Positions 1 through 64,000 of a stretch of 64,000 nt of DNA are shown one piece after another. The notes under the pieces are model-generated. The model ran no database searches. It had not been told where the DNA came from and saw only the letters and a program-made list of their open reading frames with translations. The stretch is from Pedomonas mirosovicensis (lineage in GTDB: Bacteria; Pseudomonadota; Alphaproteobacteria; Sphingomonadales; Sphingomonadaceae), in NCBI RefSeq assembly GCF_022569295.1, contig NZ_JAKFIA010000001.1:883001-947000 (forward strand), written 5' to 3'. The first letter of the stretch is position 1, and each line of letters starts with the position of its first letter. The translations under genes and the position numbers were made by a program.

Positions 1-876
1 CTGGAAGCGGCGCGCCAGCAGGAGGCGCGGGCAAAGCAGCTGAGCGCGCTGGTTGAGGCGTTCGAGCAGCAGGTGGCGCGTTCGCTTGGCGCCGTCGCCC
101 AGTCGAGCGGGCACCTCCTCAAGACGGCCGACCTGATGACCGGCGCGGTGGACGACACCAACGCGCGGACCCAGGCCGTGGACAGCGCCTCCGCCGAGGC
201 GTCCAGCAACGTGCAGATGGTGGCGGCGGCAACCGAGGAGATGACCGCCTCCATCGAGGAGATTTCCCGGCAGATCATGTCCGCCAAGGGCATCGTCGAC
301 CAGGTGTCGGCGGAGGCGGTGGAGACAACGCAGAACATGCAGCGCCTCGTCTCGGTTTCCGAGCAGGTGGCCCAGATCGTCGGCATCATCGGCGCCATTG
401 CCGAGCAGACCAACCTGCTCGCGCTGAACGCCACCATCGAGGCCGCCCGGGCGGGCGACAGCGGGCGCGGCTTCGCCGTGGTGGCAAGCGAGGTCAAGGG
501 GCTGGCCAATCAGGTGGCGCGGGCAACCCAGGAAATCACCGCCAAGGTGGAGGCCATGCAGACGGAGGCCACCACGTCGGCAACCGCGCTCGACCGGATG
601 GGCGAGACCATCGGCCGGATGACGGAGATTTCCGCCGTCATCGCCGCCGCCATGGAAGAGCAGAACGCCACCATGCGGGAGATCGCCCGCAGCGTGCAGA
701 ACGCGGCGAACGGCACCGAGCAGGTGGCCCGCAACATTCGCGGCGTGACGGACGCGGCCAGCGCGACCGCCCAGGCGGCGCTGGAGGTGCGTGCGGCCTC
801 TGAGACCCTGTCGCAGGAGGCGGAGGCGTTGCGCCAGGGGGTCGGCGCCTTCCTCGATCAGGTGCGGGTGGCCTGA
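1..876 (+). CDS. Methyl-accepting chemotaxis protein, C-terminal part (gene starts before the window)
   Basis: The frame is open from base 1, so the gene begins upstream; about 291 residues are visible. The sequence is a long coiled coil ending in the cytoplasmic signalling domain of chemoreceptors. The conserved hairpin tip is recognisable as [19 protein letters not shown] followed by [15 protein letters not shown]. This tip contacts CheA and CheW, and Gln/Glu-rich heptads on both sides (for example ATEEM, AMEEQN) are typical methylation-helix sequence. No CheR-docking pentapeptide is seen at the C-terminus (DQVRVA). The sensor and membrane parts lie outside the window, so the ligand cannot be inferred. 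The family call is secure; the first ATG/GTG in view is not a real start. Confidence 0.95.
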
Positions 877-1024
877 GCCGGAAAATCGGGCGAAGCTGGT
901 TGCGGGGCGAGACCAGCCTCGGCAATGCCCCGTAAAGGCGCATAGAGGCACCTTACAGCGCCAAGACAGACCTGTCCGCTACCACCCTAGCGGAGATAGG
1001 CAAAAACCTCTCAGCGGGCGTTTA

Positions 1025-1076
1025 AACCCCCGTAGCGTCGATTTCGTGTTTTGCGCGAAATTGGCCTGCGGGGGTT
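1025..1076. terminator. Hairpin between convergent genes
   Basis: AACCCCCG (1025-1032) pairs perfectly with CGGGGGTT (1069-1076), and ATTTCG/CGAAAT form an inner stem. It lies between the ends of the chemoreceptor and SDR genes, so it is a plausible shared transcription end. There is no clear T-tract, which keeps confidence low. The rest of 877-1097 shows nothing recognisable. Confidence 0.35.
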
Positions 1077-1097
1077 CTGCTATTGGGGGTGAAGCTG

Positions 1098-1955
1098 TCA
1101 TTCCCCGGCGGCGAGGCAGGCGCGCAGGCCTTCCCGGTAAGAGGGATAGAGAAGCCGGTAGCCGAGCCGCTGCTTCAGCCTGTCGTTCTTCACCTTCCGG
1201 CTTTCGGCATAGAAGCCGCGGGCCATGGGCGAAAGCCCCGCCTCCTCCAGCGTTTGCAGCGGCGGGCAGGGCACGCCCAGCAACTCGCAGGCGTATTTAA
1301 TCACCGCATGGCCGGGGGCGGGCTCGTCATCCGCCACGTTGTAGAGGCTGGCCTGCCCTGGCGCATCCGGCCGGGCGAGCGAGGCCATCAGCGCCCCGAC
1401 GATATCCTCCACATGGATGCGGCAGAACACGTGGCCGGGCGCATCGATGCGGTGGGCCTTGCCCGCCCGCACCCGGTCGAGCGCCGAGCGGCCGGGCCCG
1501 TAGATGCCGGGCAGGCGGAAGATGTGCACCGGAGCTTTCGATTCCCGCGCCAGCGCCTGCCAGCCGAGATCCGCCTCCACCCGCGCCGAGCGCCGTCCGC
1601 CGCCGAGCGGGGACGCTTCGTCCACCCAGCCGCCCTGCGTATCGCCGTAGACGCCGGTGGACGACAGGTAGCCGATCCACCGCGCCGGGGCCGCCCGCAG
1701 CGCCGCGCCGTATCGGCGCAGCACCGGGTCCGGCAGGCCCATGTCATCGTCCGGCGGTACGGAGGACAGAACGGCATCCGCCTCGCCAATCCAGCGCTCG
1801 ACCGCCGGGTCGTCGAACGCCAGCGCCTCGACGCTTTCCATGGCCCCAGGCGTGCGGCGCGTGCCCGCCACCCGCCAGCCCTCCGCAACCAGACGGGCGG
1901 CAAAGCGGCTGGCCGTGTAGCCAAGGCCGAAAATCAAACAGCTGCGGGTGCTCAT
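1098..1955 (-). CDS. NAD(P)-binding SDR / NAD-dependent epimerase-like protein
   Basis: This is a 285-residue soluble protein. The N-terminal Rossmann motif GLGYTASRFAARL immediately follows a hydrophobic strand, as in extended or atypical short-chain dehydrogenases of the YeeZ type. Further on, YLSSTGVYGD is the usual SDR active-site neighbourhood (Ser/Thr with a Tyr nearby) and RLPGIYGPGRSALD is a family-typical segment. The substrate cannot be read from the sequence. The start ATG at 1955 gives the Rossmann fold a normal N-terminus. It is convergent with the chemoreceptor and has no operon partner. Confidence 0.8.
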   Translation of the reverse strand: MSTRSCLIFGLGYTASRFAARLVAEGWRVAGTRRTPGAMESVEALAFDDPAVERWIGEADAVLSSVPPDDDMGLPDPVLRRYGAALRAAPARWIGYLSSTGVYGDTQGGWVDEASPLGGGRRSARVEADLGWQALARESKAPVHIFRLPGIYGPGRSALDRVRAGKAHRIDAPGHVFCRIHVEDIVGALMASLARPDAPGQASLYNVADDEPAPGHAVIKYACELLGVPCPPLQTLEEAGLSPMARGFYAESRKVKNDRLKQRLGYRLLYPSYREGLRACLAAGE

Positions 1956-1987
1956 GGGGCGGGTTTAACGTGAATTGCCTGTTTTGG

Positions 1988-2162
1988 GCAGGAGAGACTT
2001 GCCCCCTCCTGCGCCTCCCATTCGTTTTATCGGGCCGCGCTCGCCATTTACCCCGGCGCTTTTTCACCCCGGCCTCGCGCGGCGGTTCGACCGGGTGCAT
2101 CCCGTCCAAACGAATGGGGGATCGCAAGGGGGGCAAAGCCACGGGCTGAGCGTCCCCCTTGC
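1988..2162. repeat. Paired-hairpin repeat, copy 1
   Basis: The left arm is GCAGGAG (1988-1994) pairing with CTCCTGC (2006-2012), followed by CCTCCCATTCGTTTTATCGG. The right arm begins with AAACGAATGGGGG (2108-2120) and has a hairpin GCAAGGGGG (2124-2132) with CCCCCTTGC (2154-2162). The inner CATTCGTTTT and AAACGAATG motifs are inverted copies, so the whole element can fold back on itself. The same two-arm layout recurs at 11.3, 18.9, 28.0, 34.3 and 47.3 kb. The gap 1956-2229 holds no gene. Confidence 0.75.
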
Positions 2163-2229
2163 ATCTTCCTTGGCTTGTACGCTTCCGCGCACGGGAGGGG
2201 GGCAGGGCCCCCTTTCTCCCTTCAGCGAC

Positions 2230-3612
2230 CTACTGGGCCATCCCCACGGCCGTGGTGTCGGCGGGCGGCGGGGCGGACAGGTTTTCCGCCTTCCAGCGCA
2301 TGGACATGCGGATGCGGCTGGCCCCGCTGGGGTGGTCGAAGAAGATGATTTCCTCCAGCGGGGAGGGATTGAGTTTGCGGTAGGTGGACAGTTTCAGCGC
2401 GGTGGTGGCAAAGCCATCCGGCTCGCGGGCGGCGTTGAGGCCGAAGATATCGGCCTGCGTTTCCGCCGTGCGGGTGATGGTGTTGGTGACCGGCGTTGCC
2501 AGGAAGAAGAAGACGCTGAGCACGGCGATAAGAGCGGGCAGCCCGGCGATGTCGTCCAGCCCGCGCACGCCCCAGCGCTCGCCGTGGCGGGCGATGAGCC
2601 ACTTCAGGCCGAAGTGGACGAAGGCGAAGCCGGCTGCGAACACCAGACCGAAGGACATCAGCAGGAACAGCGAGTGGTCCAGCACATAGTGGCCCAGCTC
2701 GTGGCCCATCACCGCCTTGATTTCCTCAGGGCTTCCCTGGTTCAGCAGGTTGTCGTTGAGGGAAATGCGGATGGTCGAGCCCAGCCCGCTGACGTTGGCG
2801 GAGATGCGGCTGGTCTGCCGCGAGGCGTCGACCACATAGACGTTGTCCGCCGGCACGCCGTTGGCGCGGGCCATGGAGAGCACCTGCTCGTGCACCGGCC
2901 CCTCGGCCAGCGGCGTGTAGCTGTTGAACAGCGGCTGGATGAACACCGGCGCAATGAAGGAGGCAAAGGCGATGAGGACGACGGCCAGCCCCGCGCCCCA
3001 TACCCACCAGGTGCGCTGGGCGCGGCGGATGATGGCATAGAGCACGGCCAGCGCCGGGGCGAGCAGCACGAGGTTGACCACCTCGCTGATGGAGAAGTCC
3101 CGCAGCCATCCCCCGAAGCTCTGGTTGGAGAGGCCGTACTGGTGCTCGCGGAAGAAGCTTTCATAGAGCGTCCAGGGCAGGCTGAGCAGCGTCGCCAGCA
3201 CCAGGTAGACGGCGGCATAGCCCAGGTTCTGGAGCCAGCGGCGCTTCGTGCGCGCCTCCATCCAGCCGCGCACGCGGGCCGAGATGCCGAAGCGCAGCAG
3301 CACCCACGCGACGGCCAGCGCCCAGAGGGTGCCCCACAGCAGCATCCAGTAGCCGCCCTCGAAGTAGGCGTCGGACTTGGCCCGCGCCTCGCCGGAGACG
3401 GTGGCCAGGTAGCGCTGGGTCTCAAGCTCGACATCGAAGGCGGGCGCAGGCGCTGCGGCTTCTGCGGCTGGCGGCGCGGCAACATCGGTTGCTTCGGTTG
3501 CGGTGATGCCCGGACCGGCGGCTTGCGGCGCGGCGGCTTGCGAACCGGCGACGGGCAGCGAAAGGGCGCTCAGAAACAGAGCGGCCCCCACCCAGAGAAT
3601 TGGTCGTTGCAT
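2230..3612 (-). CDS. M48 family (Ste24-like) membrane metallopeptidase
   Basis: This 460-residue protein has an N-terminal signal or membrane segment (ALFLSALSLPVAGSQA), an Ala/Pro-rich linker, several membrane spans, and the zinc site HELGH near residue 302 (VMGHELGHYVLDH). A downstream ETQAD segment fits the third zinc ligand region of M48 enzymes. The order of spans around the catalytic helix matches Ste24/CAAX protease 1 rather than the shorter HtpX. In bacteria such proteins are inner-membrane proteases; the substrate here is not inferable. The ATG at 3612 is chosen because the signal segment follows directly. It stands alone, with a repeat element downstream. Confidence 0.9.
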   Translation of the reverse strand: MQRPILWVGAALFLSALSLPVAGSQAAAPQAAGPGITATEATDVAAPPAAEAAAPAPAFDVELETQRYLATVSGEARAKSDAYFEGGYWMLLWGTLWALAVAWVLLRFGISARVRGWMEARTKRRWLQNLGYAAVYLVLATLLSLPWTLYESFFREHQYGLSNQSFGGWLRDFSISEVVNLVLLAPALAVLYAIIRRAQRTWWVWGAGLAVVLIAFASFIAPVFIQPLFNSYTPLAEGPVHEQVLSMARANGVPADNVYVVDASRQTSRISANVSGLGSTIRISLNDNLLNQGSPEEIKAVMGHELGHYVLDHSLFLLMSFGLVFAAGFAFVHFGLKWLIARHGERWGVRGLDDIAGLPALIAVLSVFFFLATPVTNTITRTAETQADIFGLNAAREPDGFATTALKLSTYRKLNPSPLEEIIFFDHPSGASRIRMSMRWKAENLSAPPPADTTAVGMAQ

Positions 3613-3992
3613 ATATTGATTAACCCCCCGAAAATTCTTCCAAAAGCCTAGGATTAAATGGTTTTGAATGAAACTATCTTTTGAGGGTAGGTGCCTGCAG
3701 GAGGGCGCATGGAAGAGACAGGCCGGGTCTATAGGGGTGAACCCTCGGGCCTTACACGGGAAATCCTTGCTGCCGCCCAGGCCATGGACCTGCCGCGCGC
3801 GTTCCGCCCGAGGAGTCTGGCGGTGCGGGAAGCGCGGGAGTACGCCTTGCGCCTCCCCGGTATGACAGGCGCTCTGGCCCCTTGCATGCCCTAAGCTTGC
3901 CGTTCAGTGACGAGCACCAATATCCAGAGAACAAGCGTAGTCTATCCCCGGCCGCCTCTTCCGGCGGCGTTTTGTGAAAGCGGTTTCTTCCC
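3613..3992. other. Gene-free stretch between divergent M48 protease and pepN
   Basis: The first 60 bases next to the protease start are A+T-richer (AAAATTCTTCCAAAAG, TTTTGAATGAAACTATC) and probably hold promoters for one or both genes. A 67-codon plus-strand frame at 3691-3894 is open, but it matches nothing I recognise and lacks a convincing ribosome binding site. I do not call it a gene. Confidence 0.5.
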
Positions 3993-6629
3993 ATGCTTGA
4001 TGCACAGGCGACCCCCCAGGCAATCCTGCTCAAGGACTACCAGCCCCCGCGTTTCCTCATCCCCGAGATCCAGCTGGACTTCGATCTCGACGACACCGCG
4101 ACCCGGGTGACCAGCCGGTTCACCGCGGTTCGTAACGGCAGCCACAAACAGTCGCTGGTGCTGGACGGCCGCGATCTGAAGCTTCTCTCCGTCTCGGTGG
4201 ACGGCAAGCCGCTGGAGCCGGGCGGCTACCGCCAGAACCGCGAGCAGCTGGCCATTCCGCTGAAGGGCCCGCGCGCCGAAATCGAGATCGTCACGCAGGT
4301 GAACCCGGCCGCCAACACCCAGCTGATGGGCCTCTACATGTCCGGCGGCATCTTCTGCACCCAGTGCGAGGCCGAAGGCTTCCGCCGCATCACCTACTTC
4401 ATCGACCGGCCGGACGTGATGAGCCGCTACCGCACCACCGTCAGGGCGGACAAGGCGCGCTTCCCGGTGCTGCTCTCCAATGGCAACCCGGCGGGGCAGG
4501 GCGATTTGCCCGATGGCCGCCACTGGGCCACGTGGGACGACCCGTTCCCCAAGCCGTGCTATCTGTTCGCGCTGGTGGCGGGCGACCTCAAGCCCTTCTC
4601 CGACAGCTTCACCACCATGTCGGGCCGCAAGGTCGCGCTCAACATCTGGGTGAAGGAAGGCGACCTCGACCGCTGCCGGCACGCCATGGAGGCGCTGAAG
4701 AAATCCATGCGCTGGGACGAGGAGAAGTTCGGGCGCGAGTATGATCTCGATGTTTTCAACATCGTCGCCGTGGGAGACTTCAACTTCGGCGCGATGGAGA
4801 ACAAGGGCCTGAACATCTTCAACTCGAAGTATGTGCTGGCCGCCCAGGAAACCGCGACGGACATGGACTTCGACGCGGTGGAAAGCGTCATCGCCCACGA
4901 ATATTTCCACAACTGGACCGGCAACCGCGTGACCTGCCGGGACTGGTTCCAGCTGAGCCTGAAGGAAGGGCTGACCGTCTTCCGCGACCAGGAGTTCTCG
5001 GCCGATCACGGCTCGCGCGCGCTGAAGCGCATCGAGGATGTGAGAACGCTGCGCGCCGGGCAGTTTCCCGAGGACTCGGGGCCGCTTGCTCACCCGGTGC
5101 GGCCCGAGAGCTACATCGAGATTTCCAACTTCTACACCGCGACCGTCTACAACAAGGGCGCGGAAGTCATCCGCATGATGGCGACGCTCCTGGGCGAGGA
5201 GAAGTTCCGCGCCGGGCTCGACCTCTACTTCGCCCGCCACGACGGGCAGGCGGTGACCTGCGACGATTTCGTGGCGGCGATGGAGGAGGCGGGCGGCGTC
5301 GACCTCAGCCAGTTCAAGCTGTGGTATTCGCAGGCGGGCACGCCCCATCTGGAAGCATGGCTCGACTACGACGAGGCCGCGCAGCGGGCCTGCCTGCGCG
5401 TGAAGCAGACCATCCCCGACACGCCGGGCCAGACGGGCAAGAAGCCCATGCACATTCCGCTGCGGGTGGCGCTGTTCGGCGCGCAATCGGGGCGGAATCT
5501 CACGGGCGACCAGTTGGTTGAGCTGCGTCACGCGGAAGAGACGGTGGTGTTCGAGGGGCTGACCGAGCGGCCGGTGCCCTCGCTCCTGCGCGGCTTCTCG
5601 GCCCCGGTGGTGCTGAAGGCCCCGATGGACCGCTCGGACCTCGCGTTTCTTGCCCGTCACGACGATGACCCCTTCGCCCGCTTCGAGGCGATGCAGCGGC
5701 TCGGCCTTGACCTGATGCTGGAGCAGATCAACGCCCACGCCACCGGCAAGGGGGTGTCGGTCGCGCCGGTGCTGGTGGAAACGGTAGAGGCCATCCTCAA
5801 GGAAGCCCTCAGCGGCGCGCTGGACCCGGCGCTGGCCGCCGAGGCGGTGAGCCTGCCGAGCGAATCCTACGTAGGCGACCAGATGGCGATCGTGGATGTG
5901 GACGGCATTCACGCCGTGCGCCAGCAGTTCCGCCAGACGCTGACCGCGCGCCTGCGCCCGCTGTGGTGGGATGTCTACCGCCAGATGCAGGACGCTTCTT
6001 ACGTCTTCACGCCGGAAGCCAAGGCCCGGCGGCGGCTGAAGAACACGGCGCTGCAATATTTGATGGTGGAGGACGGCGCGGAGGCGGGCGGGGCGGCCGC
6101 CGAGGCGGCGGCGGCGTGCGTCGCCCAGTTCAGGCAGGCCGACAACATGACTGATCGCATCGTGGCGCTGGGCGCGCTCGTCAACTCCGCCGCGCCGGAG
6201 CGCGAGGCGGCCCTCCAGCAGTTCTACGACGACTGGGCGGGCGATGCCCTGGTGATCGACAAGTGGTTCACGTTGCAGGCCCTCTCCATCCGCCCGGATA
6301 CGCTGGAGCAGGTGACGGCGCTCACCCGGCACCCGGCCTTCACGCTTACCAACCCCAACCGCCTGCGCTCCCTCGTTGGCGCGTTCAGCATGAACCAGGT
6401 GCGCTTCCATGCGGCGAGCGGCGGCGGCTACCGGTATCTGGCCGATCAGGTGATCGCGGTTGACAAGCTGAACCCGCAAACCGCCGCGCGGCTGGTGGCC
6501 CCGCTGGGGCGCTGGCAGCGCTTCGACCAAAGCCGCGCCAGCCTGATGCGCCGCCAGCTGGAGCGCATCCTCGGCGTCTCGGGCCTCTCCAAGGACGTGT
6601 ACGAGATGGTCTCGAAAAGCCTCGGGTGA
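3993..6629 (+). CDS. pepN: Aminopeptidase N
   Basis: This is an 878-residue cytosolic M1 zinc aminopeptidase that removes N-terminal residues from peptides. The exopeptidase motif GAMENKGLN lies near residue 266. The zinc site HEYFHNWTGNR lies near residue 301, and the third ligand follows in LKEGLTVFRDQEF, in the spacing of E. coli PepN. Length and the long helical C-terminal domain match the proteobacterial family. The ATG follows an A/G-rich leader. It is transcribed alone, divergent from the M48 protease and convergent with the next gene. The long open frame on the opposite strand is a codon-bias shadow. Confidence 0.97.
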   Translation: MLDAQATPQAILLKDYQPPRFLIPEIQLDFDLDDTATRVTSRFTAVRNGSHKQSLVLDGRDLKLLSVSVDGKPLEPGGYRQNREQLAIPLKGPRAEIEIVTQVNPAANTQLMGLYMSGGIFCTQCEAEGFRRITYFIDRPDVMSRYRTTVRADKARFPVLLSNGNPAGQGDLPDGRHWATWDDPFPKPCYLFALVAGDLKPFSDSFTTMSGRKVALNIWVKEGDLDRCRHAMEALKKSMRWDEEKFGREYDLDVFNIVAVGDFNFGAMENKGLNIFNSKYVLAAQETATDMDFDAVESVIAHEYFHNWTGNRVTCRDWFQLSLKEGLTVFRDQEFSADHGSRALKRIEDVRTLRAGQFPEDSGPLAHPVRPESYIEISNFYTATVYNKGAEVIRMMATLLGEEKFRAGLDLYFARHDGQAVTCDDFVAAMEEAGGVDLSQFKLWYSQAGTPHLEAWLDYDEAAQRACLRVKQTIPDTPGQTGKKPMHIPLRVALFGAQSGRNLTGDQLVELRHAEETVVFEGLTERPVPSLLRGFSAPVVLKAPMDRSDLAFLARHDDDPFARFEAMQRLGLDLMLEQINAHATGKGVSVAPVLVETVEAILKEALSGALDPALAAEAVSLPSESYVGDQMAIVDVDGIHAVRQQFRQTLTARLRPLWWDVYRQMQDASYVFTPEAKARRRLKNTALQYLMVEDGAEAGGAAAEAAAACVAQFRQADNMTDRIVALGALVNSAAPEREAALQQFYDDWAGDALVIDKWFTLQALSIRPDTLEQVTALTRHPAFTLTNPNRLRSLVGAFSMNQVRFHAASGGGYRYLADQVIAVDKLNPQTAARLVAPLGRWQRFDQSRASLMRRQLERILGVSGLSKDVYEMVSKSLG

Positions 6630-6645
6630 GGGGCTCAAGGGGAAG

Positions 6646-6678
6646 GGAGGTGCAGGGGGGCAAGACCCCTGCACCTCC
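6646..6678. repeat. Perfect 13-bp hairpin (single arm of the repeat family)
   Basis: GGAGGTGCAGGGG (6646-6658) pairs perfectly with CCCCTGCACCTCC (6666-6678) across a 7-base loop. The CTGCACCTCC segment is the same sequence seen at the junction of the left arms of the paired repeats. It sits between convergent genes and may serve as a shared transcription end, although no T-tract follows. Confidence 0.6.
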
Positions 6679-6695
6679 GGAGACAGGCTTGAAGA

Positions 6696-7205
6696 TTACA
6701 GCGCCGAGAGCAGCACGACGGCGTCGATCACCTTCTTGGTGGCTTCGGCGATGAGCAGCACGTCGCCGTCGACGCGGCGGTAGATGTAGCCCGAGGGCGG
6801 CGGCGGAAGCTGACGCCGCAGGTCGTAGGGCAGGTCCTCAATAATCACCGTGCGCGGCAGCGGCTGGCCGATCACATAGCGCTTCTTGGCCTGGCCCCGC
6901 GGCAGGCAGCCGTGGCGGGTCTCGATCAATCCCGGCGGGCAGGAGTAGCGGTGGCTGTCGTAATAGCGCACGACCACATCGCGGTACGAGCGGTCCCAGC
7001 GCGCGCCGTCGCGCTCGATGATGACGACGCGATCGTCGTCCTCGTGCCGCTTGCCATGATTCTTATGATCGTCGCGGTCGTAATGCCGCTCCTTGCGGGG
7101 ATGGCCCGACTCGTTCTTGTGCGGATCGGCAAGGGACGGGCCGCTGGCCGCCACGCCAAGCGCGACGAGGCCGAGACCGAACATACGGATAATCGAGCGG
7201 GACAT
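6696..7205 (-). CDS. Small exported protein, CigR/RcnB-like
   Basis: This 169-residue protein has a signal peptide (MSRSIIRMFGLGLVALGVAASGPSLA). A very polar His/Asp/Lys/Arg-rich stretch follows (about residues 28-60). A C-terminal domain then contains LPYDLRRQLPPPPSGYIYRRVDGD and a hydrophobic end. That C-terminal pattern (basic, Pro-rich, YxYRRVDGDVLLI) is typical of periplasmic RcnB/DUF1236-type proteins, including those annotated as CigR family. RcnB is a periplasmic nickel/cobalt-homeostasis protein; whether this one binds metal is an inference from its His/Asp-rich region. It is convergent with pepN. Confidence 0.65.
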   Translation of the reverse strand: MSRSIIRMFGLGLVALGVAASGPSLADPHKNESGHPRKERHYDRDDHKNHGKRHEDDDRVVIIERDGARWDRSYRDVVVRYYDSHRYSCPPGLIETRHGCLPRGQAKKRYVIGQPLPRTVIIEDLPYDLRRQLPPPPSGYIYRRVDGDVLLIAEATKKVIDAVVLLSAL

Positions 7206-7316
7206 GTGAAACTTCTCCTGAAACGACGCCCCAGACGTGCCCAGTCATCGGGCTTGGCGCGCATCGTTGCAGATCAATGATGAAACCAAGCTGAACGGAA
7301 TGAGTGAAAAACCCGG

Positions 7317-8792
7317 TCAAAAACCCGCCGCAACGGTGAGAGCAAGGCTGTGGCCGCTCTCAGGCGTGGCGGACAGAGGCAGGCGGTAATCAAGCCGCAG
7401 GTGGAGAGGGATGGGGCCGAGGCGCGACTCGACGCCGACGCTTGGCCCGGCCTCCAGCCGGTGACGGGTCCGGTCGTCGTGCTGCACCATGCCCCACAGC
7501 GCGGCGGTCAGGGTGGCGCGGGCATCCTCCCCAAGGGCAAGGCCATAGCCGGCCCGCGCCTCGCCGCCGGCGAACAGGTCGCGCCGCCGCGCGCCCACCA
7601 TTGCCGCCTCGCCGAACAGCGACCAGTGCGGCCACACGGGCGCGCCGGGGCGGGCGGGACCATAGCCTTCCCCATAGCCGCCATAGAGGCGCACGGCAAA
7701 GGCGTCGCGGGCCTCCCTGCCCAGCCCGATCCAGCGCTCGGCCGCCAGTGTGCCGCCGATGGCGGGCAGCACGACCCAGCCGAGCCCCGCCGTTGCCTGC
7801 GTGGTGCGCCGCTGTGGCATGCCGTTGCGCTGGTCATGCGCGGTGAGCAGGCGGGCCTGCAGCACCAGCGGCCGTTCGGCCAGGGGCTCGGGCCGGTAAT
7901 GGACCGCCAGCGCGGATTGGGACTGGCCGAGCGCCGCGACGCCGACCGGCGCGAAGGAGGGGCCGCCTCTATCCTTGCGGAAGAAGGCATAGCCCTGCGC
8001 GGAGAATTTCCGGTTCAGGCGGGCGGCGTCCTGCTGCCACTGCCGCTGTGCGGCAGGCGTTGGCGCGCCGAGGCGAAGGGCGGTGTGAAACGCCGCTGCC
8101 GCTTCCCGCCGACGCCCCAGCCGGAGGGCGGCATAGGCCAGGTCCGCCGCAAGCTGACCATTGGGCGCGGCATCCAGGGCCTGCCGGAACAGGATGACGG
8201 CCCGTTCCGTCTCGCCCGCCGCAAGGGCGGCATAGGCGGCGGTGGCGGCATCGCTTGCGTTGCTATCGTTCGCGGCAGAGGCAGGCTGGGCGGGCCGGGG
8301 CCGGGATGGAGCGGGGAAGGCCGGCAGGGTCAGCGGCACCGCCGCCCCGGCGGCGGGGGCGATGTCCGCCACGGTAAAGGCAGGAACAGCCGCCGCGCCG
8401 CCCGGCGCTGGCCAGGAAAGGGCCATGAGCGACCTGTTGTCGAAGGCGGGCGGGGGGAGGAGAAGCGCGTCAGGTGCGTCCCGGTCCCCCGGCTTCCTGC
8501 GATAGACGAGCGGGATAATGGAATCGGTGGAATAGGCTGGCGGCACGTCCGACTCGCCAGGCAGGGCGAGGCGCACGATGGGCCTGCCGGGCCCGCCAGC
8601 CGGCGCGCGCTGGCGGGGCGGGGCCGAGGCGGCGGCCAGGCCGGGTGAGACGGGGGCGGCTTGGCGGAAGCCGAGGGCATGGGCGCGAAAGACGGCGACA
8701 TCCTCAAGGAACGCCTGCCTCTGCTGCGCGCCCCACAGGCAGAGGAGGGCAGGGCTCAGCAGGGCCGTCCGGCCGGGCGTGAATGCGACCAT
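7317..8792 (-). CDS. NfrA-like outer-membrane/TPR protein, C-terminal NfrA domain
   Basis: The product is 491 residues from the ATG at 8792. That start sits 8 bases after the glycosyltransferase stop and has GGAG upstream; longer frames would overlap the upstream gene by about 300 bases. The middle has TPR-like repeats (AAYAALAAGETERAVILFRQ, AYAALRLGRRREAAAAFHTA). The last 200 residues read as a beta-rich domain (ALAVHYRPEPL, RLYGGYGEGYGPARPG, LRLDYRLPL) ending in aromatic Phe, as in outer-membrane barrels. This matches the C-terminal part of phage N4 receptor component NfrA. The coupled gene upstream encodes the NfrB-like synthase. I infer a role in exporting or exposing a surface polysaccharide. 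Confidence 0.6.
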   Translation of the reverse strand: MVAFTPGRTALLSPALLCLWGAQQRQAFLEDVAVFRAHALGFRQAAPVSPGLAAASAPPRQRAPAGGPGRPIVRLALPGESDVPPAYSTDSIIPLVYRRKPGDRDAPDALLLPPPAFDNRSLMALSWPAPGGAAAVPAFTVADIAPAAGAAVPLTLPAFPAPSRPRPAQPASAANDSNASDAATAAYAALAAGETERAVILFRQALDAAPNGQLAADLAYAALRLGRRREAAAAFHTALRLGAPTPAAQRQWQQDAARLNRKFSAQGYAFFRKDRGGPSFAPVGVAALGQSQSALAVHYRPEPLAERPLVLQARLLTAHDQRNGMPQRRTTQATAGLGWVVLPAIGGTLAAERWIGLGREARDAFAVRLYGGYGEGYGPARPGAPVWPHWSLFGEAAMVGARRRDLFAGGEARAGYGLALGEDARATLTAALWGMVQHDDRTRHRLEAGPSVGVESRLGPIPLHLRLDYRLPLSATPESGHSLALTVAAGF

Positions 8793-8800
8793 CGAGGGGC

Positions 8801-10204
8801 TCACTCCGCCGGGTAAAAGTGGATGGTCTTGCGCCAGTCTGTCGGCTTGCCGGTCAACCACTCCCGCAGGTCGTCGCAAACGGCCCGGGCGGCGGCGGCC
8901 ACTTGAATGATGATGGCAAAGAGGAAACGGGGCGCGGACTGCAAGCCCTCGCGCAATCCGTGGTCCCGGCCGGTGAAGACCGCCCGCATCAGCATTCGCC
9001 AGCCAAGAATGCCGAGGTTGATGGCAAGCAGGCGCTCCGTCAGGCCGCCGGGCTCCACCAGCAGCGCATAGCCCTGCCAGCCGAACATTCGGGCGCACAG
9101 CCACAGGAGGCTCAGCTGGATGAGCAAGCCAAGGGCAAGGGCGTTGAGAAAGGCGCAGGGCAGCGCCTTGCGGTCGCGCAGCAGCATGTAGCGGTCAACC
9201 AGACGGCCGGACCAGCCGAAGCGCCGCCAGCTGGCGAGCGTGATGCCCAGCAGCCAGCGGCTGCGCTGGAGAACGGCATCGCGAAAGCGGTTGGGGAAAT
9301 AGCCGCGGGTGGCAACGCACCGGGGGTCGCTGCGCGAGGCGCGGATGCGGACCATGGCGGCGGGGAAGCCCTTCAGCCCCAGGCTGATGCCAAGCTCATA
9401 GTCCTCCGTCTTGGCCTGCGGGCGAAAGGGGCGGCCGCCATTCTCCCGCGCCGCTGCCGCCAGCGCCGGGCGGGAGAAGGCGCAGCCCACGCCCGCGCTC
9501 GGCAGGCTCGCGCCAACCCGGTCGCGCACCACCATGTCGCGCGCGTGGGCCTCGGCGAACTCATCAAGATAGGTGTGGCCCCACCAGCGAATGCCCGTGT
9601 GCGCCAACGGCACCACCGGCAGCTGCACCAGCGCCTTCTCCGGAACGAACCGGTTGAAGACATGAAGCTCCATGCGGTGCACCACGTCCTCCGCATCGTG
9701 CAGCGCCACGGCCTTGAACGGCGGATGCCCCGCGCGCTCCAGCGCGAGCATGGCGTCGTAAAGGACGTTCAGATTGGCGCCCTTGCTGCTGCCCTTGCTC
9801 GGCTTGTCGCCCACGATGCAGATGACCCGGTCATCCTCCGCCGCCACGGCCCGCACGGCGGCCTGGGTGGCCGGATCGTCCGGATAGGTGCCTACGAGGA
9901 TGCGGTAGCGGGGGTAGTCGAGCGTTCGCAGCGCGCGGCGCAGCATGTGGCCGATGACGTTCGCCTCGCGCAGCGCAGGCACGAAAATGGCGATCCAGCC
10001 TGCGTCCGGCGTGACCAGATCCTCGGCGGTGAGGCGCTGGCGATGACCCCTGCCCAGCCACTCGGACAGCCGGAGGCGCAGGTAGAGCCCATCGATGACC
10101 AACTCATCCAGGTTGCACAGGAAGATGCAGATGGCGACGAGAGGGAGCAGCTGTTTGAAAAACGCAAGGTATACGGCAATGGCATCCATCAGGAGCGTGG
10201 CCAT
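8801..10204 (-). CDS. NfrB-like processive membrane glycosyltransferase (GT2)
   Basis: This 467-residue inner-membrane protein has hydrophobic segments near residues 8-40 and three more in the last 130 residues. The cytosolic part carries GT2 synthase signatures: FVPALREANVIG, the acidic DAED motif in ALHDAEDVVHRMEL, the KTEDYELG catalytic acid region and QRSRW of processive synthases. The sequence around TLDYPRYRILVGTYPDDP is characteristic of the NfrB branch. E. coli NfrB is longer and carries an extra C-terminal MshEN c-di-GMP-binding domain; this protein ends at FYPAE without one. It heads a two-gene unit with the NfrA-like gene. Confidence 0.72.
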   Translation of the reverse strand: MATLLMDAIAVYLAFFKQLLPLVAICIFLCNLDELVIDGLYLRLRLSEWLGRGHRQRLTAEDLVTPDAGWIAIFVPALREANVIGHMLRRALRTLDYPRYRILVGTYPDDPATQAAVRAVAAEDDRVICIVGDKPSKGSSKGANLNVLYDAMLALERAGHPPFKAVALHDAEDVVHRMELHVFNRFVPEKALVQLPVVPLAHTGIRWWGHTYLDEFAEAHARDMVVRDRVGASLPSAGVGCAFSRPALAAAARENGGRPFRPQAKTEDYELGISLGLKGFPAAMVRIRASRSDPRCVATRGYFPNRFRDAVLQRSRWLLGITLASWRRFGWSGRLVDRYMLLRDRKALPCAFLNALALGLLIQLSLLWLCARMFGWQGYALLVEPGGLTERLLAINLGILGWRMLMRAVFTGRDHGLREGLQSAPRFLFAIIIQVAAAARAVCDDLREWLTGKPTDWRKTIHFYPAE

Positions 10205-10389
10205 GTGCGTCTCCGTTTGGCACGGTTCTTTTTGTTGGAAATTTTTATAATTCGATAAAACCGGCGCTCACAACGCGGCCGTAGTCGAATATCGAAAGCT
10301 GAGCGCCGGGCGGGACCCCATGCCCTTGCCAGCGCCGTACGGCCCAACTATTCCCAAAGGAAACGACGCGTGGCGGAGCAGGCGGCCTT

Positions 10390-11301
10390 ATGAGTTCTCA
10401 TCCCGAAATGCAGTATCTCGACCTTCTGCGGCGGCTGCTGGAAGAGGGCGACTGCCGCATGGACCGCACGGGGGTCGGCACCCGCAGCCTGTTCGGCGAG
10501 GTGCTGCGGTTCGACCTCGCGCAGGGCCTGCCGCTGCTCACCACCAAGCAGGTGTTCTGGAAGCCCGCCGTCAAGGAGATGCTGTGGTTCCTGACCGGGG
10601 ACACCAACATCCGCCCGCTGGTCGCGCAGAATGTGAAGATCTGGACCGATTGGCCGCTGGCCAAGTACCGCCGCGAGACGGGCGAGGAGATTTCCCAGAC
10701 CGATTTCGAGAAGCGCATCGTTGAGGACGAGGCGTTCGCGAAAGAGTGGGGAGACCTTGGTCCGGTGTACGGCAAGCAATGGCGGCGCTGGCAGGGGCCG
10801 GACGGGCGCGAGCACGACCAGATCAAGACGCTGATCCGCGATATTCGCGCCAACCCGGCCAGCCGCCGGCTGCTGTTCACCGGCTGGAACGTTGCCGAAC
10901 TCGAAGGCATGGCCCTGCCGCCCTGCCACATGACCTACCAGTTTCACGTCAGCAGCGCGCAGAACGGCGCGCGGCCGCGCCTCAGCTGCGCGCTTTATCA
11001 GCGCTCGGCGGACATCTTCCTCGGCGTGCCGTTCAACCTGTTCGAGGCGGCGCTCCTCACCCACATGATCGCCCAGCAGTGCGACCTCAGCGTGGGCAAC
11101 CTCGTGTGGTTCGGCGGGGATGTGCACCTCTACAGCAACGCGGAGGACCAGGCGCGCGAGCAGATGCGCCGCGAGCCCCGCCCGTTCCCGCAGCTGAAAA
11201 TCCTGCGCCGCCCGGACAGCATCGACGGCTACGCCTTCGAGGACTTCGCGGTGGAAGGCTATGACCCCCACCCGCCGCTGCGCGCCGCCGTGGCGGTGTG
11301 A
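10390..11301 (+). CDS. thyA: Thymidylate synthase
   Basis: This 303-residue enzyme converts dUMP to dTMP using methylene-tetrahydrofolate. The dUMP phosphate loop RTGVGT is near residue 23, the catalytic cysteine lies in LPPCHMTYQFHV (about residue 177), and SADIFLGVPFNL follows in the usual place. An insertion around residues 85-130 makes it longer than the 264-residue E. coli enzyme, as in the L. casei type. One active-site segment reads GGDVHLYSN where GDxHIYxNH is usual. Such variation is seen in this long branch, so I expect an active enzyme. No folA follows in the window. Confidence 0.97.
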   Translation: MSSHPEMQYLDLLRRLLEEGDCRMDRTGVGTRSLFGEVLRFDLAQGLPLLTTKQVFWKPAVKEMLWFLTGDTNIRPLVAQNVKIWTDWPLAKYRRETGEEISQTDFEKRIVEDEAFAKEWGDLGPVYGKQWRRWQGPDGREHDQIKTLIRDIRANPASRRLLFTGWNVAELEGMALPPCHMTYQFHVSSAQNGARPRLSCALYQRSADIFLGVPFNLFEAALLTHMIAQQCDLSVGNLVWFGGDVHLYSNAEDQAREQMRREPRPFPQLKILRRPDSIDGYAFEDFAVEGYDPHPPLRAAVAV

Positions 11302-11315
11302 TTTCCGGGGTGATT

Positions 11316-11560
11316 TTTGCAGGGGGATTCTTAATTCCCCGGCGACCCCCTTTTCGTTTTTTAAAGCCTCCGATCTGATCGCATCAGATCGGAGGCTTCT
11401 TAAGTTCTTTTTGTGGTCGCACTTTCTTAATCGCAGGGTGTTCCGCCCTGCTCGAAAGTGGCTCTATGGGGTCGCGCTGACCGTGCGATGCCTTCCAGCG
11501 ATCGCCTGAGCCGCGGTCCCGTCAAACGGATGGGAGTGCAGAGGGACTAGTCCCTCTGCA
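11316..11560. repeat. Paired-hairpin repeat, copy 2 (interrupted)
   Basis: The left arm GCAGGGGGATTCTTAATTCC continues into CCCCCTTTTCGTTTTTT. The right arm starts with CAAACGGATGGGAG and contains a perfect 24-bp palindrome at 11537-11560 (half-site TGCAGAGGGACT). Between the arms lies an unrelated 16-bp inverted repeat at 11364-11398. The arms diverge more from consensus than in other copies. No gene is seen in 11302-11607. Confidence 0.6.
11364..11398. terminator. Perfect 16-bp inverted repeat downstream of thyA
   Basis: AAGCCTCCGATCTGAT (11364-11379) and ATCAGATCGGAGGCTT (11383-11398) are perfect inverted copies separated by CGC. CTTAAGTTCTTTTTG follows on the plus strand and TTTAAAAAACG on the minus side. 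Its position 60 bases past the thyA stop suggests a terminator for thyA, possibly acting in both directions. Confidence 0.55.
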
Positions 11561-11607
11561 AAGCAAAAACAAATCCTTGAAAAAACAAACTTCTGGCGCG
11601 CGCGTGC

Positions 11608-11925
11608 TTACTCGGCTGACCAGGTGAAGGGCAGCGGGGCTTCGCGGAAGGCGAAGCGATCGAGGTGTTCTGCGACCACGGTTTTCATGCGCTCCAGCGT
11701 GGCGGCGTCGCCCGTTTCCAGCGTGACGGTGAGCTGGCCGTCGCTGGCCGACATGCGGGCAACGGCGACGGGCAGGTGGACGGTGCCGCTGTTCTCGCCC
11801 TCTTCCACCTGGAACTTATGGCTCCAGTGCTTGCACAGCTGGCGAATGTACTTGCCGCCGTTGGCGGTGGCAGCCCGGCCGGTCTGCCGAACCGGGGCGG
11901 CGGCCTGTTCTGCGGGTTGGGTCAT
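11608..11925 (-). CDS. DUF2218 domain protein
   Basis: This 105-residue protein belongs to DUF2218. The conserved parts are RYIRQLCKHW-like KYIRQLCKHWSHKF near residue 26 and HLDRFAFREAPLPFTW at the C-terminus. The ATG at 11925 is preferred over an in-frame TTG one codon earlier. The PadR stop TGA (11929-11931) lies 3 bases before this ATG, so the two genes are translationally coupled. DUF2218 genes are often found with siderophore-interacting reductases and iron uptake, which makes a link to iron handling likely but unproven. No reductase gene is adjacent here. Confidence 0.85.
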   Translation of the reverse strand: MTQPAEQAAAPVRQTGRAATANGGKYIRQLCKHWSHKFQVEEGENSGTVHLPVAVARMSASDGQLTVTLETGDAATLERMKTVVAEHLDRFAFREAPLPFTWSAE

Positions 11926-11928
11926 CAA

Positions 11929-12507
11929 TCAGAGTCTTTCAATCTGGCTGGCGGCCTCATCGATGAGGGCGGCCGCCTTCAGCAGTTTTTCCCGGTCCAC
12001 GTCCGGCTGGGACAGGCGATCCTGAAGCACGGCCTTCAGGTTGTGCATGGCGCGGCGCACGGGGCCGGAGTCGGTGCGCTGGCCGACTTCCGCCAGGGCC
12101 TGGAGCCGGCTTTGCAGCGCCGCCACATCCTCGGCATGCTCGGCAAGGAAGGCGCGCCCGGCGTCGGTGATCGCCAGCTGGCGGCGGGCATCGTCGGTTT
12201 CCTGCCCGCGGGCGAGGCCCATGTCGATCATCAGCGACATGGCGGGGTAGACCACGCCGGGGCTGGGGGCATAGGCGCCGGAGGAGCGGGTTTCGATCTC
12301 GCGGATGAGGTCATAGCCGTGGCGGGGTTGGTCCTCGATGAGCTTGAGCAGGATCAGGCGCAGCTCGTTGGCGTTGAAAACGCGCCTGCGGCCGCCGCCG
12401 TGACGCCCGCCGGGGCCGCCTTCATGGCCGCCGAAGGGACCGCCGCCGTGACGCCCGCCGTGCGGATGGCCGAAGGCGAAGCGACGGAAATGATGGAAGG
12501 GGTGCAT
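11929..12507 (-). CDS. YqjI-like PadR-family metal-responsive repressor
   Basis: This 192-residue regulator has a His/Gly-rich N-terminal tail of about 40 residues (HPFHHFRRFAFGHPHGGRHG and more HGG repeats). A PadR winged helix follows (LRLILLKLIEDQPRHGYDLI, YAPSPGVVYPAMSLM), then a C-terminal dimer helix (RAMHNLKAVLQDRL). This is the architecture of E. coli YqjI, a nickel-responsive repressor of itself and of the ferric reductase YqjH. Nickel or other metal binding by the His-rich tail is inferred from that homology. A perfect 14-bp palindrome 28 bases upstream of the start is the likely autoregulatory operator. The gene leads a two-gene unit with DUF2218. Confidence 0.85.
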   Translation of the reverse strand: MHPFHHFRRFAFGHPHGGRHGGGPFGGHEGGPGGRHGGGRRRVFNANELRLILLKLIEDQPRHGYDLIREIETRSSGAYAPSPGVVYPAMSLMIDMGLARGQETDDARRQLAITDAGRAFLAEHAEDVAALQSRLQALAEVGQRTDSGPVRRAMHNLKAVLQDRLSQPDVDREKLLKAAALIDEAASQIERL

Positions 12508-12534
12508 GGGGTCTCCTGTGCTTTAAGATGGGTC

Positions 12535-12548
12535 TAAGATATATCTTA
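12535..12548. promoter_or_regulatory. Perfect palindrome TAAGATATATCTTA, likely PadR operator
   Basis: A 14-bp perfect palindrome lies 28 bases upstream of the PadR start codon in an otherwise GC-rich region. A partial extra half-site TTTAAGAT occurs at 12522-12529. Position and symmetry suit autoregulation by the dimeric PadR protein. Confidence 0.6.
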
Positions 12549-12591
12549 AAACACTCTTGTCAAGGAGGCTCCTGAGCGCAGTGCGGGGCGA

Positions 12592-13827
12592 TCAGTGCAT
12601 GGCGGCCGGAGTGGTTGGCGCCAGCGGCGCGGGGCGGCCCCAGAGGAAGCCTTGGCCGTAGTCCGCGCCGAGGTCCTGGGCGTAGGCCATGTGTTCGCGG
12701 GTCTCGATGCCCTCGATGGTGACCCGGATGTTGCGTTCGTGGCAGAACTTGATGACCTCGCGGATGATGCTGTCGGTCGAGCGGTTGGAGAAGAACTGCC
12801 AGAAGATCTTCTTGTCCATCTTCACTTCCTCGCAATGCAGGTTGAGCAGCGAGTCGAAGTTGTTGATGCCGATGCCAAAATCATCGAGCGCGATCTGAAA
12901 GCCGCGCACGGAAAGCCGCCCGGCCGCCGAGATGATCTCCTCGGCGGTTTCCAGCGTGTTGTGCTCGGTGATTTCAATGCCGAGGACGCGGGTGACATCC
13001 GGCTCGGCGGTCAGCAGTTTCTCCACCTGCGTCATGAAATGCGGGTGGCACAGGATATCGGGCGTGCAGTTGACCGAAATAAGCCCGCCATTGTTCGCCG
13101 CCGTGCCGGGGAGGTGGTGCGCCGCCGATAGGGTCTTGCGAATGACCAGGTTGGTGATGGCGATTTGCAGCTCAAGCGGGACATCGTGCTGGAAGAAGAG
13201 CTCCGGGTTGGAATAGCCGGGGATCTGGCTGCGGAGCAGGGCCTCGTAGCCATGGATGCTCTCGGTGCCGAGGTTGCGCTTCTCCTGAAAGGCCACGGTG
13301 ACCGAGGCTTCGAGGTTTTCGGGGTCCAGCAGTTCCGCAACCCGTCCGCCGGAGCGCGCTGCCGGGGCAGCCGGCGCGGCGGCGGCTGGCGCGGGCGCGG
13401 TGTACGAGCGGAGCAGGGCCAGCAGGGTGCCGGGCGGATAGGGCTTCCGCAGGGTGCCCAGCACGCGGACGCCGCGTGTTTCGGCGCGGCGGGCGGCGGC
13501 CTGGATGATGCGGGAATCATGGCCGCTGGCGATGATGAGCTGGGCGTTCAGGAAATGCTCGGGCAGATGGCCGATAATCTCGAAACCGTCGCGTGAGGGC
13601 ATCCCAAGGTCGAGGATGAGAATATCGGGATGGAAGGTCTCAAGCGTTTCCAGCTTGTGAGGGTCGGTCAGCCAGCGGACGTCATAGCCGCGGTCGCTGA
13701 GCAGGCTGGCCAGTTCGGCGCAGACATCCGGATCGTCATCCAGAATGAGAATGCGCGGCATCGTCTCGCCGGCGCTGGCCGGGTCGGTTGGGGCAGGCTT
13801 TGATTCGTTGGCGTTCCGCAGGCCCAT
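12592..13827 (-). CDS. Response regulator with EAL c-di-GMP phosphodiesterase domain
   Basis: This 411-residue cytosolic protein starts at ATG 13827, preceded by GGGAGGAG. A longer frame exists but has no such site. The receiver domain covers about residues 23-140 (ILILDDDPDVCAELAS, phospho-acceptor in DILILDLGMPS, conserved lysine in TLRKPYPPG). An Ala-rich linker leads to an EAL domain (about 165-405). The EAL domain has catalytic features: YEALLR, SVNCTPDIL, EITEHN, DDFGIG, KMDK, IEGIET and GQGFLWGRP. It should hydrolyse c-di-GMP under control of an unknown histidine kinase. No partner kinase is adjacent. Confidence 0.92.
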   Translation of the reverse strand: MGLRNANESKPAPTDPASAGETMPRILILDDDPDVCAELASLLSDRGYDVRWLTDPHKLETLETFHPDILILDLGMPSRDGFEIIGHLPEHFLNAQLIIASGHDSRIIQAAARRAETRGVRVLGTLRKPYPPGTLLALLRSYTAPAPAAAAPAAPAARSGGRVAELLDPENLEASVTVAFQEKRNLGTESIHGYEALLRSQIPGYSNPELFFQHDVPLELQIAITNLVIRKTLSAAHHLPGTAANNGGLISVNCTPDILCHPHFMTQVEKLLTAEPDVTRVLGIEITEHNTLETAEEIISAAGRLSVRGFQIALDDFGIGINNFDSLLNLHCEEVKMDKKIFWQFFSNRSTDSIIREVIKFCHERNIRVTIEGIETREHMAYAQDLGADYGQGFLWGRPAPLAPTTPAAMH

Positions 13828-14018
13828 GAGGCGGCAAGCTCCTCCCGGAGGGGGCGGCGGGATGTGCCAAGCCATGACCTTCCGGCCCTCGATTGATGCC
13901 GGGGCGTGGTTGGAAATTTCCCGACAAGGACGAGCGAACAACGGGGCGGTCCGTTCCCGTGCCCTAGCCGGTTTTTACGCCAAGGCGGTGATGCCGGGCG
14001 GCCAGCCGGAAAATGAAT

Positions 14019-14068
14019 AAAAAAATCCGCCGCTTCGTCTATCGGGGAGGTGACAGGCGAAGCGGCGG
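14019..14068 (-). terminator. Rho-independent terminator of candidate sRNA
   Basis: An 11-bp perfect stem, CGAAGCGGCGG with CCGCCGCTTCG (plus 14058-14068 and 14027-14037), is followed on the minus strand by ATTTTTTTATTC. No T-tract follows on the plus strand, so it acts on minus-strand transcription only. Confidence 0.75.
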
Positions 14069-14153
14069 CTTCAGTGGGTCTTCGTCCGGCTTCCGGCAAA
14101 TCTGGCCGAAGCGCCGGTGGGGAGATGCGGCGCCCTCAGAAGAGAAGCGCTAC
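14019..14153 (-). ncRNA. Candidate small RNA with CUCCCC loops
   Basis: A minus-strand promoter at 14188-14160 and a Rho-independent terminator at 14068-14019 bracket about 130 bases with no gene. The predicted RNA has a 6-bp hairpin (GCGCCG/CGGCGC, plus coordinates 14111-14133). Its 11-base loop contains CUCCCC. A second CUCCCC lies in the 20-base loop of the terminator hairpin. C-rich anti-Shine-Dalgarno loops of this sort are a hallmark of several alphaproteobacterial trans-acting sRNAs (CcsR/cuckoo-type). The RNA class is inferred; promoter, hairpins and terminator are visible. No other minus-strand gene needs this terminator. The region 13828-14452 otherwise holds only the leaders of the flanking genes. 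Confidence 0.55.
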
Positions 14154-14159
14154 ACGCAC

Positions 14160-14188
14160 TGTATAGCTGTTGCACAAGTTATGTGCAA
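14160..14188 (-). promoter_or_regulatory. Promoter and overlapping operator of candidate sRNA
   Basis: Reading the minus strand, TTGCAC (14188-14183) and TATACA (14165-14160) are separated by exactly 17 bases. A 19-bp inverted repeat TTGCACA-N5-TGTGCAA (14170-14188) covers the -35 box. The symmetry suggests a dimeric regulator controls this promoter. Confidence 0.5.
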
Positions 14189-14452
14189 TAAAAATCATTG
14201 ATTAATATTTGTGCAGAGCCTGCCTCAAGGCTGCCTTTCTGCCGCAAAAATTCGCAAACCCAGGGGGGCAGGAATGGATGGCGTCCCTTGGGCTTGGCTG
14301 GCGATGTTCTGCCGGGGGGCAAGACTCGCGCCGCTGCCAGAATCGAGCCGAAAATAACTGCAATATAGACGAAAGACGCTGGCCAGGGCCGCCTAGACTG
14401 ACGGACGCGGCGCGTCGATGCGCTGGAAGAGGTAGCCCCAAGGGAGCGACGA

Positions 14453-16306
14453 ATGGGCGGCTTAGGGCGTCTGCTCAAGGACAATCTCGGCACCATGCGG
14501 CAGGCGCTCGCCTTCGCCTGGGAGGCAGCCGACAGGCGGGTGAAGCTGCTGTTCACGCTGGCCGCCAGCTTCGTGCTGCTGGGCGCGGCGGCGGCCAGCG
14601 TCTCGCCGGTGCTGCTGAAACTGTTGGTGGATGGCCTGTCTGGCGAGGCTGATACGACGGGCACCACGCCCCCGGCGCTGGCGCAGCTTGGCGGGTGGGT
14701 CGGGCCGGTGGGGCTGGTGGCGCTCTATGTCATCTCCCAGGCCATGGCGACGGTGGTGGCGGAGATCCAGTCCCTCCTCAACGGCAAGGCGGACCAGCGC
14801 CTGCGCCGCTCCATGAGCGGGCGGATTCTCGATCACATCCTGCGCCTGCCGCTGCGGTTTCATCTCAACCGGCAGACCGGCGGCGTCAGCCAGATCCTCG
14901 CCAACGCGCTGACCGGCTACCGGCTGATTCTGCAACAACTGGTGCTCTCCATCGCGCCAGTGCTGTTCCAGATCGGCTTGTCGGTGTGGGTGCTGGCTGC
15001 CCTCTATCCACCGCAGTTCACGCTGATCCTGGCGGCGGCGTCCGTCGCCTATATCGTCGTGTTCCTGGTGGGCGCGGCGCGGCTGGCCGATGCGGGCCGG
15101 CAGGTCTCCTCGGCGGAGGTGGAGGCCTACGCCATCCTCACCGACACCATGCTCAACTACGAAACCGTGAAGTTCTGCACCGCTGAGGAGTTGACCCAGC
15201 AGCGCTACGACGGCGTGCTGAAAACGGCCGAAGGAGTATGGGGGCTCTATTACCGCCGCAAGGCGGAGAACGGCGCAATGGTGGCTGCGACCTTCGTGCT
15301 TTCCTTCGGCGCGGCGCTCCTGGCTGCGCTCCAGCAGGTGAGCACGGGCGCCATGACCGTGGGCGACTTCGTGCTCATCAACGCCTACATGCTCCAGATC
15401 GTGAAGCCCCTGGAAGCGCTGGGCATGGCGTTCTCGCAGATGATCTATGGCGTCACCTTCACCCAGAAGATGGTGGGCCTGCTGGCCGAGCCGACCGAGG
15501 ATGTGGCCGCCTTTGCCAAGGGCCTGCCCGTGCAGGCCAAGGCCCCGCAGGGCGGCGGGGCGCTGACGTTCGAGAGGGTCTCCTTCGCCTACGGTCCCGA
15601 GCGGCAGACGCTTGCTGACGTGAGCTTCAAGGTGGAGCCGGGCAGGACGGTGGGCATCGTCGGCGGCAGCGGGGCGGGCAAGTCATCGCTGGTGCGCCTG
15701 CTCGCCCGGCTGGTGGAGCCGGATGGCGGCCGCATCCTGCTCGATGGCGTCGATATCGCCTCCCTGCCGCTCGATGCCCTGCGCTCGCTCGTTGCCGTGG
15801 TGCCGCAGGATACGGTGCTGTTCAACCAGACGCTCGCCTTCAACATCGGCGTGGGGCGGCCCGGCTGCTCACGGGAAGAGATCGAGTCGGCGGCAAAGGC
15901 CGCGCGCATCCACGATTTCATCCTCCGCCAGCCACAGGGCTATGAAACCATCGTCGGCGAGCGGGGCGTGAAGCTTTCGGGCGGCGAGCGCCAACGCATC
16001 GCCATCGCGCGGGCTATTCTGCGCCGGCCGCGCATCTTCATCTTCGATGAGGCCACCTCGGCCCTCGATACCCGCACCGAACGGGAGATCCTGCGGAACC
16101 TGATGGAGGTTTCCCGCGGCACCACCACTCTCATCATCGCCCACCGCCTCTCGACCGTGGTCCACGCCGATCAGATCGTGGTGCTGGAGCACGGGCGGGT
16201 GATCGAAACCGGCACCCACGCCGGGCTGCTTGCCACCGGCGGAGCCTACGCCGAGCTGTGGAAAGCCCAGCAGCGCGGCCACAAAAAGGGCGCGGCGGCA
16301 GGGTGA
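14453..16306 (+). CDS. ABC exporter, Atm1/HMT1-like half-transporter
   Basis: This 617-residue fusion of a six-span membrane domain (about residues 30-330) and an ATPase domain (about 365-600) acts as a homodimeric exporter in the inner membrane. Walker A GGSGAGKSS is near residue 400, the signature LSGGERQRIAIARA near 507, and Walker B IFIFDEATSALD near 527, followed by the His-switch in IIAHRLS. The sequence around NYETVKFCTAEE matches the Atm1/ABCB7/HMT1 group (NYExVKyFxxE), which exports glutathione-linked compounds and confers metal tolerance. The copper ATPase gene follows 92 bases downstream, supporting a metal or thiol role. Substrate is inferred. Confidence 0.88.
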   Translation: MGGLGRLLKDNLGTMRQALAFAWEAADRRVKLLFTLAASFVLLGAAAASVSPVLLKLLVDGLSGEADTTGTTPPALAQLGGWVGPVGLVALYVISQAMATVVAEIQSLLNGKADQRLRRSMSGRILDHILRLPLRFHLNRQTGGVSQILANALTGYRLILQQLVLSIAPVLFQIGLSVWVLAALYPPQFTLILAAASVAYIVVFLVGAARLADAGRQVSSAEVEAYAILTDTMLNYETVKFCTAEELTQQRYDGVLKTAEGVWGLYYRRKAENGAMVAATFVLSFGAALLAALQQVSTGAMTVGDFVLINAYMLQIVKPLEALGMAFSQMIYGVTFTQKMVGLLAEPTEDVAAFAKGLPVQAKAPQGGGALTFERVSFAYGPERQTLADVSFKVEPGRTVGIVGGSGAGKSSLVRLLARLVEPDGGRILLDGVDIASLPLDALRSLVAVVPQDTVLFNQTLAFNIGVGRPGCSREEIESAAKAARIHDFILRQPQGYETIVGERGVKLSGGERQRIAIARAILRRPRIFIFDEATSALDTRTEREILRNLMEVSRGTTTLIIAHRLSTVVHADQIVVLEHGRVIETGTHAGLLATGGAYAELWKAQQRGHKKGAAAG

Positions 16307-16328
16307 GGGGGAGTTGAATGAACCGCGC

Positions 16329-16359
16329 TTGACTCTGACATGATGTGAAGGTGGATGGT
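16329..16359 (+). promoter_or_regulatory. CueR/HmrR-type promoter of copA
   Basis: TTGACT (16329-16334) is followed by ACATGATGT centred in a dyad, then GAAGGT. This resembles the CueR-family operator, in which GACCTTCC and GGAAGGT half-sites lie between over-spaced -35 and -10 boxes. The right half-site is well kept and the left one is degenerate. The -10 (GATGGT) is weak, as expected for a MerR-activated promoter. Confidence 0.5.
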
Positions 16360-16398
16360 GCAGGCCATTCCCGAAGTGTCAGCGTCAAGGAGCGGAAC

Positions 16399-18906
16399 AT
16401 GGGCGAAGTGGCAGCGAGCGAGACGGTACGCCTGCATGTGGAGGGCATGACCTGCGGCGGCTGCGCCCGCAAGGTGGAGCGCACGCTGCGGGCGCTGCCC
16501 GGCGTCGTGGATGTCGCGGTGGACCTGGCGGCCAAGACGGCGGCGGCGCAGGGCGCGGGGCTGGAGCCGGACGCGCTGGCGGCGGCGGTGACGGAGGCGG
16601 GGTATCGCGCCACGGTTGCTCCAGAAGAACTAAATAGCGAGGAACCGCATCACAGCGCCCCGGTGGCGGAAGCTCCGGCGGCCGCAGCGTCGAACGCGCA
16701 AACCCTCACCCTTGAGATTGGCGGCATGACCTGCGCCTCCTGCGTGAGCCGGGTGGAAAAGGCGCTGAAGGGCGTGCCGGGCGTGGTGGAGGCTTCCGTC
16801 AATCTCGCCGCCGAGACCGCGCGGGTGACGGCGCAGCCCGGCGTTTCCACCGCCGTGCTGGTGGCCGCGGTGCATGAGGCGGGCTACCGGGCCGCCCCCG
16901 GCGCTGTGGTGGAAGATGCCGCTGCGGCGGAAGCGGCGCGGCAGATGGCCCGCGAAACGGCGGCGCGGCGGGAAGGCTGGCGGGTGGCGCTCGCCTTCGT
17001 GCTGGCGGCCCCGCTGGTGCTGCCCATGGTTCTGGAGCCGCTTGGCATCCACTGGATGCTGAACGGCTGGGCGCAGCTGGGAATCGCCAGCATCGTGCAG
17101 TTCATGCTCGGCGCGCGGTTCTACCGGGCAGGCTGGAAGGCAGCACGGGCAGGCACCGGCAACATGGATCTGCTGGTGGCCATCGGCACCTCGGCGGCGT
17201 GGGGGCTGAGCGCCTATCACCTGCTGGCGGTTGGGTCCGGCGCGCCGCTCTATTTCGAGGCCTCGGCGGTTGTCATTGCGCTGGTGCTGCTCGGCAAGTG
17301 GCTGGAAGGCCGGGCCAAGCGGCAGGCGGGCGCGGCCATTCGCGCGCTGGCGTCCCTTCGCCCGGCAACAGCGCGGGTGATAGGCCCGGATGGGCAGGTG
17401 CGGGACGTGCCGGTGGGCGAGGTGCGCGTGGGCACCCTCGTGGAGGTGCGCCCCGGCGAGCGGTTTCCGGTGGACGGCATCATCATCGAGGGCGCGACCA
17501 CGGCGGATGAAAGCCTGCTGACGGGCGAAAGCCTGCCGGTGGAGAAGGCCCCTGGCGACAAGGTGGCCGGTGGCGCCATCAATGGCGAAGGCCGGGTGCT
17601 GGTGGATGTAACGGCCGTGGGCGCGGAGACCATGTTGTCGCGCGTCGTGCGGCTGGTGGAGGAGGCGCAAGGAGCCAAACCCCCGGTGCAGCGCATGGTG
17701 GACCGGGTGAGCGCCATCTTCGTGCCCGTGGTGCTGGGCATTGCGCTGCTGACCCTCCTTGGCTGGTTGCTGACAGGCGCGAGCGCCGAGACGGCGATTC
17801 TCAACGCCGTTGCCGTGCTGGTGATCGCCTGCCCTTGCGCGCTGGGTCTGGCGACGCCTGCAGCAGTGATGGTGGGCACCGGCCGCGCGGCGCGGGCGGG
17901 CGTGCTCATCAAGGACGCGGAAGCGCTGGAAGTGGCGCACCGGGTGGACACGGTGCTGTTCGACAAGACCGGGACGCTAACCGAAGGCAGGCCCGCTCTG
18001 GCGGCGCTGGTTCCGGTTGAAGGCGTTGACCAAGCGGAGGCGTTGCGACTGGCGGCCGGCATACAGCAAGGCAGTGAACATCCGCTGGCCCGCGCGGTGG
18101 TGACGGCGGCGGGCGAGCAGGGCCTTGCCTTGCCGCAGGCGCAGCAGGTGCGCGCCCTGCCGGGGCGCGGCGTGGCAGGAAGGGTCGAGGGGCGAGACTT
18201 GCGACTCGGCAGCCAGCGGCTGATGGCGGAGGAAGGCGTGGATGTCTCCCCGCTCACGCCTGATGCCGAACGGCTGGCGGGCGAGGGACGCACCGTTAGC
18301 TGGCTGGCGGAGGTGGACGAACAGCCCCGCCTGCTGGCGCTGCTCGCCTTCGGCGACGCGCTGAAGCCGAGCGCCTTCGAGGCCATCGCTGGGCTCAAGC
18401 GCGCGGGCATCCGTACCGTGCTGCTGACCGGGGATTCGCAGGCCGCAGGCGAGGCCGCCGCCCGCAAGCTGGGGCTGGACGCGGTGATCGCCGGGGTGCT
18501 CCCCGAAGGCAAGGCCGAGGTGGTCGCCCGCCTGAAAGCAGAAGGCCGCACGCTCGCCATGGTGGGCGACGGCATCAACGATGCCCCGGCGCTCGCTGCG
18601 GCGGACGTTGGCCTTGCCATGGGCTCGGGCACGGACGTTGCCATGGAAGCGGCGGGCATCACCCTGATGCGCGGCGACCCGCGCCTGGTGGCGGACGCGC
18701 TTAGTATCTCGCGCCGCACCTATGGTAAAATCCGCCAGGGGCTGTTCTGGGCGTTTGCCTACAACGTCATCGGCATTCCGCTGGCGGCTGTCGGCTGGTT
18801 GAGCCCGGTGATCGCCGGCGCAGCCATGGCCCTCTCCAGCGTCAGTGTTATGCTCAATGCCCTCTCGCTGCGTCGGTGGCAGCCGGGGGCGGGGAGCGGG
18901 AATTAG
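16399..18906 (+). CDS. copA: Copper-exporting P1B-type ATPase
   Basis: The product is 835 residues from ATG 16399 (AAGGAG upstream). A longer GTG frame would run through the promoter. Two N-terminal heavy-metal-binding domains carry GMTCGGC (about residue 15) and GMTCASC (about 108). The membrane translocation motif CPC in [10 protein letters not shown] is near 478, the phosphorylation motif DKTGTLT near 520, and [20 protein letters not shown] near 722. These define a Cu(I)/Ag(I) efflux pump of the inner membrane. Its regulator cueR lies just downstream on the same strand, separated by a repeat element. Confidence 0.96.
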
Positions 18907-18913
18907 GAAGCTA

Positions 18914-19032
18914 TGCAGGGGGGGCTTTTAACCTCCCTGCAACCCCCTGTTCGTTTTTCGGGCCGTGCGCGGGATGAAGGGCGCGCCCTATGAAAAGAAG
19001 GGGAATTGCAAAGGGGGCGAGCCCCCTTTTGC
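18914..19032. repeat. Paired-hairpin repeat, copy 3
   Basis: The left arm TGCAGGG/CCCTGCA (18914-18920, 18935-18941) is followed by TTCGTTTTTCGGGCCG. The right hairpin is GCAAAGGGGGC/GCCCCCTTTTGC (19008-19032). The core GATGAAGGGCGCG then CCCTAT is nearly identical to copy 4 near 28.0 kb. It separates copA from cueR and fills 18907-19059. Confidence 0.75.
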
Positions 19033-19059
19033 GAATAAAGACATACAGACAGGTGAACC

Positions 19060-19464
19060 ATGAACATCGGGCAGGCATCGAAGGCATCGGGCGTGTCGCA
19101 GCGAATGATCCGCCACTATGAGGAGATCGGGCTCATTCCGAAGGCGGCGCGGCGGGAGTCCGGCTATCGGGACTACAGCGAGGCGGACGTGCATCGGCTG
19201 ACGTTCATTCGCCGGGCGCGGGATCTGGGCTTTTCCATCGAGGAGATCGGCCAGCTGCTGGCGCTGTGGCAGGACACGGGGCGGGCAAGCGCCGACGTGA
19301 AGGCCTTGGCGCTGGCGCGGGCGGAGGAGCTGCGCCGCAAGGCCGAGGCGCTGGAGGCCATGCGCCGCACGCTCCTGCATCTGGCCTCCCACTGCCACGG
19401 CGACACCCGGCCGGATTGCCCCATTCTAGAGGATCTGGCGGGCGGCTGCTGCGAAGAGGCGTGA
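19060..19464 (+). CDS. cueR: Cu(I)-responsive MerR-family activator
   Basis: This 134-residue protein has a MerR N-terminal winged helix (MNIGQASKASGVSQRMIRHYEEIGLIP), a dimer helix, and the copper-binding loop with two cysteines seven residues apart (CHGDTRPDC near residue 108). A further GGCCEE tail is present. The C-x7-C spacing is that of monovalent-metal sensors such as CueR. It should activate copA through the over-spaced promoter at 16329. The start follows AGGTGAACC. It is convergent with the DUF6306 gene, with 4 bases between the stops. Confidence 0.93.
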   Translation: MNIGQASKASGVSQRMIRHYEEIGLIPKAARRESGYRDYSEADVHRLTFIRRARDLGFSIEEIGQLLALWQDTGRASADVKALALARAEELRRKAEALEAMRRTLLHLASHCHGDTRPDCPILEDLAGGCCEEA

Positions 19465-19468
19465 GGCG

Positions 19469-19945
19469 TCAGCGCGCCTCCATGAATTGGCTGGCGGCTT
19501 CGATGTTATGGACATGGCTTTGCGACATTTCGCGCAGGGCAGCATGCAACGTGTCGTCGCGCACCTTCGGCATCAGCTCAGCCAGCTTGCGGACCACCCA
19601 ATTCTGGCCGCGATTGAGAAACACGAGCCGCTCGTGCGGGTCGGCGATGGCCATGGCCTTTTCGGCGAACGCGCCGCGCTTGCGAGATGGCGTGGCGGCC
19701 AGCCGCCTGATCTGGGCAGACAGCATGGCGCACCAGCGGGCTTCATCCGCCGCGATTGATTTCAGAAGTGGCGCCATGCCCGGCGCGGCATCGCGCATCG
19801 AGGCGCGGGAGACATAGGCCCCGGCGCGCTCGGCCTCCAGAAGCTCGTTGAGCGCGGCGATCAGCTCGTCCCGGCTGGCATACCCCATGTAGGCGTCGTC
19901 CGCCTCGGCGGCGTAGCAGACGGGGGAGGAAGGTTTGTCGGTCAT
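19469..19945 (-). CDS. DUF6306 (ferritin-like) protein
   Basis: This 158-residue protein starts at ATG 19945 with GGAGG upstream; the open frame extends further upstream without a ribosome binding site. Helical segments contain MGYASRDELIAALNELLEAERAGA and DEARWCAMLSAQIRRLA, spaced Glu/His positions of a ferritin-like bundle, and HVHNIEAAS near the end. DUF6306 proteins have no established function. Neighbouring genes concern copper handling, but nothing here ties it to copper. Confidence 0.75.
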   Translation of the reverse strand: MTDKPSSPVCYAAEADDAYMGYASRDELIAALNELLEAERAGAYVSRASMRDAAPGMAPLLKSIAADEARWCAMLSAQIRRLAATPSRKRGAFAEKAMAIADPHERLVFLNRGQNWVVRKLAELMPKVRDDTLHAALREMSQSHVHNIEAASQFMEAR

Positions 19946-20159
19946 GGTCGCGCCTCCGCGATCGTTCGGAGCGGATGTCTGAAGGAGTATAGGCCTCTCC
20001 TCGCCTCTTTGCCACGAAACAGAATTGCGGAAAGAGGCGGGGTGGCGCCTGTATCTGCTCCTCTCCAGCCTCTGGAGGACAAGATCGTGCACACGCGGGC
20101 TTGACCGCAGGAGCCTGAGGGGTCAAGGCTCACGAGCCTTAACACTTGGGGAAACAGGG

Positions 20160-21485
20160 ATGTCGGCAGCAGGCGTGAGCGAGAGCGTGACGGCAGAAAA
20201 CCATGCGGCGCAGGCCGGTGCGGATGTGCCGGTCAATTCGGTAAAGCGGGTGCTGGGCGCAAGTCTCACCGGCACGGCGGTCGAGTTCTACGATTTTTAC
20301 ATCTACGCCACCGCCGCCGCGCTGGTGTTCGGGCCGCTGTTCTTCCCCTCGCACAACCCGTCGCTGCAACTGCTGGCGGCCTATGCCAGCCTTGGCGTCG
20401 CCTTCATCGCCCGGCCGATCGGGGCTGTGGCCTTCGGTCATTTCGGCGACAAGATCGGGCGGAAGTCGACGCTCGTTGCCTCGCTGCTCATCATGGGCGG
20501 CTCCACCGTCGCTATCGGCTTCCTGCCCACCTACGAGACCGCCGGATGGCTGGCCCCCGTGCTGCTGTGCCTGATGCGCTTCGGCCAGGGCTTCGGACTG
20601 GGCGGCGAATGGGGCGGCGCGGCGCTGCTGGCGGTGGAGAATGCGCCCAAGGGCTGGAAGGGGCGCTTCGGCATGTTCCCGCAACTGGGCGCGCCGGTGG
20701 GTTTCATCGCCGCCAACGGCCTGTTCCTGCTGCTGGGGCTGATGCTCACCAAGCAAGACTTCGTGCAGTGGGGCTGGCGGCTGCCGTTCCTCCTGAGTTC
20801 GGTGCTGGTGTTCCTGGGGTTGTGGGTGCGGACGCGCCTGGCCGAAACGCCTGCCTTCGCCAGGGCGCTGGCGGAAGCGCCGCCCGAGCGCGTGCCGCTG
20901 GCCGTGGTGATGCGCCAGCACCCGCGCGCGCTGGTGGGCGGCATCTTCGCGGTCGTTGCCTGCTTTGCGCTCTTCTATCTCTCCACTGCCTTCATCCTCG
21001 GCTACGGCACGACCACGCTGGGTTACGGGCGCGAGGTCTTCCTGCAGGTGATGCTGGGGGCCATCCTGTTCATGGCGGCAGGCATTGCACTGGCGGGGGT
21101 GTGGTCGGACTTCTCGACGCCCCGCCGGGTATTGATGGCAGGCTGCGTGCTCACTGTGCCGGCCGGGCTGCTGATGGCTCCGGCGCTCAGCAGCGGCTCG
21201 CTGGCAGTGATTTTCGCTTATCTCAGCTTCGCGCTCTTGGTGATGGGGCTGGTTTACGGCCCGCTGGGGGCCTTCCTGCCGAGCCTGTTCCCGGCGCGGG
21301 TGCGCTACACGGGCGCGTCCATGACCTTCAACCTCGGCGGCATCTTAGGGGGCTCGCTGACGCCCATGATTGCCCAGATGCTGGCCAGTCACGGCGGGCT
21401 GGGGTACGTCGGCCTCTATCTGGCGGCAGCGGGCATCATCAGCTTCGTCGCCATGGTGCCGCTGACGCGGACAGCGGAAGGCTGA
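20160..21485 (+). CDS. MFS transporter, metabolite:H+ symporter (MHS) family
   Basis: This 441-residue inner-membrane protein has 12 predicted spans. Family marks are GTAVEFYDFYIYATAAALVF at the N-terminus, GHFGDKIGRKSTL in the first cytoplasmic loop and RFGQGFGLGGEWGGAALL in span 4-5. These are shared by ShiA, KgtP and ProP-type symporters of organic acids or zwitterions. The ATG at 20160 follows GGGGAAACAGGG. Substrate cannot be told from sequence. The next gene starts one base past its stop, so the two are co-translated. Confidence 0.9.
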   Translation: MSAAGVSESVTAENHAAQAGADVPVNSVKRVLGASLTGTAVEFYDFYIYATAAALVFGPLFFPSHNPSLQLLAAYASLGVAFIARPIGAVAFGHFGDKIGRKSTLVASLLIMGGSTVAIGFLPTYETAGWLAPVLLCLMRFGQGFGLGGEWGGAALLAVENAPKGWKGRFGMFPQLGAPVGFIAANGLFLLLGLMLTKQDFVQWGWRLPFLLSSVLVFLGLWVRTRLAETPAFARALAEAPPERVPLAVVMRQHPRALVGGIFAVVACFALFYLSTAFILGYGTTTLGYGREVFLQVMLGAILFMAAGIALAGVWSDFSTPRRVLMAGCVLTVPAGLLMAPALSSGSLAVIFAYLSFALLVMGLVYGPLGAFLPSLFPARVRYTGASMTFNLGGILGGSLTPMIAQMLASHGGLGYVGLYLAAAGIISFVAMVPLTRTAEG

Positions 21486-21486
21486 C

Positions 21487-21987
21487 ATGGTTGGCCCCGC
21501 CCGCTGGGCGGCGATGACGGCGGCAGACATCGATGCCATCTTCGCCATCGCCGAGGTGGTGCACCCTGCCTACCCGGAGGACCGGGCGGTGATGGCCGAG
21601 CGCCTTGCGCTTTATCCTGCTGGGTGCCTGGTGCTGCGGCGGGGCGAAGAGGTGATCGGCTACGCGCTCAGCCATCCGTGGGCGCAGAACGATGCGCCGC
21701 CGCTCAACACTTTGCTGGGTGCGCTGCCGGAGCGGGCGGAGGTTTACTACATTCACGACCTTGCATTGCTGCCCGAGGCGCGGGGGCTGCGCGCCGGGGA
21801 GGCGGCAGTGCGGCGGCTGGCGGAACACGCCCGCGCGTTGGGGCTGGCGCGCATGGCGCTGGTGGCGGTGAACAACTCCGGCGGCTTCTGGCGCGGCCAA
21901 GGCTTCGTGGTGGAGAACAGCCCGGCGTTGGCGCGCAAACTCGTCAGCTACGATGCGGATGCGGCCTACATGACACGGGTGCTGTAA
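21487..21987 (+). CDS. GNAT family N-acetyltransferase
   Basis: This 166-residue protein is a GNAT acetyltransferase: a short N-terminal helix region (TAADIDAIFAIAEVVHPAY), the central strand VYYIHDLALLPEARG, an acetyl-CoA loop in RGLRAGEAAVRRLAEHA, and ALVAVNNSGGFWRGQGF at the end. The acceptor is unknown. It directly follows the MHS transporter (TGACATG junction), so a shared transcript is near certain. Confidence 0.85.
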   Translation: MVGPARWAAMTAADIDAIFAIAEVVHPAYPEDRAVMAERLALYPAGCLVLRRGEEVIGYALSHPWAQNDAPPLNTLLGALPERAEVYYIHDLALLPEARGLRAGEAAVRRLAEHARALGLARMALVAVNNSGGFWRGQGFVVENSPALARKLVSYDADAAYMTRVL

Positions 21988-22073
21988 GGCGCGGCAGCGG
22001 GCGCATGGCAACGGCTCGGGCGCGGGGCTCGGCGGCGGTTCTCTCTGGCTTTTCAGGGAAAGGGGAGCGTTGT

Positions 22074-22147
22074 TGGAGCGGGTAGCGGGAATCGAACCCG
22101 CGCGTCCAGCTTGGGAAGCTGGCAGGCTACCATTACATCATACCCGC
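22074..22147 (-). tRNA. tRNA-Gly (CCC)
   Basis: The minus strand gives a full cloverleaf. Acceptor GCGGGTA pairs with TACCCGC, the D arm is TGGTAG, the anticodon stem CCAGC/GCTGG encloses TTCCCAA, and the T arm is GCGGGTTCGATTCCCGC. Discriminator T and CCA are encoded. The anticodon CCC reads GGG glycine codons. Confidence 0.95.
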
Positions 22148-22369
22148 GCTCCGCGCCCTAGATAGGGCAAGTCGCGGCATGGCGTCAATCTGGCCGAAGC
22201 GTGGTTTCAACTAAAAATGCGGGGGCAGGGAAGGGGCCGGGGCCGGGCCTTTCCTGCACCGCCTGCTTGACCCCCGTAAGACCGTCCGGAGTGTCTTCCA
22301 ACGAGCATCCATGGCGGGGAGGGTTGCATTTGCCAATCCACGGCTGTCACTGTCCGCCTGTCGCAACTG

Positions 22370-22565
22370 AGGTCGCAAGGGGAATAAGGTGCCGGGTGTG
22401 ACCCACCGTAGCCCGGCGCGGTGTGAAGAAGCAGTGGGCGGCGGCAGGGATGCCCACTTGCTGGTCTTGTGCTGCTTGGGCCGGGAAAGACCCCAGCAGC
22501 AGCCCAGGGGTGTGAAGCACGCCGTGGCGCACACCTGCCTCACGAGCAGGCAAGCGTGACCATAG
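22370..22565 (+). ncRNA. Structured leader resembling a degenerate cobalamin riboswitch
   Basis: Motifs in order recall the cobalamin aptamer: GGGGAATAAGGTG, GTAGCCCGGCGCGGTGTGAAG (compare GCTGCCCCCGCAACTGTGAGC), GCCCACTTG, GGGCCGGGAAAG, AGCCCAGG and, after an insertion, ACCTGCC. Several nested stems are clear, for example AGCAGTGGGC/GCCCACTTGCT and GCTGC-T-TGGG/CCCAGCAGC. The invariant GCCACTG, GGGAAGG and AGCCAGGAGACCTGCC boxes are altered, and the next gene is not a known B12 gene. It could be a decayed riboswitch, a variant, or an unrelated RNA. The rest of 22148-22768 shows no gene; TATATTAATCG near 22588 is AT-rich. Confidence 0.25.
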
Positions 22566-22768
22566 GGCCTAAGTGCCTGAACTGGCTATATTAATCGTAC
22601 GGGGCCGTATCGTCTGGATGGTCGAATGTTTTCCGTGCGTTGCGTCGCCGGAAACCGGAGGCCTCCTGATGCGCTGCGGACGCAGTGGCCTGTGCTCGCC
22701 CTGCCGTCATGCTCATGGTACAGGGGGCCGAATTGTTGGTTGAGTTCCGCTATTCATCAGGAGGACAC

Positions 22769-23053
22769 ATGGAAAGCCAGCCCGCCTATAGTCGCCTCTT
22801 CGTTCTCATCAAATGCGAGGTGGGTCGTGCCAGCGATGTTGGTGAGCAGATCGTCGATCTGATCGAGGAGGCGCAGGAAGTTTACTCGATCACAGGCGAG
22901 TATGACCTTCTGGTCAAATTTATCCTGCCGAACCTCCAGGCCATGTCTGACCTGGTGCTCACGAAGCTTCACCGTATTCCGGGCATCAAGGAAACGCACA
23001 CCTTCGTCTCCTTCCGCGTATTCGGGGAAGATATCGGCGACTTCGTCGAGTGA
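22769..23053 (+). CDS. Stand-alone Lrp/AsnC ligand-binding (RAM) domain protein
   Basis: This 94-residue protein starts at ATG 22769, with CAGGAGGACAC upstream. It consists only of the effector/oligomerisation domain of Lrp/AsnC regulators: FVLIKCEVGR, AQEVYSITGEYDLLVKFI and the ending IPGIKETHTFVSFRVF. No helix-turn-helix is present, as in the small SMARC/AsnC-like proteins of archaea and some bacteria. It probably binds an amino acid or related effector as a multimer. It is convergent with the end of the phenylacetate operon; a regulatory link to it is not shown. Confidence 0.85.
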   Translation: MESQPAYSRLFVLIKCEVGRASDVGEQIVDLIEEAQEVYSITGEYDLLVKFILPNLQAMSDLVLTKLHRIPGIKETHTFVSFRVFGEDIGDFVE

Positions 23054-23062
23054 CAGGAAGCG

Positions 23063-23395
23063 TTACCGCTGACCGAGCAGGGCCAGCACATCGTCGGCAA
23101 GGTCTTCCAGCGGGCCTTCCGGGTTGGCAAGGTCATAGAGCGCATCGGCGATGGCGGGCTCGAAGCGGGCCTCGAAGGCGATGTCTTCCCGGCATTCGAC
23201 AAGGGTGGCCCATAGCTCCACGTCCCCGGCGGTAATTTCGCCCGCCTGAAAGCGCTGCACGATGGCGGCGATATCCGCCCGGGTGAGGGTGGCGACGGGG
23301 GTTGCGTCCATCGGCAGGGCGGCGAGCGCATCCCGCAGGTTGCCCAGCGGCGCATCGAGGCGGATGAGCGAAGTGACGAGGGCGCGGCGGTCCAT
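23063..23395 (-). CDS. Conserved-looking hypothetical protein at the end of the paa operon
   Basis: This 110-residue soluble, acidic, helical protein has no signal peptide or membrane span. Segments such as LTRADIAAIVQRFQAGEITAG and DVELWATLVECRED suggest a compact helical domain. I do not recognise the family. Its ATG lies 12 bases after the TetR gene stop, so it is the last gene of the paaABCDE-tetR transcript. Codon use matches its neighbours, supporting a real gene. Confidence 0.65.
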   Translation of the reverse strand: MDRRALVTSLIRLDAPLGNLRDALAALPMDATPVATLTRADIAAIVQRFQAGEITAGDVELWATLVECREDIAFEARFEPAIADALYDLANPEGPLEDLADDVLALLGQR

Positions 23396-23407
23396 GGGGG
23401 AGGTCTC

Positions 23408-24022
23408 CTACCGCTTGGCTTCCGGCAGGGGAAGGGCGGGCAGGCCATGGATGAACAGGTCCACCACCAGATCGGCGAACTGGCTGGGAGTGATCGGGCC
23501 TTCGGCGCGGAACCAGGTGTAGGTCCAGTTGAGCGCGCCCATGAACATCATGGCGACGGGTTTGCGAAGGGCCGTGCGGGTTTCGAGCTCCGGCCGGATT
23601 TCAACCAGCAATGACAGGAAGATATCCACCACCTTGTTCTGCAGGGTGATGACCTCGCGGCGTTGCTCCTCCGGCAGGGAGCCGATCTCGTTCAGCAGCA
23701 CCACATGCTTCGAGGTGGCGTCTACGTAGATTTCCATGAACCGCTCGGCGAGGCGGCGCAGGCGCTCCCTGGCGTCGCCCTCCGCTCCGGCGGTCTCCTC
23801 GGCGGTTTCCAGCAGCAGCTCGGTGTGGTCCCGCAGGATATCGAACAGGATCGCCTCTTTCGACGAATAATAGTGATAGAGCGCCGACTTGGAGGTGCCG
23901 CACGCCTCGGCCAGATCGGAAATCGAGGCGCGGTGGAAGCCCATGCGCGCGAACAACTCGGCGGCGCGATCGGCAATGGCCTGTCGGCGGTCATCGTAAT
24001 CGGGCGCTTGGGTGCGGGCCAT
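23408..24022 (-). CDS. TetR-family regulator, likely repressor of the paa genes
   Basis: This 204-residue protein has an N-terminal TetR helix-turn-helix (ADRAAELFARMGFHRASISDLAEACGTSKSALYHYYSSKE) and an all-helical effector domain ending in GALNWTYTWFRAEG, typical of acyl-CoA-type TetR regulators. It lies 98 bases downstream of paaE on the same strand. By analogy with TetR-type PaaR proteins that respond to phenylacetyl-CoA, it is the best candidate for control of this cluster, which has no paaX (GntR) gene. A near-palindromic CCGAACGGTCGG upstream of paaA is its likely site. Confidence 0.85.
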   Translation of the reverse strand: MARTQAPDYDDRRQAIADRAAELFARMGFHRASISDLAEACGTSKSALYHYYSSKEAILFDILRDHTELLLETAEETAGAEGDARERLRRLAERFMEIYVDATSKHVVLLNEIGSLPEEQRREVITLQNKVVDIFLSLLVEIRPELETRTALRKPVAMMFMGALNWTYTWFRAEGPITPSQFADLVVDLFIHGLPALPLPEAKR

Positions 24023-24120
24023 GGGTGCGAGCCTGTTCGTCCATTCTGGTTACACAACAACTGCGGGTTATGGCCTGTTCCGCACCGGATTTGCAATCGA
24101 TTAGCAATTGGCGATCAGCC

Positions 24121-25182
24121 TCAGGCATCGAAGCTGAGGACCACGCGCTCCGTCTTGGGGAAGGACTGGCAGGTGAGCACGTAGCCCGCCGCCACTTCAT
24201 CTTCCTCAAGGTTGTAGTTGATCGCCATTTCTACCTCGCCTTCCAGCACCTTGGCGCGGCAGGTGCAGCAGACGCCGCCCTTGCAGGCGAAGGGCACGGG
24301 CGCGCCCGCTTCGAGCGCACCGTCGAGAATGGCCCGCGTGCCGTCGTCGGGGAAGCTGACGGCCTGATCGTCGATGATGACGGTGACCTGCGCGCCCGTC
24401 GCCATGGCCGGGCGCGCGGCGGGCGTGGCGCAGGCGGCGTCGGGGGCGAGGAAACGCTCGGTGAGGATGCGCTTCTTCTCGACGCCCGCTTTCGCGAGCG
24501 TGGCTTCCACCGTGTCGATCATGGCGTTGGGGCCGCAAACGAAGGCGTAGTCGATCGCCTTGGGATCGATAAGATGCTTCAGGATCGCCTGCACCTTCTC
24601 CGCATCAATGCGGCCGTTGAAGAGCGGAATGTCAGACTGGCCCTGGCTCAGGACGTGCAGCACCTCAAGGCGGCCCATGTAGCGGTCCTTGAGTGCCGCC
24701 AGTTCCTCCATGAACATGATGCTGGAGGGGCTGCGGTTGCCGTAGACCAGCAGGAAGCGGCTCTTCGGCTCATGGGCAAGCACGGTTTTCAGGATGGAGA
24801 GCACCGGCGTGATACCGCTGCCCGCAGCAAAAGCGACGTAGGAGCGCGTGGCCTCGGGGTCGATCTCCACCGAGAACCGGCCCGTCGGCGGGTAGACCTC
24901 GATCACGTCTCCCGCCTTGAGCCCCTCGTTGGCGTGGCCGGAGAAGACGCCTTCGGGAATCTTTTTAACGGCGATGCGGAGCAGCCCCTCATGCGCGCCG
25001 GAGCAGATGGAGTAGGAGCGACGCACTTCCTGCCCGCCAATCTCGGTCTTCAGCGTGAGGTGCTGGCCGGGTGTGTACTGGAACACGGGCGCCAGCTCCT
25101 GCGGCACGTCAAACTGGATGGAGACGGCCTCGGGCGTTTCGCGCTTCACCTCGGCGACACGCAAGGGGTGGAACTGACGCAT
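24121..25182 (-). CDS. paaE: Phenylacetyl-CoA epoxidase reductase subunit PaaE
   Basis: This 353-residue electron-transfer subunit passes electrons from NADPH to the PaaA di-iron centre. The N-terminal ferredoxin-NADP reductase module has RRSYSICSG (FAD) and AAGSGITPVLSILKTVL (NADP). The C-terminal plant-type 2Fe-2S domain has ACKGGVCCTC, and its last cysteine lies in YVLTCQSF. Gene order paaABCDE and closeness of the frames show one transcript. The length equals that of E. coli PaaE. Confidence 0.96.
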   Translation of the reverse strand: MRQFHPLRVAEVKRETPEAVSIQFDVPQELAPVFQYTPGQHLTLKTEIGGQEVRRSYSICSGAHEGLLRIAVKKIPEGVFSGHANEGLKAGDVIEVYPPTGRFSVEIDPEATRSYVAFAAGSGITPVLSILKTVLAHEPKSRFLLVYGNRSPSSIMFMEELAALKDRYMGRLEVLHVLSQGQSDIPLFNGRIDAEKVQAILKHLIDPKAIDYAFVCGPNAMIDTVEATLAKAGVEKKRILTERFLAPDAACATPAARPAMATGAQVTVIIDDQAVSFPDDGTRAILDGALEAGAPVPFACKGGVCCTCRAKVLEGEVEMAINYNLEEDEVAAGYVLTCQSFPKTERVVLSFDA

Positions 25183-25218
25183 GGCGGTTCACTCCGATTC
25201 TTCTTGTTGTTCAGCGCC

Positions 25219-25749
25219 TTAGTGGCACTTGAAGGCTTCAAACGGCTCCAGGCACGCCTTGCAGCGATGCAGCGCCTTGCAGGGCGTGGAGCTGAACTGG
25301 CTGAGGCGCTCGGTCTCCGTGCTGCCGCAGCGGGGGCATGCAATTGCACTGGCGAGGGCGGGGGTTTCGCCCATGAGCGCCCGCTTGGAGGTGGAGCCCG
25401 GCGGGGGCGGGGCGATGCCGTATTCCCGCAGCTTGCGGCGGCCGTCCTCGCTGATCCAGTCCGTCGTCCACGGCGGATCGATTTCCTGCACGATGTCGGC
25501 ATCGGCGTAACCCGCCTGTTCCAGCGCGGCGGTGATCATCAGCGAGATGACCTCGGTCGCCGGGCAGCCGGTGTAGGTGGGGGTGATGACGACCTTGACG
25601 GGCTCGCCCGCCTCAACCCGCCGCACGATGCCGAGATCAACGATGCTGAGCACCGGGATTTCGGGATCGTTCACCCCGGCCAGCACCTCCCACACCGCCG
25701 CCTCGATGGCGGCCGCGTTCGCGCCGACAGGGGCAAGGTGCGCGGCCAT
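25219..25749 (-). CDS. paaD: Phenylacetyl-CoA epoxidase assembly protein PaaD
   Basis: The product is 176 residues from ATG 25749, which overlaps the paaC stop (TAATG). A longer open frame runs inside paaC and is not real. The first part is a DUF59/SufT-like domain (VNDPEIPVLSIVDLGIVRRV, TPTYTGCPATEVI). The C-terminal zinc-ribbon-like part has CPRCGSTETE and CKALHRCKACLEPFEAFKCH. PaaD is thought to help build or repair the metal centre of the epoxidase. It sits between paaC and paaE in the usual order. Confidence 0.95.
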   Translation of the reverse strand: MAAHLAPVGANAAAIEAAVWEVLAGVNDPEIPVLSIVDLGIVRRVEAGEPVKVVITPTYTGCPATEVISLMITAALEQAGYADADIVQEIDPPWTTDWISEDGRRKLREYGIAPPPPGSTSKRALMGETPALASAIACPRCGSTETERLSQFSSTPCKALHRCKACLEPFEAFKCH

Positions 25750-26528
25750 TACCACGTCGCCCCCGGATAGGCGCGCTGGAGGAACTGCATCTCGGCCAAG
25801 AGGTAGCCGAGGTGCTCGGTGTGGTGGCCCTTGCGGCCGCCGACGACCGGGCGATGCGGGGCAGGGACATCCAGCGTTGCCTCGCTCAGAACCCGCTCGA
25901 TGCGCTCCTGCCACAGCGGGCGCAGCGCCGCGGCGTCCGGCGCGATGTTTGCGGCCGTCAGGCGGTCTTCCACATCGTCGCTCTCGAACATCTCGCCCGT
26001 GAAGCGCCAAAGCTGGTTCAGCCCTTCCTGCATCCGGCGCTTGCTCTCCTCCGTGCCGTCGCCAAGGCGCACCACCCATTCCGAGGCGAAGCGCACGTGG
26101 TAGGCGATTTCGGGGAGCGCCTTGCGGGCGATGGCGGCCAGCTGCTCGTCCGCCGAGGCCGCCAGCTTCTCGAAATAAAGCTGCTGGAAGGTGGAAAAAT
26201 AGAACTGGCGGGCGATGGTCGCCGCCCAGTCCCCGTTCGGCTGCTCCACCAGCAGGAAGTTGCGGTAGTCGAGCACATCGCGGAGATAAGCGAGAGCGTC
26301 CTCGTCCCGGCCCCGTCCTCCCGCTATCTGGCCCTCGATCTCCCCCGCATAGGTGAGGAACAGGCGGCTCTGGCCGATCAGGTCCAGCCCGAGATTGCTC
26401 ATCGCCACGTCCAGCTCCATTTCCGGCGCGTGGCCACACCATTCGGACAGGCGGTGGCCCAGCACCAGCGACGTATCGCCGAGGCGCAGGGCGTATTCGA
26501 ACAGGTCGTCTTTACCAATAGCCGTCAT
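25749..26528 (-). CDS. paaC: Phenylacetyl-CoA epoxidase structural subunit PaaC
   Basis: This 259-residue ferritin-like helical subunit partners PaaA in the epoxidase core but lacks a di-iron centre. Typical segments are YALRLGDTSLVLGHRLSEW, AMSNLGLDLIGQSRLFL and EIAYHVRFASEWVVRLGDG. ATG 26528 is chosen; in-frame TTG and GTG codons just upstream are less likely. It starts 10 bases after the paaB stop and overlaps paaD by one base. Confidence 0.96.
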   Translation of the reverse strand: MTAIGKDDLFEYALRLGDTSLVLGHRLSEWCGHAPEMELDVAMSNLGLDLIGQSRLFLTYAGEIEGQIAGGRGRDEDALAYLRDVLDYRNFLLVEQPNGDWAATIARQFYFSTFQQLYFEKLAASADEQLAAIARKALPEIAYHVRFASEWVVRLGDGTEESKRRMQEGLNQLWRFTGEMFESDDVEDRLTAANIAPDAAALRPLWQERIERVLSEATLDVPAPHRPVVGGRKGHHTEHLGYLLAEMQFLQRAYPGATW

Positions 26529-26538
26529 CAACACGCCC

Positions 26539-26823
26539 TCAGATGTACTTCACGTTGGCGGGGATGTCGTAGAAGGTCGGGTGGCGGTAGACCTTGTCCC
26601 TGGCGGGCTCGAACAGCGCATCGGCCTCGCCGGGGTCGGACGCCACGATCTGCGCCGAGGGCACCACCCACAGGCTCACCCCTTCCTGACGGCGGGTGTA
26701 GAGGTCGCGGGCGTTCTCAAGCGCCATCTGGGCATCCGCCGCGTGAACCGAGCCCGCGTGCTTGTGCGACAGGCCGTTCTTCGAGCGGATGAAGACTTCC
26801 CACAGCGGCCATTCCTTGTTCAT
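26539..26823 (-). CDS. paaB: Phenylacetyl-CoA epoxidase subunit PaaB
   Basis: This 94-residue small subunit bridges the PaaAC heterodimers. The whole length matches the family: WPLWEVFIRSKNGLSHKHAG at the start, NARDLYTRRQEGVSLWVVPS in the middle and YRHPTFYDIPANVKYI at the end. It lies 19 bases after paaA and 10 bases before paaC. Confidence 0.96.
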   Translation of the reverse strand: MNKEWPLWEVFIRSKNGLSHKHAGSVHAADAQMALENARDLYTRRQEGVSLWVVPSAQIVASDPGEADALFEPARDKVYRHPTFYDIPANVKYI

Positions 26824-26842
26824 CGTCGGTATCCCTCAAATC

Positions 26843-27844
26843 TTACGCGGCGTCCGCCTGGCGGCGGGCCTCAACCTTGGCGGCGTGGGCGCTGGCGGCC
26901 TCGCGCACCCATGCGCCCTCGTCCCACGCCTTGCGGCGGGCGGCGATGCGCTCCTTCGCCACCGGGCCTTCGCCCCGCACCACGGCGTAAAACTCCTCCC
27001 AGTCGATGGGACCGAAGTCGTAGCCTTGCTTGTCCTCGTTCCACCTGAGGTCCGGGTCGGGCACGGTGAGGCCGATGGCCTCCGCCTGCGGCACGGTGAT
27101 GTCCACGAACTTCTGGCGCAGCTCGTCGTTGGAGTTGCGCTTGATGCGCCACGCCATGGACTGGGCCGAGTTGGGCGAATTGTCGTCCGGCGGGCCGAAC
27201 ATCATCAGCGACGGCCACCACCAGCGATTGAGGGCATCCTGCGCCATGCGCTTCTGCGCCTCGGTGCCCTTCATCAGCGCGCACATGATCTCGTAGCCCT
27301 GACGCTGGTGGAAGCTTTCTTCCTTGCAGATGCGGACCATGGCGCGGGCATAGGGGCCGTAGGAGCAGCGCTGGAGCGGGATCTGGTTCATAATCGCCGC
27401 GCCGTCCACCAGCCAGCCGATCGCGCCGATGTCGGCCCACGTCAGCGTCGGGTAGTTGAAGATGGTGGAATATTTCGCCTTGCCCGAGAGCAGGGCTTCC
27501 ACCAGTTCGTTGCGGGAGACGCCGAGCGTTTCCGTGGCGCTGTAGAGGTAAAGGCCGTGGCCCGCCTCGTCCTGCACCTTGGCGAGCAGGATCAGCTTGC
27601 GGCGCAAGCTTGGCGCGCGGGTGATCCAGTTGCCCTCCGGCAGCATGCCGACGATCTCCGAGTGGGCGTGCTGGGACATCTGGCGGATCAGCGTCTTGCG
27701 GTAGCCTTCCGGCATCCAGTCCTTCGGCTCGATGAACTCATCGGCCGCCACCCGCGCCTCGAACGCGGCCAGACGCTCCATATCCTCCGGGCGGGCGGTG
27801 GTTTGCGCCGGTTTAGCGCTCTTGTCGAGTTCGGTCGTGTACAC
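26843..27844 (-). CDS. paaA: Phenylacetyl-CoA epoxidase catalytic subunit PaaA
   Basis: This 333-residue di-iron oxygenase subunit forms the 1,2-epoxide of phenylacetyl-CoA. Iron-binding helices are visible as [14 protein letters not shown] and [16 protein letters not shown], each with Glu and His of an ExxH motif. [13 protein letters not shown] and the C-terminal [12 protein letters not shown] segment are family-specific. It is the first gene of the operon; the TetR-type operator lies about 45 bases upstream. Confidence 0.97.
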
Positions 27845-27887
27845 GGGGCCGGTCTCCTGATCTTCCAGTTCCCTGTCAGAATATAAA

Positions 27888-27906
27888 AAGCCGAACGGTC
27901 GGTCAA
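27888..27906. promoter_or_regulatory. Probable TetR operator upstream of paaA
   Basis: CCGAACGGTCGG (27891-27902) is a near-perfect dyad lying between an AT-rich ATATAAAAAG and AATTAATTAAG, in the paaA promoter zone. The form resembles sites of acyl-CoA-responsive TetR regulators. The eight bases CCGAACGG recur at 31217 between paaI and paaG. Confidence 0.55.
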
Positions 27907-27962
27907 TTAATTAAGCGCACCGCGTCCGGCAAGACGCTTTGCGGAGGCAAACAGGGCAAGAA

Positions 27963-28074
27963 GCAGGAGGGACTTGTCCCTCCTGCACCTCCCATTTTTT
28001 CGATCGGGGCGTGCGTGTGATGAAGGGCGCGGCCCTATAAAGCGAATGGGAGCGCGAGGGACCGAGTCCCTCGC
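27963..28074. repeat. Paired-hairpin repeat, copy 4 (best-preserved)
   Basis: The left hairpin has an 11-bp stem GCAGGAGGGAC with GTCCCTCCTGC (27963-27986), followed by ACCTCCCATTTTTTCGATCG. The core is GATGAAGGGCGCGGCCCTAT. The right side is GCGAATGGGA followed by a 9-bp hairpin GCGAGGGAC/GTCCCTCGC (28054-28074). It lies between the convergent-in-series paaK end and the paaA promoter. Confidence 0.8.
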
Positions 28075-28097
28075 ATTCTACTCGAAAAACTGCGCCG

Positions 28098-29411
<1,314 letters not shown>

Positions 29412-29476
29412 GGTCCTCTTACCCCTATGAACGTGTTGCCCTTGGCCCCCCGACCGTTTTGCCCCCGGTTATTTCC

Positions 29477-30685
29477 TCACACCCTCTCGATGATGGTGGC
29501 GATGCCCTGCCCGACGCCGATGCACATGGTGCAGAGCGCATAGCGCCCCTTCGTGCGCTGCAACTCCTCGGCAGCGGTGATGAGCAGGCGCGCGCCCGAC
29601 ATGCCGAGCGGATGGCCGAGCGCGATGGCCCCGCCGTTGGGATTGACGCGCGGGTCGTCGTCCGCCAGCCCAAGGTCGCGCAGCACGGCGAGCCCCTGCG
29701 CGGCGAAGGCCTCGTTCAGTTCGATCACGTCGATCTGGTCGAGCGTCAGTCCGGCAAGCGCCAGCACCTTGCGGGTGGCAGGCGCGGGGCCCATCCCCAT
29801 GATGCGCGGTTCGACGCCCGCCACCGCCCCGGCCACGATGCGGGCGCGGGGCGTCAGGCCGTGAAGGCGGGCGGCCTCTTCGCTGGCGATGAGCATGGCC
29901 GCCGCGCCGTCGTTGACGCCGGAGGCGTTGCCCGCCGTCACCGTGCCGCCCTCCTTGCGGAAGGGGGTGCCGAGTTTGGCCAGCGCCTCCAGCGTGGTGC
30001 CCGCGCGGGGGTGCTCGTCCTGCTCCACCACCGTCACCGCGCCCTTGCGGCCGGGAATGGTGACGGGCACGATCTCGGCAGCCAAGCGGCCGTTGCCTTG
30101 CGCCGCCACCGCCTTTTCCTGCGAGCGGACGGCGAAGCGGTCCTGATCCTCGCGGCTGATGCCGAACTGCTCCGCCACGTTCTCGGCGGTCTCAGGCATG
30201 GAATCGATGCCGTACTGCTTCTCGATCAGCGGGTTGACGAAGCGCCAGCCGATGGTGGTGTCGTAGATCTCCGCCTTGCGGGAGAAGGGCGAATCGGCCT
30301 TCGGCATGACGAAGGGCGCGCGGCTCATGCTCTCGACGCCGCCCGCGATGGCGATCTGCCCCTCGCCGCAGCGGACCATGCGCGCGGCATAGAGCGCCGC
30401 GTCCATGCCGGAGCCGCACAGGCGGTTGAGGGTGGTGCCGGGCACTTCTGTCGGCAGGCCGGCGAGCAGCGTTGCCATGCGCGCGACGTTCCGGTTGTCC
30501 TCCCCCGCCTGATTGGCGCTGCCGAGCACCACGTCGTCAATGGCGGCCCAGTCCACGCCCAAGTTGCGCTCCATCAGCGCCTTCAAGGGAATGGCGGCCA
30601 GATCGTCGGCGCGGACGGCGGACAGCGCGCCGCCGAAGCGGCCGATGGGCGTGCGGATGCCGTCGCAGATGAAGGCGTCAGTCAT
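29477..30685 (-). CDS. paaJ: 3-oxoadipyl-CoA / 3-oxo-5,6-dehydrosuberyl-CoA thiolase
   Basis: This 402-residue thiolase performs two thiolytic steps of phenylacetate catabolism. The nucleophilic cysteine is in NRLCGSGMDAA near residue 90. The catalytic His lies in GGAIALGHPLGMSG and the second Cys in ALCTMCIGVGQG. The first part, FICDGIRTPIGRFGGALS, matches the PaaJ/PcaF branch. Its ATG overlaps the paaI stop (ATGA), so translation is coupled. PcaF of protocatechuate degradation is the closest alternative name, but the context favours paaJ. Confidence 0.94.
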   Translation of the reverse strand: MTDAFICDGIRTPIGRFGGALSAVRADDLAAIPLKALMERNLGVDWAAIDDVVLGSANQAGEDNRNVARMATLLAGLPTEVPGTTLNRLCGSGMDAALYAARMVRCGEGQIAIAGGVESMSRAPFVMPKADSPFSRKAEIYDTTIGWRFVNPLIEKQYGIDSMPETAENVAEQFGISREDQDRFAVRSQEKAVAAQGNGRLAAEIVPVTIPGRKGAVTVVEQDEHPRAGTTLEALAKLGTPFRKEGGTVTAGNASGVNDGAAAMLIASEEAARLHGLTPRARIVAGAVAGVEPRIMGMGPAPATRKVLALAGLTLDQIDVIELNEAFAAQGLAVLRDLGLADDDPRVNPNGGAIALGHPLGMSGARLLITAAEELQRTKGRYALCTMCIGVGQGIATIIERV

Positions 30686-31155
30686 TCAACCAGAGCTCCT
30701 CTTGAGGGCGCGGGTTCGGACGCGTCCTCGATGATTTCACCATTGATGCGGCGCGACAGGCCGCGGAACGTGGCCACCACCGCACCGTCCTGATCGGTGA
30801 GGATGGCATCATAAACCCCCGAGCGGCCGCTGGCGGCCTGCCGCCGCGCTTCGGCGGTGAGCCGGTCTCCGGCCGAGACCGGCTTCAGGAACGCGATGCT
30901 GCAATGCTGCGCCACGGTGCGCTGGTTGCCCGAATTGCAGGCGAAGGCGAAGGCCGAATCCGCCAGCACGAACATGAACCCCCCATGGCAGGTGCCGTGG
31001 CCATTCAGCATGTCTTCCCGCACGGTCATGCTCACCCGCGCCCAGCCGTCGCCCGCCGCGTCGATGGTCATGCCCAGGCCTCTCGATGCCTTGTCCTCGC
31101 TGAACATTCTTGCCGCGACGCGCTGCGCCAGCCGGTCCGCTTCGGTTTCGGGCAC
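30682..31155 (-). CDS. paaI: Phenylacetyl-CoA / hydroxyphenylacetyl-CoA thioesterase
   Basis: This 157-residue hotdog-fold thioesterase is thought to release CoA from dead-end intermediates. Diagnostic segments are GHGTCHGGFMFVLADSAFAFA (active-site region), NGHG at the start of the helix and AFLKPVSAGDRL. It is the first gene of the paaI-paaJ-paaK transcript, divergent from paaG across 146 bases. Confidence 0.94.
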   Translation of the reverse strand: MPETEADRLAQRVAARMFSEDKASRGLGMTIDAAGDGWARVSMTVREDMLNGHGTCHGGFMFVLADSAFAFACNSGNQRTVAQHCSIAFLKPVSAGDRLTAEARRQAASGRSGVYDAILTDQDGAVVATFRGLSRRINGEIIEDASEPAPSRGALVE

Positions 31156-31209
31156 TCTGCAACTCCCCGGCTGGCTCTGGCATTTTCACCGCGCAAAGCC
31201 CCTTGCCGT

Positions 31210-31240
31210 TAATAATCCGAACGGCCATACTATTAATCGA
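31210..31240. promoter_or_regulatory. Candidate second TetR half-site in the paaI-paaG divergent promoter
   Basis: CCGAACGG (31217-31224) matches the first eight bases of the dyad upstream of paaA. Here it is followed by CCATACTATTAATCG, so the second half is degenerate. The flanking AATAAT and TATTAAT make this the AT-richest part of the 146-base divergent region and a likely promoter site. Confidence 0.4.
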
Positions 31241-31301
31241 GGACGAGCCTCTGTCCAGAGGCAAAGACGCAAGCCGGGCCAACAAACCGGGGAGGGCAAT
31301 T

Positions 31302-32093
31302 GTGACGACCTATTCCACCATCTCGTACGACTGCATGGACGACATCGCCCGGCTGACGCTGAACCGGCCCGAGAAGCTGAACAGCTTCAACGTCGTCATG
31401 CACGGCGAGGTGCAGGACGCGCTGAACCGGGTGGAGGCGGACGGCGCGCGGGTGCTGGTGCTCACTGGGGCGGGGCGGGCCTTCTGCGCCGGGCAGGACC
31501 TGGACGACCGGGCGGTGAAGCCGGACGGCGCGGGGGTGGATCTGGGCGCGAGCCTCGAGGACTATTACAACCCGCTCATCCGCCGCATTACGGGGTTGAA
31601 GATGCCGGTCCTCTGCGCCGTCAACGGCGTGGCGGCGGGGGCGGGGGCCAACATCGCGCTCGCCTGCGATATCGTCATTGCCTCCAAAACGGCCAAGTTC
31701 GTGCAGGCCTTCTGCAAGCTGGGGCTGGTGCCGGACTCGGGCGGCACGTGGATCCTGCCGCGCCTTGTCGGCACGGCGCGGGCGCTGGGCCTGTCGCTGC
31801 TCGGCACGCCGCTCGATGCGGAAACGGCGGAGCGCTGGGGCCTCATCTGGAAGGCGGTGGAGCCGGAGGCTTTGGTGCCGGAAGTGGAGGCGATGGCCCG
31901 CCACTTCGCCACCCAGCCGACACAAGGCCTGGCCGCCATCAAGCAGGCGATCCGCGCCTCGGCCACCAACACGCTCGACCAGCAGCTGGACCTTGAGCGC
32001 GACATCCAGCGCGCGGCCGGACGCTCCGCCGATTACCGCGAGGGCGTGGTGGCTTTTCTCGAAAAGCGCGCGCCGAATTTCACGGGGGCGTGA
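31302..32093 (+). CDS. paaG: Epoxyphenylacetyl-CoA isomerase (crotonase family)
   Basis: This 263-residue crotonase-fold enzyme should convert the ring epoxide to oxepin-CoA. Oxyanion-hole segments are GAGRAFCAGQDLDDR and AVNGVAAGAGANIALACD. FCKLGLVPDSGGTWILPRLVG is the PaaG/PaaB-type signature. The start is GTG 31302, preceded by GGGGAGGG; the open frame upstream has no such site. paaZ follows 44 bases later. The related PaaF hydratase is not in the window. Confidence 0.93.
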   Translation: MTTYSTISYDCMDDIARLTLNRPEKLNSFNVVMHGEVQDALNRVEADGARVLVLTGAGRAFCAGQDLDDRAVKPDGAGVDLGASLEDYYNPLIRRITGLKMPVLCAVNGVAAGAGANIALACDIVIASKTAKFVQAFCKLGLVPDSGGTWILPRLVGTARALGLSLLGTPLDAETAERWGLIWKAVEPEALVPEVEAMARHFATQPTQGLAAIKQAIRASATNTLDQQLDLERDIQRAAGRSADYREGVVAFLEKRAPNFTGA

Positions 32094-32137
32094 AGCGAAT
32101 CATCCCGAAAAAAACGGGAGAGAAGGAGAATTATCCA

Positions 32138-34183
32138 ATGAAGCTGATGAGCTTTGCCGAAGGGCGCTGGGTTGAGCCGCAAGGCCGCCTGACGGAAGTG
32201 GTGAGCGCCGTTGACGGCGCGCCCGTGGGCCTGTGCTCCAGCGAGGGGCTGAACTTCGGCGGCATGGCCCGCTACGCCCGCGCGGTGGGCGGCTCCAACT
32301 TGCGGAAGCTGACGTTCACCGAGCGCGCCGCCATCCTCAAGCGGCTGGCGGCCTACCTGATGGAACGCAAGGACGAGCTTTACGACCTCTCGTACAAGAC
32401 CGGCGCGACCAAGACCGACGGTTGGATCGACATTGAAGGTGGCATTGGCACCCTGTTCGCCTACGCCTCGCGAGGCCAACGCGAACTGCCGAACGAAAAG
32501 CACCTGATCGACGGTGACGTGGAACAGCTCTCCAAGGGCGGCAGTTTTGTAGGCCTGCACGTGTTGACGCCGCTGAAAGGCGTGGCTGTGCACATCAACG
32601 CCTTCAACTTCCCCTGCTGGGGCCTGCTTGAAAAATTCGCGCCCACGTTCCTCGCGGGCGTGCCGGTTATCACCAAGCCCGCAACCGCAACGGCATACCT
32701 TGCCGAAAAGCTGGTGCGGCTGATGATCGGCTCCGGGCTGCTGCCGGAAGGATCGCTGCAGATCATCGTCGGCTCGACCGGCGACCTGCTCGACCACCTG
32801 ACCATGCAGGACGTGGTCTCCTTCACCGGCTCGCTGGAGACCTCGGTGAAATTGCAGGCCCACCCCAACATCCTCAGGAACGCGGTGCGGTTCATCGCGG
32901 AGCGGGATTCGCTCAATGCCTCCATCTTGGGGCCGGACGCTGGGCCGGGCACGCCGGAGTTCGACCTCTATGTCAAGGAAGTGCAGCGTGAGATGACCAC
33001 CAAGGCGGGCCAGAAGTGCACCGCTATCCGCCGCGCCATCGTGCCGAGGCAGCACGCGGACGCGGTGGCCGAGGCGCTGCGGGCGCGGCTCGCCAAGGTC
33101 GTCGTCGGCAACCCGCAGGCGGAAGGCGTCACCATGGGCGCGCTGGCGAGCCACGCCCAGCGCGATGATGTTCGCACCAAGATCCAGCTGCTGCGCTCCG
33201 AAGCGCAAGTGGTATTCGGCGACCCCGAGACGTTCGAGGTGGTGGGCGCAGACAAGGAGGCGGGCGCATTTCTGCCGCCAGTGCTGCTGCGCTGCGATGA
33301 CCCGTGGAAGGCGCGCTACGTGCACGACGTGGAGCCGTTCGGGCCCGTCGCCACCATCGTGCCCTACGACACGCTGGAGGACGCCGTGCGCCTCGCCAAC
33401 CGGGGCGAGGGCAGCCTCGTGGCCTCCGTCTTCACCTACGATCCCGCCGTGGCGGACGAGCTGCTGTTCGGCACCGCCTCCTTCCACGGTCGCCTCGTGT
33501 TCATCGACCGGGACTGCGCCAAGGAATCAACCGGCCACGGCTCGCCCCTGCCGCACATGATCCACGGCGGACCGGGGCGCGCTGGCGGCAGCGAGGAAAT
33601 GGGTGGCCTGCGCGGCGTGAAGCATTACATGCAGCGCACCGCGCTCCAGGGCTCGCCCACGCGCCTTGGCCAGCTGGGCCGCTCGTGGATCAGAGGCGGC
33701 GTGGAAATCAATGCAGGCGAACACCCGTTCCGCCGCCCGTTCGATGTGCTGCAACTGGGCGAAACCCTGCACACACGCCCCCGCACCATCACGATGGAAG
33801 ACATCGAGCACTTCGCCGAGTTCACCGGCGACACCTTCTATGCCCACATGGACGAGGAAGCCGCGAGCGCCAACCCGTTCTTCCCCGGCCGGGTGGCGCA
33901 TGGCTACCTGCTGCTCAGTTTTGCCGCGGGCCTGTTCGTCGAGCCCGCGCCGGGGCCAGTGCTCGCCAACTACGGCCTCGATAACCTTCGCTTCCTCAAG
34001 CCGGTGGTGCCGGGCGATGCCATCAAGGTGCGCCTCACTGTCAAATCCAAGCGCGCGCGCAAGGAGTACGGCGAGGTGCGCTGGGATGTACAAATCACCA
34101 ACCAGCTGGGCGAGACGGTCGCCAACTACGACCTTCTCACCATGAACGCCTTTTCCAACGATTCAAAAGCGGCGCAGGGCTGA
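32138..34183 (+). CDS. paaZ: Bifunctional oxepin-CoA hydrolase / semialdehyde dehydrogenase
   Basis: This 681-residue two-domain ring-opening enzyme starts at ATG 32138 with AAGGAGAA upstream. The aldehyde dehydrogenase domain (about residues 1-520) has HINAFNFPCWG, SFTGSLETS and the catalytic Cys in GQKCTAIRRA (about residue 294). The C-terminal MaoC-like hydratase (about 535-681) carries its Asp/His in FTGDTFYAHMDEEAA. The domain order and both active sites match E. coli PaaZ, so the toxic semialdehyde would be oxidised in the same protein. Confidence 0.97.
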   Translation: MKLMSFAEGRWVEPQGRLTEVVSAVDGAPVGLCSSEGLNFGGMARYARAVGGSNLRKLTFTERAAILKRLAAYLMERKDELYDLSYKTGATKTDGWIDIEGGIGTLFAYASRGQRELPNEKHLIDGDVEQLSKGGSFVGLHVLTPLKGVAVHINAFNFPCWGLLEKFAPTFLAGVPVITKPATATAYLAEKLVRLMIGSGLLPEGSLQIIVGSTGDLLDHLTMQDVVSFTGSLETSVKLQAHPNILRNAVRFIAERDSLNASILGPDAGPGTPEFDLYVKEVQREMTTKAGQKCTAIRRAIVPRQHADAVAEALRARLAKVVVGNPQAEGVTMGALASHAQRDDVRTKIQLLRSEAQVVFGDPETFEVVGADKEAGAFLPPVLLRCDDPWKARYVHDVEPFGPVATIVPYDTLEDAVRLANRGEGSLVASVFTYDPAVADELLFGTASFHGRLVFIDRDCAKESTGHGSPLPHMIHGGPGRAGGSEEMGGLRGVKHYMQRTALQGSPTRLGQLGRSWIRGGVEINAGEHPFRRPFDVLQLGETLHTRPRTITMEDIEHFAEFTGDTFYAHMDEEAASANPFFPGRVAHGYLLLSFAAGLFVEPAPGPVLANYGLDNLRFLKPVVPGDAIKVRLTVKSKRARKEYGEVRWDVQITNQLGETVANYDLLTMNAFSNDSKAAQG

Positions 34184-34214
34184 GACGCGCTTTTTGCTGA
34201 AGGCTTGGATTTTT

Positions 34215-34410
34215 GCAGGAGGGTTTTGGGCCCTCCTGCGCCTCCCTTTCATTTTTCCGGCCGGGCATGGGTTTTCCGTCGTGCCCGCTGGATTTCTAGA
34301 ATTGGATCGTGCCTTGCACGGCCCAGTCTTTTCAAATTCCAGAAGACGCGCGGCGGATGGCAGGCGCGTCCCGATAAACGAATGGGGGCGCGGGGGACCA
34401 AGTCCCCCGC
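34215..34410. repeat. Paired-hairpin repeat, copy 5 (long)
   Basis: The left arm GCAGGAGGG/CCCTCCTGC (34215-34239) continues as GCCTCCCTTTCATTTTTCCGG. The right arm is ATAAACGAATGGGGGC followed by a hairpin GCGGGGGAC/GTCCCCCGC (34390-34410). The interior of about 130 bases is not shared with other copies. It fills the gap 34184-34432. Confidence 0.75.
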
Positions 34411-34432
34411 AACCCTCAAAAAATCAAAAACC

Positions 34433-34963
34433 TCACCCCAGCGGCAGGCCGGCCGGGCGGCGCATCACCCAGTGCGGTATCACGTGGTGGGTGGTGACGG
34501 TGGGGTCGATCTCGAAGCCGAATTTCCGGTAAAAATGGATGGCGCGTTCGTTGTGGCGCAGGACGTTGAGCCACATCGGATTTTCCGGGCCGAGCCATTC
34601 GATGCCGAGGCGCATGAGCAGGGCGGACAGGCCGCTGCCGTGGTGGCGGGGGTGGACCATCAGCCAGTCCAGCTCCAGGTCGTTCTCGCCGTGGCGGGTG
34701 GCGATGACGTAGCCGCCGGGCTGCCCGTCGATGAAGGCGATCGCAAGGTGCTGGTGCGGGTTTTGCGCGGCGGCCTCGCAGGTGGGAGCGCAAATGGAAA
34801 CGACGCGCCGGTTGGCGGCGATCTCTTCCGGGGTCAGGTCATCGCGGTAGAAGGTGGCGTTGGTGGCGGCTTCGGTGAGCGCGGTGATGCTGGCGAGGCC
34901 CGCGTTGGCCATAGCCTCGGCATTCAAAAGAACCGTGATTTCGGCCGGCTGCGCGGATGCCAT
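34433..34963 (-). CDS. GNAT family N-acetyltransferase
   Basis: This 176-residue GNAT protein has LELDWLMVHPRHHGSGLSALLMRL, the acetyl-CoA strand-loop-helix (the usual QxxGxG replaced by HHGSGL), and HNERAIHFYRKFGFEIDP near the end. The acceptor is unknown. It is convergent with paaZ across a repeat and divergent from the hemerythrin gene. Confidence 0.85.
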   Translation of the reverse strand: MASAQPAEITVLLNAEAMANAGLASITALTEAATNATFYRDDLTPEEIAANRRVVSICAPTCEAAAQNPHQHLAIAFIDGQPGGYVIATRHGENDLELDWLMVHPRHHGSGLSALLMRLGIEWLGPENPMWLNVLRHNERAIHFYRKFGFEIDPTVTTHHVIPHWVMRRPAGLPLG

Positions 34964-35050
34964 GGGATTCTCCGTCTGAATTAGAACATTTGGCGAACTT
35001 TCTGGCCTGTTTCCGCTTGCGGATCAAGCCCGCGAAGGCGCGGAAATGCT

Positions 35051-35075
35051 GGAACTTCGCCCATGGCCGACGGTT
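35051..35075 (+). promoter_or_regulatory. EcfG-like promoter upstream of the hemerythrin-DUF2243 pair
   Basis: GGAAC (35051-35055) and GGTT (35072-35075) are separated by 16 bases, one mismatch from GGAAC-N16-CGTT. It lies 139 bases before the hemerythrin start, and two better sites precede related genes at 40.2 kb. Confidence 0.4.
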
Positions 35076-35213
35076 GCTCCCAAAAGGCAGGTGGCGCATG
35101 TCGGTCACGGTGCGTAGCGACTGCTTTCCCCGCTTTTCAGCGCAGGCAATCCGGGCATGCCGGTGGCCGGCGGCGTCCCGCCTTTTTGCGGAAAAGAAGT
35201 AAAGGAGGCAGAC

Positions 35214-35765
35214 ATGCCGACACATATAACTGGCGGCTCGCCAGACATGACACGGACCACGGCTGCGGCGACGGGCGACAAGGTGGCGGACGCCACCGAC
35301 CTGTTGCAGCGGGATCACCGGCAGGTCGAGAGTTGGTTCCACGCCTGCGAATCCCTGAGCGACCAGCAGCAGAAGGCCGAGCTGATCCAGAAGATCTGCA
35401 TGGCCCTGAAGGTTCATACCCAGATCGAGGAAGAGATTTTCTACCCCCGCTTCCGCGCCGAGACGGACGAGCAGGGATTGGTGCAGGAGGCGATCGACGA
35501 GCACGCCGAGGTCAAGCGCCTGATCGCTGAGGTCGAGCAGCGCCAGGCTCAGGGTCAGGATTGTACCGAGCAGCTTCGGGAGATGCAGCAGTGCGTGATG
35601 CATCACGTCAAGGAAGAAGAGGGGGAGATGTTCCCCAAGGCGCGCAACACCGACATTGACCTGTTCGCGCTGGGTGGCGAACTGGCGACGCGCCGGTCGG
35701 AGCTGATGCAGCAAATGACGGTGCAGCGGAACCAGGGCCAGCTCGATTCAGGCAGCAATATCTAG
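35214..35765 (+). CDS. Hemerythrin HHE-domain protein
   Basis: This 183-residue protein starts at ATG 35214 with AAAGGAGG upstream. A four-helix hemerythrin-like bundle covers residues 30-150. Metal-ligand positions are seen in LLQRDHRQVESWFHA, VHTQIEEEIFYPRF, AIDEHAEVKRLIAEV and CVMHHVKEEEGEMFPKA. Such proteins bind a di-iron centre and O2 or NO, or act in redox stress; the exact role is not inferable. The DUF2243 gene follows after 16 bases. A paralogue with a long basic tail lies at 40317. Confidence 0.9.
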   Translation: MPTHITGGSPDMTRTTAAATGDKVADATDLLQRDHRQVESWFHACESLSDQQQKAELIQKICMALKVHTQIEEEIFYPRFRAETDEQGLVQEAIDEHAEVKRLIAEVEQRQAQGQDCTEQLREMQQCVMHHVKEEEGEMFPKARNTDIDLFALGGELATRRSELMQQMTVQRNQGQLDSGSNI

Positions 35766-35781
35766 GGGAGGCGAACCGCCC

Positions 35782-36615
35782 ATGGCGCGGGAGGACCGGT
35801 GGGGAGGCGGCGGCGGGCCCGCCAGCGATGCGGCCCGTCAGCTGGACTGGGCTGGAGGCACGCTTGGCTTCGCGCTGGGCGGGTTCTTCGACGGTATCCT
35901 GCTCCACCAGATCCTCCAGTGGCATCACGTGCTGAGTGGTCTCGGCGGGCCCATGTGGCGCAGCCTGCGCGTGCAGGTGCTGGCCGATGGCCTGTTCCAT
36001 GCCGTGATGTACGGGATTGCGCTCGTTGGCCTGTGGCTGCTGTGGCGCAGCCGTCGCGCCGCGCCGGAGAGCGGCGGCAAACGGTTCGGCGGCGCGTTCC
36101 TGATCGGCTTTGGCCTGTGGCACGTGGTGGATGCCGTCATCAACCACTGGCTGCTGGGCCTGCACCATATCCGCATGAATGCCGAGTCCGTTCTGTTCTG
36201 GGACATGGCCTTCTTCCTGCTGGGGCTCGTCGTATTGGCCGCTGGAACGGCGATCTGGCGGACGGGCCGTGCGGGCGGCAGCGGGCCGGGCGTCTCGACC
36301 AAAGGCAAGTCTTCCGGGCGCACAGCCTTCATGCTGGGCTTGGCGGTGGTGCTGGCGGGCGCGTGGGCGCTGCGCCCGAACCCGGACGGGCTGGTGACGG
36401 CGGTGTTTCCCGCAGGCGCCTCAGACGCGGCGCTGCGGGCGATTGCCGAGGCCGATGGCCGCCTGGTCTGGCTCGACGCGCAAGGCGGCGTTGCCGTGTT
36501 CGCCTTGCCGGAGGGCGCGCGCGGAGGCTGGCAGCTCTACCGCGCGGGCGCGCTGTTCGTCAGCGGCACCGTATCTCCTCCCGGCTGCTTTGCCTTTGCG
36601 CGGCCCCCGGCCTGA
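35782..36615 (+). CDS. DUF2243 membrane protein with C-terminal extension
   Basis: This 277-residue integral membrane protein has the DUF2243 signature GFFDGILLHQILQWHHVLSG near residue 36, LADGLFHAVMYGIALVGLW, and LWHVVDAVINHWLLGLHHIR, with many membrane-embedded histidines that look like metal or haem ligands. After a fourth span and a linker comes another span (FMLGLAVVLAGAWAL) and about 85 soluble residues with no recognised domain. The gene is coupled to the hemerythrin gene, hinting at shared iron or oxygen chemistry. Confidence 0.82.
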   Translation: MAREDRWGGGGGPASDAARQLDWAGGTLGFALGGFFDGILLHQILQWHHVLSGLGGPMWRSLRVQVLADGLFHAVMYGIALVGLWLLWRSRRAAPESGGKRFGGAFLIGFGLWHVVDAVINHWLLGLHHIRMNAESVLFWDMAFFLLGLVVLAAGTAIWRTGRAGGSGPGVSTKGKSSGRTAFMLGLAVVLAGAWALRPNPDGLVTAVFPAGASDAALRAIAEADGRLVWLDAQGGVAVFALPEGARGGWQLYRAGALFVSGTVSPPGCFAFARPPA

Positions 36616-36642
36616 GCCAGTGGGCGCGCGTTCCGGTGCTCG

Positions 36643-37008
36643 TCAGTCCGGCAGAAAGCCGTGCTGGCGAGCGCAGGCAACAGCAGCGTGCCGGCTGTTC
36701 ACCTTCAGTTTCCGCATGATGTTTTTCAGGTGCCACTTCACGGTTTCGGGCGTCAGGAGGAGCTGACGCGCGATGACCTTGTTGGAATGGCCCCCGGCCA
36801 CGCCGCGCAGCACATCCAGTTCGCGCGGCGTCAGGTCGTGCGCCGGGGGCGGTGGCGCCTCCGGTACGAGCCTGACCGTTGCCGTCACGAGACGCGGCGA
36901 TAGCTTGGTGATAAGGCCCGGCGCCAGGAAGGGCGCCAGACCCGCGAGTCCGGACTCGCCGGCAAGAGCGGGCGAGCGGTTCAGGCTGAGCGACGACTTA
37001 GACGCCAT
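36643..37008 (-). CDS. LuxR-type HTH protein without a recognisable sensor domain
   Basis: This 121-residue protein has a normal LuxR/NarL DNA-binding domain in its C-terminal half: LTPRELDVLRGVAGGHSNKVIA and TPETVKWHLKNIMRKLKVNSRHAAV. It ends in ARQHGFLPD, as MalT-like large regulators do. The N-terminal 60 residues are Leu/Pro/Ala-rich and match no sensor. It is either an orphan HTH regulator or the remnant of a longer LuxR/MalT-like gene. It is convergent with DUF2243 (27 bases between stops). Confidence 0.7.
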   Translation of the reverse strand: MASKSSLSLNRSPALAGESGLAGLAPFLAPGLITKLSPRLVTATVRLVPEAPPPPAHDLTPRELDVLRGVAGGHSNKVIARQLLLTPETVKWHLKNIMRKLKVNSRHAAVACARQHGFLPD

Positions 37009-37455
37009 AAGCCCACAAACACTGCATTGCGGTTTCTCCCCATGGCTTTGGTGTTTGCTCTTGTTCTTGCCTGCGCTTGCCCGGCTGGGCCGGGTGGCAG
37101 GATGCGGCTTTTGCCGTCCTGTTCTGATTTCATGGTGTTCACGGACAGGAAAAGACTCAAGAGCCGGAATTGAAAGCTGGCGGCGCCTGCTCCTGCCGAA
37201 GCGGGCCCTGCCCGTGCCTTCCCACCGACTTCAAAGCCGCGGATTTCCACACTTTCAGATGGCGGCGAGGGGCGCGCGTGGACGCATGGTGGGCGCTTGT
37301 TCGCTTTGTCGGTTCCTGGGCCGGTGTTGCATACCGACAACAGGAAAACGACCGGATACCCCCAAAAGATTCGCTATCCGATTCTTCAAAAAACGATAAC
37401 ATGGCCCCAACGAACAGCTGCCGGCGCCCACTGGCCGGATGGGGAGGACGAATCG
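37009..37455. other. Gene-free stretch before the acyl-CoA dehydrogenase pair
   Basis: No supported gene is seen. The region contains TGTCGGT/ACCGACA and TGTTG-N8-CAACA (37325-37342) inverted repeats within 120 bases of the dehydrogenase start, which could be operator sequence, and an AT-richer end (CAAAAAACGATAAC). Confidence 0.4.
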
Positions 37456-38646
37456 ATGAATCTGAAATTCTCGCCGGAGGACGAAGCCTTCCGGCAGGAG
37501 GTGCGGGCCTTCATTGCGGAGAACTACCCGGAGGTTCTGCGCGGCGCGGAAAGCACCGAGGAGCTGAGCAAGGAAGAGGTGCTCTCCTGGCACCGGGTGC
37601 TGGCGAAGAAGGGCTGGATTGCGCCCAACTGGCCTAAGGAATACGGCGGCACGGGCTGGACGCCGGTGCAGCGTTACATCTGGGCGGAGGAGTGCGCGAA
37701 GGCCGATACCATCCGCGTCCTTCCCTTCGGCATCAACATGGTGGGGCCGGTCATCTACACCTTCGGCACGCCTGAGCAGAAGCAGCGCTTCCTGCCGCCC
37801 ACCCTCTCGGGCGATATCTGGTGGTGCCAGGGCTATTCGGAGCCGGGCGCGGGGTCCGACCTCGCCTCGCTGCGTACCCAGGCAAGGCGGGAGGGCGACC
37901 ATTACATCGTCAACGGCCAGAAGACCTGGACCACGCTTGCCCAGCACGCGGACTGGGGCTTCTTCCTCGTCCGCACCGACCCCGCCGCCAAGCCGCAGGA
38001 GGGGATCAGCTTCCTCCTCATCGACATGAAGTCGCCGGGCGTTACCGTGCGGCCCATCATCACGCTCGGCGGCGAGCACGAGGTGAACGAGGTGTTCCTC
38101 GAGAACGTGCGGGTACCGGTCGAGAACCGCGTTTACGAGGAGAACAAGGGCTGGACCTGCGCCAAATTCCTGCTGGCGCACGAGCGCACCAATATCGCCG
38201 GGGTCGCCGTCTCCAAGCGGGGTATCGAGAAGCTGAAGGCGATTGCCCGCAAGGAACTCTCCGGCGGGCGGCCGCTGGTGGAGGACCCGTTCTTCGCCCG
38301 CAAGATCACCGAGCTGGAGGTGGACCTGATGGCGCTGGAATATACCGAGCTGCGCGTGCTCGCCTCCGAGAGCGCAGGGAAGGGGCCGGGGCCGGAGTCC
38401 TCCCTCCTCAAGATCAAGGGCACGGAAATTCAGCAGCGGCTGACCGAACTGGCACTGGAAGCGGTGGGCCACTACGGCGCGCCCTATTTTCGGGGCTTCC
38501 CCGAGGCGGGCGACAACCAGCCCATCGGGCCGGACTACGCCCACCGCGCCGCGCCCACCTATTTCAACATGCGGAAAACCTCCATCTACGGCGGCTCCAA
38601 TGAAATTCAGCGCAACATCATCGCCAAGATGGTGCTGGGGCTGTGA
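37456..38646 (+). CDS. Acyl-CoA dehydrogenase, pimeloyl-CoA dehydrogenase large-subunit-like
   Basis: This 396-residue FAD enzyme starts at ATG 37456 (GGGGAGG upstream). Family motifs are WWCQGYSEPGAGSDLASL (FAD/substrate), NGQKTWTTLAQHADW and the C-terminal YGGSNEIQRNIIAKMVLGL. With the next gene it forms the large/small pair seen for PimC-PimD, a heteromeric dehydrogenase of dicarboxylyl-CoA esters. The acyl substrate is inferred from overall resemblance. No beta-oxidation partners are adjacent. Confidence 0.85.
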   Translation: MNLKFSPEDEAFRQEVRAFIAENYPEVLRGAESTEELSKEEVLSWHRVLAKKGWIAPNWPKEYGGTGWTPVQRYIWAEECAKADTIRVLPFGINMVGPVIYTFGTPEQKQRFLPPTLSGDIWWCQGYSEPGAGSDLASLRTQARREGDHYIVNGQKTWTTLAQHADWGFFLVRTDPAAKPQEGISFLLIDMKSPGVTVRPIITLGGEHEVNEVFLENVRVPVENRVYEENKGWTCAKFLLAHERTNIAGVAVSKRGIEKLKAIARKELSGGRPLVEDPFFARKITELEVDLMALEYTELRVLASESAGKGPGPESSLLKIKGTEIQQRLTELALEAVGHYGAPYFRGFPEAGDNQPIGPDYAHRAAPTYFNMRKTSIYGGSNEIQRNIIAKMVLGL

Positions 38647-38682
38647 GCGCCGGGGTCAGAAGCAAGGCTGGGGAGTGAGGGC

Positions 38683-39819
38683 ATGGATTTCAATTTCACC
38701 GAGGAACAGGCGATGCTGCGGGAGCAAATCTCCCGCTTCCTTGCGGACAGGTATGATTTCGAGCAGCGCCGCCGGGCGGTGGCCTCGCCGGAGGGCTGGC
38801 GGCCGGACATCTGGCAGGCCTTCGCCGGGGAACTGGGGCTCTTGGGCGCAGCCTTTCCCGAGAGCCTTGGCGGCTACGGCGGCGGGCCGGTCGAGACCAT
38901 GATCGTCATGGAGGAGTTCGGCAAGGCGCTGGTGGTGGAGCCATACCTCGGCACGGTGGTCATCGGCGGCGGCTTCCTGAAACATTCCGGCTGGCCGCAG
39001 GCAAAAGACTTGGTTGCGAAAATCATCAGCGGCGAGGCGCGGATCGCCTTTGCCCATGCCGAGCCGCAGGGCTGCTTCGACACCCGTTTTGTCGCAACCA
39101 CTGCCCGCCGGCGCGGCGAGACTTACGTGCTGGACGGCCACAAGGCGGTGGTGATCGGCGCGCCCTGGGCGACGCATCTGATCGTCACTGCCCGCACTGC
39201 TAGCGCGCCGGGGGAGGCGGAGGGGCTTTCCGTCTTCCTGGTGGAGAAAAATGCACCAGGCATCACGACTACCGACTACCCGACCGTCGATGGCCTGCGC
39301 GCTTCGGAAATTCGCTTTGATGCGGTCGAGGTGCCGACCGGTTGTTTGCTGGGCGAGGAGGGCAGGGCGCTGCCGCTCATCGAGCAGGTGATCGACGAGG
39401 CGACCGCCGCGGCGTGCGCCGAGGCGGTGGGCTGCATGCAGAAGCTGCACGAAGGCACGCTGGACTATGCCCGCGAGCGCCGCCAGTTCGGCACGCCCAT
39501 CGGCAAGTTCCAGGCGCTTCAGCACCGTATGGTCGATATGTTCATCGCGCTCGAGCAGTCGGTTTCCATGAGCTACATGGCGACTATGATGCTGGGCGCG
39601 CCCGCCACGGAGCGCGCAAGGGCGGTCTCCGCCGCCAAGGCGTTCATCAGCCGCTCGGCAAAATTCGTTGGGCAGAGCGCCATCCAGATTCACGGCGGCA
39701 TGGGCATGACCGACGAGCTGGCCATCGGCCATTATTTCAAGCGGGCGACCATGATCGAGGGATTGTTCGGCACGGCGGACCATCATCTGCGCCGCTACGA
39801 GGCATTGCAGGCCGCCTGA
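38683..39819 (+). CDS. Acyl-CoA dehydrogenase, pimeloyl-CoA dehydrogenase small-subunit-like
   Basis: This 378-residue partner subunit has FTEEQAMLREQISRFLADRYDFEQRRR at the N-terminus and GGGPVETMIVMEEFGKALVVEPYLGTVV, both very characteristic of PimD-type proteins. IQIHGGMGMTDELAIGHYFKR lies near the C-terminus. The start is 36 bases after the first subunit stop with GGGGAGTGAGG before it, so they are co-transcribed. A strong terminator follows 30 bases after its stop. Confidence 0.85.
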   Translation: MDFNFTEEQAMLREQISRFLADRYDFEQRRRAVASPEGWRPDIWQAFAGELGLLGAAFPESLGGYGGGPVETMIVMEEFGKALVVEPYLGTVVIGGGFLKHSGWPQAKDLVAKIISGEARIAFAHAEPQGCFDTRFVATTARRRGETYVLDGHKAVVIGAPWATHLIVTARTASAPGEAEGLSVFLVEKNAPGITTTDYPTVDGLRASEIRFDAVEVPTGCLLGEEGRALPLIEQVIDEATAAACAEAVGCMQKLHEGTLDYARERRQFGTPIGKFQALQHRMVDMFIALEQSVSMSYMATMMLGAPATERARAVSAAKAFISRSAKFVGQSAIQIHGGMGMTDELAIGHYFKRATMIEGLFGTADHHLRRYEALQAA

Positions 39820-39848
39820 GCGCGCCAGGACATTTTCCGCCAAACGCA

Positions 39849-39884
39849 ACAGGGCGCGGCCTTTCCGGTCGCGCCCTGTTTTCT
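39849..39884 (+). terminator. Rho-independent terminator of the dehydrogenase pair
   Basis: ACAGGGCGCG (39849-39858) pairs perfectly with CGCGCCCTGT (39870-39879) and TTTTC follows on the plus strand. Confidence 0.9.
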
Positions 39885-39942
39885 TGCTCATGGCGTTACG
39901 GCAGAACCGCGGCCGCCATGAGGGTTATGGGGTTGCCGTTCA

Positions 39943-40167
39943 TCAGTGAGCGCTCTCGGCCCGTACTTCTCCAAGCTGCCAGGCCCGCACGAACGGAATG
40001 AGCTGATAGAGGGCCGACAGCCCCACCAGCGCATAGACGATGTTCGTCAATGTCGTGTCAGTTCCGAACAGGGCGGAGACCAGGTTGAAATCCGCCAGGG
40101 CGATGAGGCCCCAGTTGATGCCGCCGATGATCGTGAGGATCAGCGTGATGAGGTTCAGCGTCTTCAT
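39943..40167 (-). CDS. DUF378 small membrane protein
   Basis: This 74-residue protein starts at ATG 40167 (GGAGG upstream). It has two membrane helices: LITLILTIIGGINWGLIALADF and YALVGLSALYQLIPFV. The GGxNWGL segment defines DUF378 (YuzA-like). No function is established. A perfect EcfG-type promoter reads toward it from 25 bases upstream of the start, so it is probably a general-stress protein. Confidence 0.88.
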   Translation of the reverse strand: MKTLNLITLILTIIGGINWGLIALADFNLVSALFGTDTTLTNIVYALVGLSALYQLIPFVRAWQLGEVRAESAH

Positions 40168-40191
40168 AGGCACCTCCACGTGTTCACCGGG

Positions 40192-40216
40192 AACGCCGCA
40201 TGGGGTGCACAGTTCC
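40192..40216 (-). promoter_or_regulatory. EcfG-type promoter for the DUF378 gene
   Basis: On the minus strand GGAAC (40216-40212) and CGTT (40195-40192) are exactly 16 bases apart, a full match to the alphaproteobacterial general-stress sigma consensus. The start codon at 40167 follows about 25 bases later. Confidence 0.7.
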
Positions 40217-40249
40217 AGAATCCGAGCCGGGTTGCGGCCCGCCCCGCGC

Positions 40250-40274
40250 GGAACCGCGCTGTGCCAAAACCGTT
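40250..40274 (+). promoter_or_regulatory. EcfG-type promoter for the second hemerythrin gene
   Basis: GGAAC (40250-40254) and CGTT (40271-40274) are exactly 16 bases apart. The hemerythrin start is 42 bases downstream. It is back to back with the minus-strand site at 40192. Confidence 0.75.
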
Positions 40275-40316
40275 GGTGAAACAACGGCGCAGTGCCGAAA
40301 CGTCAAGGAGTGGACG

Positions 40317-41144
40317 ATGGCAGCAACAGGAGCCAGAAAGGCTGGCGGAAAGTCTCGTGCTCGGACATCGCGGAGCCGGAAGGAGACGTCCGCGCAAAGG
40401 ACGGGTGGGCAGCCGCAGATGGAGCAAGCGGAGATGGCGCCCTCCGACACCAGTTCCAGCCGCCGTGGCCAATCGCGATCCCAGTCTCGATCCGGCCAAT
40501 CCCGCGCCGAATCCCGCGCAGGGTCTGTTTCCAGATCCGCCTCGAAAACGGCCCCAAAGACGACTGCGACCACGCGGGGGCGGGGAGCGTCAGCGTCCGG
40601 CGCCGCTGCCGCTAAGTCCGCAGGCCGGTCGTCGGGCCGGGCCGGGCAGCAGGATGCCGTGCAGTTTCTGAAGCAGGACCACCGCCGGGTCGATGAGCTG
40701 TTCTCGCAGTTTGAGGAGGCCAAGGACGGCCGCACCCGCGCGAGCATCATGCGCCGGATCGCCCAGGCGCTGACAGTACACACCCAGATCGAGGAAGAAC
40801 TGTTCTACCCGGCGGCCCGCGCGGAGATGGGCGACCACGACCTTCTGAACGAGGCCCAGGTGGAGCACGATTCCGTCAAGCGGCTGATCGCCGAGATCGA
40901 GGGGATGCGCCCTTCCGAGCACCTCTACAAGGCCAAGATCACGGTGCTGAAGGAATATGTGAAGCACCATGTGAAGGAGGAGGAGCGCGAACTCTTCCCG
41001 CTGGTGAAGAAAACCGATCTCGACCTCTCAGCCCTCGGCGAGGACCTATCCGCCCGTTGGGAGCAGCTGATGAAGCAGGGCGGCACCGGCCGTGGGCGTC
41101 GCCGCACTGCCACCGCAGAGACGGGAATGCAGGCGCGCACCTGA
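40317..41144 (+). CDS. Hemerythrin HHE-domain protein with long Ser/Arg/Lys-rich N-terminal tail
   Basis: This 275-residue protein has about 110 N-terminal residues of low complexity, rich in Ser, Arg, Lys, Ala and Gly (SRSRKETSAQR, RRGQSRSQSRSGQSR, SKTAPKTTATTRGRG). The helical metal-binding domain follows: LKQDHRRVDELFSQF, VHTQIEEELFYPAA, VEHDSVKRLIAEIEG and YVKHHVKEEERELFPLVKK. The domain is a clear paralogue of the protein at 35214. A basic disordered tail suggests nucleic-acid or membrane binding, which is inference. The ATG follows AAGGAG and an EcfG-type promoter. Confidence 0.9.
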   Translation: MAATGARKAGGKSRARTSRSRKETSAQRTGGQPQMEQAEMAPSDTSSSRRGQSRSQSRSGQSRAESRAGSVSRSASKTAPKTTATTRGRGASASGAAAAKSAGRSSGRAGQQDAVQFLKQDHRRVDELFSQFEEAKDGRTRASIMRRIAQALTVHTQIEEELFYPAARAEMGDHDLLNEAQVEHDSVKRLIAEIEGMRPSEHLYKAKITVLKEYVKHHVKEEERELFPLVKKTDLDLSALGEDLSARWEQLMKQGGTGRGRRRTATAETGMQART

Positions 41145-41171
41145 GGCGCGTGCCGCAAGGCGCATCAAACC

Positions 41172-41204
41172 AAACGGGCGGCCCCGAAGGGCCGCCCGTT
41201 TTGT
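41172..41204. terminator. Bidirectional terminator between hemerythrin and terC genes
   Basis: AAACGGGCGGCCC (41172-41184) and GGGCCGCCCGTTT (41189-41201) are perfect inverted copies around CGAA. T-runs lie on both strands, serving the two convergent genes. Confidence 0.9.
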
Positions 41205-41255
41205 CTTGGCAAGGGGGTGGCTCGGACCCGTAGTCCCTGCCCCCCTTGCATCCCT

Positions 41256-42023
41256 TTACGCATCCGAGGCCGTATCCTCGTTGGCCTTGGCCCGGCGGCG
41301 CTTGGCCCGGCGCGCCAGAATATTGAGGGATTCAACCGCTGCCGAGAAGGCCATGGCGGCATAGACGTAGCCCTTGGGCACGTGCGCGCCGAAGCCTTCG
41401 GCGATCAGCGTGGTGCCGATGAGCAGCAGGAAGCCCAGCGCCAGCATGACGACCGTGGGGTTGGCGGCGATGAAGTTGGCCAGCGGCGTTGCTGCCACCA
41501 GCATGACCGCCACGGCCACGATGACGGCGATGAACATGATGGCCAGGTTGTCGGTCATGCCGACGGCGGTGATGATGCTGTCGATGGAGAACACCAGGTC
41601 GAGCATCAGGATCTGCCCGATGGCGGCGGCGAACCCCATGCTTGCCTTGCTGGTATCGAACACGTCCTCGTTGGGCGTGGGATCCACGTTATGGTGGATT
41701 TCCTTGGTGGCCTTCCACACCAGGAACAGGCCGCCGGCGATGAGGATGAGGTCGCGCCAGGAAAAGCCGTGGTCGAACAGCGTGAAGATGGGCCGGGTGA
41801 GCTGCACGATGAAGGCCACCGTGCTGAGGAGGGCCAGACGCATGACCAGCGCCAGGCTGATGCCAATGCGCCGCGCCTTCTCCCGGCTTTGCTCCGGCAG
41901 CTTGTTGGACAGGATGGAAATGAAGATCAGGTTGTCGATGCCGAGCACGACCTCCATGGCAATCAGGGTCGCGAGCGCTGCCCAGGCTGCGGGATCGGAA
42001 GCAATCGCGGCGAGGTGTTCCAT
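41256..42023 (-). CDS. TerC family membrane protein
   Basis: This 255-residue protein has about seven spans and the two TerC signature helices: [18 protein letters not shown] and [18 protein letters not shown], whose buried Asp residues are conserved. TerC/Alx proteins export Mn(II) or load metals onto exported proteins. Here the exact role is not known. It is transcribed alone; the leader 42024-42120 shows no recognisable manganese riboswitch core. Confidence 0.92.
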
Positions 42024-42224
42024 GACCAGAAGGGTCCTTCGTGAGGTTGCGTGACACTCGTTTGTACCAAAGACCCGCGCAGAAAGAAGAGGATACGTGC
42101 TGAAGCGATAGCGAACCGGAAACGAGCGCCCCGCCTGGGTGGATCCGGCGCGCGGCTGGATGCGTTACCGGTACGGTCTGGCGCGGCGCGCGAGACGCAT
42201 CCATGGCGAGGAAGGGAGCGTGAC

Positions 42225-42461
42225 ATGCGTTTAAGACACACGGGGGCAACGCTGGCAGGGGCGGTGGCGCTGGTCGCAATCCTGTCAGGGCCGAGCGCTG
42301 CCGGTATCGATGAGGCCGTGGTGCCGCGCAATGTTGAAAACGCCGAGCCCACCGATCTGCCGGCGGATCAGGATTTCGAGTACGGCTGGGTTGGCATTCT
42401 GGGGCTGGCGGGGCTTCTGGGCATGCGCCGCGTGCGCCGCACCGTGCGGAACAGCGCTTGA
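42225..42461 (+). CDS. Small exported protein with WGxxGxxG-type C-terminal anchor
   Basis: This 78-residue protein starts at ATG 42225 (GGGAGCG upstream). A signal peptide (LAGAVALVAILSGPSAAG) and a short acidic middle are followed by EYGWVGILGLAGLLGMRRVRR: a Trp-Gly start, a Gly/Leu helix and a basic end, like the WGxxGxxG sorting anchors. It is next to two PEP-CTERM genes, which use the same kind of tripartite C-terminal signal. Function is unknown. Confidence 0.6.
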   Translation: MRLRHTGATLAGAVALVAILSGPSAAGIDEAVVPRNVENAEPTDLPADQDFEYGWVGILGLAGLLGMRRVRRTVRNSA

Positions 42462-42473
42462 TCGGGCACCGGA

Positions 42474-42499
42474 AGGAGCGCCGCCGGCCCGGCGCTCCT
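42474..42499. terminator. Hairpin between convergent WGxxGxxG and PEP-CTERM genes
   Basis: AGGAGCGCC (42474-42482) pairs with GGCGCTCCT (42491-42499). CCCTTTGTTC follows on the plus strand. Confidence 0.5.
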
Positions 42500-42523
42500 G
42501 CCCTTTGTTCTCTCTGAAAAACG

Positions 42524-43750
42524 TTACAGGCTCTGGCGCCGCCGTCGCAGGAAAGCCCCGAGCGGGACAAGGCCGGTCAGCAACAGAAACGCCGCGCCGG
42601 GCTCGGGCACCTGGAAGGGCGTGATCTCGCCGAACAGGCCATGCAGTTCATCCCGAAGGCCCGCCGCGAAATAGAGAGAGTTGGGATCTCCCCCCAGCCC
42701 GCCGTTGCCGAACAGAATTGCCCAAAGCCCGGCAATGTTGATGAGGCTGCCATCCGCGTGCTGCATTGCGCCTAGCTCCTCGCCGGTCTCAAGATCGTAG
42801 GCGAGGATGTAGCCGTATTCATTGTGGAAGTTCGCAACGAGGAGGGCATTGGAGAATTCCCCGAAGTCCTCCGGCGCGATGGCCACGCCCCACGGCGAGG
42901 TGAGCAGCCCGCCGCCCGTGCTGATGGTCTGGAGATACGTGCCGTCGGGCGCGAAGACGCTGACCGCGCCCATGCCCATATCCGCATTGATCGCCTGCGG
43001 TCCCGGTATGGCGTAGGTGACGTAAAGCAGCCCGTCGATGTTCTGCACGTTGAATGGCACCAGCCCGGCGGGCACGTTGGGGTCGACAAAATTCCCCGGC
43101 AGGGTGGCGGGGTTGAAGTTGGCGTCGAACACATCGATCTGCCCGGTGATGTTGTTGGGCGCATAGAGGTAATTGGCCCCGCCCGTGCTGCCGATGGCAA
43201 GCGCCGGATAGATCGCCGGGCGACCCGCATCGCCGGGCGGCACCACCTGCACCGCCTGGGTGGGATCGCCCGAACCATTCCAGGCGGACAGCGACCCGTC
43301 GAGATTGGAAAAGATGAAGGTGGCCGGGCCGGCGCTGCCGTTGTTTGGAATCTGGAAGCCGGCCGTGTCATTGAACACGATGCCGGTGGGACCGTGCGGG
43401 GGCGTCGGGTTTTGCGGAATGTTGACCACCAGCGGGTTGCCGACCGGGAAGGGCTCACCGCTGCCGGTGTAGAGGGTGGACGTGCCGGTGCCGGCGTTGG
43501 CGACCCAGAACGGCCCCGTGGGGCTGTAGGCAACGCCCCATGGGTTGATCAGGTTGGGGTCCACATGGCGGGCCGGTGCGTGGCCTTCGGCGGCAAGAGC
43601 CTCCTGGTCGTCGGTGACAAGGTTGATCTGGTTATAAACCGGCGCGGCGATGGTTGCTGGCGCAGCAAGGCTCGCCCCGCAGAGGGCGAGCGAGACGAAG
43701 GCGCGCCGGGGCCATGCGCGAAGGCGGGCGCTCAAGGAATGTGGCTGCAT
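42524..43750 (-). CDS. TIGR03118-type exported protein with PEP-CTERM anchor
   Basis: This 408-residue protein has a signal peptide (ending PATIAAPVY) and a beta-propeller-like body with repeated segments NPWGVAYSPTGPFWVAN, GPTGIVFNDT and TSPWGVAIAPEDFGEFSNALL. The C-terminus is VPEPGAAFLLLTGLVPLGAF followed by RRRR, a classical PEP-CTERM sorting signal for exosortase processing. This matches the TIGR03118 family of extracellular proteins. Its paralogue lies immediately upstream on the same strand. No exosortase gene is in the window. Confidence 0.9.
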   Translation of the reverse strand: MQPHSLSARLRAWPRRAFVSLALCGASLAAPATIAAPVYNQINLVTDDQEALAAEGHAPARHVDPNLINPWGVAYSPTGPFWVANAGTGTSTLYTGSGEPFPVGNPLVVNIPQNPTPPHGPTGIVFNDTAGFQIPNNGSAGPATFIFSNLDGSLSAWNGSGDPTQAVQVVPPGDAGRPAIYPALAIGSTGGANYLYAPNNITGQIDVFDANFNPATLPGNFVDPNVPAGLVPFNVQNIDGLLYVTYAIPGPQAINADMGMGAVSVFAPDGTYLQTISTGGGLLTSPWGVAIAPEDFGEFSNALLVANFHNEYGYILAYDLETGEELGAMQHADGSLINIAGLWAILFGNGGLGGDPNSLYFAAGLRDELHGLFGEITPFQVPEPGAAFLLLTGLVPLGAFLRRRRQSL

Positions 43751-43851
43751 AATTGTCTCCGAGAATTTTTATGTTTTTTGTGAAGCACTTCGGATGAAAA
43801 GGCCGGCAAGCAAGGCGGAAGCGCCGGCAGGCCCGGCGCTTTCCTGCTGCC

Positions 43852-45079
43852 TTACTGTGCGCGGGTGCGCCGCCGCCGGAGCGAGAGGCCCAGCGGCACG
43901 AGGCCCGCAAGGAGAAGACCTGCCGCGCCGGGTTCGGGCACCTCGAACGGCGAGATTTCCCCGAACAGGCCGTGCAGTTCGTCGGTGAGGCCGGCAGCGA
44001 AGTAGAGGTCGTCCGGGTCGCCCCCCTATGCCGCCGTTGCCGAAGATCAGCGCCCAGAGGGCCGGGATGGTCAGCAGGCTGCCGTCAGGGTTCCGTATGG
44101 CCCCGAGCGGATCGCCGGTGTCAAAATCGTAGGCGAGGATGTAGCCGTATTCGTTGTTGAAGTTGCCGACCAAGAGCGCGTTGGAAAATTCGCCGAAGTC
44201 ATCGGGCGCGACGGTGATGCCCCACGGCGAGGTGAGCAGCCCGCCGCTGGCGATCTGCTCGATGAACGTGCCGTCGGGCGCGAACACGCTCACCGCCCCG
44301 AGGCCGAGATCGGCGTTCAGCGCCTCCTGCCCCGGTATGGCGTAGGTGACGTAGAGCAGCCCGCCGATGTTCTGGATGTTGAACGGCTGGAGCCCGGCCG
44401 GAACGGTGGGGTCCACGAAGTCGCCCGTCAGGGCGACGGGGTTGAAGTCGGCGTCAAATACATCGATCTGGCCGGTCGCGCCATTGGCGGCATAGAGGTA
44501 GTTGGCCCCGCCGGTGCTGCCGGTGGCAAGGCCGGTATAGGCGGCCGGGCCGGTCGTGCCGCTTGGCACCACCGTCACCGCCTGCGTGGGGTCGCCCGTG
44601 CCGTTCCAGGCGGAAATGGAGCCGTCCAGATTGGCGAAGATGAAGGCGGCCGGACCGGTCTTGCCGCCGGAGTTGAGAACGAAGTCGCCGGTCCCGTTGA
44701 ACACCTGCCCGGTGGGGCCGGTGGGCTGCATGGCGCTTTGCGGAATGTTGACCACCAGCGGGCTGCCGGTTGGAAAGGGCGTGCCCTCGCCGTCATAGAG
44801 GGTCGAGGTGCCCGTGCCCTGGTTCGAGACCCAGAAGGGCCCGCCCGCAGGGTTAAACGAAACGCCCCAGGGGTTTACCAGATTGGGGTCGACAGTATTG
44901 GCGGGGCCGAAGCCTTCCGCCGCGAGCGCGTCCTGGTCGTCAGTCACCAGGCTTTCCACTTGGTAGAGTGGCGCGGCTCCGGCGGACGGGATCGTCAGAC
45001 CGGCTGCGCCGAGGAGAAACGCGGTGAGACTGCGCCCAAGCCAGTGGCGTGGACGCACGAGCATTGATTGCGCCAGCAT
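43852..45079 (-). pseudogene. TIGR03118/PEP-CTERM paralogue with a +1 frameshift at a C6 run
   Basis: From ATG 45079 (GGGAG upstream) the frame follows the paralogue closely (signal peptide, NPWGVSFNPAGGPFWVS, TSPWGITVAPDDFGEFSNALL) up to IFGNGGIGG. There the minus-strand G6 run (plus C6 at 44021-44026) shifts it into an unrelated tail ending at 43769. Removing one base restores DPDDLYFAAGLTDELHGLFG, then VPEPGAAGLLLAGLVPLG, RRRR and a stop at 43852-43854. As given, the PEP-CTERM anchor is lost. It may be a sequencing error, a recent mutation, or slippage-based switching of surface retention. Codon use is intact on both sides of the run. Confidence 0.85.
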
Positions 45080-45379
45080 GTGGCATCTCCCATGTTGTGC
45101 CAAAAATTGGAGTGTCAGGCCTCAACGCCGACATCACGCAACCTTGGCTCCGGCCTGGCCCCGGCGCGGGCGCTGGGCCCTTATCCATGGGGCCAAAACG
45201 GGAAACCGGTTCGCAACGAAAAGCCGCGGCAAAGGCGTGCAACCGACGCGCCGCCCGGTTTTGGCCGGGCGGGCTGGCGGGTAAACCCGGCGATCCATCC
45301 AAAGTTCCTATGATGAGGGTGCTAGATACCGTGGAATTCTGGCGGTGCCTCTTTGGGCCGGATGCGCTAGAGGAGCCCG

Positions 45380-46555
45380 ATGGAAGCGTTTGATGTTATC
45401 ATTCTAGGCGCGGGCGCGGCGGGCCTGATGTGCGCGGCGACCGCCGGCCAGCGCGGGCGGCGGGTGCTGCTGTTGGACCATGCCGACAAGGTGGGCTCGA
45501 AAATCCTCATCTCCGGCGGCGGGCGGTGCAACTTCACCAACATCGATGCGGGCGCCGACCGCTACCTGTCGCAGAACCCGCATTTCGCCAAGTCGGCGCT
45601 CAGCCGGTACGCGGCGCGCGATTTCATCGCGCTCGTCGAGAAGTACCGCATCGCCTATCACGAAAAGACCCTCGGCCAGCTGTTCTGCGACGGCTCGGCG
45701 CGGGAAATCGTCGCCATGCTGATGGAGGAGTGCGCGGCCGGTAACGTCGACGTGCGGGTGCGCCACCGGATTACGGATATTTCGGGCGGCGAGGGATTTC
45801 GCATCGAGACCGACCGGGGCGCTTTCCATGCCCCCAGCCTCGTGCTGGCGACCGGTGGGCCGTCGATCCCGAAAATGGGCGCAACCGGTTTTGCCTATCA
45901 GGTGGCGAAGCGCTTCGGCCTCAAGGTGACGGAGACGCGGCCCGCGCTGGTGCCCCTGAAGGTGGAGGCCGACCTGCTGGCCTTCTGCCAGCAGCTGGCG
46001 GGCGTGGCGGTGGATGCCATCGCCAGTTGCGGGCGGCAATCCTTCCGCGAGAACATCCTCTTCACCCACCGGGGTCTCTCCGGCCCGGCGATCCTGCAAA
46101 TCTCGTCCTACTGGCGGGAGGGGCAGGCGATCACGCTTGATCTTACGCCGGGCCTGGACGCACTGGAATTCCTCAAGGCCCGCAAGCGCGAACGCCCGAA
46201 GGCGGAGCCGAAAACCGTGCTCGGCGAAATTCTGCCCGCCCGGTTGGCGACGGCGCTGGCGGAACAGCAGCTGCCCCACGGCCCCATGGCCAATCTGCCG
46301 GACAAGGTGCTCGCCAAGCTTGCGGCACAGCTGAGGGGATGGGAGATCCGCCCCTCAGGCAGCGAAGGCTACGCCAAGGCGGAGGTGACGCTGGGCGGCA
46401 TCGACACAGGCGGCCTGTCATCCAAGACCATGGAGGCCAAGGCGGTGCCGGGCCTCTATGCCATCGGCGAGGCAGTGGACGTGACCGGCTGGCTCGGCGG
46501 CTACAATTTCCAGTGGGCGTGGGCCAGCGGCTGGGTGGCTGGGCAGGCGCTGTAG
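45380..46555 (+). CDS. FAD-dependent oxidoreductase, HI0933/YhiN family
   Basis: This 391-residue flavoprotein has the dinucleotide motif GAGAAGLMCAATAGQRG at the N-terminus, KILISGGGRCNFTN (family signature) near residue 42, LATGGPSIPKMGATG in the middle, and GLYAIGEAVDVTGWLGGYNFQWAWASG at the C-terminus, which closes over FAD. The family (BaiN/YhiN) has few characterised members and the substrate is unknown. It stands alone; 45104-45379 upstream shows no gene. Confidence 0.92.
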   Translation: MEAFDVIILGAGAAGLMCAATAGQRGRRVLLLDHADKVGSKILISGGGRCNFTNIDAGADRYLSQNPHFAKSALSRYAARDFIALVEKYRIAYHEKTLGQLFCDGSAREIVAMLMEECAAGNVDVRVRHRITDISGGEGFRIETDRGAFHAPSLVLATGGPSIPKMGATGFAYQVAKRFGLKVTETRPALVPLKVEADLLAFCQQLAGVAVDAIASCGRQSFRENILFTHRGLSGPAILQISSYWREGQAITLDLTPGLDALEFLKARKRERPKAEPKTVLGEILPARLATALAEQQLPHGPMANLPDKVLAKLAAQLRGWEIRPSGSEGYAKAEVTLGGIDTGGLSSKTMEAKAVPGLYAIGEAVDVTGWLGGYNFQWAWASGWVAGQAL

Positions 46556-46570
46556 CGAACTTGGTAAGGG

Positions 46571-46596
46571 GGAACTGGCCCCACCACTCTCCCGTT
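46571..46596 (+). promoter_or_regulatory. EcfG-type promoter of the PfpI-like gene
   Basis: GGAAC (46571-46575) and CGTT (46593-46596) are 17 bases apart, within the EcfG spacing range. The start codon lies 45 bases downstream. The encoded protein is of a general-stress family, which fits. Confidence 0.7.
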
Positions 46597-46641
46597 CCCG
46601 ATGGCTGAAGGGTCAACCCACAGCAATCGGGAGAATGAGAC

Positions 46642-47253
46642 ATGGAGAATGTTCTGGAAGGCAAGCGCGTCGCCATTTTGGCAACGGATGGCTTCGAGCA
46701 GGTGGAACTGACCGAGCCCATGCGCGCCCTGCGGGAAGCCGGCGCACGGGTGGAGGTGATCGCGCCCAAGTCCGGGTCCATTCAGGGCTATAACCACCAC
46801 GACAAGGGCGACACCATCCCCGTTGATCGCCCGCTGGAAGAGGCGCGGCCGGAGAACTACGAGGCGCTGATGCTGCCGGGCGGCGTCATCAACCCGGACG
46901 CGCTGCGGCTGGAGCAACAGGCGATCGACTTCATCCGCCACTTCGTGGAGGCCCGCAAGCCCATCGCCGCCATTTGCCACGGCCCGTGGACGCTCATTAA
47001 CGCCGGGGGCGTGAGCGGGCGGCGCATGACCTCGTGGCCGTCGCTGGAGGTGGACCTGCGGAACGCCGGTGCCGACTGGGTGGATCAGGCCGTGGTGGTG
47101 GATAGGGGGCTCGTTACCTCCCGCAGGCCGGGCGACCTCTCCGACTTCTGTGCCGCCATGGTGGAGGAGTTCAGCGAAGGCCGCCACGAGAACGCGCCTG
47201 GCGGCCGGGTCGGCGCAGCCCAATCCGGCGCCAGCCCGGCGAATGTACAGTAG
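46642..47253 (+). CDS. PfpI/DJ-1 type glutamine-amidotransferase-like stress protein
   Basis: This 203-residue protein has VAILATDGFEQVELTEPMRAL at the N-terminus with the catalytic-triad Glu. The nucleophile elbow is in AAICHGPWTLINAG (Cys near residue 113). The middle LMLPGGVINPDALR and the end VVVDRGLVTSRRPGDLSDFC match YhbO/PfpI proteins, described as proteases or glyoxal/methylglyoxal deglycases. The last 25 residues are a variable tail. Expression is probably EcfG-controlled. Confidence 0.92.
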   Translation: MENVLEGKRVAILATDGFEQVELTEPMRALREAGARVEVIAPKSGSIQGYNHHDKGDTIPVDRPLEEARPENYEALMLPGGVINPDALRLEQQAIDFIRHFVEARKPIAAICHGPWTLINAGGVSGRRMTSWPSLEVDLRNAGADWVDQAVVVDRGLVTSRRPGDLSDFCAAMVEEFSEGRHENAPGGRVGAAQSGASPANVQ

Positions 47254-47277
47254 GGTTCTGAAAAAGAAGCTTGTTTC

Positions 47278-47427
47278 TGCAGGGGACTCTGTCCCCTGCA
47301 CCCCATCCGTTTTTTAGGGGCGCGCCAACGGTAAGGCCCGGTTCAATTTTCTGCTTTCGTAGGGCCGCATCCGTCATGCTGGGGCGGCCCTATGCGCGAA
47401 GGGGGCAGGGGGTTAAGACCCCCTGCC
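47278..47427. repeat. Paired-hairpin repeat, copy 6
   Basis: The left hairpin TGCAGGGGAC/GTCCCCTGCA (47278-47300) is followed by CCCCATCCGTTTTTTAGGGG. The right hairpin GGCAGGGGGT/ACCCCCTGCC (47404-47427) is preceded by GGCCCTATGCGCGAA, related to the core of copies 3 and 4. It lies between the convergent PfpI-like and YbdD genes. Confidence 0.75.
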
Positions 47428-47450
47428 AGACCATTCCCTGAAGCAAATCC

Positions 47451-47702
47451 CTAGCAGCAGCGCCCGCCGTTGCGCCCGCAGTAGCGCGCTTCCTGGCGGT
47501 TGCGGAAGAACTCCGCCTCGCTCATCACCGGCAGGTCCGGGTGGCGCTGGGCCATGTGCTGGCAATAGGCCTCGTAGGAGGGAATGCCGATCATCAGGTT
47601 GGCGGTATCCCGCACGCCGGTGAAGAAGCGACGCAGGGCGTACTTCGGTCCGGCCGGGGGCTGGGCCCCGGCCGGGAACTGAGGAGAGGCGGCCTGTTTC
47701 AT
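47451..47702 (-). CDS. YbdD/YjiX family protein, CstA partner
   Basis: This 83-residue protein has the YbdD core NLMIGIPSYEAYCQHMAQRH, then PVMSEAEFFRNRQEARYCG and a Cys/Gly-rich end (GGRCC). YbdD proteins are small cytosolic partners of CstA/BtsT-type pyruvate or peptide transporters. About 20 extra N-terminal residues precede the core. Its ATG is 6 bases past the cstA stop, so the two are coupled. Confidence 0.92.
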   Translation of the reverse strand: MKQAASPQFPAGAQPPAGPKYALRRFFTGVRDTANLMIGIPSYEAYCQHMAQRHPDLPVMSEAEFFRNRQEARYCGRNGGRCC

Positions 47703-47708
47703 CGAGCC

Positions 47709-49751
47709 TTACTCCGCTGGAACGCCGGTAATTTCGGTCGTTGTCGGCCGGTCGATCCGATAAGCGCTGATGGCCGTGCGGATGCCGAAGAGCACGATCG
47801 AGATCACCACGAACAGGAACAGGATGCAGAGCCCCGCATCGATCCAGTCGTTGGTGATGACCCGCTGCATCTCCGCCAGCGACTTGGCCGGAGCCAGCAC
47901 CTCGCCGCGCGCCAGGGCGTCGGAGAACTTCCGGGCGTGGGCGACAAAGCTGACCGAGGGGTCGGAGGAGATCACCTTCTGCAGGCCTGCGGTGACGGTG
48001 CACACCACCAGCCAGGCGGCGGGCAAAATGGTCACCCAGGCGAAGCGCTGCTGCTTCATGCGGAACAGCACCACCGTTGCCAGCACCAGCGCCACGGCGG
48101 CCAGCATCTGGTTGGAGATGCCGAACAGCGGCCACAAGGTGTTGACGCCGCCCAGCGGGTCGGTGACGCCCTGGTAGAGGAAATAGCCCCACGCGCCGAC
48201 GCACAGCGCCGTGGCGACAAGGCCGGGGATGAATGAGGAGGTTTGCCGGAATCTGGGCGCGACGAGGCCGATGAGGTCCTGCAGCATGAAGCGTCCGGCG
48301 CGGGTGCCGGCGTCAACGGCGGTCAGGATGAACAGCGCCTCGAACAGAATGGCGAAGTGATACCAGAAGGCCTTCATCGCATCGCCGCCGACCACGTGGC
48401 TGAAGATCTCGGCCATGGCGACGGCGAGCGTCGGCGCGCCGCCGGTACGGGAGATGATGGAAGACTCGCCCACCTCCCGCGCGGTTTCGGTCAGCAGCTC
48501 GGGCGAAACCGGGAAGCCCATGGCGGTTACGGCCGCCGCCGCGCTCTCCGGCGTGGTGCCGATGAGGGCCGAGGGGCTGTTCATGGCGAAGTAGAGGCCG
48601 GGCTCGAGAATGCTCGCCCCCACCAGCGCCATGATGGCGACGAAGCTTTCCATCAGCATGCCGCCATAGCCGATGAAGGGGACATCGCTTTCGGTGGCGA
48701 TGAGCTTGGGCGTGGTGCCGCTGGAGATGAGCGCGTGAAAGCCCGAGACCGCGCCGCAGGCGATGGTGATGAACAGGAATGGGAACAGGTTGCCCGACCA
48801 CACCGGGCCGCCTCCGCCTGCGAACTTGGTGAGCGGGTGCATCTGGAGCGGCGGAGCCATGATGACGATGCCGATGGCGAGCGCGACGATGGCGCCGATC
48901 TTGAGGAAGGTGGAGAGGTAGTCGCGCGGGGCGAGCAGCAGCCACACCGGCAGGATGGCGGCGATGCCGCCGTAGGCAATCAGCATCCAGCACAGCTCGA
49001 CCGGCGTGAAGGTAAACATGGGGCCCAGCACCGCCGATTCCGCCACGTTGCGCCCATAGACGATGGCGAGCATCAGGAGGATGAAGCCGATGATGGAAAT
49101 TTCGGCCACCTTGCCGGGGCGAATGAAGCGCAGGTAAAGCCCCATGAAGATGGCGATGGGAATGGTCGCGCCTACGGTGAAGGTGCCCCATGGGCTGTCC
49201 GCCAGCGCCCGGACGACGACCAGCGCGAGCACGGCGAGGATGATGACCATAATCATGAAGGCGCCGAACAGGGCGATGGTGCCGGCCACGGCACCCATCT
49301 CCATGCGGACCAGTTCGCCGAGCGACTTGCCGTCGCGGCGCATGGAGATGAACAGCACCATGAAGTCCTGCACCGCACCGGCCAGGACCACGCCGAAGAG
49401 AATCCACAGCGTGCCGGGCAGGTAGCCCATCTGCGCCGCCAGCACCGGACCCACCAGCGGGCCCGCCCCGGCGATGGCCGCGAAGTGGTGGCCAAACAGC
49501 ACGTAGCGGTTGGTGGGCACGTAATCCAGGCCGTCCGTGTGGCGCACGGCGGGCGTCGCGCGGTTGGGATCCAGCCGCATGACATGGCGGGCGATGTAAA
49601 GGGCGTAGTAGCGATAGCCAACGAGGTACAGCGAAACTGCCGCAACGACGATCCAGAGGGCGTTGACAGGCTCGCCACGATGGGTGGCGATGACGGCCAG
49701 TGCCGCCGCGGCGATCAGCGCAAGGAGCGCCCAGCCGATTTTTCCGAGCAT
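47709..49751 (-). CDS. cstA: Carbon starvation protein A (pyruvate/peptide transporter)
   Basis: This 680-residue inner-membrane protein has many spans. Family marks include DYVPTNRYVLFGHHFAAIAGAGPLVGPVLAAQMGYLPG near residue 75, SGTTPKLI and VTDPLGGVNTLWPLFGISNQ late in the protein. ATG 49751 is chosen since the first span follows directly; a longer frame would add about 64 non-conserved residues. CstA/BtsT proteins import peptides or pyruvate under carbon limitation. It precedes the ybdD-type gene, the standard arrangement. Confidence 0.95.
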   Translation of the reverse strand: MLGKIGWALLALIAAAALAVIATHRGEPVNALWIVVAAVSLYLVGYRYYALYIARHVMRLDPNRATPAVRHTDGLDYVPTNRYVLFGHHFAAIAGAGPLVGPVLAAQMGYLPGTLWILFGVVLAGAVQDFMVLFISMRRDGKSLGELVRMEMGAVAGTIALFGAFMIMVIILAVLALVVVRALADSPWGTFTVGATIPIAIFMGLYLRFIRPGKVAEISIIGFILLMLAIVYGRNVAESAVLGPMFTFTPVELCWMLIAYGGIAAILPVWLLLAPRDYLSTFLKIGAIVALAIGIVIMAPPLQMHPLTKFAGGGGPVWSGNLFPFLFITIACGAVSGFHALISSGTTPKLIATESDVPFIGYGGMLMESFVAIMALVGASILEPGLYFAMNSPSALIGTTPESAAAAVTAMGFPVSPELLTETAREVGESSIISRTGGAPTLAVAMAEIFSHVVGGDAMKAFWYHFAILFEALFILTAVDAGTRAGRFMLQDLIGLVAPRFRQTSSFIPGLVATALCVGAWGYFLYQGVTDPLGGVNTLWPLFGISNQMLAAVALVLATVVLFRMKQQRFAWVTILPAAWLVVCTVTAGLQKVISSDPSVSFVAHARKFSDALARGEVLAPAKSLAEMQRVITNDWIDAGLCILFLFVVISIVLFGIRTAISAYRIDRPTTTEITGVPAE

Positions 49752-49919
49752 TTGCACCGTAGGTCCCCGTATTTTTTTGTCTGTCCCGCTGGAACTAACG
49801 CCCAACAAATCGAGGAAGGCAAGGCTTTGCATAAAAAAGATAAGGCGTGCCGGTGCGGCGGAATTGTCCGGAGCGAAGCAAGGCAAGCGGAGCCTGGCGG
49901 CAAAGCGGCCGCGCGCAGG

Positions 49920-49960
49920 AAAAACGCCGGGGGCGGAGGTCATCTCCGCCCACCCGGCGT
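49920..49960 (-). terminator. Rho-independent terminator of the APC permease gene
   Basis: On the minus strand a strong GC stem (ACGCCGGG...CCCGGCGT with an inner GGCGGAG/CTCCGCC) is followed by TTTTT. It lies 48 bases past the permease stop, before the cstA promoter region. Confidence 0.85.
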
Positions 49961-50008
49961 CGGGAAGGAAGGGTCCCCCGCTTGGGTGGGGGCCTTGATG
50001 TATATGAA

Positions 50009-51451
50009 TTAATCCAACGCCTTGTTCAGCGCCGGCTGATGCGACTCAGGATTGGCCAGCCGGCTCTTGCGCGCGCCGTAGGCGAGATAAACCGCAACGC
50101 CGATGGCGTTCCAGATGAGGAAACGCTCCTGCGTGATGCTGGGCAGGCTGATGAAGAGGTAGACGCACCCCACGATGGCGAGGCCGCCCACCAGCCAGAA
50201 CAGTGGCGCGCGGAACACGCGGGGGCGCTCCGGCTCGCGCAGGCGCAAGAGGATGAGGCACGCCCCCACCGCCGTGAACGCCGCCAGCGTGCCGGCGTTG
50301 GCCAGTTCGGCGATTTCCGCCAGCGGGAAGATGCCGGCGATGGCCGCCACCACGATGGCCGTGCCCACCGTCACTGCCACCGGCACGCCGCGCGCGTTGA
50401 CCGAACCGAGGCGCGGCGGCAGCAGCCCGTCGCGCGCCATCACGAAGAAGATGCGGCTCTGGCCGAACATGAAGGCGAGGATCACCGTGGGCAGGGCGAT
50501 GACCGCCACCGCGCCGATAAGCGTGGCCATCTGCGGGTGGCCGAGGGTTCGCAACACATGGGCCAACGGCTCGCCCGAGGCCGCGAATTCGGTGTAAGGC
50601 ATGGCGCCGATGGCAACGGCCGCCACGCCCATGTAGAGGAGCGTGCAGACGACCATGGAGCCGATGATGCCGATGGTCAGGTCACGCCCTGGGTTCTTGG
50701 CCTCCTCGGCGGCGGTGGAGACCGCATCAAAGCCGTAGAAGGCGAAGAAGATGATGGCGGCCGCCGCCATCACGCCCTTGGCCGTGCCGGTCTCCTCGGA
50801 GGAGGCGAAGCCGTAGGGCATGAACGGCTCGAAATGCCCGGCCTGGAAGGCGGGGATCGTCAGCGCGATGAAGATGACCAGCGCCAGGATCTTGAACACC
50901 ACCAGAACGGCATTGACCGAGGCACTCTCCCGCGTGCCGATCAAGAGCAGGCCCGCCACGGCGGCGATGATGAAGATGGCGGGCAGGTTGAGGATGCCCC
51001 CGGCGTGCGGCCCGGCGATGATCTCAATGGGCAGGTGGATGCCCGCCGACTGGAGAAAGCCCACCGCATAGCCGGACCAGCCGACGGCCACCGCCGAGCA
51101 GACGACGGAATATTCGAGGATGAGGCTCCAGCCGATCAGCCAGGCCAGCCCTTCGCCGAGCACGGAGTAGCTGTAGGTGTAGGCACTGCCGGAGGCCGGG
51201 ATCATGGTCGCCAGCTCGGCATAGGCGAGGGCGACGCACACGCACACGAGGCCGGCGATGAAAAAGGCCAGGATGACGGCGGGCCCGGCGCGGTCCGCGC
51301 CGACGCCGATTAGGGTGTAGATGCCGGTGCCGACGATCGCGCCGACGCCGAGGCCGACAAGGTGCGGCCAGCTCAGCGAGCGGCGCAGGCGCTGCCCGTG
51401 CCCGGGTGCGTCCACCATATCGATCGCCTTGCGGCGGGTCAGGAAGGTCAT
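50009..51451 (-). CDS. APC-family amino acid permease (cationic amino acid type)
   Basis: This 480-residue inner-membrane protein has about 12-14 spans. Typical segments are HLVGLGVGAIVGTGIYTLIG (APC span 1 signature), AYAELATMIPASGSAYTYSYSVLGE, and FFAFYGFDAVSTAAEEAKNP in span 6. This pattern fits the CAT/YfnA-like group of amino acid importers. Substrate specificity cannot be read. It is flanked by terminators on both sides and forms its own transcript. Confidence 0.9.
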   Translation of the reverse strand: MTFLTRRKAIDMVDAPGHGQRLRRSLSWPHLVGLGVGAIVGTGIYTLIGVGADRAGPAVILAFFIAGLVCVCVALAYAELATMIPASGSAYTYSYSVLGEGLAWLIGWSLILEYSVVCSAVAVGWSGYAVGFLQSAGIHLPIEIIAGPHAGGILNLPAIFIIAAVAGLLLIGTRESASVNAVLVVFKILALVIFIALTIPAFQAGHFEPFMPYGFASSEETGTAKGVMAAAAIIFFAFYGFDAVSTAAEEAKNPGRDLTIGIIGSMVVCTLLYMGVAAVAIGAMPYTEFAASGEPLAHVLRTLGHPQMATLIGAVAVIALPTVILAFMFGQSRIFFVMARDGLLPPRLGSVNARGVPVAVTVGTAIVVAAIAGIFPLAEIAELANAGTLAAFTAVGACLILLRLREPERPRVFRAPLFWLVGGLAIVGCVYLFISLPSITQERFLIWNAIGVAVYLAYGARKSRLANPESHQPALNKALD

Positions 51452-51624
51452 TCAGTTCCCCCGATTTGGTTGAGGATTTGCGAGGCGCCGTCCGGCCCTT
51501 GGGGCGGCGGAGGCACTGTTGCTCATGGAAAGGGAGTATAGCGGCCCGAATGGCCGGTCGAGAAATTTTATTTCAGGGACGAATGGCGACCGGGGGCGTG
51601 GCCCCTGCGGTTATCCGCCGCCCG

Positions 51625-51653
51625 AAAAAAAGCCCCGGCCGTGAGGCCGGGGC
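51625..51653 (-). terminator. Rho-independent terminator of the TonB receptor-amidohydrolase unit
   Basis: GCCCCGGCC and GGCCGGGGC (51632-51640, 51645-51653) flank GTGA, and seven T residues follow on the minus strand. The gap 51452-51781 contains this and the permease leader only. Confidence 0.9.
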
Positions 51654-51781
51654 ACCAGGTCTGCTTTCTCCGGCGTGGGATGGGCGCTCTGCCGGGGAGT
51701 GGTCGAACCTTGGCAGAGCGCCTGTTGCGGGGCCTTGGGGTGCGGAAGGCCCACCCCTCGTTTCCCCCACGCCGACGGCTC

Positions 51782-53482
51782 TTACGGCCGAGGCAGACCC
51801 TGTTCCGGCCAGCCCAGCTTGGCCTTTTCCGCCCGGACCATCTCGGCCACGTCGGCCAGCAGCTTCTTGGCGTCGTAAACGATGCCATCCTTCACCGTGT
51901 AGCTGACGCCGCCCACCCGCTCGAGCTTCTGGGTCTTCTCGTTCAGGCGCAGATGGCCCGTGCCGTAGAGCGTCTTGAAGTTCTGGAGCGGGTTCTCCTT
52001 CACGATGACGAGGTCCGCCAGCTTGCCGACGCGCACGGTGCCGATCGGCGGCACGGGCTTGCCCTTGGGCTCATAGAGGGTGAGGGCGCCGTTGAGCGTG
52101 GCCGCCGTCACCACCTGCGACGGGTTGAACCCGGCTTCCTGCAGCAGCTCCAGCTCCTCGATGTAGCCGAAGCCGTAGGTCTTGAAGATGAAGCCGGAGT
52201 CCGAGCCAGTGGTCACGCGCCCGCCGATGTTCTTGTAGTCGTTCAGAAGGCGCATGTACTTGTGGTAGAAGTTCTTCCACTTGACTTCCCGGGCCGTGGT
52301 CCAGTCGAAGAAATAGGAGCCGTGGTTTTCGCGGGACGACTGGTAGAAGTACCACAGCTGCGGCATGGTATAGATTTCGTGCCAGTCCGCGTTGCGGGCG
52401 TGCATCAGGTCCCGCGAGGCCGCGTAGATCGTCATGGTCGGGTCGAACGTGACGCCGTTCTTCTTCTGCTCCTCGAGGTAGGCCCACCACTGCTTGCTGC
52501 CGGGAGCGAAGCTCTCCTTCGCCAGGTTGGCCACATTGCCGAAGCGATCCTGCTCGTCCTGGTAATTGTAATCGACCGGCCAGTCCTGAATGGGGCCGTT
52601 CTTCAGCAGGGATTCGAAGTGGCCGTAGAAGTGGGTGACGGTCCCCAAGCCCGCCCGGCCTGCTTGCAGCGCGCTCATGCGGCCGACGCCGATCTGCGAC
52701 AGGTGGGCGGTGGTGCCGAGGCCCTGCTTCTTGGCCTCGTCGAAGATGGCTTCAAGAACCTCCGGCGGCTGGTTGGGATCGGCGGCGAGCTTGATGCCGT
52801 CAATGCCCTGCTTGGCCGCCCAGCGCACCCATTCGCGCGCCTTCTCCGGCGTGTTGGTAAGGCCGCCGGTCCAGCCCTTGCCATTGCCGGGCCGCTGGTA
52901 GACGAAGATGCGCGGCGCGACGATCTCGTTGCGGGCCGAGCGGGCGCGTTCGCTGAGCGACGTTTCCATGTCCGCCAGCTCGACGCCGCGCACGGTGGTG
53001 ACGCCATGGGCCAGCCACAGCTTGTAGGAGTAGCTGAGGTCCGGCGCCTTGTCGTTGGTCGAGCCGTGCACGTGCAGATCGATGAAGCCCGGCAGCACGT
53101 ACATGCCGGTGGCGTCCAGCTCGTAATCGAAGTCGCGCGGCTCGCGGCTGTCCTTCAGCGGCAGGCCGGGCGTTCCGGCGACGCGGATATCGGTGATGAC
53201 GTTGTTCTCGATGATGATATCCACCGGGCCGCGCGGCGGCGCGCCGCTGCCGTCGATGAGGGTGACGCCCCGGATCACCATTTTCTTGAACGGGCCGACG
53301 CCTTCGCCGGCCTTGCGGGCCGGCGCGGGCGTGGTGCCCGCACGGCCCTCGATCTTGGCAGGCGCCGGCACCTTGGTGAGGTCGGCGAACTGGCCCATGG
53401 CCGTGCTTGCGGCGGCGAGTGTCGCGCACACGGCCGTGCCGGCCAATACGGCGCGGCGGAGTGTTGCATAGGTCTTTTTCAT
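51782..53482 (-). CDS. Exported amidohydrolase-superfamily enzyme
   Basis: The product is 566 residues from ATG 53482, which places the signal peptide (RRAVLAGTAVCATLAAASTAMGQ) at the N-terminus. The metal site of the amidohydrolase barrel is visible: GFIDLHVHGS (HxH), DGIKLAADP (likely carboxylated Lys), TTAHLSQIG, VTHFYGH and TTGSDSGF (Asp). C-terminal LGKLADLVIVKENPL is the usual beta-sandwich strand. It is periplasmic. The TonB receptor gene starts the same transcript 76 bases upstream, suggesting uptake and hydrolysis of one compound, possibly a peptide-like or N-acyl substrate. Confidence 0.9.
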   Translation of the reverse strand: MKKTYATLRRAVLAGTAVCATLAAASTAMGQFADLTKVPAPAKIEGRAGTTPAPARKAGEGVGPFKKMVIRGVTLIDGSGAPPRGPVDIIIENNVITDIRVAGTPGLPLKDSREPRDFDYELDATGMYVLPGFIDLHVHGSTNDKAPDLSYSYKLWLAHGVTTVRGVELADMETSLSERARSARNEIVAPRIFVYQRPGNGKGWTGGLTNTPEKAREWVRWAAKQGIDGIKLAADPNQPPEVLEAIFDEAKKQGLGTTAHLSQIGVGRMSALQAGRAGLGTVTHFYGHFESLLKNGPIQDWPVDYNYQDEQDRFGNVANLAKESFAPGSKQWWAYLEEQKKNGVTFDPTMTIYAASRDLMHARNADWHEIYTMPQLWYFYQSSRENHGSYFFDWTTAREVKWKNFYHKYMRLLNDYKNIGGRVTTGSDSGFIFKTYGFGYIEELELLQEAGFNPSQVVTAATLNGALTLYEPKGKPVPPIGTVRVGKLADLVIVKENPLQNFKTLYGTGHLRLNEKTQKLERVGGVSYTVKDGIVYDAKKLLADVAEMVRAEKAKLGWPEQGLPRP

Positions 53483-53558
53483 CTTACCCCCGTTTGATGT
53501 TTCCAAATCAAAGCCCGTAAGAGCGGGGCGCCCCCGAATGGGAGCGTCCCGCTCCTGC

Positions 53559-55880
53559 TCAGTTGAACTTCTTCATCAGGCTGATGCCGAACGTGCGCGG
53601 CGCGGCGCTGAACACGGTGGTCTTGCCGCCGGTGTTCGAGCTGGAGCCCCGGCTGTTGACGGCCGCAGCGTTGAAGATGTTGTTGACGAACAGGTAGGCG
53701 CTCCAGTCCCCGTCCGGCGACTGGATGCCGAAGCGGGCGTTCACCAGTTCGTAGGCGTCTACCTTGCGGCGGTAGGTATCGAGCGGGCTCAGCGTGCTGT
53801 ATGACGAGCTGGTGTGGGCCGCATCCATTCGCACCAGGCCGTCGATGGCGTCGTTCACCGGCCAGGTGTACTCCGCCGTGCCGCTGAGGCTCCACTTGGG
53901 CACGTAGGCGAGCCGGTCACCCTTGCGGCCGTTGGCCACCACCACCTCGCTCACCTGGTCTTCCGACAGGCGGGCATCGGTGTAGCCTAGGTTGCTGCTG
54001 AGCGAGAGGCCGGGCAGCGGCGTCGCGGACAGCTCCGCCTCGATGCCTTCGATGCGGGCCGCGCCGGCATTGGCGATGAGACCGAACACCGAGCCGGTGC
54101 CGGAGGTGCGGGCCGAGACCTGCAGATTATCCCAATCGATGCGGTAGCCGGTGAGGTTGAAGTAGACGCCCGGCATCACCCGGCTCTTCATGCCCAGCTC
54201 GTAGTTCCACAGGCTGTCGGACGAGTAGGCGGCCAGCGCCGCCGGCAGGCCGATCACCTGGTTGACGCCGCCCGGGCGGAAGCCTTCGGCGGCCTGGGCG
54301 TAGATCATGAAGTTCGGGCTGAACTCATAGGAGACGTTGACCTTGTGTACGAAGCCGTCCTCCTTCGAGCGCGACTCCTGATAGGGCGTGATGCGGGAGA
54401 CGTAGTGCTCCTGCCCCTTGTCCACCTGGCCGCCCACCTTCTTCTTGTACTCGTAGTAACGGGTGCCGAGCGTCAGGGTGAGCTGATCGAAGAACTTGTA
54501 CGACGCCTCGGCGAAGGCGGCCTTCTGGTTCAGGTCATCGAAGATGGTGCGATCGTAGAAGATGTTCTCGTCCACGAAGTCCTGCAGCCGGCCGGTGTTG
54601 GGATCGGCCGTCAGCAGGGTGGAGCGCACCACCGTCTCGCGGTCCTGCACGAATGCGCCCACCGTCCAGTTGAACGGCCCGTTGCCGGTGGAGCTGAGGC
54701 GCAGCTCGTTGGTCCAGCTCTTCACCGATTGCGGCTGGTAAAGGCTGGAGAACAGGATACGACGGGTGTCGGCGAGATAATCGGCCAGCACATCGTCCGA
54801 GCACACGGCCGTCACGTCGCGCAGGCGATAGCGGGCGCACCCGGCGGCCGTATCGCGGCCGTTGAAGGTGTCGCTCACGTCGCCCACCACGATACGGTCG
54901 CGGTCGAAGTAGGTGGAGACCGCCGTCAGGGCGACCGGACCGAAGTCGTAATTTAGCGTCGCGCTGTAGATGCGGTTCTCGTCGTAGTTGCCCGATTCCG
55001 AGCGGCCGTCGGTGACGTAGCGCTGGCCGGTCTCGGCGATCCAGCGCTGGCTGTCGGTCGCCACCTTCTCGTAGTAGGCGGCGAGATCGATGGTCAGCGC
55101 CTCGGTTGGCGTGAAGCGCACCAGCGCACGGCCGCCGTAGCTCTTGCCGTCGTTGATGTCCTCGTCGCCGTAGTAGATGTTGTCCACATACCCGGCGAAC
55201 CGGTTGTAGTTGCCGACGATACGCACGGCCAGCTTGTCGGTGACGATGGGCGCATTGACCATGGCGTCGACCGAGGCGCCCAGGTCGCCGCTTTTCACGG
55301 ACGAGAGGGTGCTGGCGAAGGCAGCCTCCCAGTTTTCCGCATTGGGCTTGTTGTAGATGACGCGCACCGTGCCGCCCATGGAGCCCGAGCCATAGAGCGT
55401 GCCTTGCGGTCCGCGCAGAATCTCCGCCCGTTCCACATCGAACATGCGTAGGTCTGGCGTGGAGCCGGCCGCGTCGCTGGTGGTGCCCACCGATCCGGAA
55501 ACCGGCGATTCATCGAAGTAAACGCCGACGGTCGGTTCGCCCGCCGCCGTCACGCCGCGCAGGATGACGCGCCGGTTGCCTGGGCCGCTGTCAACGATAC
55601 GCAGGCTTGGCGTGTTGCGGGTCAGGTCGGTGATGTTGGTGTTGCCGGCCCGCTGGAGGTTGTCGCCGGTGACGGCCGAAATAGCCAGCGGCGTGTCTTG
55701 AAGGCGCGTATCGCGCTTTAGCGCGGTAACGACGATTTCGCCTTCATTTCCGGCACCGGTACCCTGTTGGGCCGCTGCGGGATGAAGCATAGTCGCGGTT
55801 GCGACGCCGGCCAGAAAAACAGCCTTGCCGGTATACATAAGCAACGATTTTACAGGAAAACTTGCTCGACTATGTACCAT
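53559..55880 (-). CDS. TonB-dependent outer-membrane receptor
   Basis: This 773-residue protein has a signal peptide (AVFLAGVATATMLHPAAAQ), a plug domain (EIVVTALKRDTRLQDTPLAISAVTG; RNTPSLRIVDSGPGNRRVILRG; VERAEILRGPQGTLYGSGSMGGTVRV) and a 22-strand barrel ending in FGISLMKKFN with terminal aromatic position. The style is that of the large receptor families of sphingomonad-like bacteria that import carbohydrates, peptides or aromatics. The start ATG 55880 has AGGGG upstream. Substrate unknown; the downstream exported amidohydrolase is the best clue. Confidence 0.93.
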   Translation of the reverse strand: MVHSRASFPVKSLLMYTGKAVFLAGVATATMLHPAAAQQGTGAGNEGEIVVTALKRDTRLQDTPLAISAVTGDNLQRAGNTNITDLTRNTPSLRIVDSGPGNRRVILRGVTAAGEPTVGVYFDESPVSGSVGTTSDAAGSTPDLRMFDVERAEILRGPQGTLYGSGSMGGTVRVIYNKPNAENWEAAFASTLSSVKSGDLGASVDAMVNAPIVTDKLAVRIVGNYNRFAGYVDNIYYGDEDINDGKSYGGRALVRFTPTEALTIDLAAYYEKVATDSQRWIAETGQRYVTDGRSESGNYDENRIYSATLNYDFGPVALTAVSTYFDRDRIVVGDVSDTFNGRDTAAGCARYRLRDVTAVCSDDVLADYLADTRRILFSSLYQPQSVKSWTNELRLSSTGNGPFNWTVGAFVQDRETVVRSTLLTADPNTGRLQDFVDENIFYDRTIFDDLNQKAAFAEASYKFFDQLTLTLGTRYYEYKKKVGGQVDKGQEHYVSRITPYQESRSKEDGFVHKVNVSYEFSPNFMIYAQAAEGFRPGGVNQVIGLPAALAAYSSDSLWNYELGMKSRVMPGVYFNLTGYRIDWDNLQVSARTSGTGSVFGLIANAGAARIEGIEAELSATPLPGLSLSSNLGYTDARLSEDQVSEVVVANGRKGDRLAYVPKWSLSGTAEYTWPVNDAIDGLVRMDAAHTSSSYSTLSPLDTYRRKVDAYELVNARFGIQSPDGDWSAYLFVNNIFNAAAVNSRGSSSNTGGKTTVFSAAPRTFGISLMKKFN

Positions 55881-56275
55881 GGATTTGCCCCTGTTCCTCT
55901 CCCAAATCCACTCCCCTTCAGGATTTTTTGTAATTTTCCTGAATTATTCGACGGTATCACTCAGAATGCCGAATGTGCTTCGCTTTTACTGAACTTAAAA
56001 AAATTATCTTCGCCGCCGGGCCGAAAATTTGGTTAAAAAATCAAGGAAATTCGGAGGATTGAGTTAAGAGGCAATGTTGGTTTCAAATGAAATATTAACG
56101 AGTTCTTGTAATGATATAATGTATTGCGGTTATAATTACTTGCCGGTCTACCTATTTTTCGGCGGAAATGCGGCTTTTCCGTCGGGTCCGGCCAGGCGTT
56201 AAGCCTGTGTCGATCCGAAAAATTGTGTATGGAAGGCTCGTTCAGGCGGGCTCATTGGTCAGGGGTATTGCTGAT
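55881..56275. promoter_or_regulatory. AT-rich divergent promoter region
   Basis: Nearly 300 bases of unusually low GC lie between the TonB receptor and the hydroxyacid dehydrogenase. On the plus strand two perfect TATAAT boxes occur at 56115-56120 and 56131-56136, without good -35 partners. The first possible coding start upstream of 56276 (56168) lacks family sequence. No gene is seen. Confidence 0.5.
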
Positions 56276-57181
56276 ATGGCTACCGGTCCGGATCTGTTGC
56301 TGATTGCCGATGTTCCGCCCGCGCTTCAGGAGGCGCTGTCCCGCCGCTTTACCGTTCATCGCGATCCGGCCGCGTGCCCGGAGGCGCGGGCGGTCGTCGG
56401 CAGTGGCATGAGCCGTATCGACGCGGAAATGATCGCACGCCTGCCGAAGCTGGAGATTATTGCCATCCACGGCGTGGGGCATGACGGCATTGATCTGGAG
56501 GCGGCGCGGGCGCGCGGCATCCGTGTGACCATCACCGCCGATGTGCTCACCGACGACGTGGCGGACCTTGCCATGGCGCTGCTGCTGGCGGCGCAGCGGC
56601 GGGTGGTGATCAACGACCGATTGGTGCGCTCCGGCGTGTGGCGGGTGCCGCTCGGCCAGCGGGTGAGCGGCCGTTGCATCGGCATTTTCGGCATGGGGGC
56701 CATCGGGCAGGCGATCGCGCGCCGGGCGGAGCCCTTCGCCGCCGAAGTGCTCTACACCGCCCGCACGGCCAAGCCGGACCTGCCGTGGCGGTTCGTGGAC
56801 GACATCGAGGCGCTGGCGCGGGAAAGCGACGTGCTCATCATCGCCGCGGCCGGCGGCGCGGGCACGGAGCGGGCGGTCAATGCCCGCGTGCTCGACCTGC
56901 TCGGCCCTGCCGGTGTCCTTATCAACATCGCCCGCGGCTCGATCGTCGATGAAGCCGCCCTGATCGCGGCGCTGCAAGAAGGGCGCATCGCGGGCGCGGG
57001 GCTGGACGTGTTCGCGCATGAGCCCGACGTGCCCGAGGCGCTGCGGGCGATGGAGCAGGTTGTGCTCGCGCCCCATCAGGGCAGCGCGACCGTGCAGGCG
57101 CGGGCGGCCATGGCCGAACTGGTGCTTACCAATCTGGAGGCTCACTTCGCAGGCCAGCCGCTGCCGACGCCGCTGGTGTGA
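56276..57181 (+). CDS. D-isomer-specific 2-hydroxyacid dehydrogenase
   Basis: This 301-residue NAD(P)-dependent oxidoreductase has the nucleotide-binding motif GIFGMGAIGQAIARRA near residue 145, NIARGSIVDEAALIAAL (catalytic Arg/Glu region) and HEPDVPEAL, then the catalytic His in APHQGSAT. This matches glyoxylate/hydroxypyruvate reductase-like enzymes. ATG 56276 is chosen because conserved sequence starts at LLLIADVPPALQEAL. The true substrate is uncertain. It is divergent from the TonB receptor. Confidence 0.9.
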   Translation: MATGPDLLLIADVPPALQEALSRRFTVHRDPAACPEARAVVGSGMSRIDAEMIARLPKLEIIAIHGVGHDGIDLEAARARGIRVTITADVLTDDVADLAMALLLAAQRRVVINDRLVRSGVWRVPLGQRVSGRCIGIFGMGAIGQAIARRAEPFAAEVLYTARTAKPDLPWRFVDDIEALARESDVLIIAAAGGAGTERAVNARVLDLLGPAGVLINIARGSIVDEAALIAALQEGRIAGAGLDVFAHEPDVPEALRAMEQVVLAPHQGSATVQARAAMAELVLTNLEAHFAGQPLPTPLV

Positions 57182-57358
57182 GGCTCTCGCCGCTGTGGCT
57201 GTCCTTACGAGCGCAGGCGAAATGCGCCCGTCCGCGAGCGCCCGGGCCACAAGAGCCAGCGTCTCCTCCGGGCCGCATGCGCCGGTTTCGATCATATGGT
57301 GTTCAAGCGCGCCCGGCGGGCCGGTCAGGATGAGGATGCTGCCCGGAAGGTCCTGCAT
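57182..57358 (-). pseudogene. Possible remnant of a P-loop protein
   Basis: A minus-strand frame from ATG 57358 reads SILILTGPPGALEHH and then MIETGACGPEETLALVARAL before running into the reverse complement of the neighbouring gene. It looks like the Walker A start of a small kinase joined to a C-terminal segment with the middle missing. Without a lysine-serine/threonine P-loop end it cannot be a working NTPase. Low confidence. Confidence 0.2.
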
Positions 57359-57470
57359 GCGCGCATCATGCCCCGGTCTTCAGCGTCGGCACAGAGGCCT
57401 GGTGCATCAGCGGCTTCGGGTCGTGTCGGGGATCGGCAGGGGTGAAAAAGCCCGGCTCACTGCAGGATCA

Positions 57471-57560
57471 TGGCGGAGAGGGGGGGATTCGAACCCCCGA
57501 TACGGTTGCCCGTATGCCGCATTTCGAGTGCGGTGCTTTCAACCACTCAGCCACCTCTCC
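57471..57560 (-). tRNA. tRNA-Ser (CGA)
   Basis: The minus strand folds as a class II tRNA. Acceptor GGAGAGG pairs with CCTCTCC, the D arm is GGCTGAGTGG, the anticodon stem CCGCA/TGCGG encloses CTCGAAA, the long variable arm is CATACGGGCAACCGTATC, and the T arm contains GGTTCGAATCC. G73 and CCA are encoded. The anticodon is CGA. Confidence 0.95.
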
Positions 57561-57860
57561 GTGGTTTACCTGGGTGCCGCAGAGGGGCGCCCGGTTGAGC
57601 GAGCCGCGTACATAAGCCAAGGCAGGGCCCTTGTGAAGCCCCAGTTTGAGCCCTGGGCTGCAATTCTCTGCCCAGGGTAGGAAAAGCCCGCATTGAAAGG
57701 GTCTTTGCCGGTTTGCGGGCGTATATGCCTTATCCGGGCCGCGTCCCGGGTCTCCAGGCCGCAAGGGGCGGGCCGGGGGTTAAAACGGCCCTGTCTCGCT
57801 CCTATATCGGTCTTGAGGTCTCAACTTGGGTCAAACCCGTCGGTTCGAAAGGATCGGCAT

Positions 57861-58223
57861 ATGGAAAAGACACAACTGGGAAATACGGAACTCAAGACGG
57901 CGGCGTTTCGCATTGGACAGGTGGTGCGCCACCGCTTTTACCCATTCCGGGGCGTCATCTTCGACGTGGACCCGGAATTCAGCAACCCCGAGGAGTGGTG
58001 GCTCGCCATTCCGGAAGACCTGCGCCCGGACAAGGACCAGCCCTTTTATCACCTGCTGGCCGAAGCCGAGGAAAGCGATCAGTCCAGCTACATCGCCTAT
58101 GTGAGCCAGCAGAACCTGGTGGAAGACGATTCGCGCGAGCCGGTGGCTCATCCGGCGATCCCCCAGGTGTTCTCAGGTTTCCACGATGGCCAGTATCAGT
58201 TGCGGCCCGAACGGGCGAACTGA
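57861..58223 (+). CDS. hspQ: Heat shock protein HspQ
   Basis: This 120-residue protein begins with an ATG at 57861 (AAAGGATCGG upstream). The whole HspQ core is visible: FRIGQVVRHRFYPFRGVIFD, SNPEEWWLAIP and PFYHLLAEAEESDQSSYIAYVSQQNL. HspQ binds nucleosides or DNA and enhances Lon specificity in gamma-proteobacteria; its alphaproteobacterial role is less studied. It is alone on its transcript and followed by a strong terminator. Confidence 0.93.
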   Translation: MEKTQLGNTELKTAAFRIGQVVRHRFYPFRGVIFDVDPEFSNPEEWWLAIPEDLRPDKDQPFYHLLAEAEESDQSSYIAYVSQQNLVEDDSREPVAHPAIPQVFSGFHDGQYQLRPERAN

Positions 58224-58263
58224 TGGCATGCTGATGGAATTTGGCGGCCCCGCCGCCTGAGAG

Positions 58264-58304
58264 GCGCCCTTGCGGAGCAGTTTTTGCCCTGCAAGGGCGC
58301 TTTT
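58264..58304 (+). terminator. Rho-independent terminator of hspQ
   Basis: GCGCCCTTGC (58264-58273) pairs perfectly with GCAAGGGCGC (58291-58300), followed by TTTTCG. Confidence 0.85.
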
Positions 58305-58401
58305 CGTTGAAGGATCGGGACTTCTTCGATTACAGAGGCGGCAAGGCTTGGTGACAAAATCGCAATTCACGGGGCGCGATTGCCTCCCTTATTGTGATTG
58401 C

Positions 58402-58441
58402 GTCAACAAGCGGTTGACTCATTGTCAACGCTCAGTATAAG
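58402..58441 (+). promoter_or_regulatory. rplU promoter with three phased GTCAAC/GTTGAC sites
   Basis: The -35 TTGACT (58414-58419) and -10 TATAAG (58436-58441) are 16 bases apart. Overlapping them are GTCAAC (58402-58407), GTTGAC (58413-58418) and GTCAAC (58424-58429), each offset by 11 bases with alternating orientation. This is one helical turn and typical of a cooperatively bound regulator that would block or modulate the ribosomal-protein promoter. Confidence 0.6.
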
Positions 58442-58518
58442 TCCGCGCTTCCAAGGATCGGCCGCCGGGACCCGAGTGCGTCCTGCTGTGCCGCCCAACG
58501 AATGAGAAGGTTTGAGCC

Positions 58519-58815
58519 ATGTACGCTGTGGTGCGCACGGGTGGTAAGCAATACCGGGTCGCCGCCAACGACCAGATCACGGTCGAGAAGCTGGCCGGCG
58601 AGGCTGGTGCGACCGTTACCCTGTCCGATGTCCTGATGGTTGGCGAAGGCGCCGACGTGAAGCCGGGTTCCGGCGTTACTGTCACCGCCGAGATCGTCGA
58701 TCAGACGAAGGGCGACAAGGTCATCGTTTTCAAGAAGCGTCGTCGGCACAACTATCGGCGCAAGCAGGGTCACCGTCAGCAGCTGACGGTCCTCAAGATC
58801 ACTGCAATCGGCTAA
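58519..58815 (+). CDS. rplU: 50S ribosomal protein L21
   Basis: This 98-residue protein contains the L21 signature [20 protein letters not shown] and the ending [23 protein letters not shown]. It is the first gene of the rplU-rpmA unit, with its own strong promoter. rpmA starts 18 bases after its stop. Confidence 0.98.
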
Positions 58816-58833
58816 GTCAGAGGAGACTGAGTC

Positions 58834-59103
58834 ATGGCACATAAAAAAGCAGGCGGCTCCTCGCGTAACGGTCGCGATTCCGCTGGCCGTCGTCTTGGCG
58901 TGAAGAAGTTCGGCGGTGAGCGCGTTATTGGCGGCAACATCATCGTGCGCCAGCGCGGCACCAAGTTCCACCCGGGCCGCAATGTCGGCCTCGGCAAGGA
59001 TCACACGATCTTCTCGCTCATCGAGGGCACCGTGTCGTTCCATGAAGGCAAGCTTGGTCGCCAATACGTCAGCGTCGACCCGATGCCGATTGCAGCCGAG
59101 TAA
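58834..59103 (+). CDS. rpmA: 50S ribosomal protein L27
   Basis: This 89-residue protein begins [20 protein letters not shown]. There is no cleaved N-terminal extension, so the Gly/Lys-rich tail reaching the peptidyl-transferase centre is encoded directly. [20 protein letters not shown] follows. It is followed by competing hairpins before the GNAT-obgE genes. Confidence 0.98.
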
Positions 59104-59136
59104 AGCGCGGCCTGCATGAACGTCCGGGTCGCCGAA

Positions 59137-59194
59137 AGATGGTGACCCAGACGAGATTTTCCGGAGAGGGAGATGGGTCACCATCTCCCTCTTT
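59137..59194 (+). promoter_or_regulatory. Attenuator-like competing hairpins between rpmA and the obgE operon
   Basis: Segment A AGATGGTGACCC (59137-59148) is a perfect complement of GGGTCACCATCT (59175-59186). Segment B AGAGGGAGATGG (59165-59176) is a perfect complement of CCATCTCCCTCT (59181-59192). The two 12-bp stems share bases and cannot coexist. The B stem is followed by TTGCATTTTG, a weak terminator tail. The layout is that of an antiterminator/terminator switch controlling read-through. Confidence 0.6.
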
Positions 59195-59238
59195 GCATTT
59201 TGCCTCCCTCTCCCCACGTGTAACGGCGGGAGAGATCC

Positions 59239-61950
<2,712 letters not shown>

Positions 61951-61954
<4 letters not shown>

Positions 61955-63249
61955 ACCAGATGACCGCCGTTTCCGACACTGGCCAGTCCTCCGATCCCGT
62001 CCGGCTCGTGCGGGACATGGCGCTGGCCGCCCGCAATGCGGTGCAGGCACTGGGCCTTGCCTCTGCCGAGATCAAGAACGCCGCCATCCGTGCCGCCGCC
62101 GCGCGCTTGCGCGCGGGCGAGGCGGAGATTCTCGCCGCCAATGCCAAGGATATGGAGGCAGGTCGGGCCAAGGGGTTGACCAATGCCATGCTCGACCGGT
62201 TGGCGCTCACGCCCGCCCGCATCGAGGGCATCGCCAAGGGGCTGGAGGCGGTCGCTGACTTGGCCGATCCTATTGGCCGGGTGCAGTCCAGCTGGACGCG
62301 CCCCAACGGCCTCGTCATCGAGCGGGTTTCCGTGCCGCTGGGTGTCATCGGTGTCATCTATGAGAGCCGCCCCAACGTGACGGCGGATGCAGGTGCGCTG
62401 ACCCTGAAGGCGGGCAACGCGGTCATCCTGCGCGGCGGCTCCGAATCCATCCATTCGTCCAAGGCCATTCACGCCTGCCTCGTCGAGGGCCTGCGCGCGG
62501 CGGGCCTGCCTGAAGCCGCGATCCAGCTGGTGCCGACCACGGACCGGGCCGCCGTCGGGGCCATGCTGACGGCGGTGAACCTCATCGACATCATCGTGCC
62601 GCGCGGTGGCAAGTCGCTGGTAGCGCGGGTGCAGGAAGAGGCCCGGGTGCCCGTGTTCGCGCACCTCGAGGGTATCTGCCACACCTACCTCGACAAGGCG
62701 GCCGATCTCAACATGGCCCGCGAAATCGTGCTCAACGCCAAGCTGCGCCGCACCGGCATTTGTGGTGCGACCGAGACCCTGCTCATCGACCGCGCAGGCG
62801 CCGACCGACTGGTGAAGCCGGTGATCGAGGCGCTGTTGGCTGCCGGCTGTGAGATTCGGGCGGAAGCCGAACTGCGAGGCCTCGATGCCCGCATCAAGCC
62901 CGCTTCAGAAGAGGACTGGGTGACCGAGTATCTGGACGCCATTCTGTCGGTGAAGCTGGTGGATGGGGTCGAGGGCGCGATCGCGCACGTCAACCGCTAT
63001 GGCTCGCACCATACGGACAGCATCATCACGGGCGATGCGGACGCCGCTGCGAAGTTCCTGCGAGAGGTGGATTCGGCCATCGTCGTCCACAACGCCTCCA
63101 CCCAGTTCGCCGATGGCGGCGAGTTCGGCTTCGGCGCGGAAATCGGCATCTCGACGGGCCGCATCCATGCCCGCGGCCCGGTGGGCGTCGAGCAGCTAAC
63201 CACCTACAAATACGTGGTGCGCGGCGAAGGCCAGACGCGTCCCGCGTGA
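61951..63249 (+). CDS. proA: Glutamate-5-semialdehyde dehydrogenase
   Basis: This 432-residue NADP-dependent reductase makes glutamate semialdehyde for proline synthesis. It has the ALDH-like ProA signature: [31 protein letters not shown], the catalytic Cys in [14 protein letters not shown], and [22 protein letters not shown] near the end. Its stop overlaps the nadD GTG start. Confidence 0.97.
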
Positions 63250-63926
63250 GCGCGCCGAAACACAGTCGCTTGAGCGTTGATCCCGTCTCCGGCTCGGTGG
63301 CGCTGCGAAATGCTGCGCGCTGGCGCGGCAAGCGCGTGGGGTTGCTCGGCGGCTCGTTCAACCCGGCGCACCGGGGGCATCTGCACATCAGCCTGGAGGC
63401 GCTGAAACGCCTGCGGCTGGACGCGGTGTGGTGGCTGGTCAGCCCGCAAAATCCGCTGAAATCCGCCAGGCACATGGCTCCGCTGGCTGCCCGTCTCGCC
63501 TCGGCCCGCGCCCTTGCCCGCGACCCGCGCATCGTGCCGACGGATGTGGAGATGCAACTCGGCACCCAATACACCGTTGATACTCTCAAGGCGTTGGTGG
63601 CCCTGCACCCCAATACTCGCTTCATCTGGCTGATGGGCGGGGACAACCTGCAAGGCTTTCATCGCTGGCACCAGTGGCGTCAGATTGTTCGGGTTGTACC
63701 GATTGCTGTTCTGCTTCGCCCGAGCTATTCTGATGCGCGCCGGTCGGCGCGGGTTCTGGGACCGCTGAGAAGCGCCCTGAAGCCGGACCGCACGGCACCA
63801 AGGTGGACAGAGTGGGCCTTGCCTGCGATTGTATGCCTTGAGCAGCCTGGTGTTGACGAATCATCAACGGCGCAGCGACAGCGCCGGCCGGACTGGGCAG
63901 ATGCATATGGTCACACCACGAAGTAG
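63246..63926 (+). CDS. nadD: Nicotinate-nucleotide adenylyltransferase
   Basis: This 226-residue enzyme of NAD synthesis begins with GTG 63246 overlapping the proA stop. The nucleotidyltransferase HxGH is in [17 protein letters not shown] near residue 38, then [10 protein letters not shown], and [16 protein letters not shown]. The late SSTAQR retains the ISSTxxR motif. It ends 10 bases before the presumed rsfS start, giving the standard nadD-rsfS order. Confidence 0.95.
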
Positions 63927-63936
63927 GGAGAAAGGA

Positions 63937-64000
63937 TTGCCTTCGATTGTCGCCGCTGAAGGTGGCGTTCAGAGTCAGACCTCGCAAGATGCTGGTCTGC
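63937..64000 (+). CDS. rsfS: Probable ribosome silencing factor RsfS, first codons only
   Basis: A TTG at 63937 follows GGGAGAAAGGA and opens a frame to the window end (LPSIVAAEGGVQSQTSQDAGL). rsfS regularly follows nadD in alphaproteobacteria; the visible residues are a variable N-terminus, so the name rests on position. The frame must continue beyond base 64000. Confidence 0.45.
   Translation, partial: MPSIVAAEGGVQSQTSQDAGL

Follow-up and report, generated by a model that had tools for sequence, protein, structure and literature searches.

A predicted C-rich small RNA gene with a candidate tandem NtrC operator over its putative promoter in Pedomonas mirosovicensis

The 64-kb stretch of P. 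mirosovicensis DNA that we analysed (hereafter the window) contains what we read as a free-standing gene for a trans-acting small RNA (sRNA) of about 130 nt, with a sigma-70-type promoter that lies under a tandem NtrC operator and would be repressed in nitrogen limitation. We put the probability of this reading at roughly 0.55. Its terminator, its fold, two C-rich motifs and an NtrC-type palindrome were identified by sequence comparison. We infer that the RNA is transcribed and that nitrogen supply probably decides when it is made. Under nitrogen limitation, NtrC would occupy the palindrome over the -35 region, aided by a second site 28 bp upstream, and would shut the promoter rather than activate it; under plentiful nitrogen the RNA would be made, ending at a strong intrinsic terminator. 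Its C-rich stretches, which resemble anti-Shine-Dalgarno (anti-SD) sequences and lie in a linker and in the terminator loop, may then pair with ribosome-binding sites, blocking ribosome binding and lowering translation.

A terminated, structured unit in a divergent intergenic region

Followed along the minus strand from 14215 to 14019, the locus presents an AT-rich segment bearing the palindrome, a pair of promoter-like hexamers, about 130 structured non-coding bases and an intrinsic terminator, in that order. The elements of the predicted transcription unit are these:

14183..14188, minus strand: -35 element TTGCAC, inside the palindrome and 17 bases from the -10 element; weak consensus match
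14160..14165, minus strand: -10 element TATACA (CTATAC in the alphaproteobacterial register); weak consensus match
14019..14153, minus strand: predicted small RNA, about 130 nt, with its start put near 14153 from the -10 element and its end at the T-run
14125..14155, minus strand: SL1, the 5′ hairpin of the minimum free energy (MFE) structure, 12/12 pairs standard
14119..14124, minus strand: first CUCCCC, in the SL1-SL2 linker, mostly unpaired (predicted unpaired probabilities 0.61-0.96)
14086..14117, minus strand: SL2, the middle hairpin of the MFE structure, 11/11 pairs standard
14027..14068, minus strand: intrinsic terminator stem-loop, an 11-bp perfect GC-rich stem plus 5 further pairs
14044..14051, minus strand: 8-nt terminator loop ACCUCCCC, within UCACCUCCCC, the second C-rich anti-SD-like motif, fully unpaired in the predicted ensemble
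14025-14019, minus strand: T7 run after the terminator stem

The terminator is the firmest part of the unit. An earlier note on this DNA had described an 11-bp stem followed by T7 on the minus strand, and we found both, together with the five additional pairs. Stems of at least 9 bp followed by at least six T occur twice in the 64-kb window, 14068-14027 among them, and never in ten shuffles of one strand only. Just one further intrinsic terminator of the window is very strong; it lies at 51653-51632 (minus strand) and has a 9-bp all-GC stem and T7. Because the plus strand carries no T-run behind the stem at our locus, the stem would terminate minus-strand transcription only; and since a plus-strand ABC transporter gene, divergent to the unit and starting at 14453 (about 260 bp from the palindrome), bounds the intergenic region at its far end, a minus-strand transcript that starts within the intergenic region is implied. 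No minus-strand gene lies inside the unit (14019-14215), as the earlier note had also stated; the next one begins some 260 bp further downstream and encodes a response regulator with an EAL domain.

The promoter that the note had placed at TTGCAC-N17-TATACA is there as to hexamers and spacer, but by consensus it is weak, matching TTGACA/TATAAT at 7/12 bases and the alphaproteobacterial CTTGAC/CTATAT form at 8/12. By consensus alone the pair is not above chance, and a consensus promoter scan listed no promoter at this position. Because the hexamers are weak, the transcription start is a prediction only. In AT content, the 60 bp around them rank in the top 0.1% of the window.

The predicted RNA folds into three hairpins (SL1, SL2 and the terminator), with an MFE of -59 kcal/mol for the 132 nt of 14019-14150 (z = -4.1 against dinucleotide shuffles) and of -62.6 kcal/mol for 14019-14155. 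CUCCCC occurs twice in 137 nt, against 0.04 copies expected from its frequency in the window (Poisson P about 8e-4). Both copies had been assigned to loops. This stands for the 8-nt terminator loop, where UCACCUCC corresponds to the core of the usual anti-Shine-Dalgarno sequence of 16S rRNA in general. The first copy instead falls in the linker, and a fold that holds it in a hairpin loop reaches -54.1 rather than -62.6 kcal/mol, a cost of 8.5 kcal/mol. The prediction of an autonomous promoter-terminator unit that encodes a C-rich, structured sRNA is supported; among the marks of a trans-acting sRNA gene, the terminator and the fold are present at the locus, and the promoter match is weak.

The RNA is single copy, and BLAST returned no homologue in 40 related genomes. 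Nor did a covariance model (R1) in 299 family genomes, where matches of at most 23 bits, against 170.6 for the RNA itself, were judged on inspection to be chance; the terminator helix of R1 is two columns off, so that the model effectively tests the sequence and hairpins 1 and 2 and is less sensitive to relatives that keep mainly the terminator. Plasmids gave 30-40-base matches only and phages none, and Rfam returned no family at the gathering score and unrelated families only at a relaxed threshold. The fold has no covariation support, these searches having returned no relative in a set that includes a single genome of the genus. Neither neighbouring gene yielded aligned intergenic regions: relatives of the response-regulator/EAL gene turned up in few genomes, and the ABC transporter gene (14453-16306) has one past the cut-off among 199 other family genomes. 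This sole relative is 42% identical, and the ABC transporter gene, which adjoins a heavy-metal ATPase gene, was possibly acquired.

Searched as a pattern in 40 genomes, the palindrome plus TATA had only two-mismatch matches elsewhere, about as many as a reversed control pattern. One match that resembles the palindrome (L041 in G023) was rejected, with no similar RNA downstream of it. In a relative (G133), a terminator-like hairpin with T6 at L058 1456-1573, near and upstream of an ATG, is possibly an attenuator or a small RNA, unrelated to the one described here. Target prediction, which had been proposed as a check and which we ran on nitrogen genes, gave no convincing target: against random stretches, ntrB is equalled or outdone in pairing by about 96%, and glnK stands at the 8.5% level.

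NtrC-type sites at the locus and elsewhere in the genome

The 19-bp inverted repeat that the earlier note saw overlapping the promoter is exact: TTGCACATAACTTGTGCAA, at 14188-14170, has 7-bp arms and a 5-base spacer. As TTGCACATAACTTGTGCAA resembles a classical NtrC site, we sought to avoid circularity and chose a motif-blind dyad scan, covering all palindromic 3-mer dyads with spacers of 0-20 and assuming no motif, over regions upstream of P-II genes (probable glnK) in 36 further genomes of the family. The top dyad was TGC-N11-GCA, found in 25 of the 36 glnK upstream sequences against 3.2 expected, a count with a mild circularity of its own, the stretch scanned having been picked after an earlier look with the pattern TGCAC-N7-GTGCA. 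TGC-N11-GCA is also the published NtrC motif, experimentally proven in the NfeR1 promoter of Sinorhizobium meliloti (PMC10746234). In its strict form, TGCAC-N7-GTGCA occurs twice in the P. mirosovicensis genome, the other copy lying inside an amidohydrolase-like reading frame. From 35 sites in these glnK upstream regions, with the own genome left out, we built a symmetric NtrC matrix, whose symmetry covers both strands, and it picks out the following at the locus:

14170..14188, unstranded: 19-bp palindrome TTGCACAAGTTATGTGCAA, predicted NtrC site 1 (core 14171-14187), overlying the -35 element and spacer; 19.1 bits
14199..14215, unstranded: predicted NtrC site 2, TGATTAATATTTGTGCA, 28 bp from site 1; 17.7 bits, second-best in the window
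14240..14256, unstranded: possible weak third NtrC site, TGCCGCAAAAATTCGCA; 11.8 bits, fourth in the window and not above shuffles

Over the 64-kb window, ranks 1 and 2 of the matrix thus fall side by side, at 14171 and 14199, and the next score, 12.7, lies elsewhere. The best single scores of ten shuffled windows ranged from 12.2 to 17.6; site 1 exceeds all of them, and site 2 taken alone is barely beyond chance. The case for an NtrC operator rests on site 1 and on the pairing. The dyad TGC-N11-GCA is exact at 14171-14187, and 14199-14215 carries TGA in place of the left TGC. Their 28-bp spacing compares with 29 bp at the genome's own glnK and with 28-29 bp at its nitrate-transport locus and in several relatives.

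NtrC itself is encoded in the genome (C1:1723920; TIGR01818, 663 bits against a cut-off of 558.6), and three of its own loci serve as controls. Both glnK-amtB (C1:129818) and a locus beside an NrtA-like gene for nitrate transport (C2:643457, the gene identified by reading its translation) have NtrC-like sites followed by a sigma-54 promoter. Upstream of dusB-ntrBC, an NtrC-type site of 22.1 bits lies close to a sigma-70-like promoter, with no evident sigma-54 promoter beside it. The operators of glnK-amtB and dusB-ntrBC have the dyad and core in common with the sRNA locus; glnK further shares the tandem spacing of 28-29 bp, and dusB the nearness of a sigma-70-like promoter, whereas the sigma-54 promoter downstream of the glnK sites has no counterpart at the sRNA locus. 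In S. meliloti, NtrC represses the NfeR1 and dusB promoters (PMC10746234). The dusB-ntrBC site matches this negatively autoregulated dusB promoter, and by analogy autorepression would be expected. By these comparisons the palindrome has the form that NtrC-type sites take in this genome and across the family; what had been called an operator-like repeat is upheld and now reads as part of a tandem NtrC-type site.

Two other observations concern regulatory sequences outside the locus. The nitrate-transport promoter at C2:643457 has a perfect -24/-12 and three NtrC-like sites and is probably of the NtrC/sigma-54 type; in its leader, a GAGGGG/CCCCTC hairpin is a possible attenuator. In the window, a AGATATATCT-type palindrome at 12525-12550 is likely an autoregulatory operator of the PadR-family regulator gene (11929-12507, minus strand) that lies directly downstream of it.

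Repression and its alternatives

A sigma-54 matrix built from 28 relatives scores real promoters at 14.5-30.9, with the genome's own nitrate-transport promoter at 24.6 and its own glnK promoter at 14.5. At the sRNA locus it found no sigma-54 promoter (-24/-12, TGGCAC-N5-TTGC) on either strand, the best scores being -7.2 and 0.1. Because site 1 covers the -35 element and spacer, the centre of site 2 lies near -55 of the predicted promoter and no sigma-54 promoter is present, we take repression of a promoter of the sigma-70 type, read from the geometry of the sites, to be the simplest and best account of the mode of control.

The tandem NtrC sites might instead serve the ABC transporter gene: the palindrome is symmetric and lies some 260 bp upstream of that gene in the intergenic region common to both, the sRNA then being regulated only incidentally or independently of nitrogen. 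We consider this unlikely. Between the sites and the gene, the best plus-strand sigma-54 score is the -7.2 given above; the transporter, a fused membrane/ATPase protein of exporter type whose gene adjoins one for a heavy-metal ATPase, is not an obvious nitrogen gene; and the palindrome overlaps the minus-strand promoter.

The position of the response-regulator/EAL gene, on the same strand and about 260 bp past the terminator, would also suit a terminated leader, that is, an attenuator of this gene. On inspection, the sequence before the terminator repeats no more of the 11-bp arm than CGAAG, too little for a strong anti-terminator; Rfam gave no riboswitch or leader, and none of the three frames of the predicted RNA holds a leader peptide with a plausible start. 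With a terminator that is moreover very strong, we judge an attenuator improbable.

We are equally sceptical that NtrC activates the sRNA, which would have the RNA produced in nitrogen starvation to curb the translation of costly proteins. NtrC of Rhodobacter capsulatus activates sigma-70 promoters, and tandem sites resemble an enhancer, but a dimer on site 1, over the -35 element and spacer, would block polymerase. The missing sigma-54 promoter speaks against activation as well, as does the dusB-ntrBC site, likewise near a sigma-70-like promoter, where the S. meliloti precedent leads one to expect autorepression. Least probable of all is that a different regulator with a similar binding sequence recognises the palindrome, or that its match to the NtrC motif is chance, the RNA being an ordinary species-specific sRNA: other regulators can bind TGC...GCA-like palindromes and shuffled windows reach single scores of up to 17.6, but here the two best matches are adjacent, have the family's characteristic spacing and are matched by control sites elsewhere in the same genome.

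Relation to known alphaproteobacterial sRNAs

On the reading we prefer, an NtrC-repressed sRNA, the closest known RNA in behaviour is NfeR1 (alpha-r14) of S. meliloti, an orphan trans-acting sRNA of about 115 nt with three hairpins and unpaired C-rich anti-SD motifs, whose sigma-70 promoter is repressed by NtrC via a TGC-N11-GCA site (PMC10746234, PMC8844928). The sRNA locus likewise combines three predicted hairpins and unpaired C-rich motifs with TGC-N11-GCA in the promoter region. The two differ in that NfeR1 exposes three unpaired CCUCCUCCC motifs, one per hairpin, whereas the predicted RNA has two CUCCCC, one of them in the linker; in that the NfeR1 site lies far upstream, at -116 to -100, and the sites described here lie over and just upstream of the promoter; and in that NfeR1 pairs with ntrB mRNA in a double-negative loop, whereas ntrB is no predicted target of our RNA. 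We therefore regard NfeR1 as a functional analogue, the best reading of the likeness, and not as a demonstrated family member.

AbcR1 and AbcR2 (alpha-r15) carry two anti-SD motifs, CUCCUCCC in the loop of the 5′ hairpin and UUCCCCUC in the SL1-SL2 linker (PMC8844928). They resemble the predicted RNA in length and in having one such motif in that linker, but they are controlled by LsrB/RpoH1, their motifs differ from CUCCCC, and the predicted RNA has no Rfam match. The kinship to CcsR/cuckoo RNAs suggested in the earlier note found no support. Those too are alphaproteobacterial sRNAs with unpaired C-rich anti-SD-like motifs, and their definitions include a CCUCCUCCC motif in stem-loops (PMC10253847, PMC10746234); in Rhodobacter sphaeroides, CcsR comprises four homologous RNAs processed from the transcript of a DUF1127 gene under RpoHI/HII (PMC10253847). 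The predicted RNA stands alone as one unit under a putative promoter of its own, with no tandem copies, no adjoining DUF1127 gene and no Rfam match, and its only C-rich motifs are CUCCCC and CACCUCCCC, not CCUCCUCCC.

A literature search, conducted outside most subscription journals, returned no report of an NtrC/anti-SD-sRNA arrangement beyond the rhizobia. It is a tentative possibility that a circuit like that of NfeR1 evolved here independently, with a lineage-specific anti-SD RNA, silencing by NtrC directly over the promoter and nitrogen status setting the translation of mRNAs. Were such an independent origin true, the wiring of NtrC to an anti-SD sRNA would be a convergent design in alphaproteobacteria. 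If our reading is correct, the input of an uncharacterised sRNA, nitrogen status via NtrC, would have been named from its sequence alone, and the finding would suggest that an NtrC-sRNA circuit of rhizobial symbionts recurs in another alphaproteobacterial family, built there on an unrelated RNA and with its operator placed differently.
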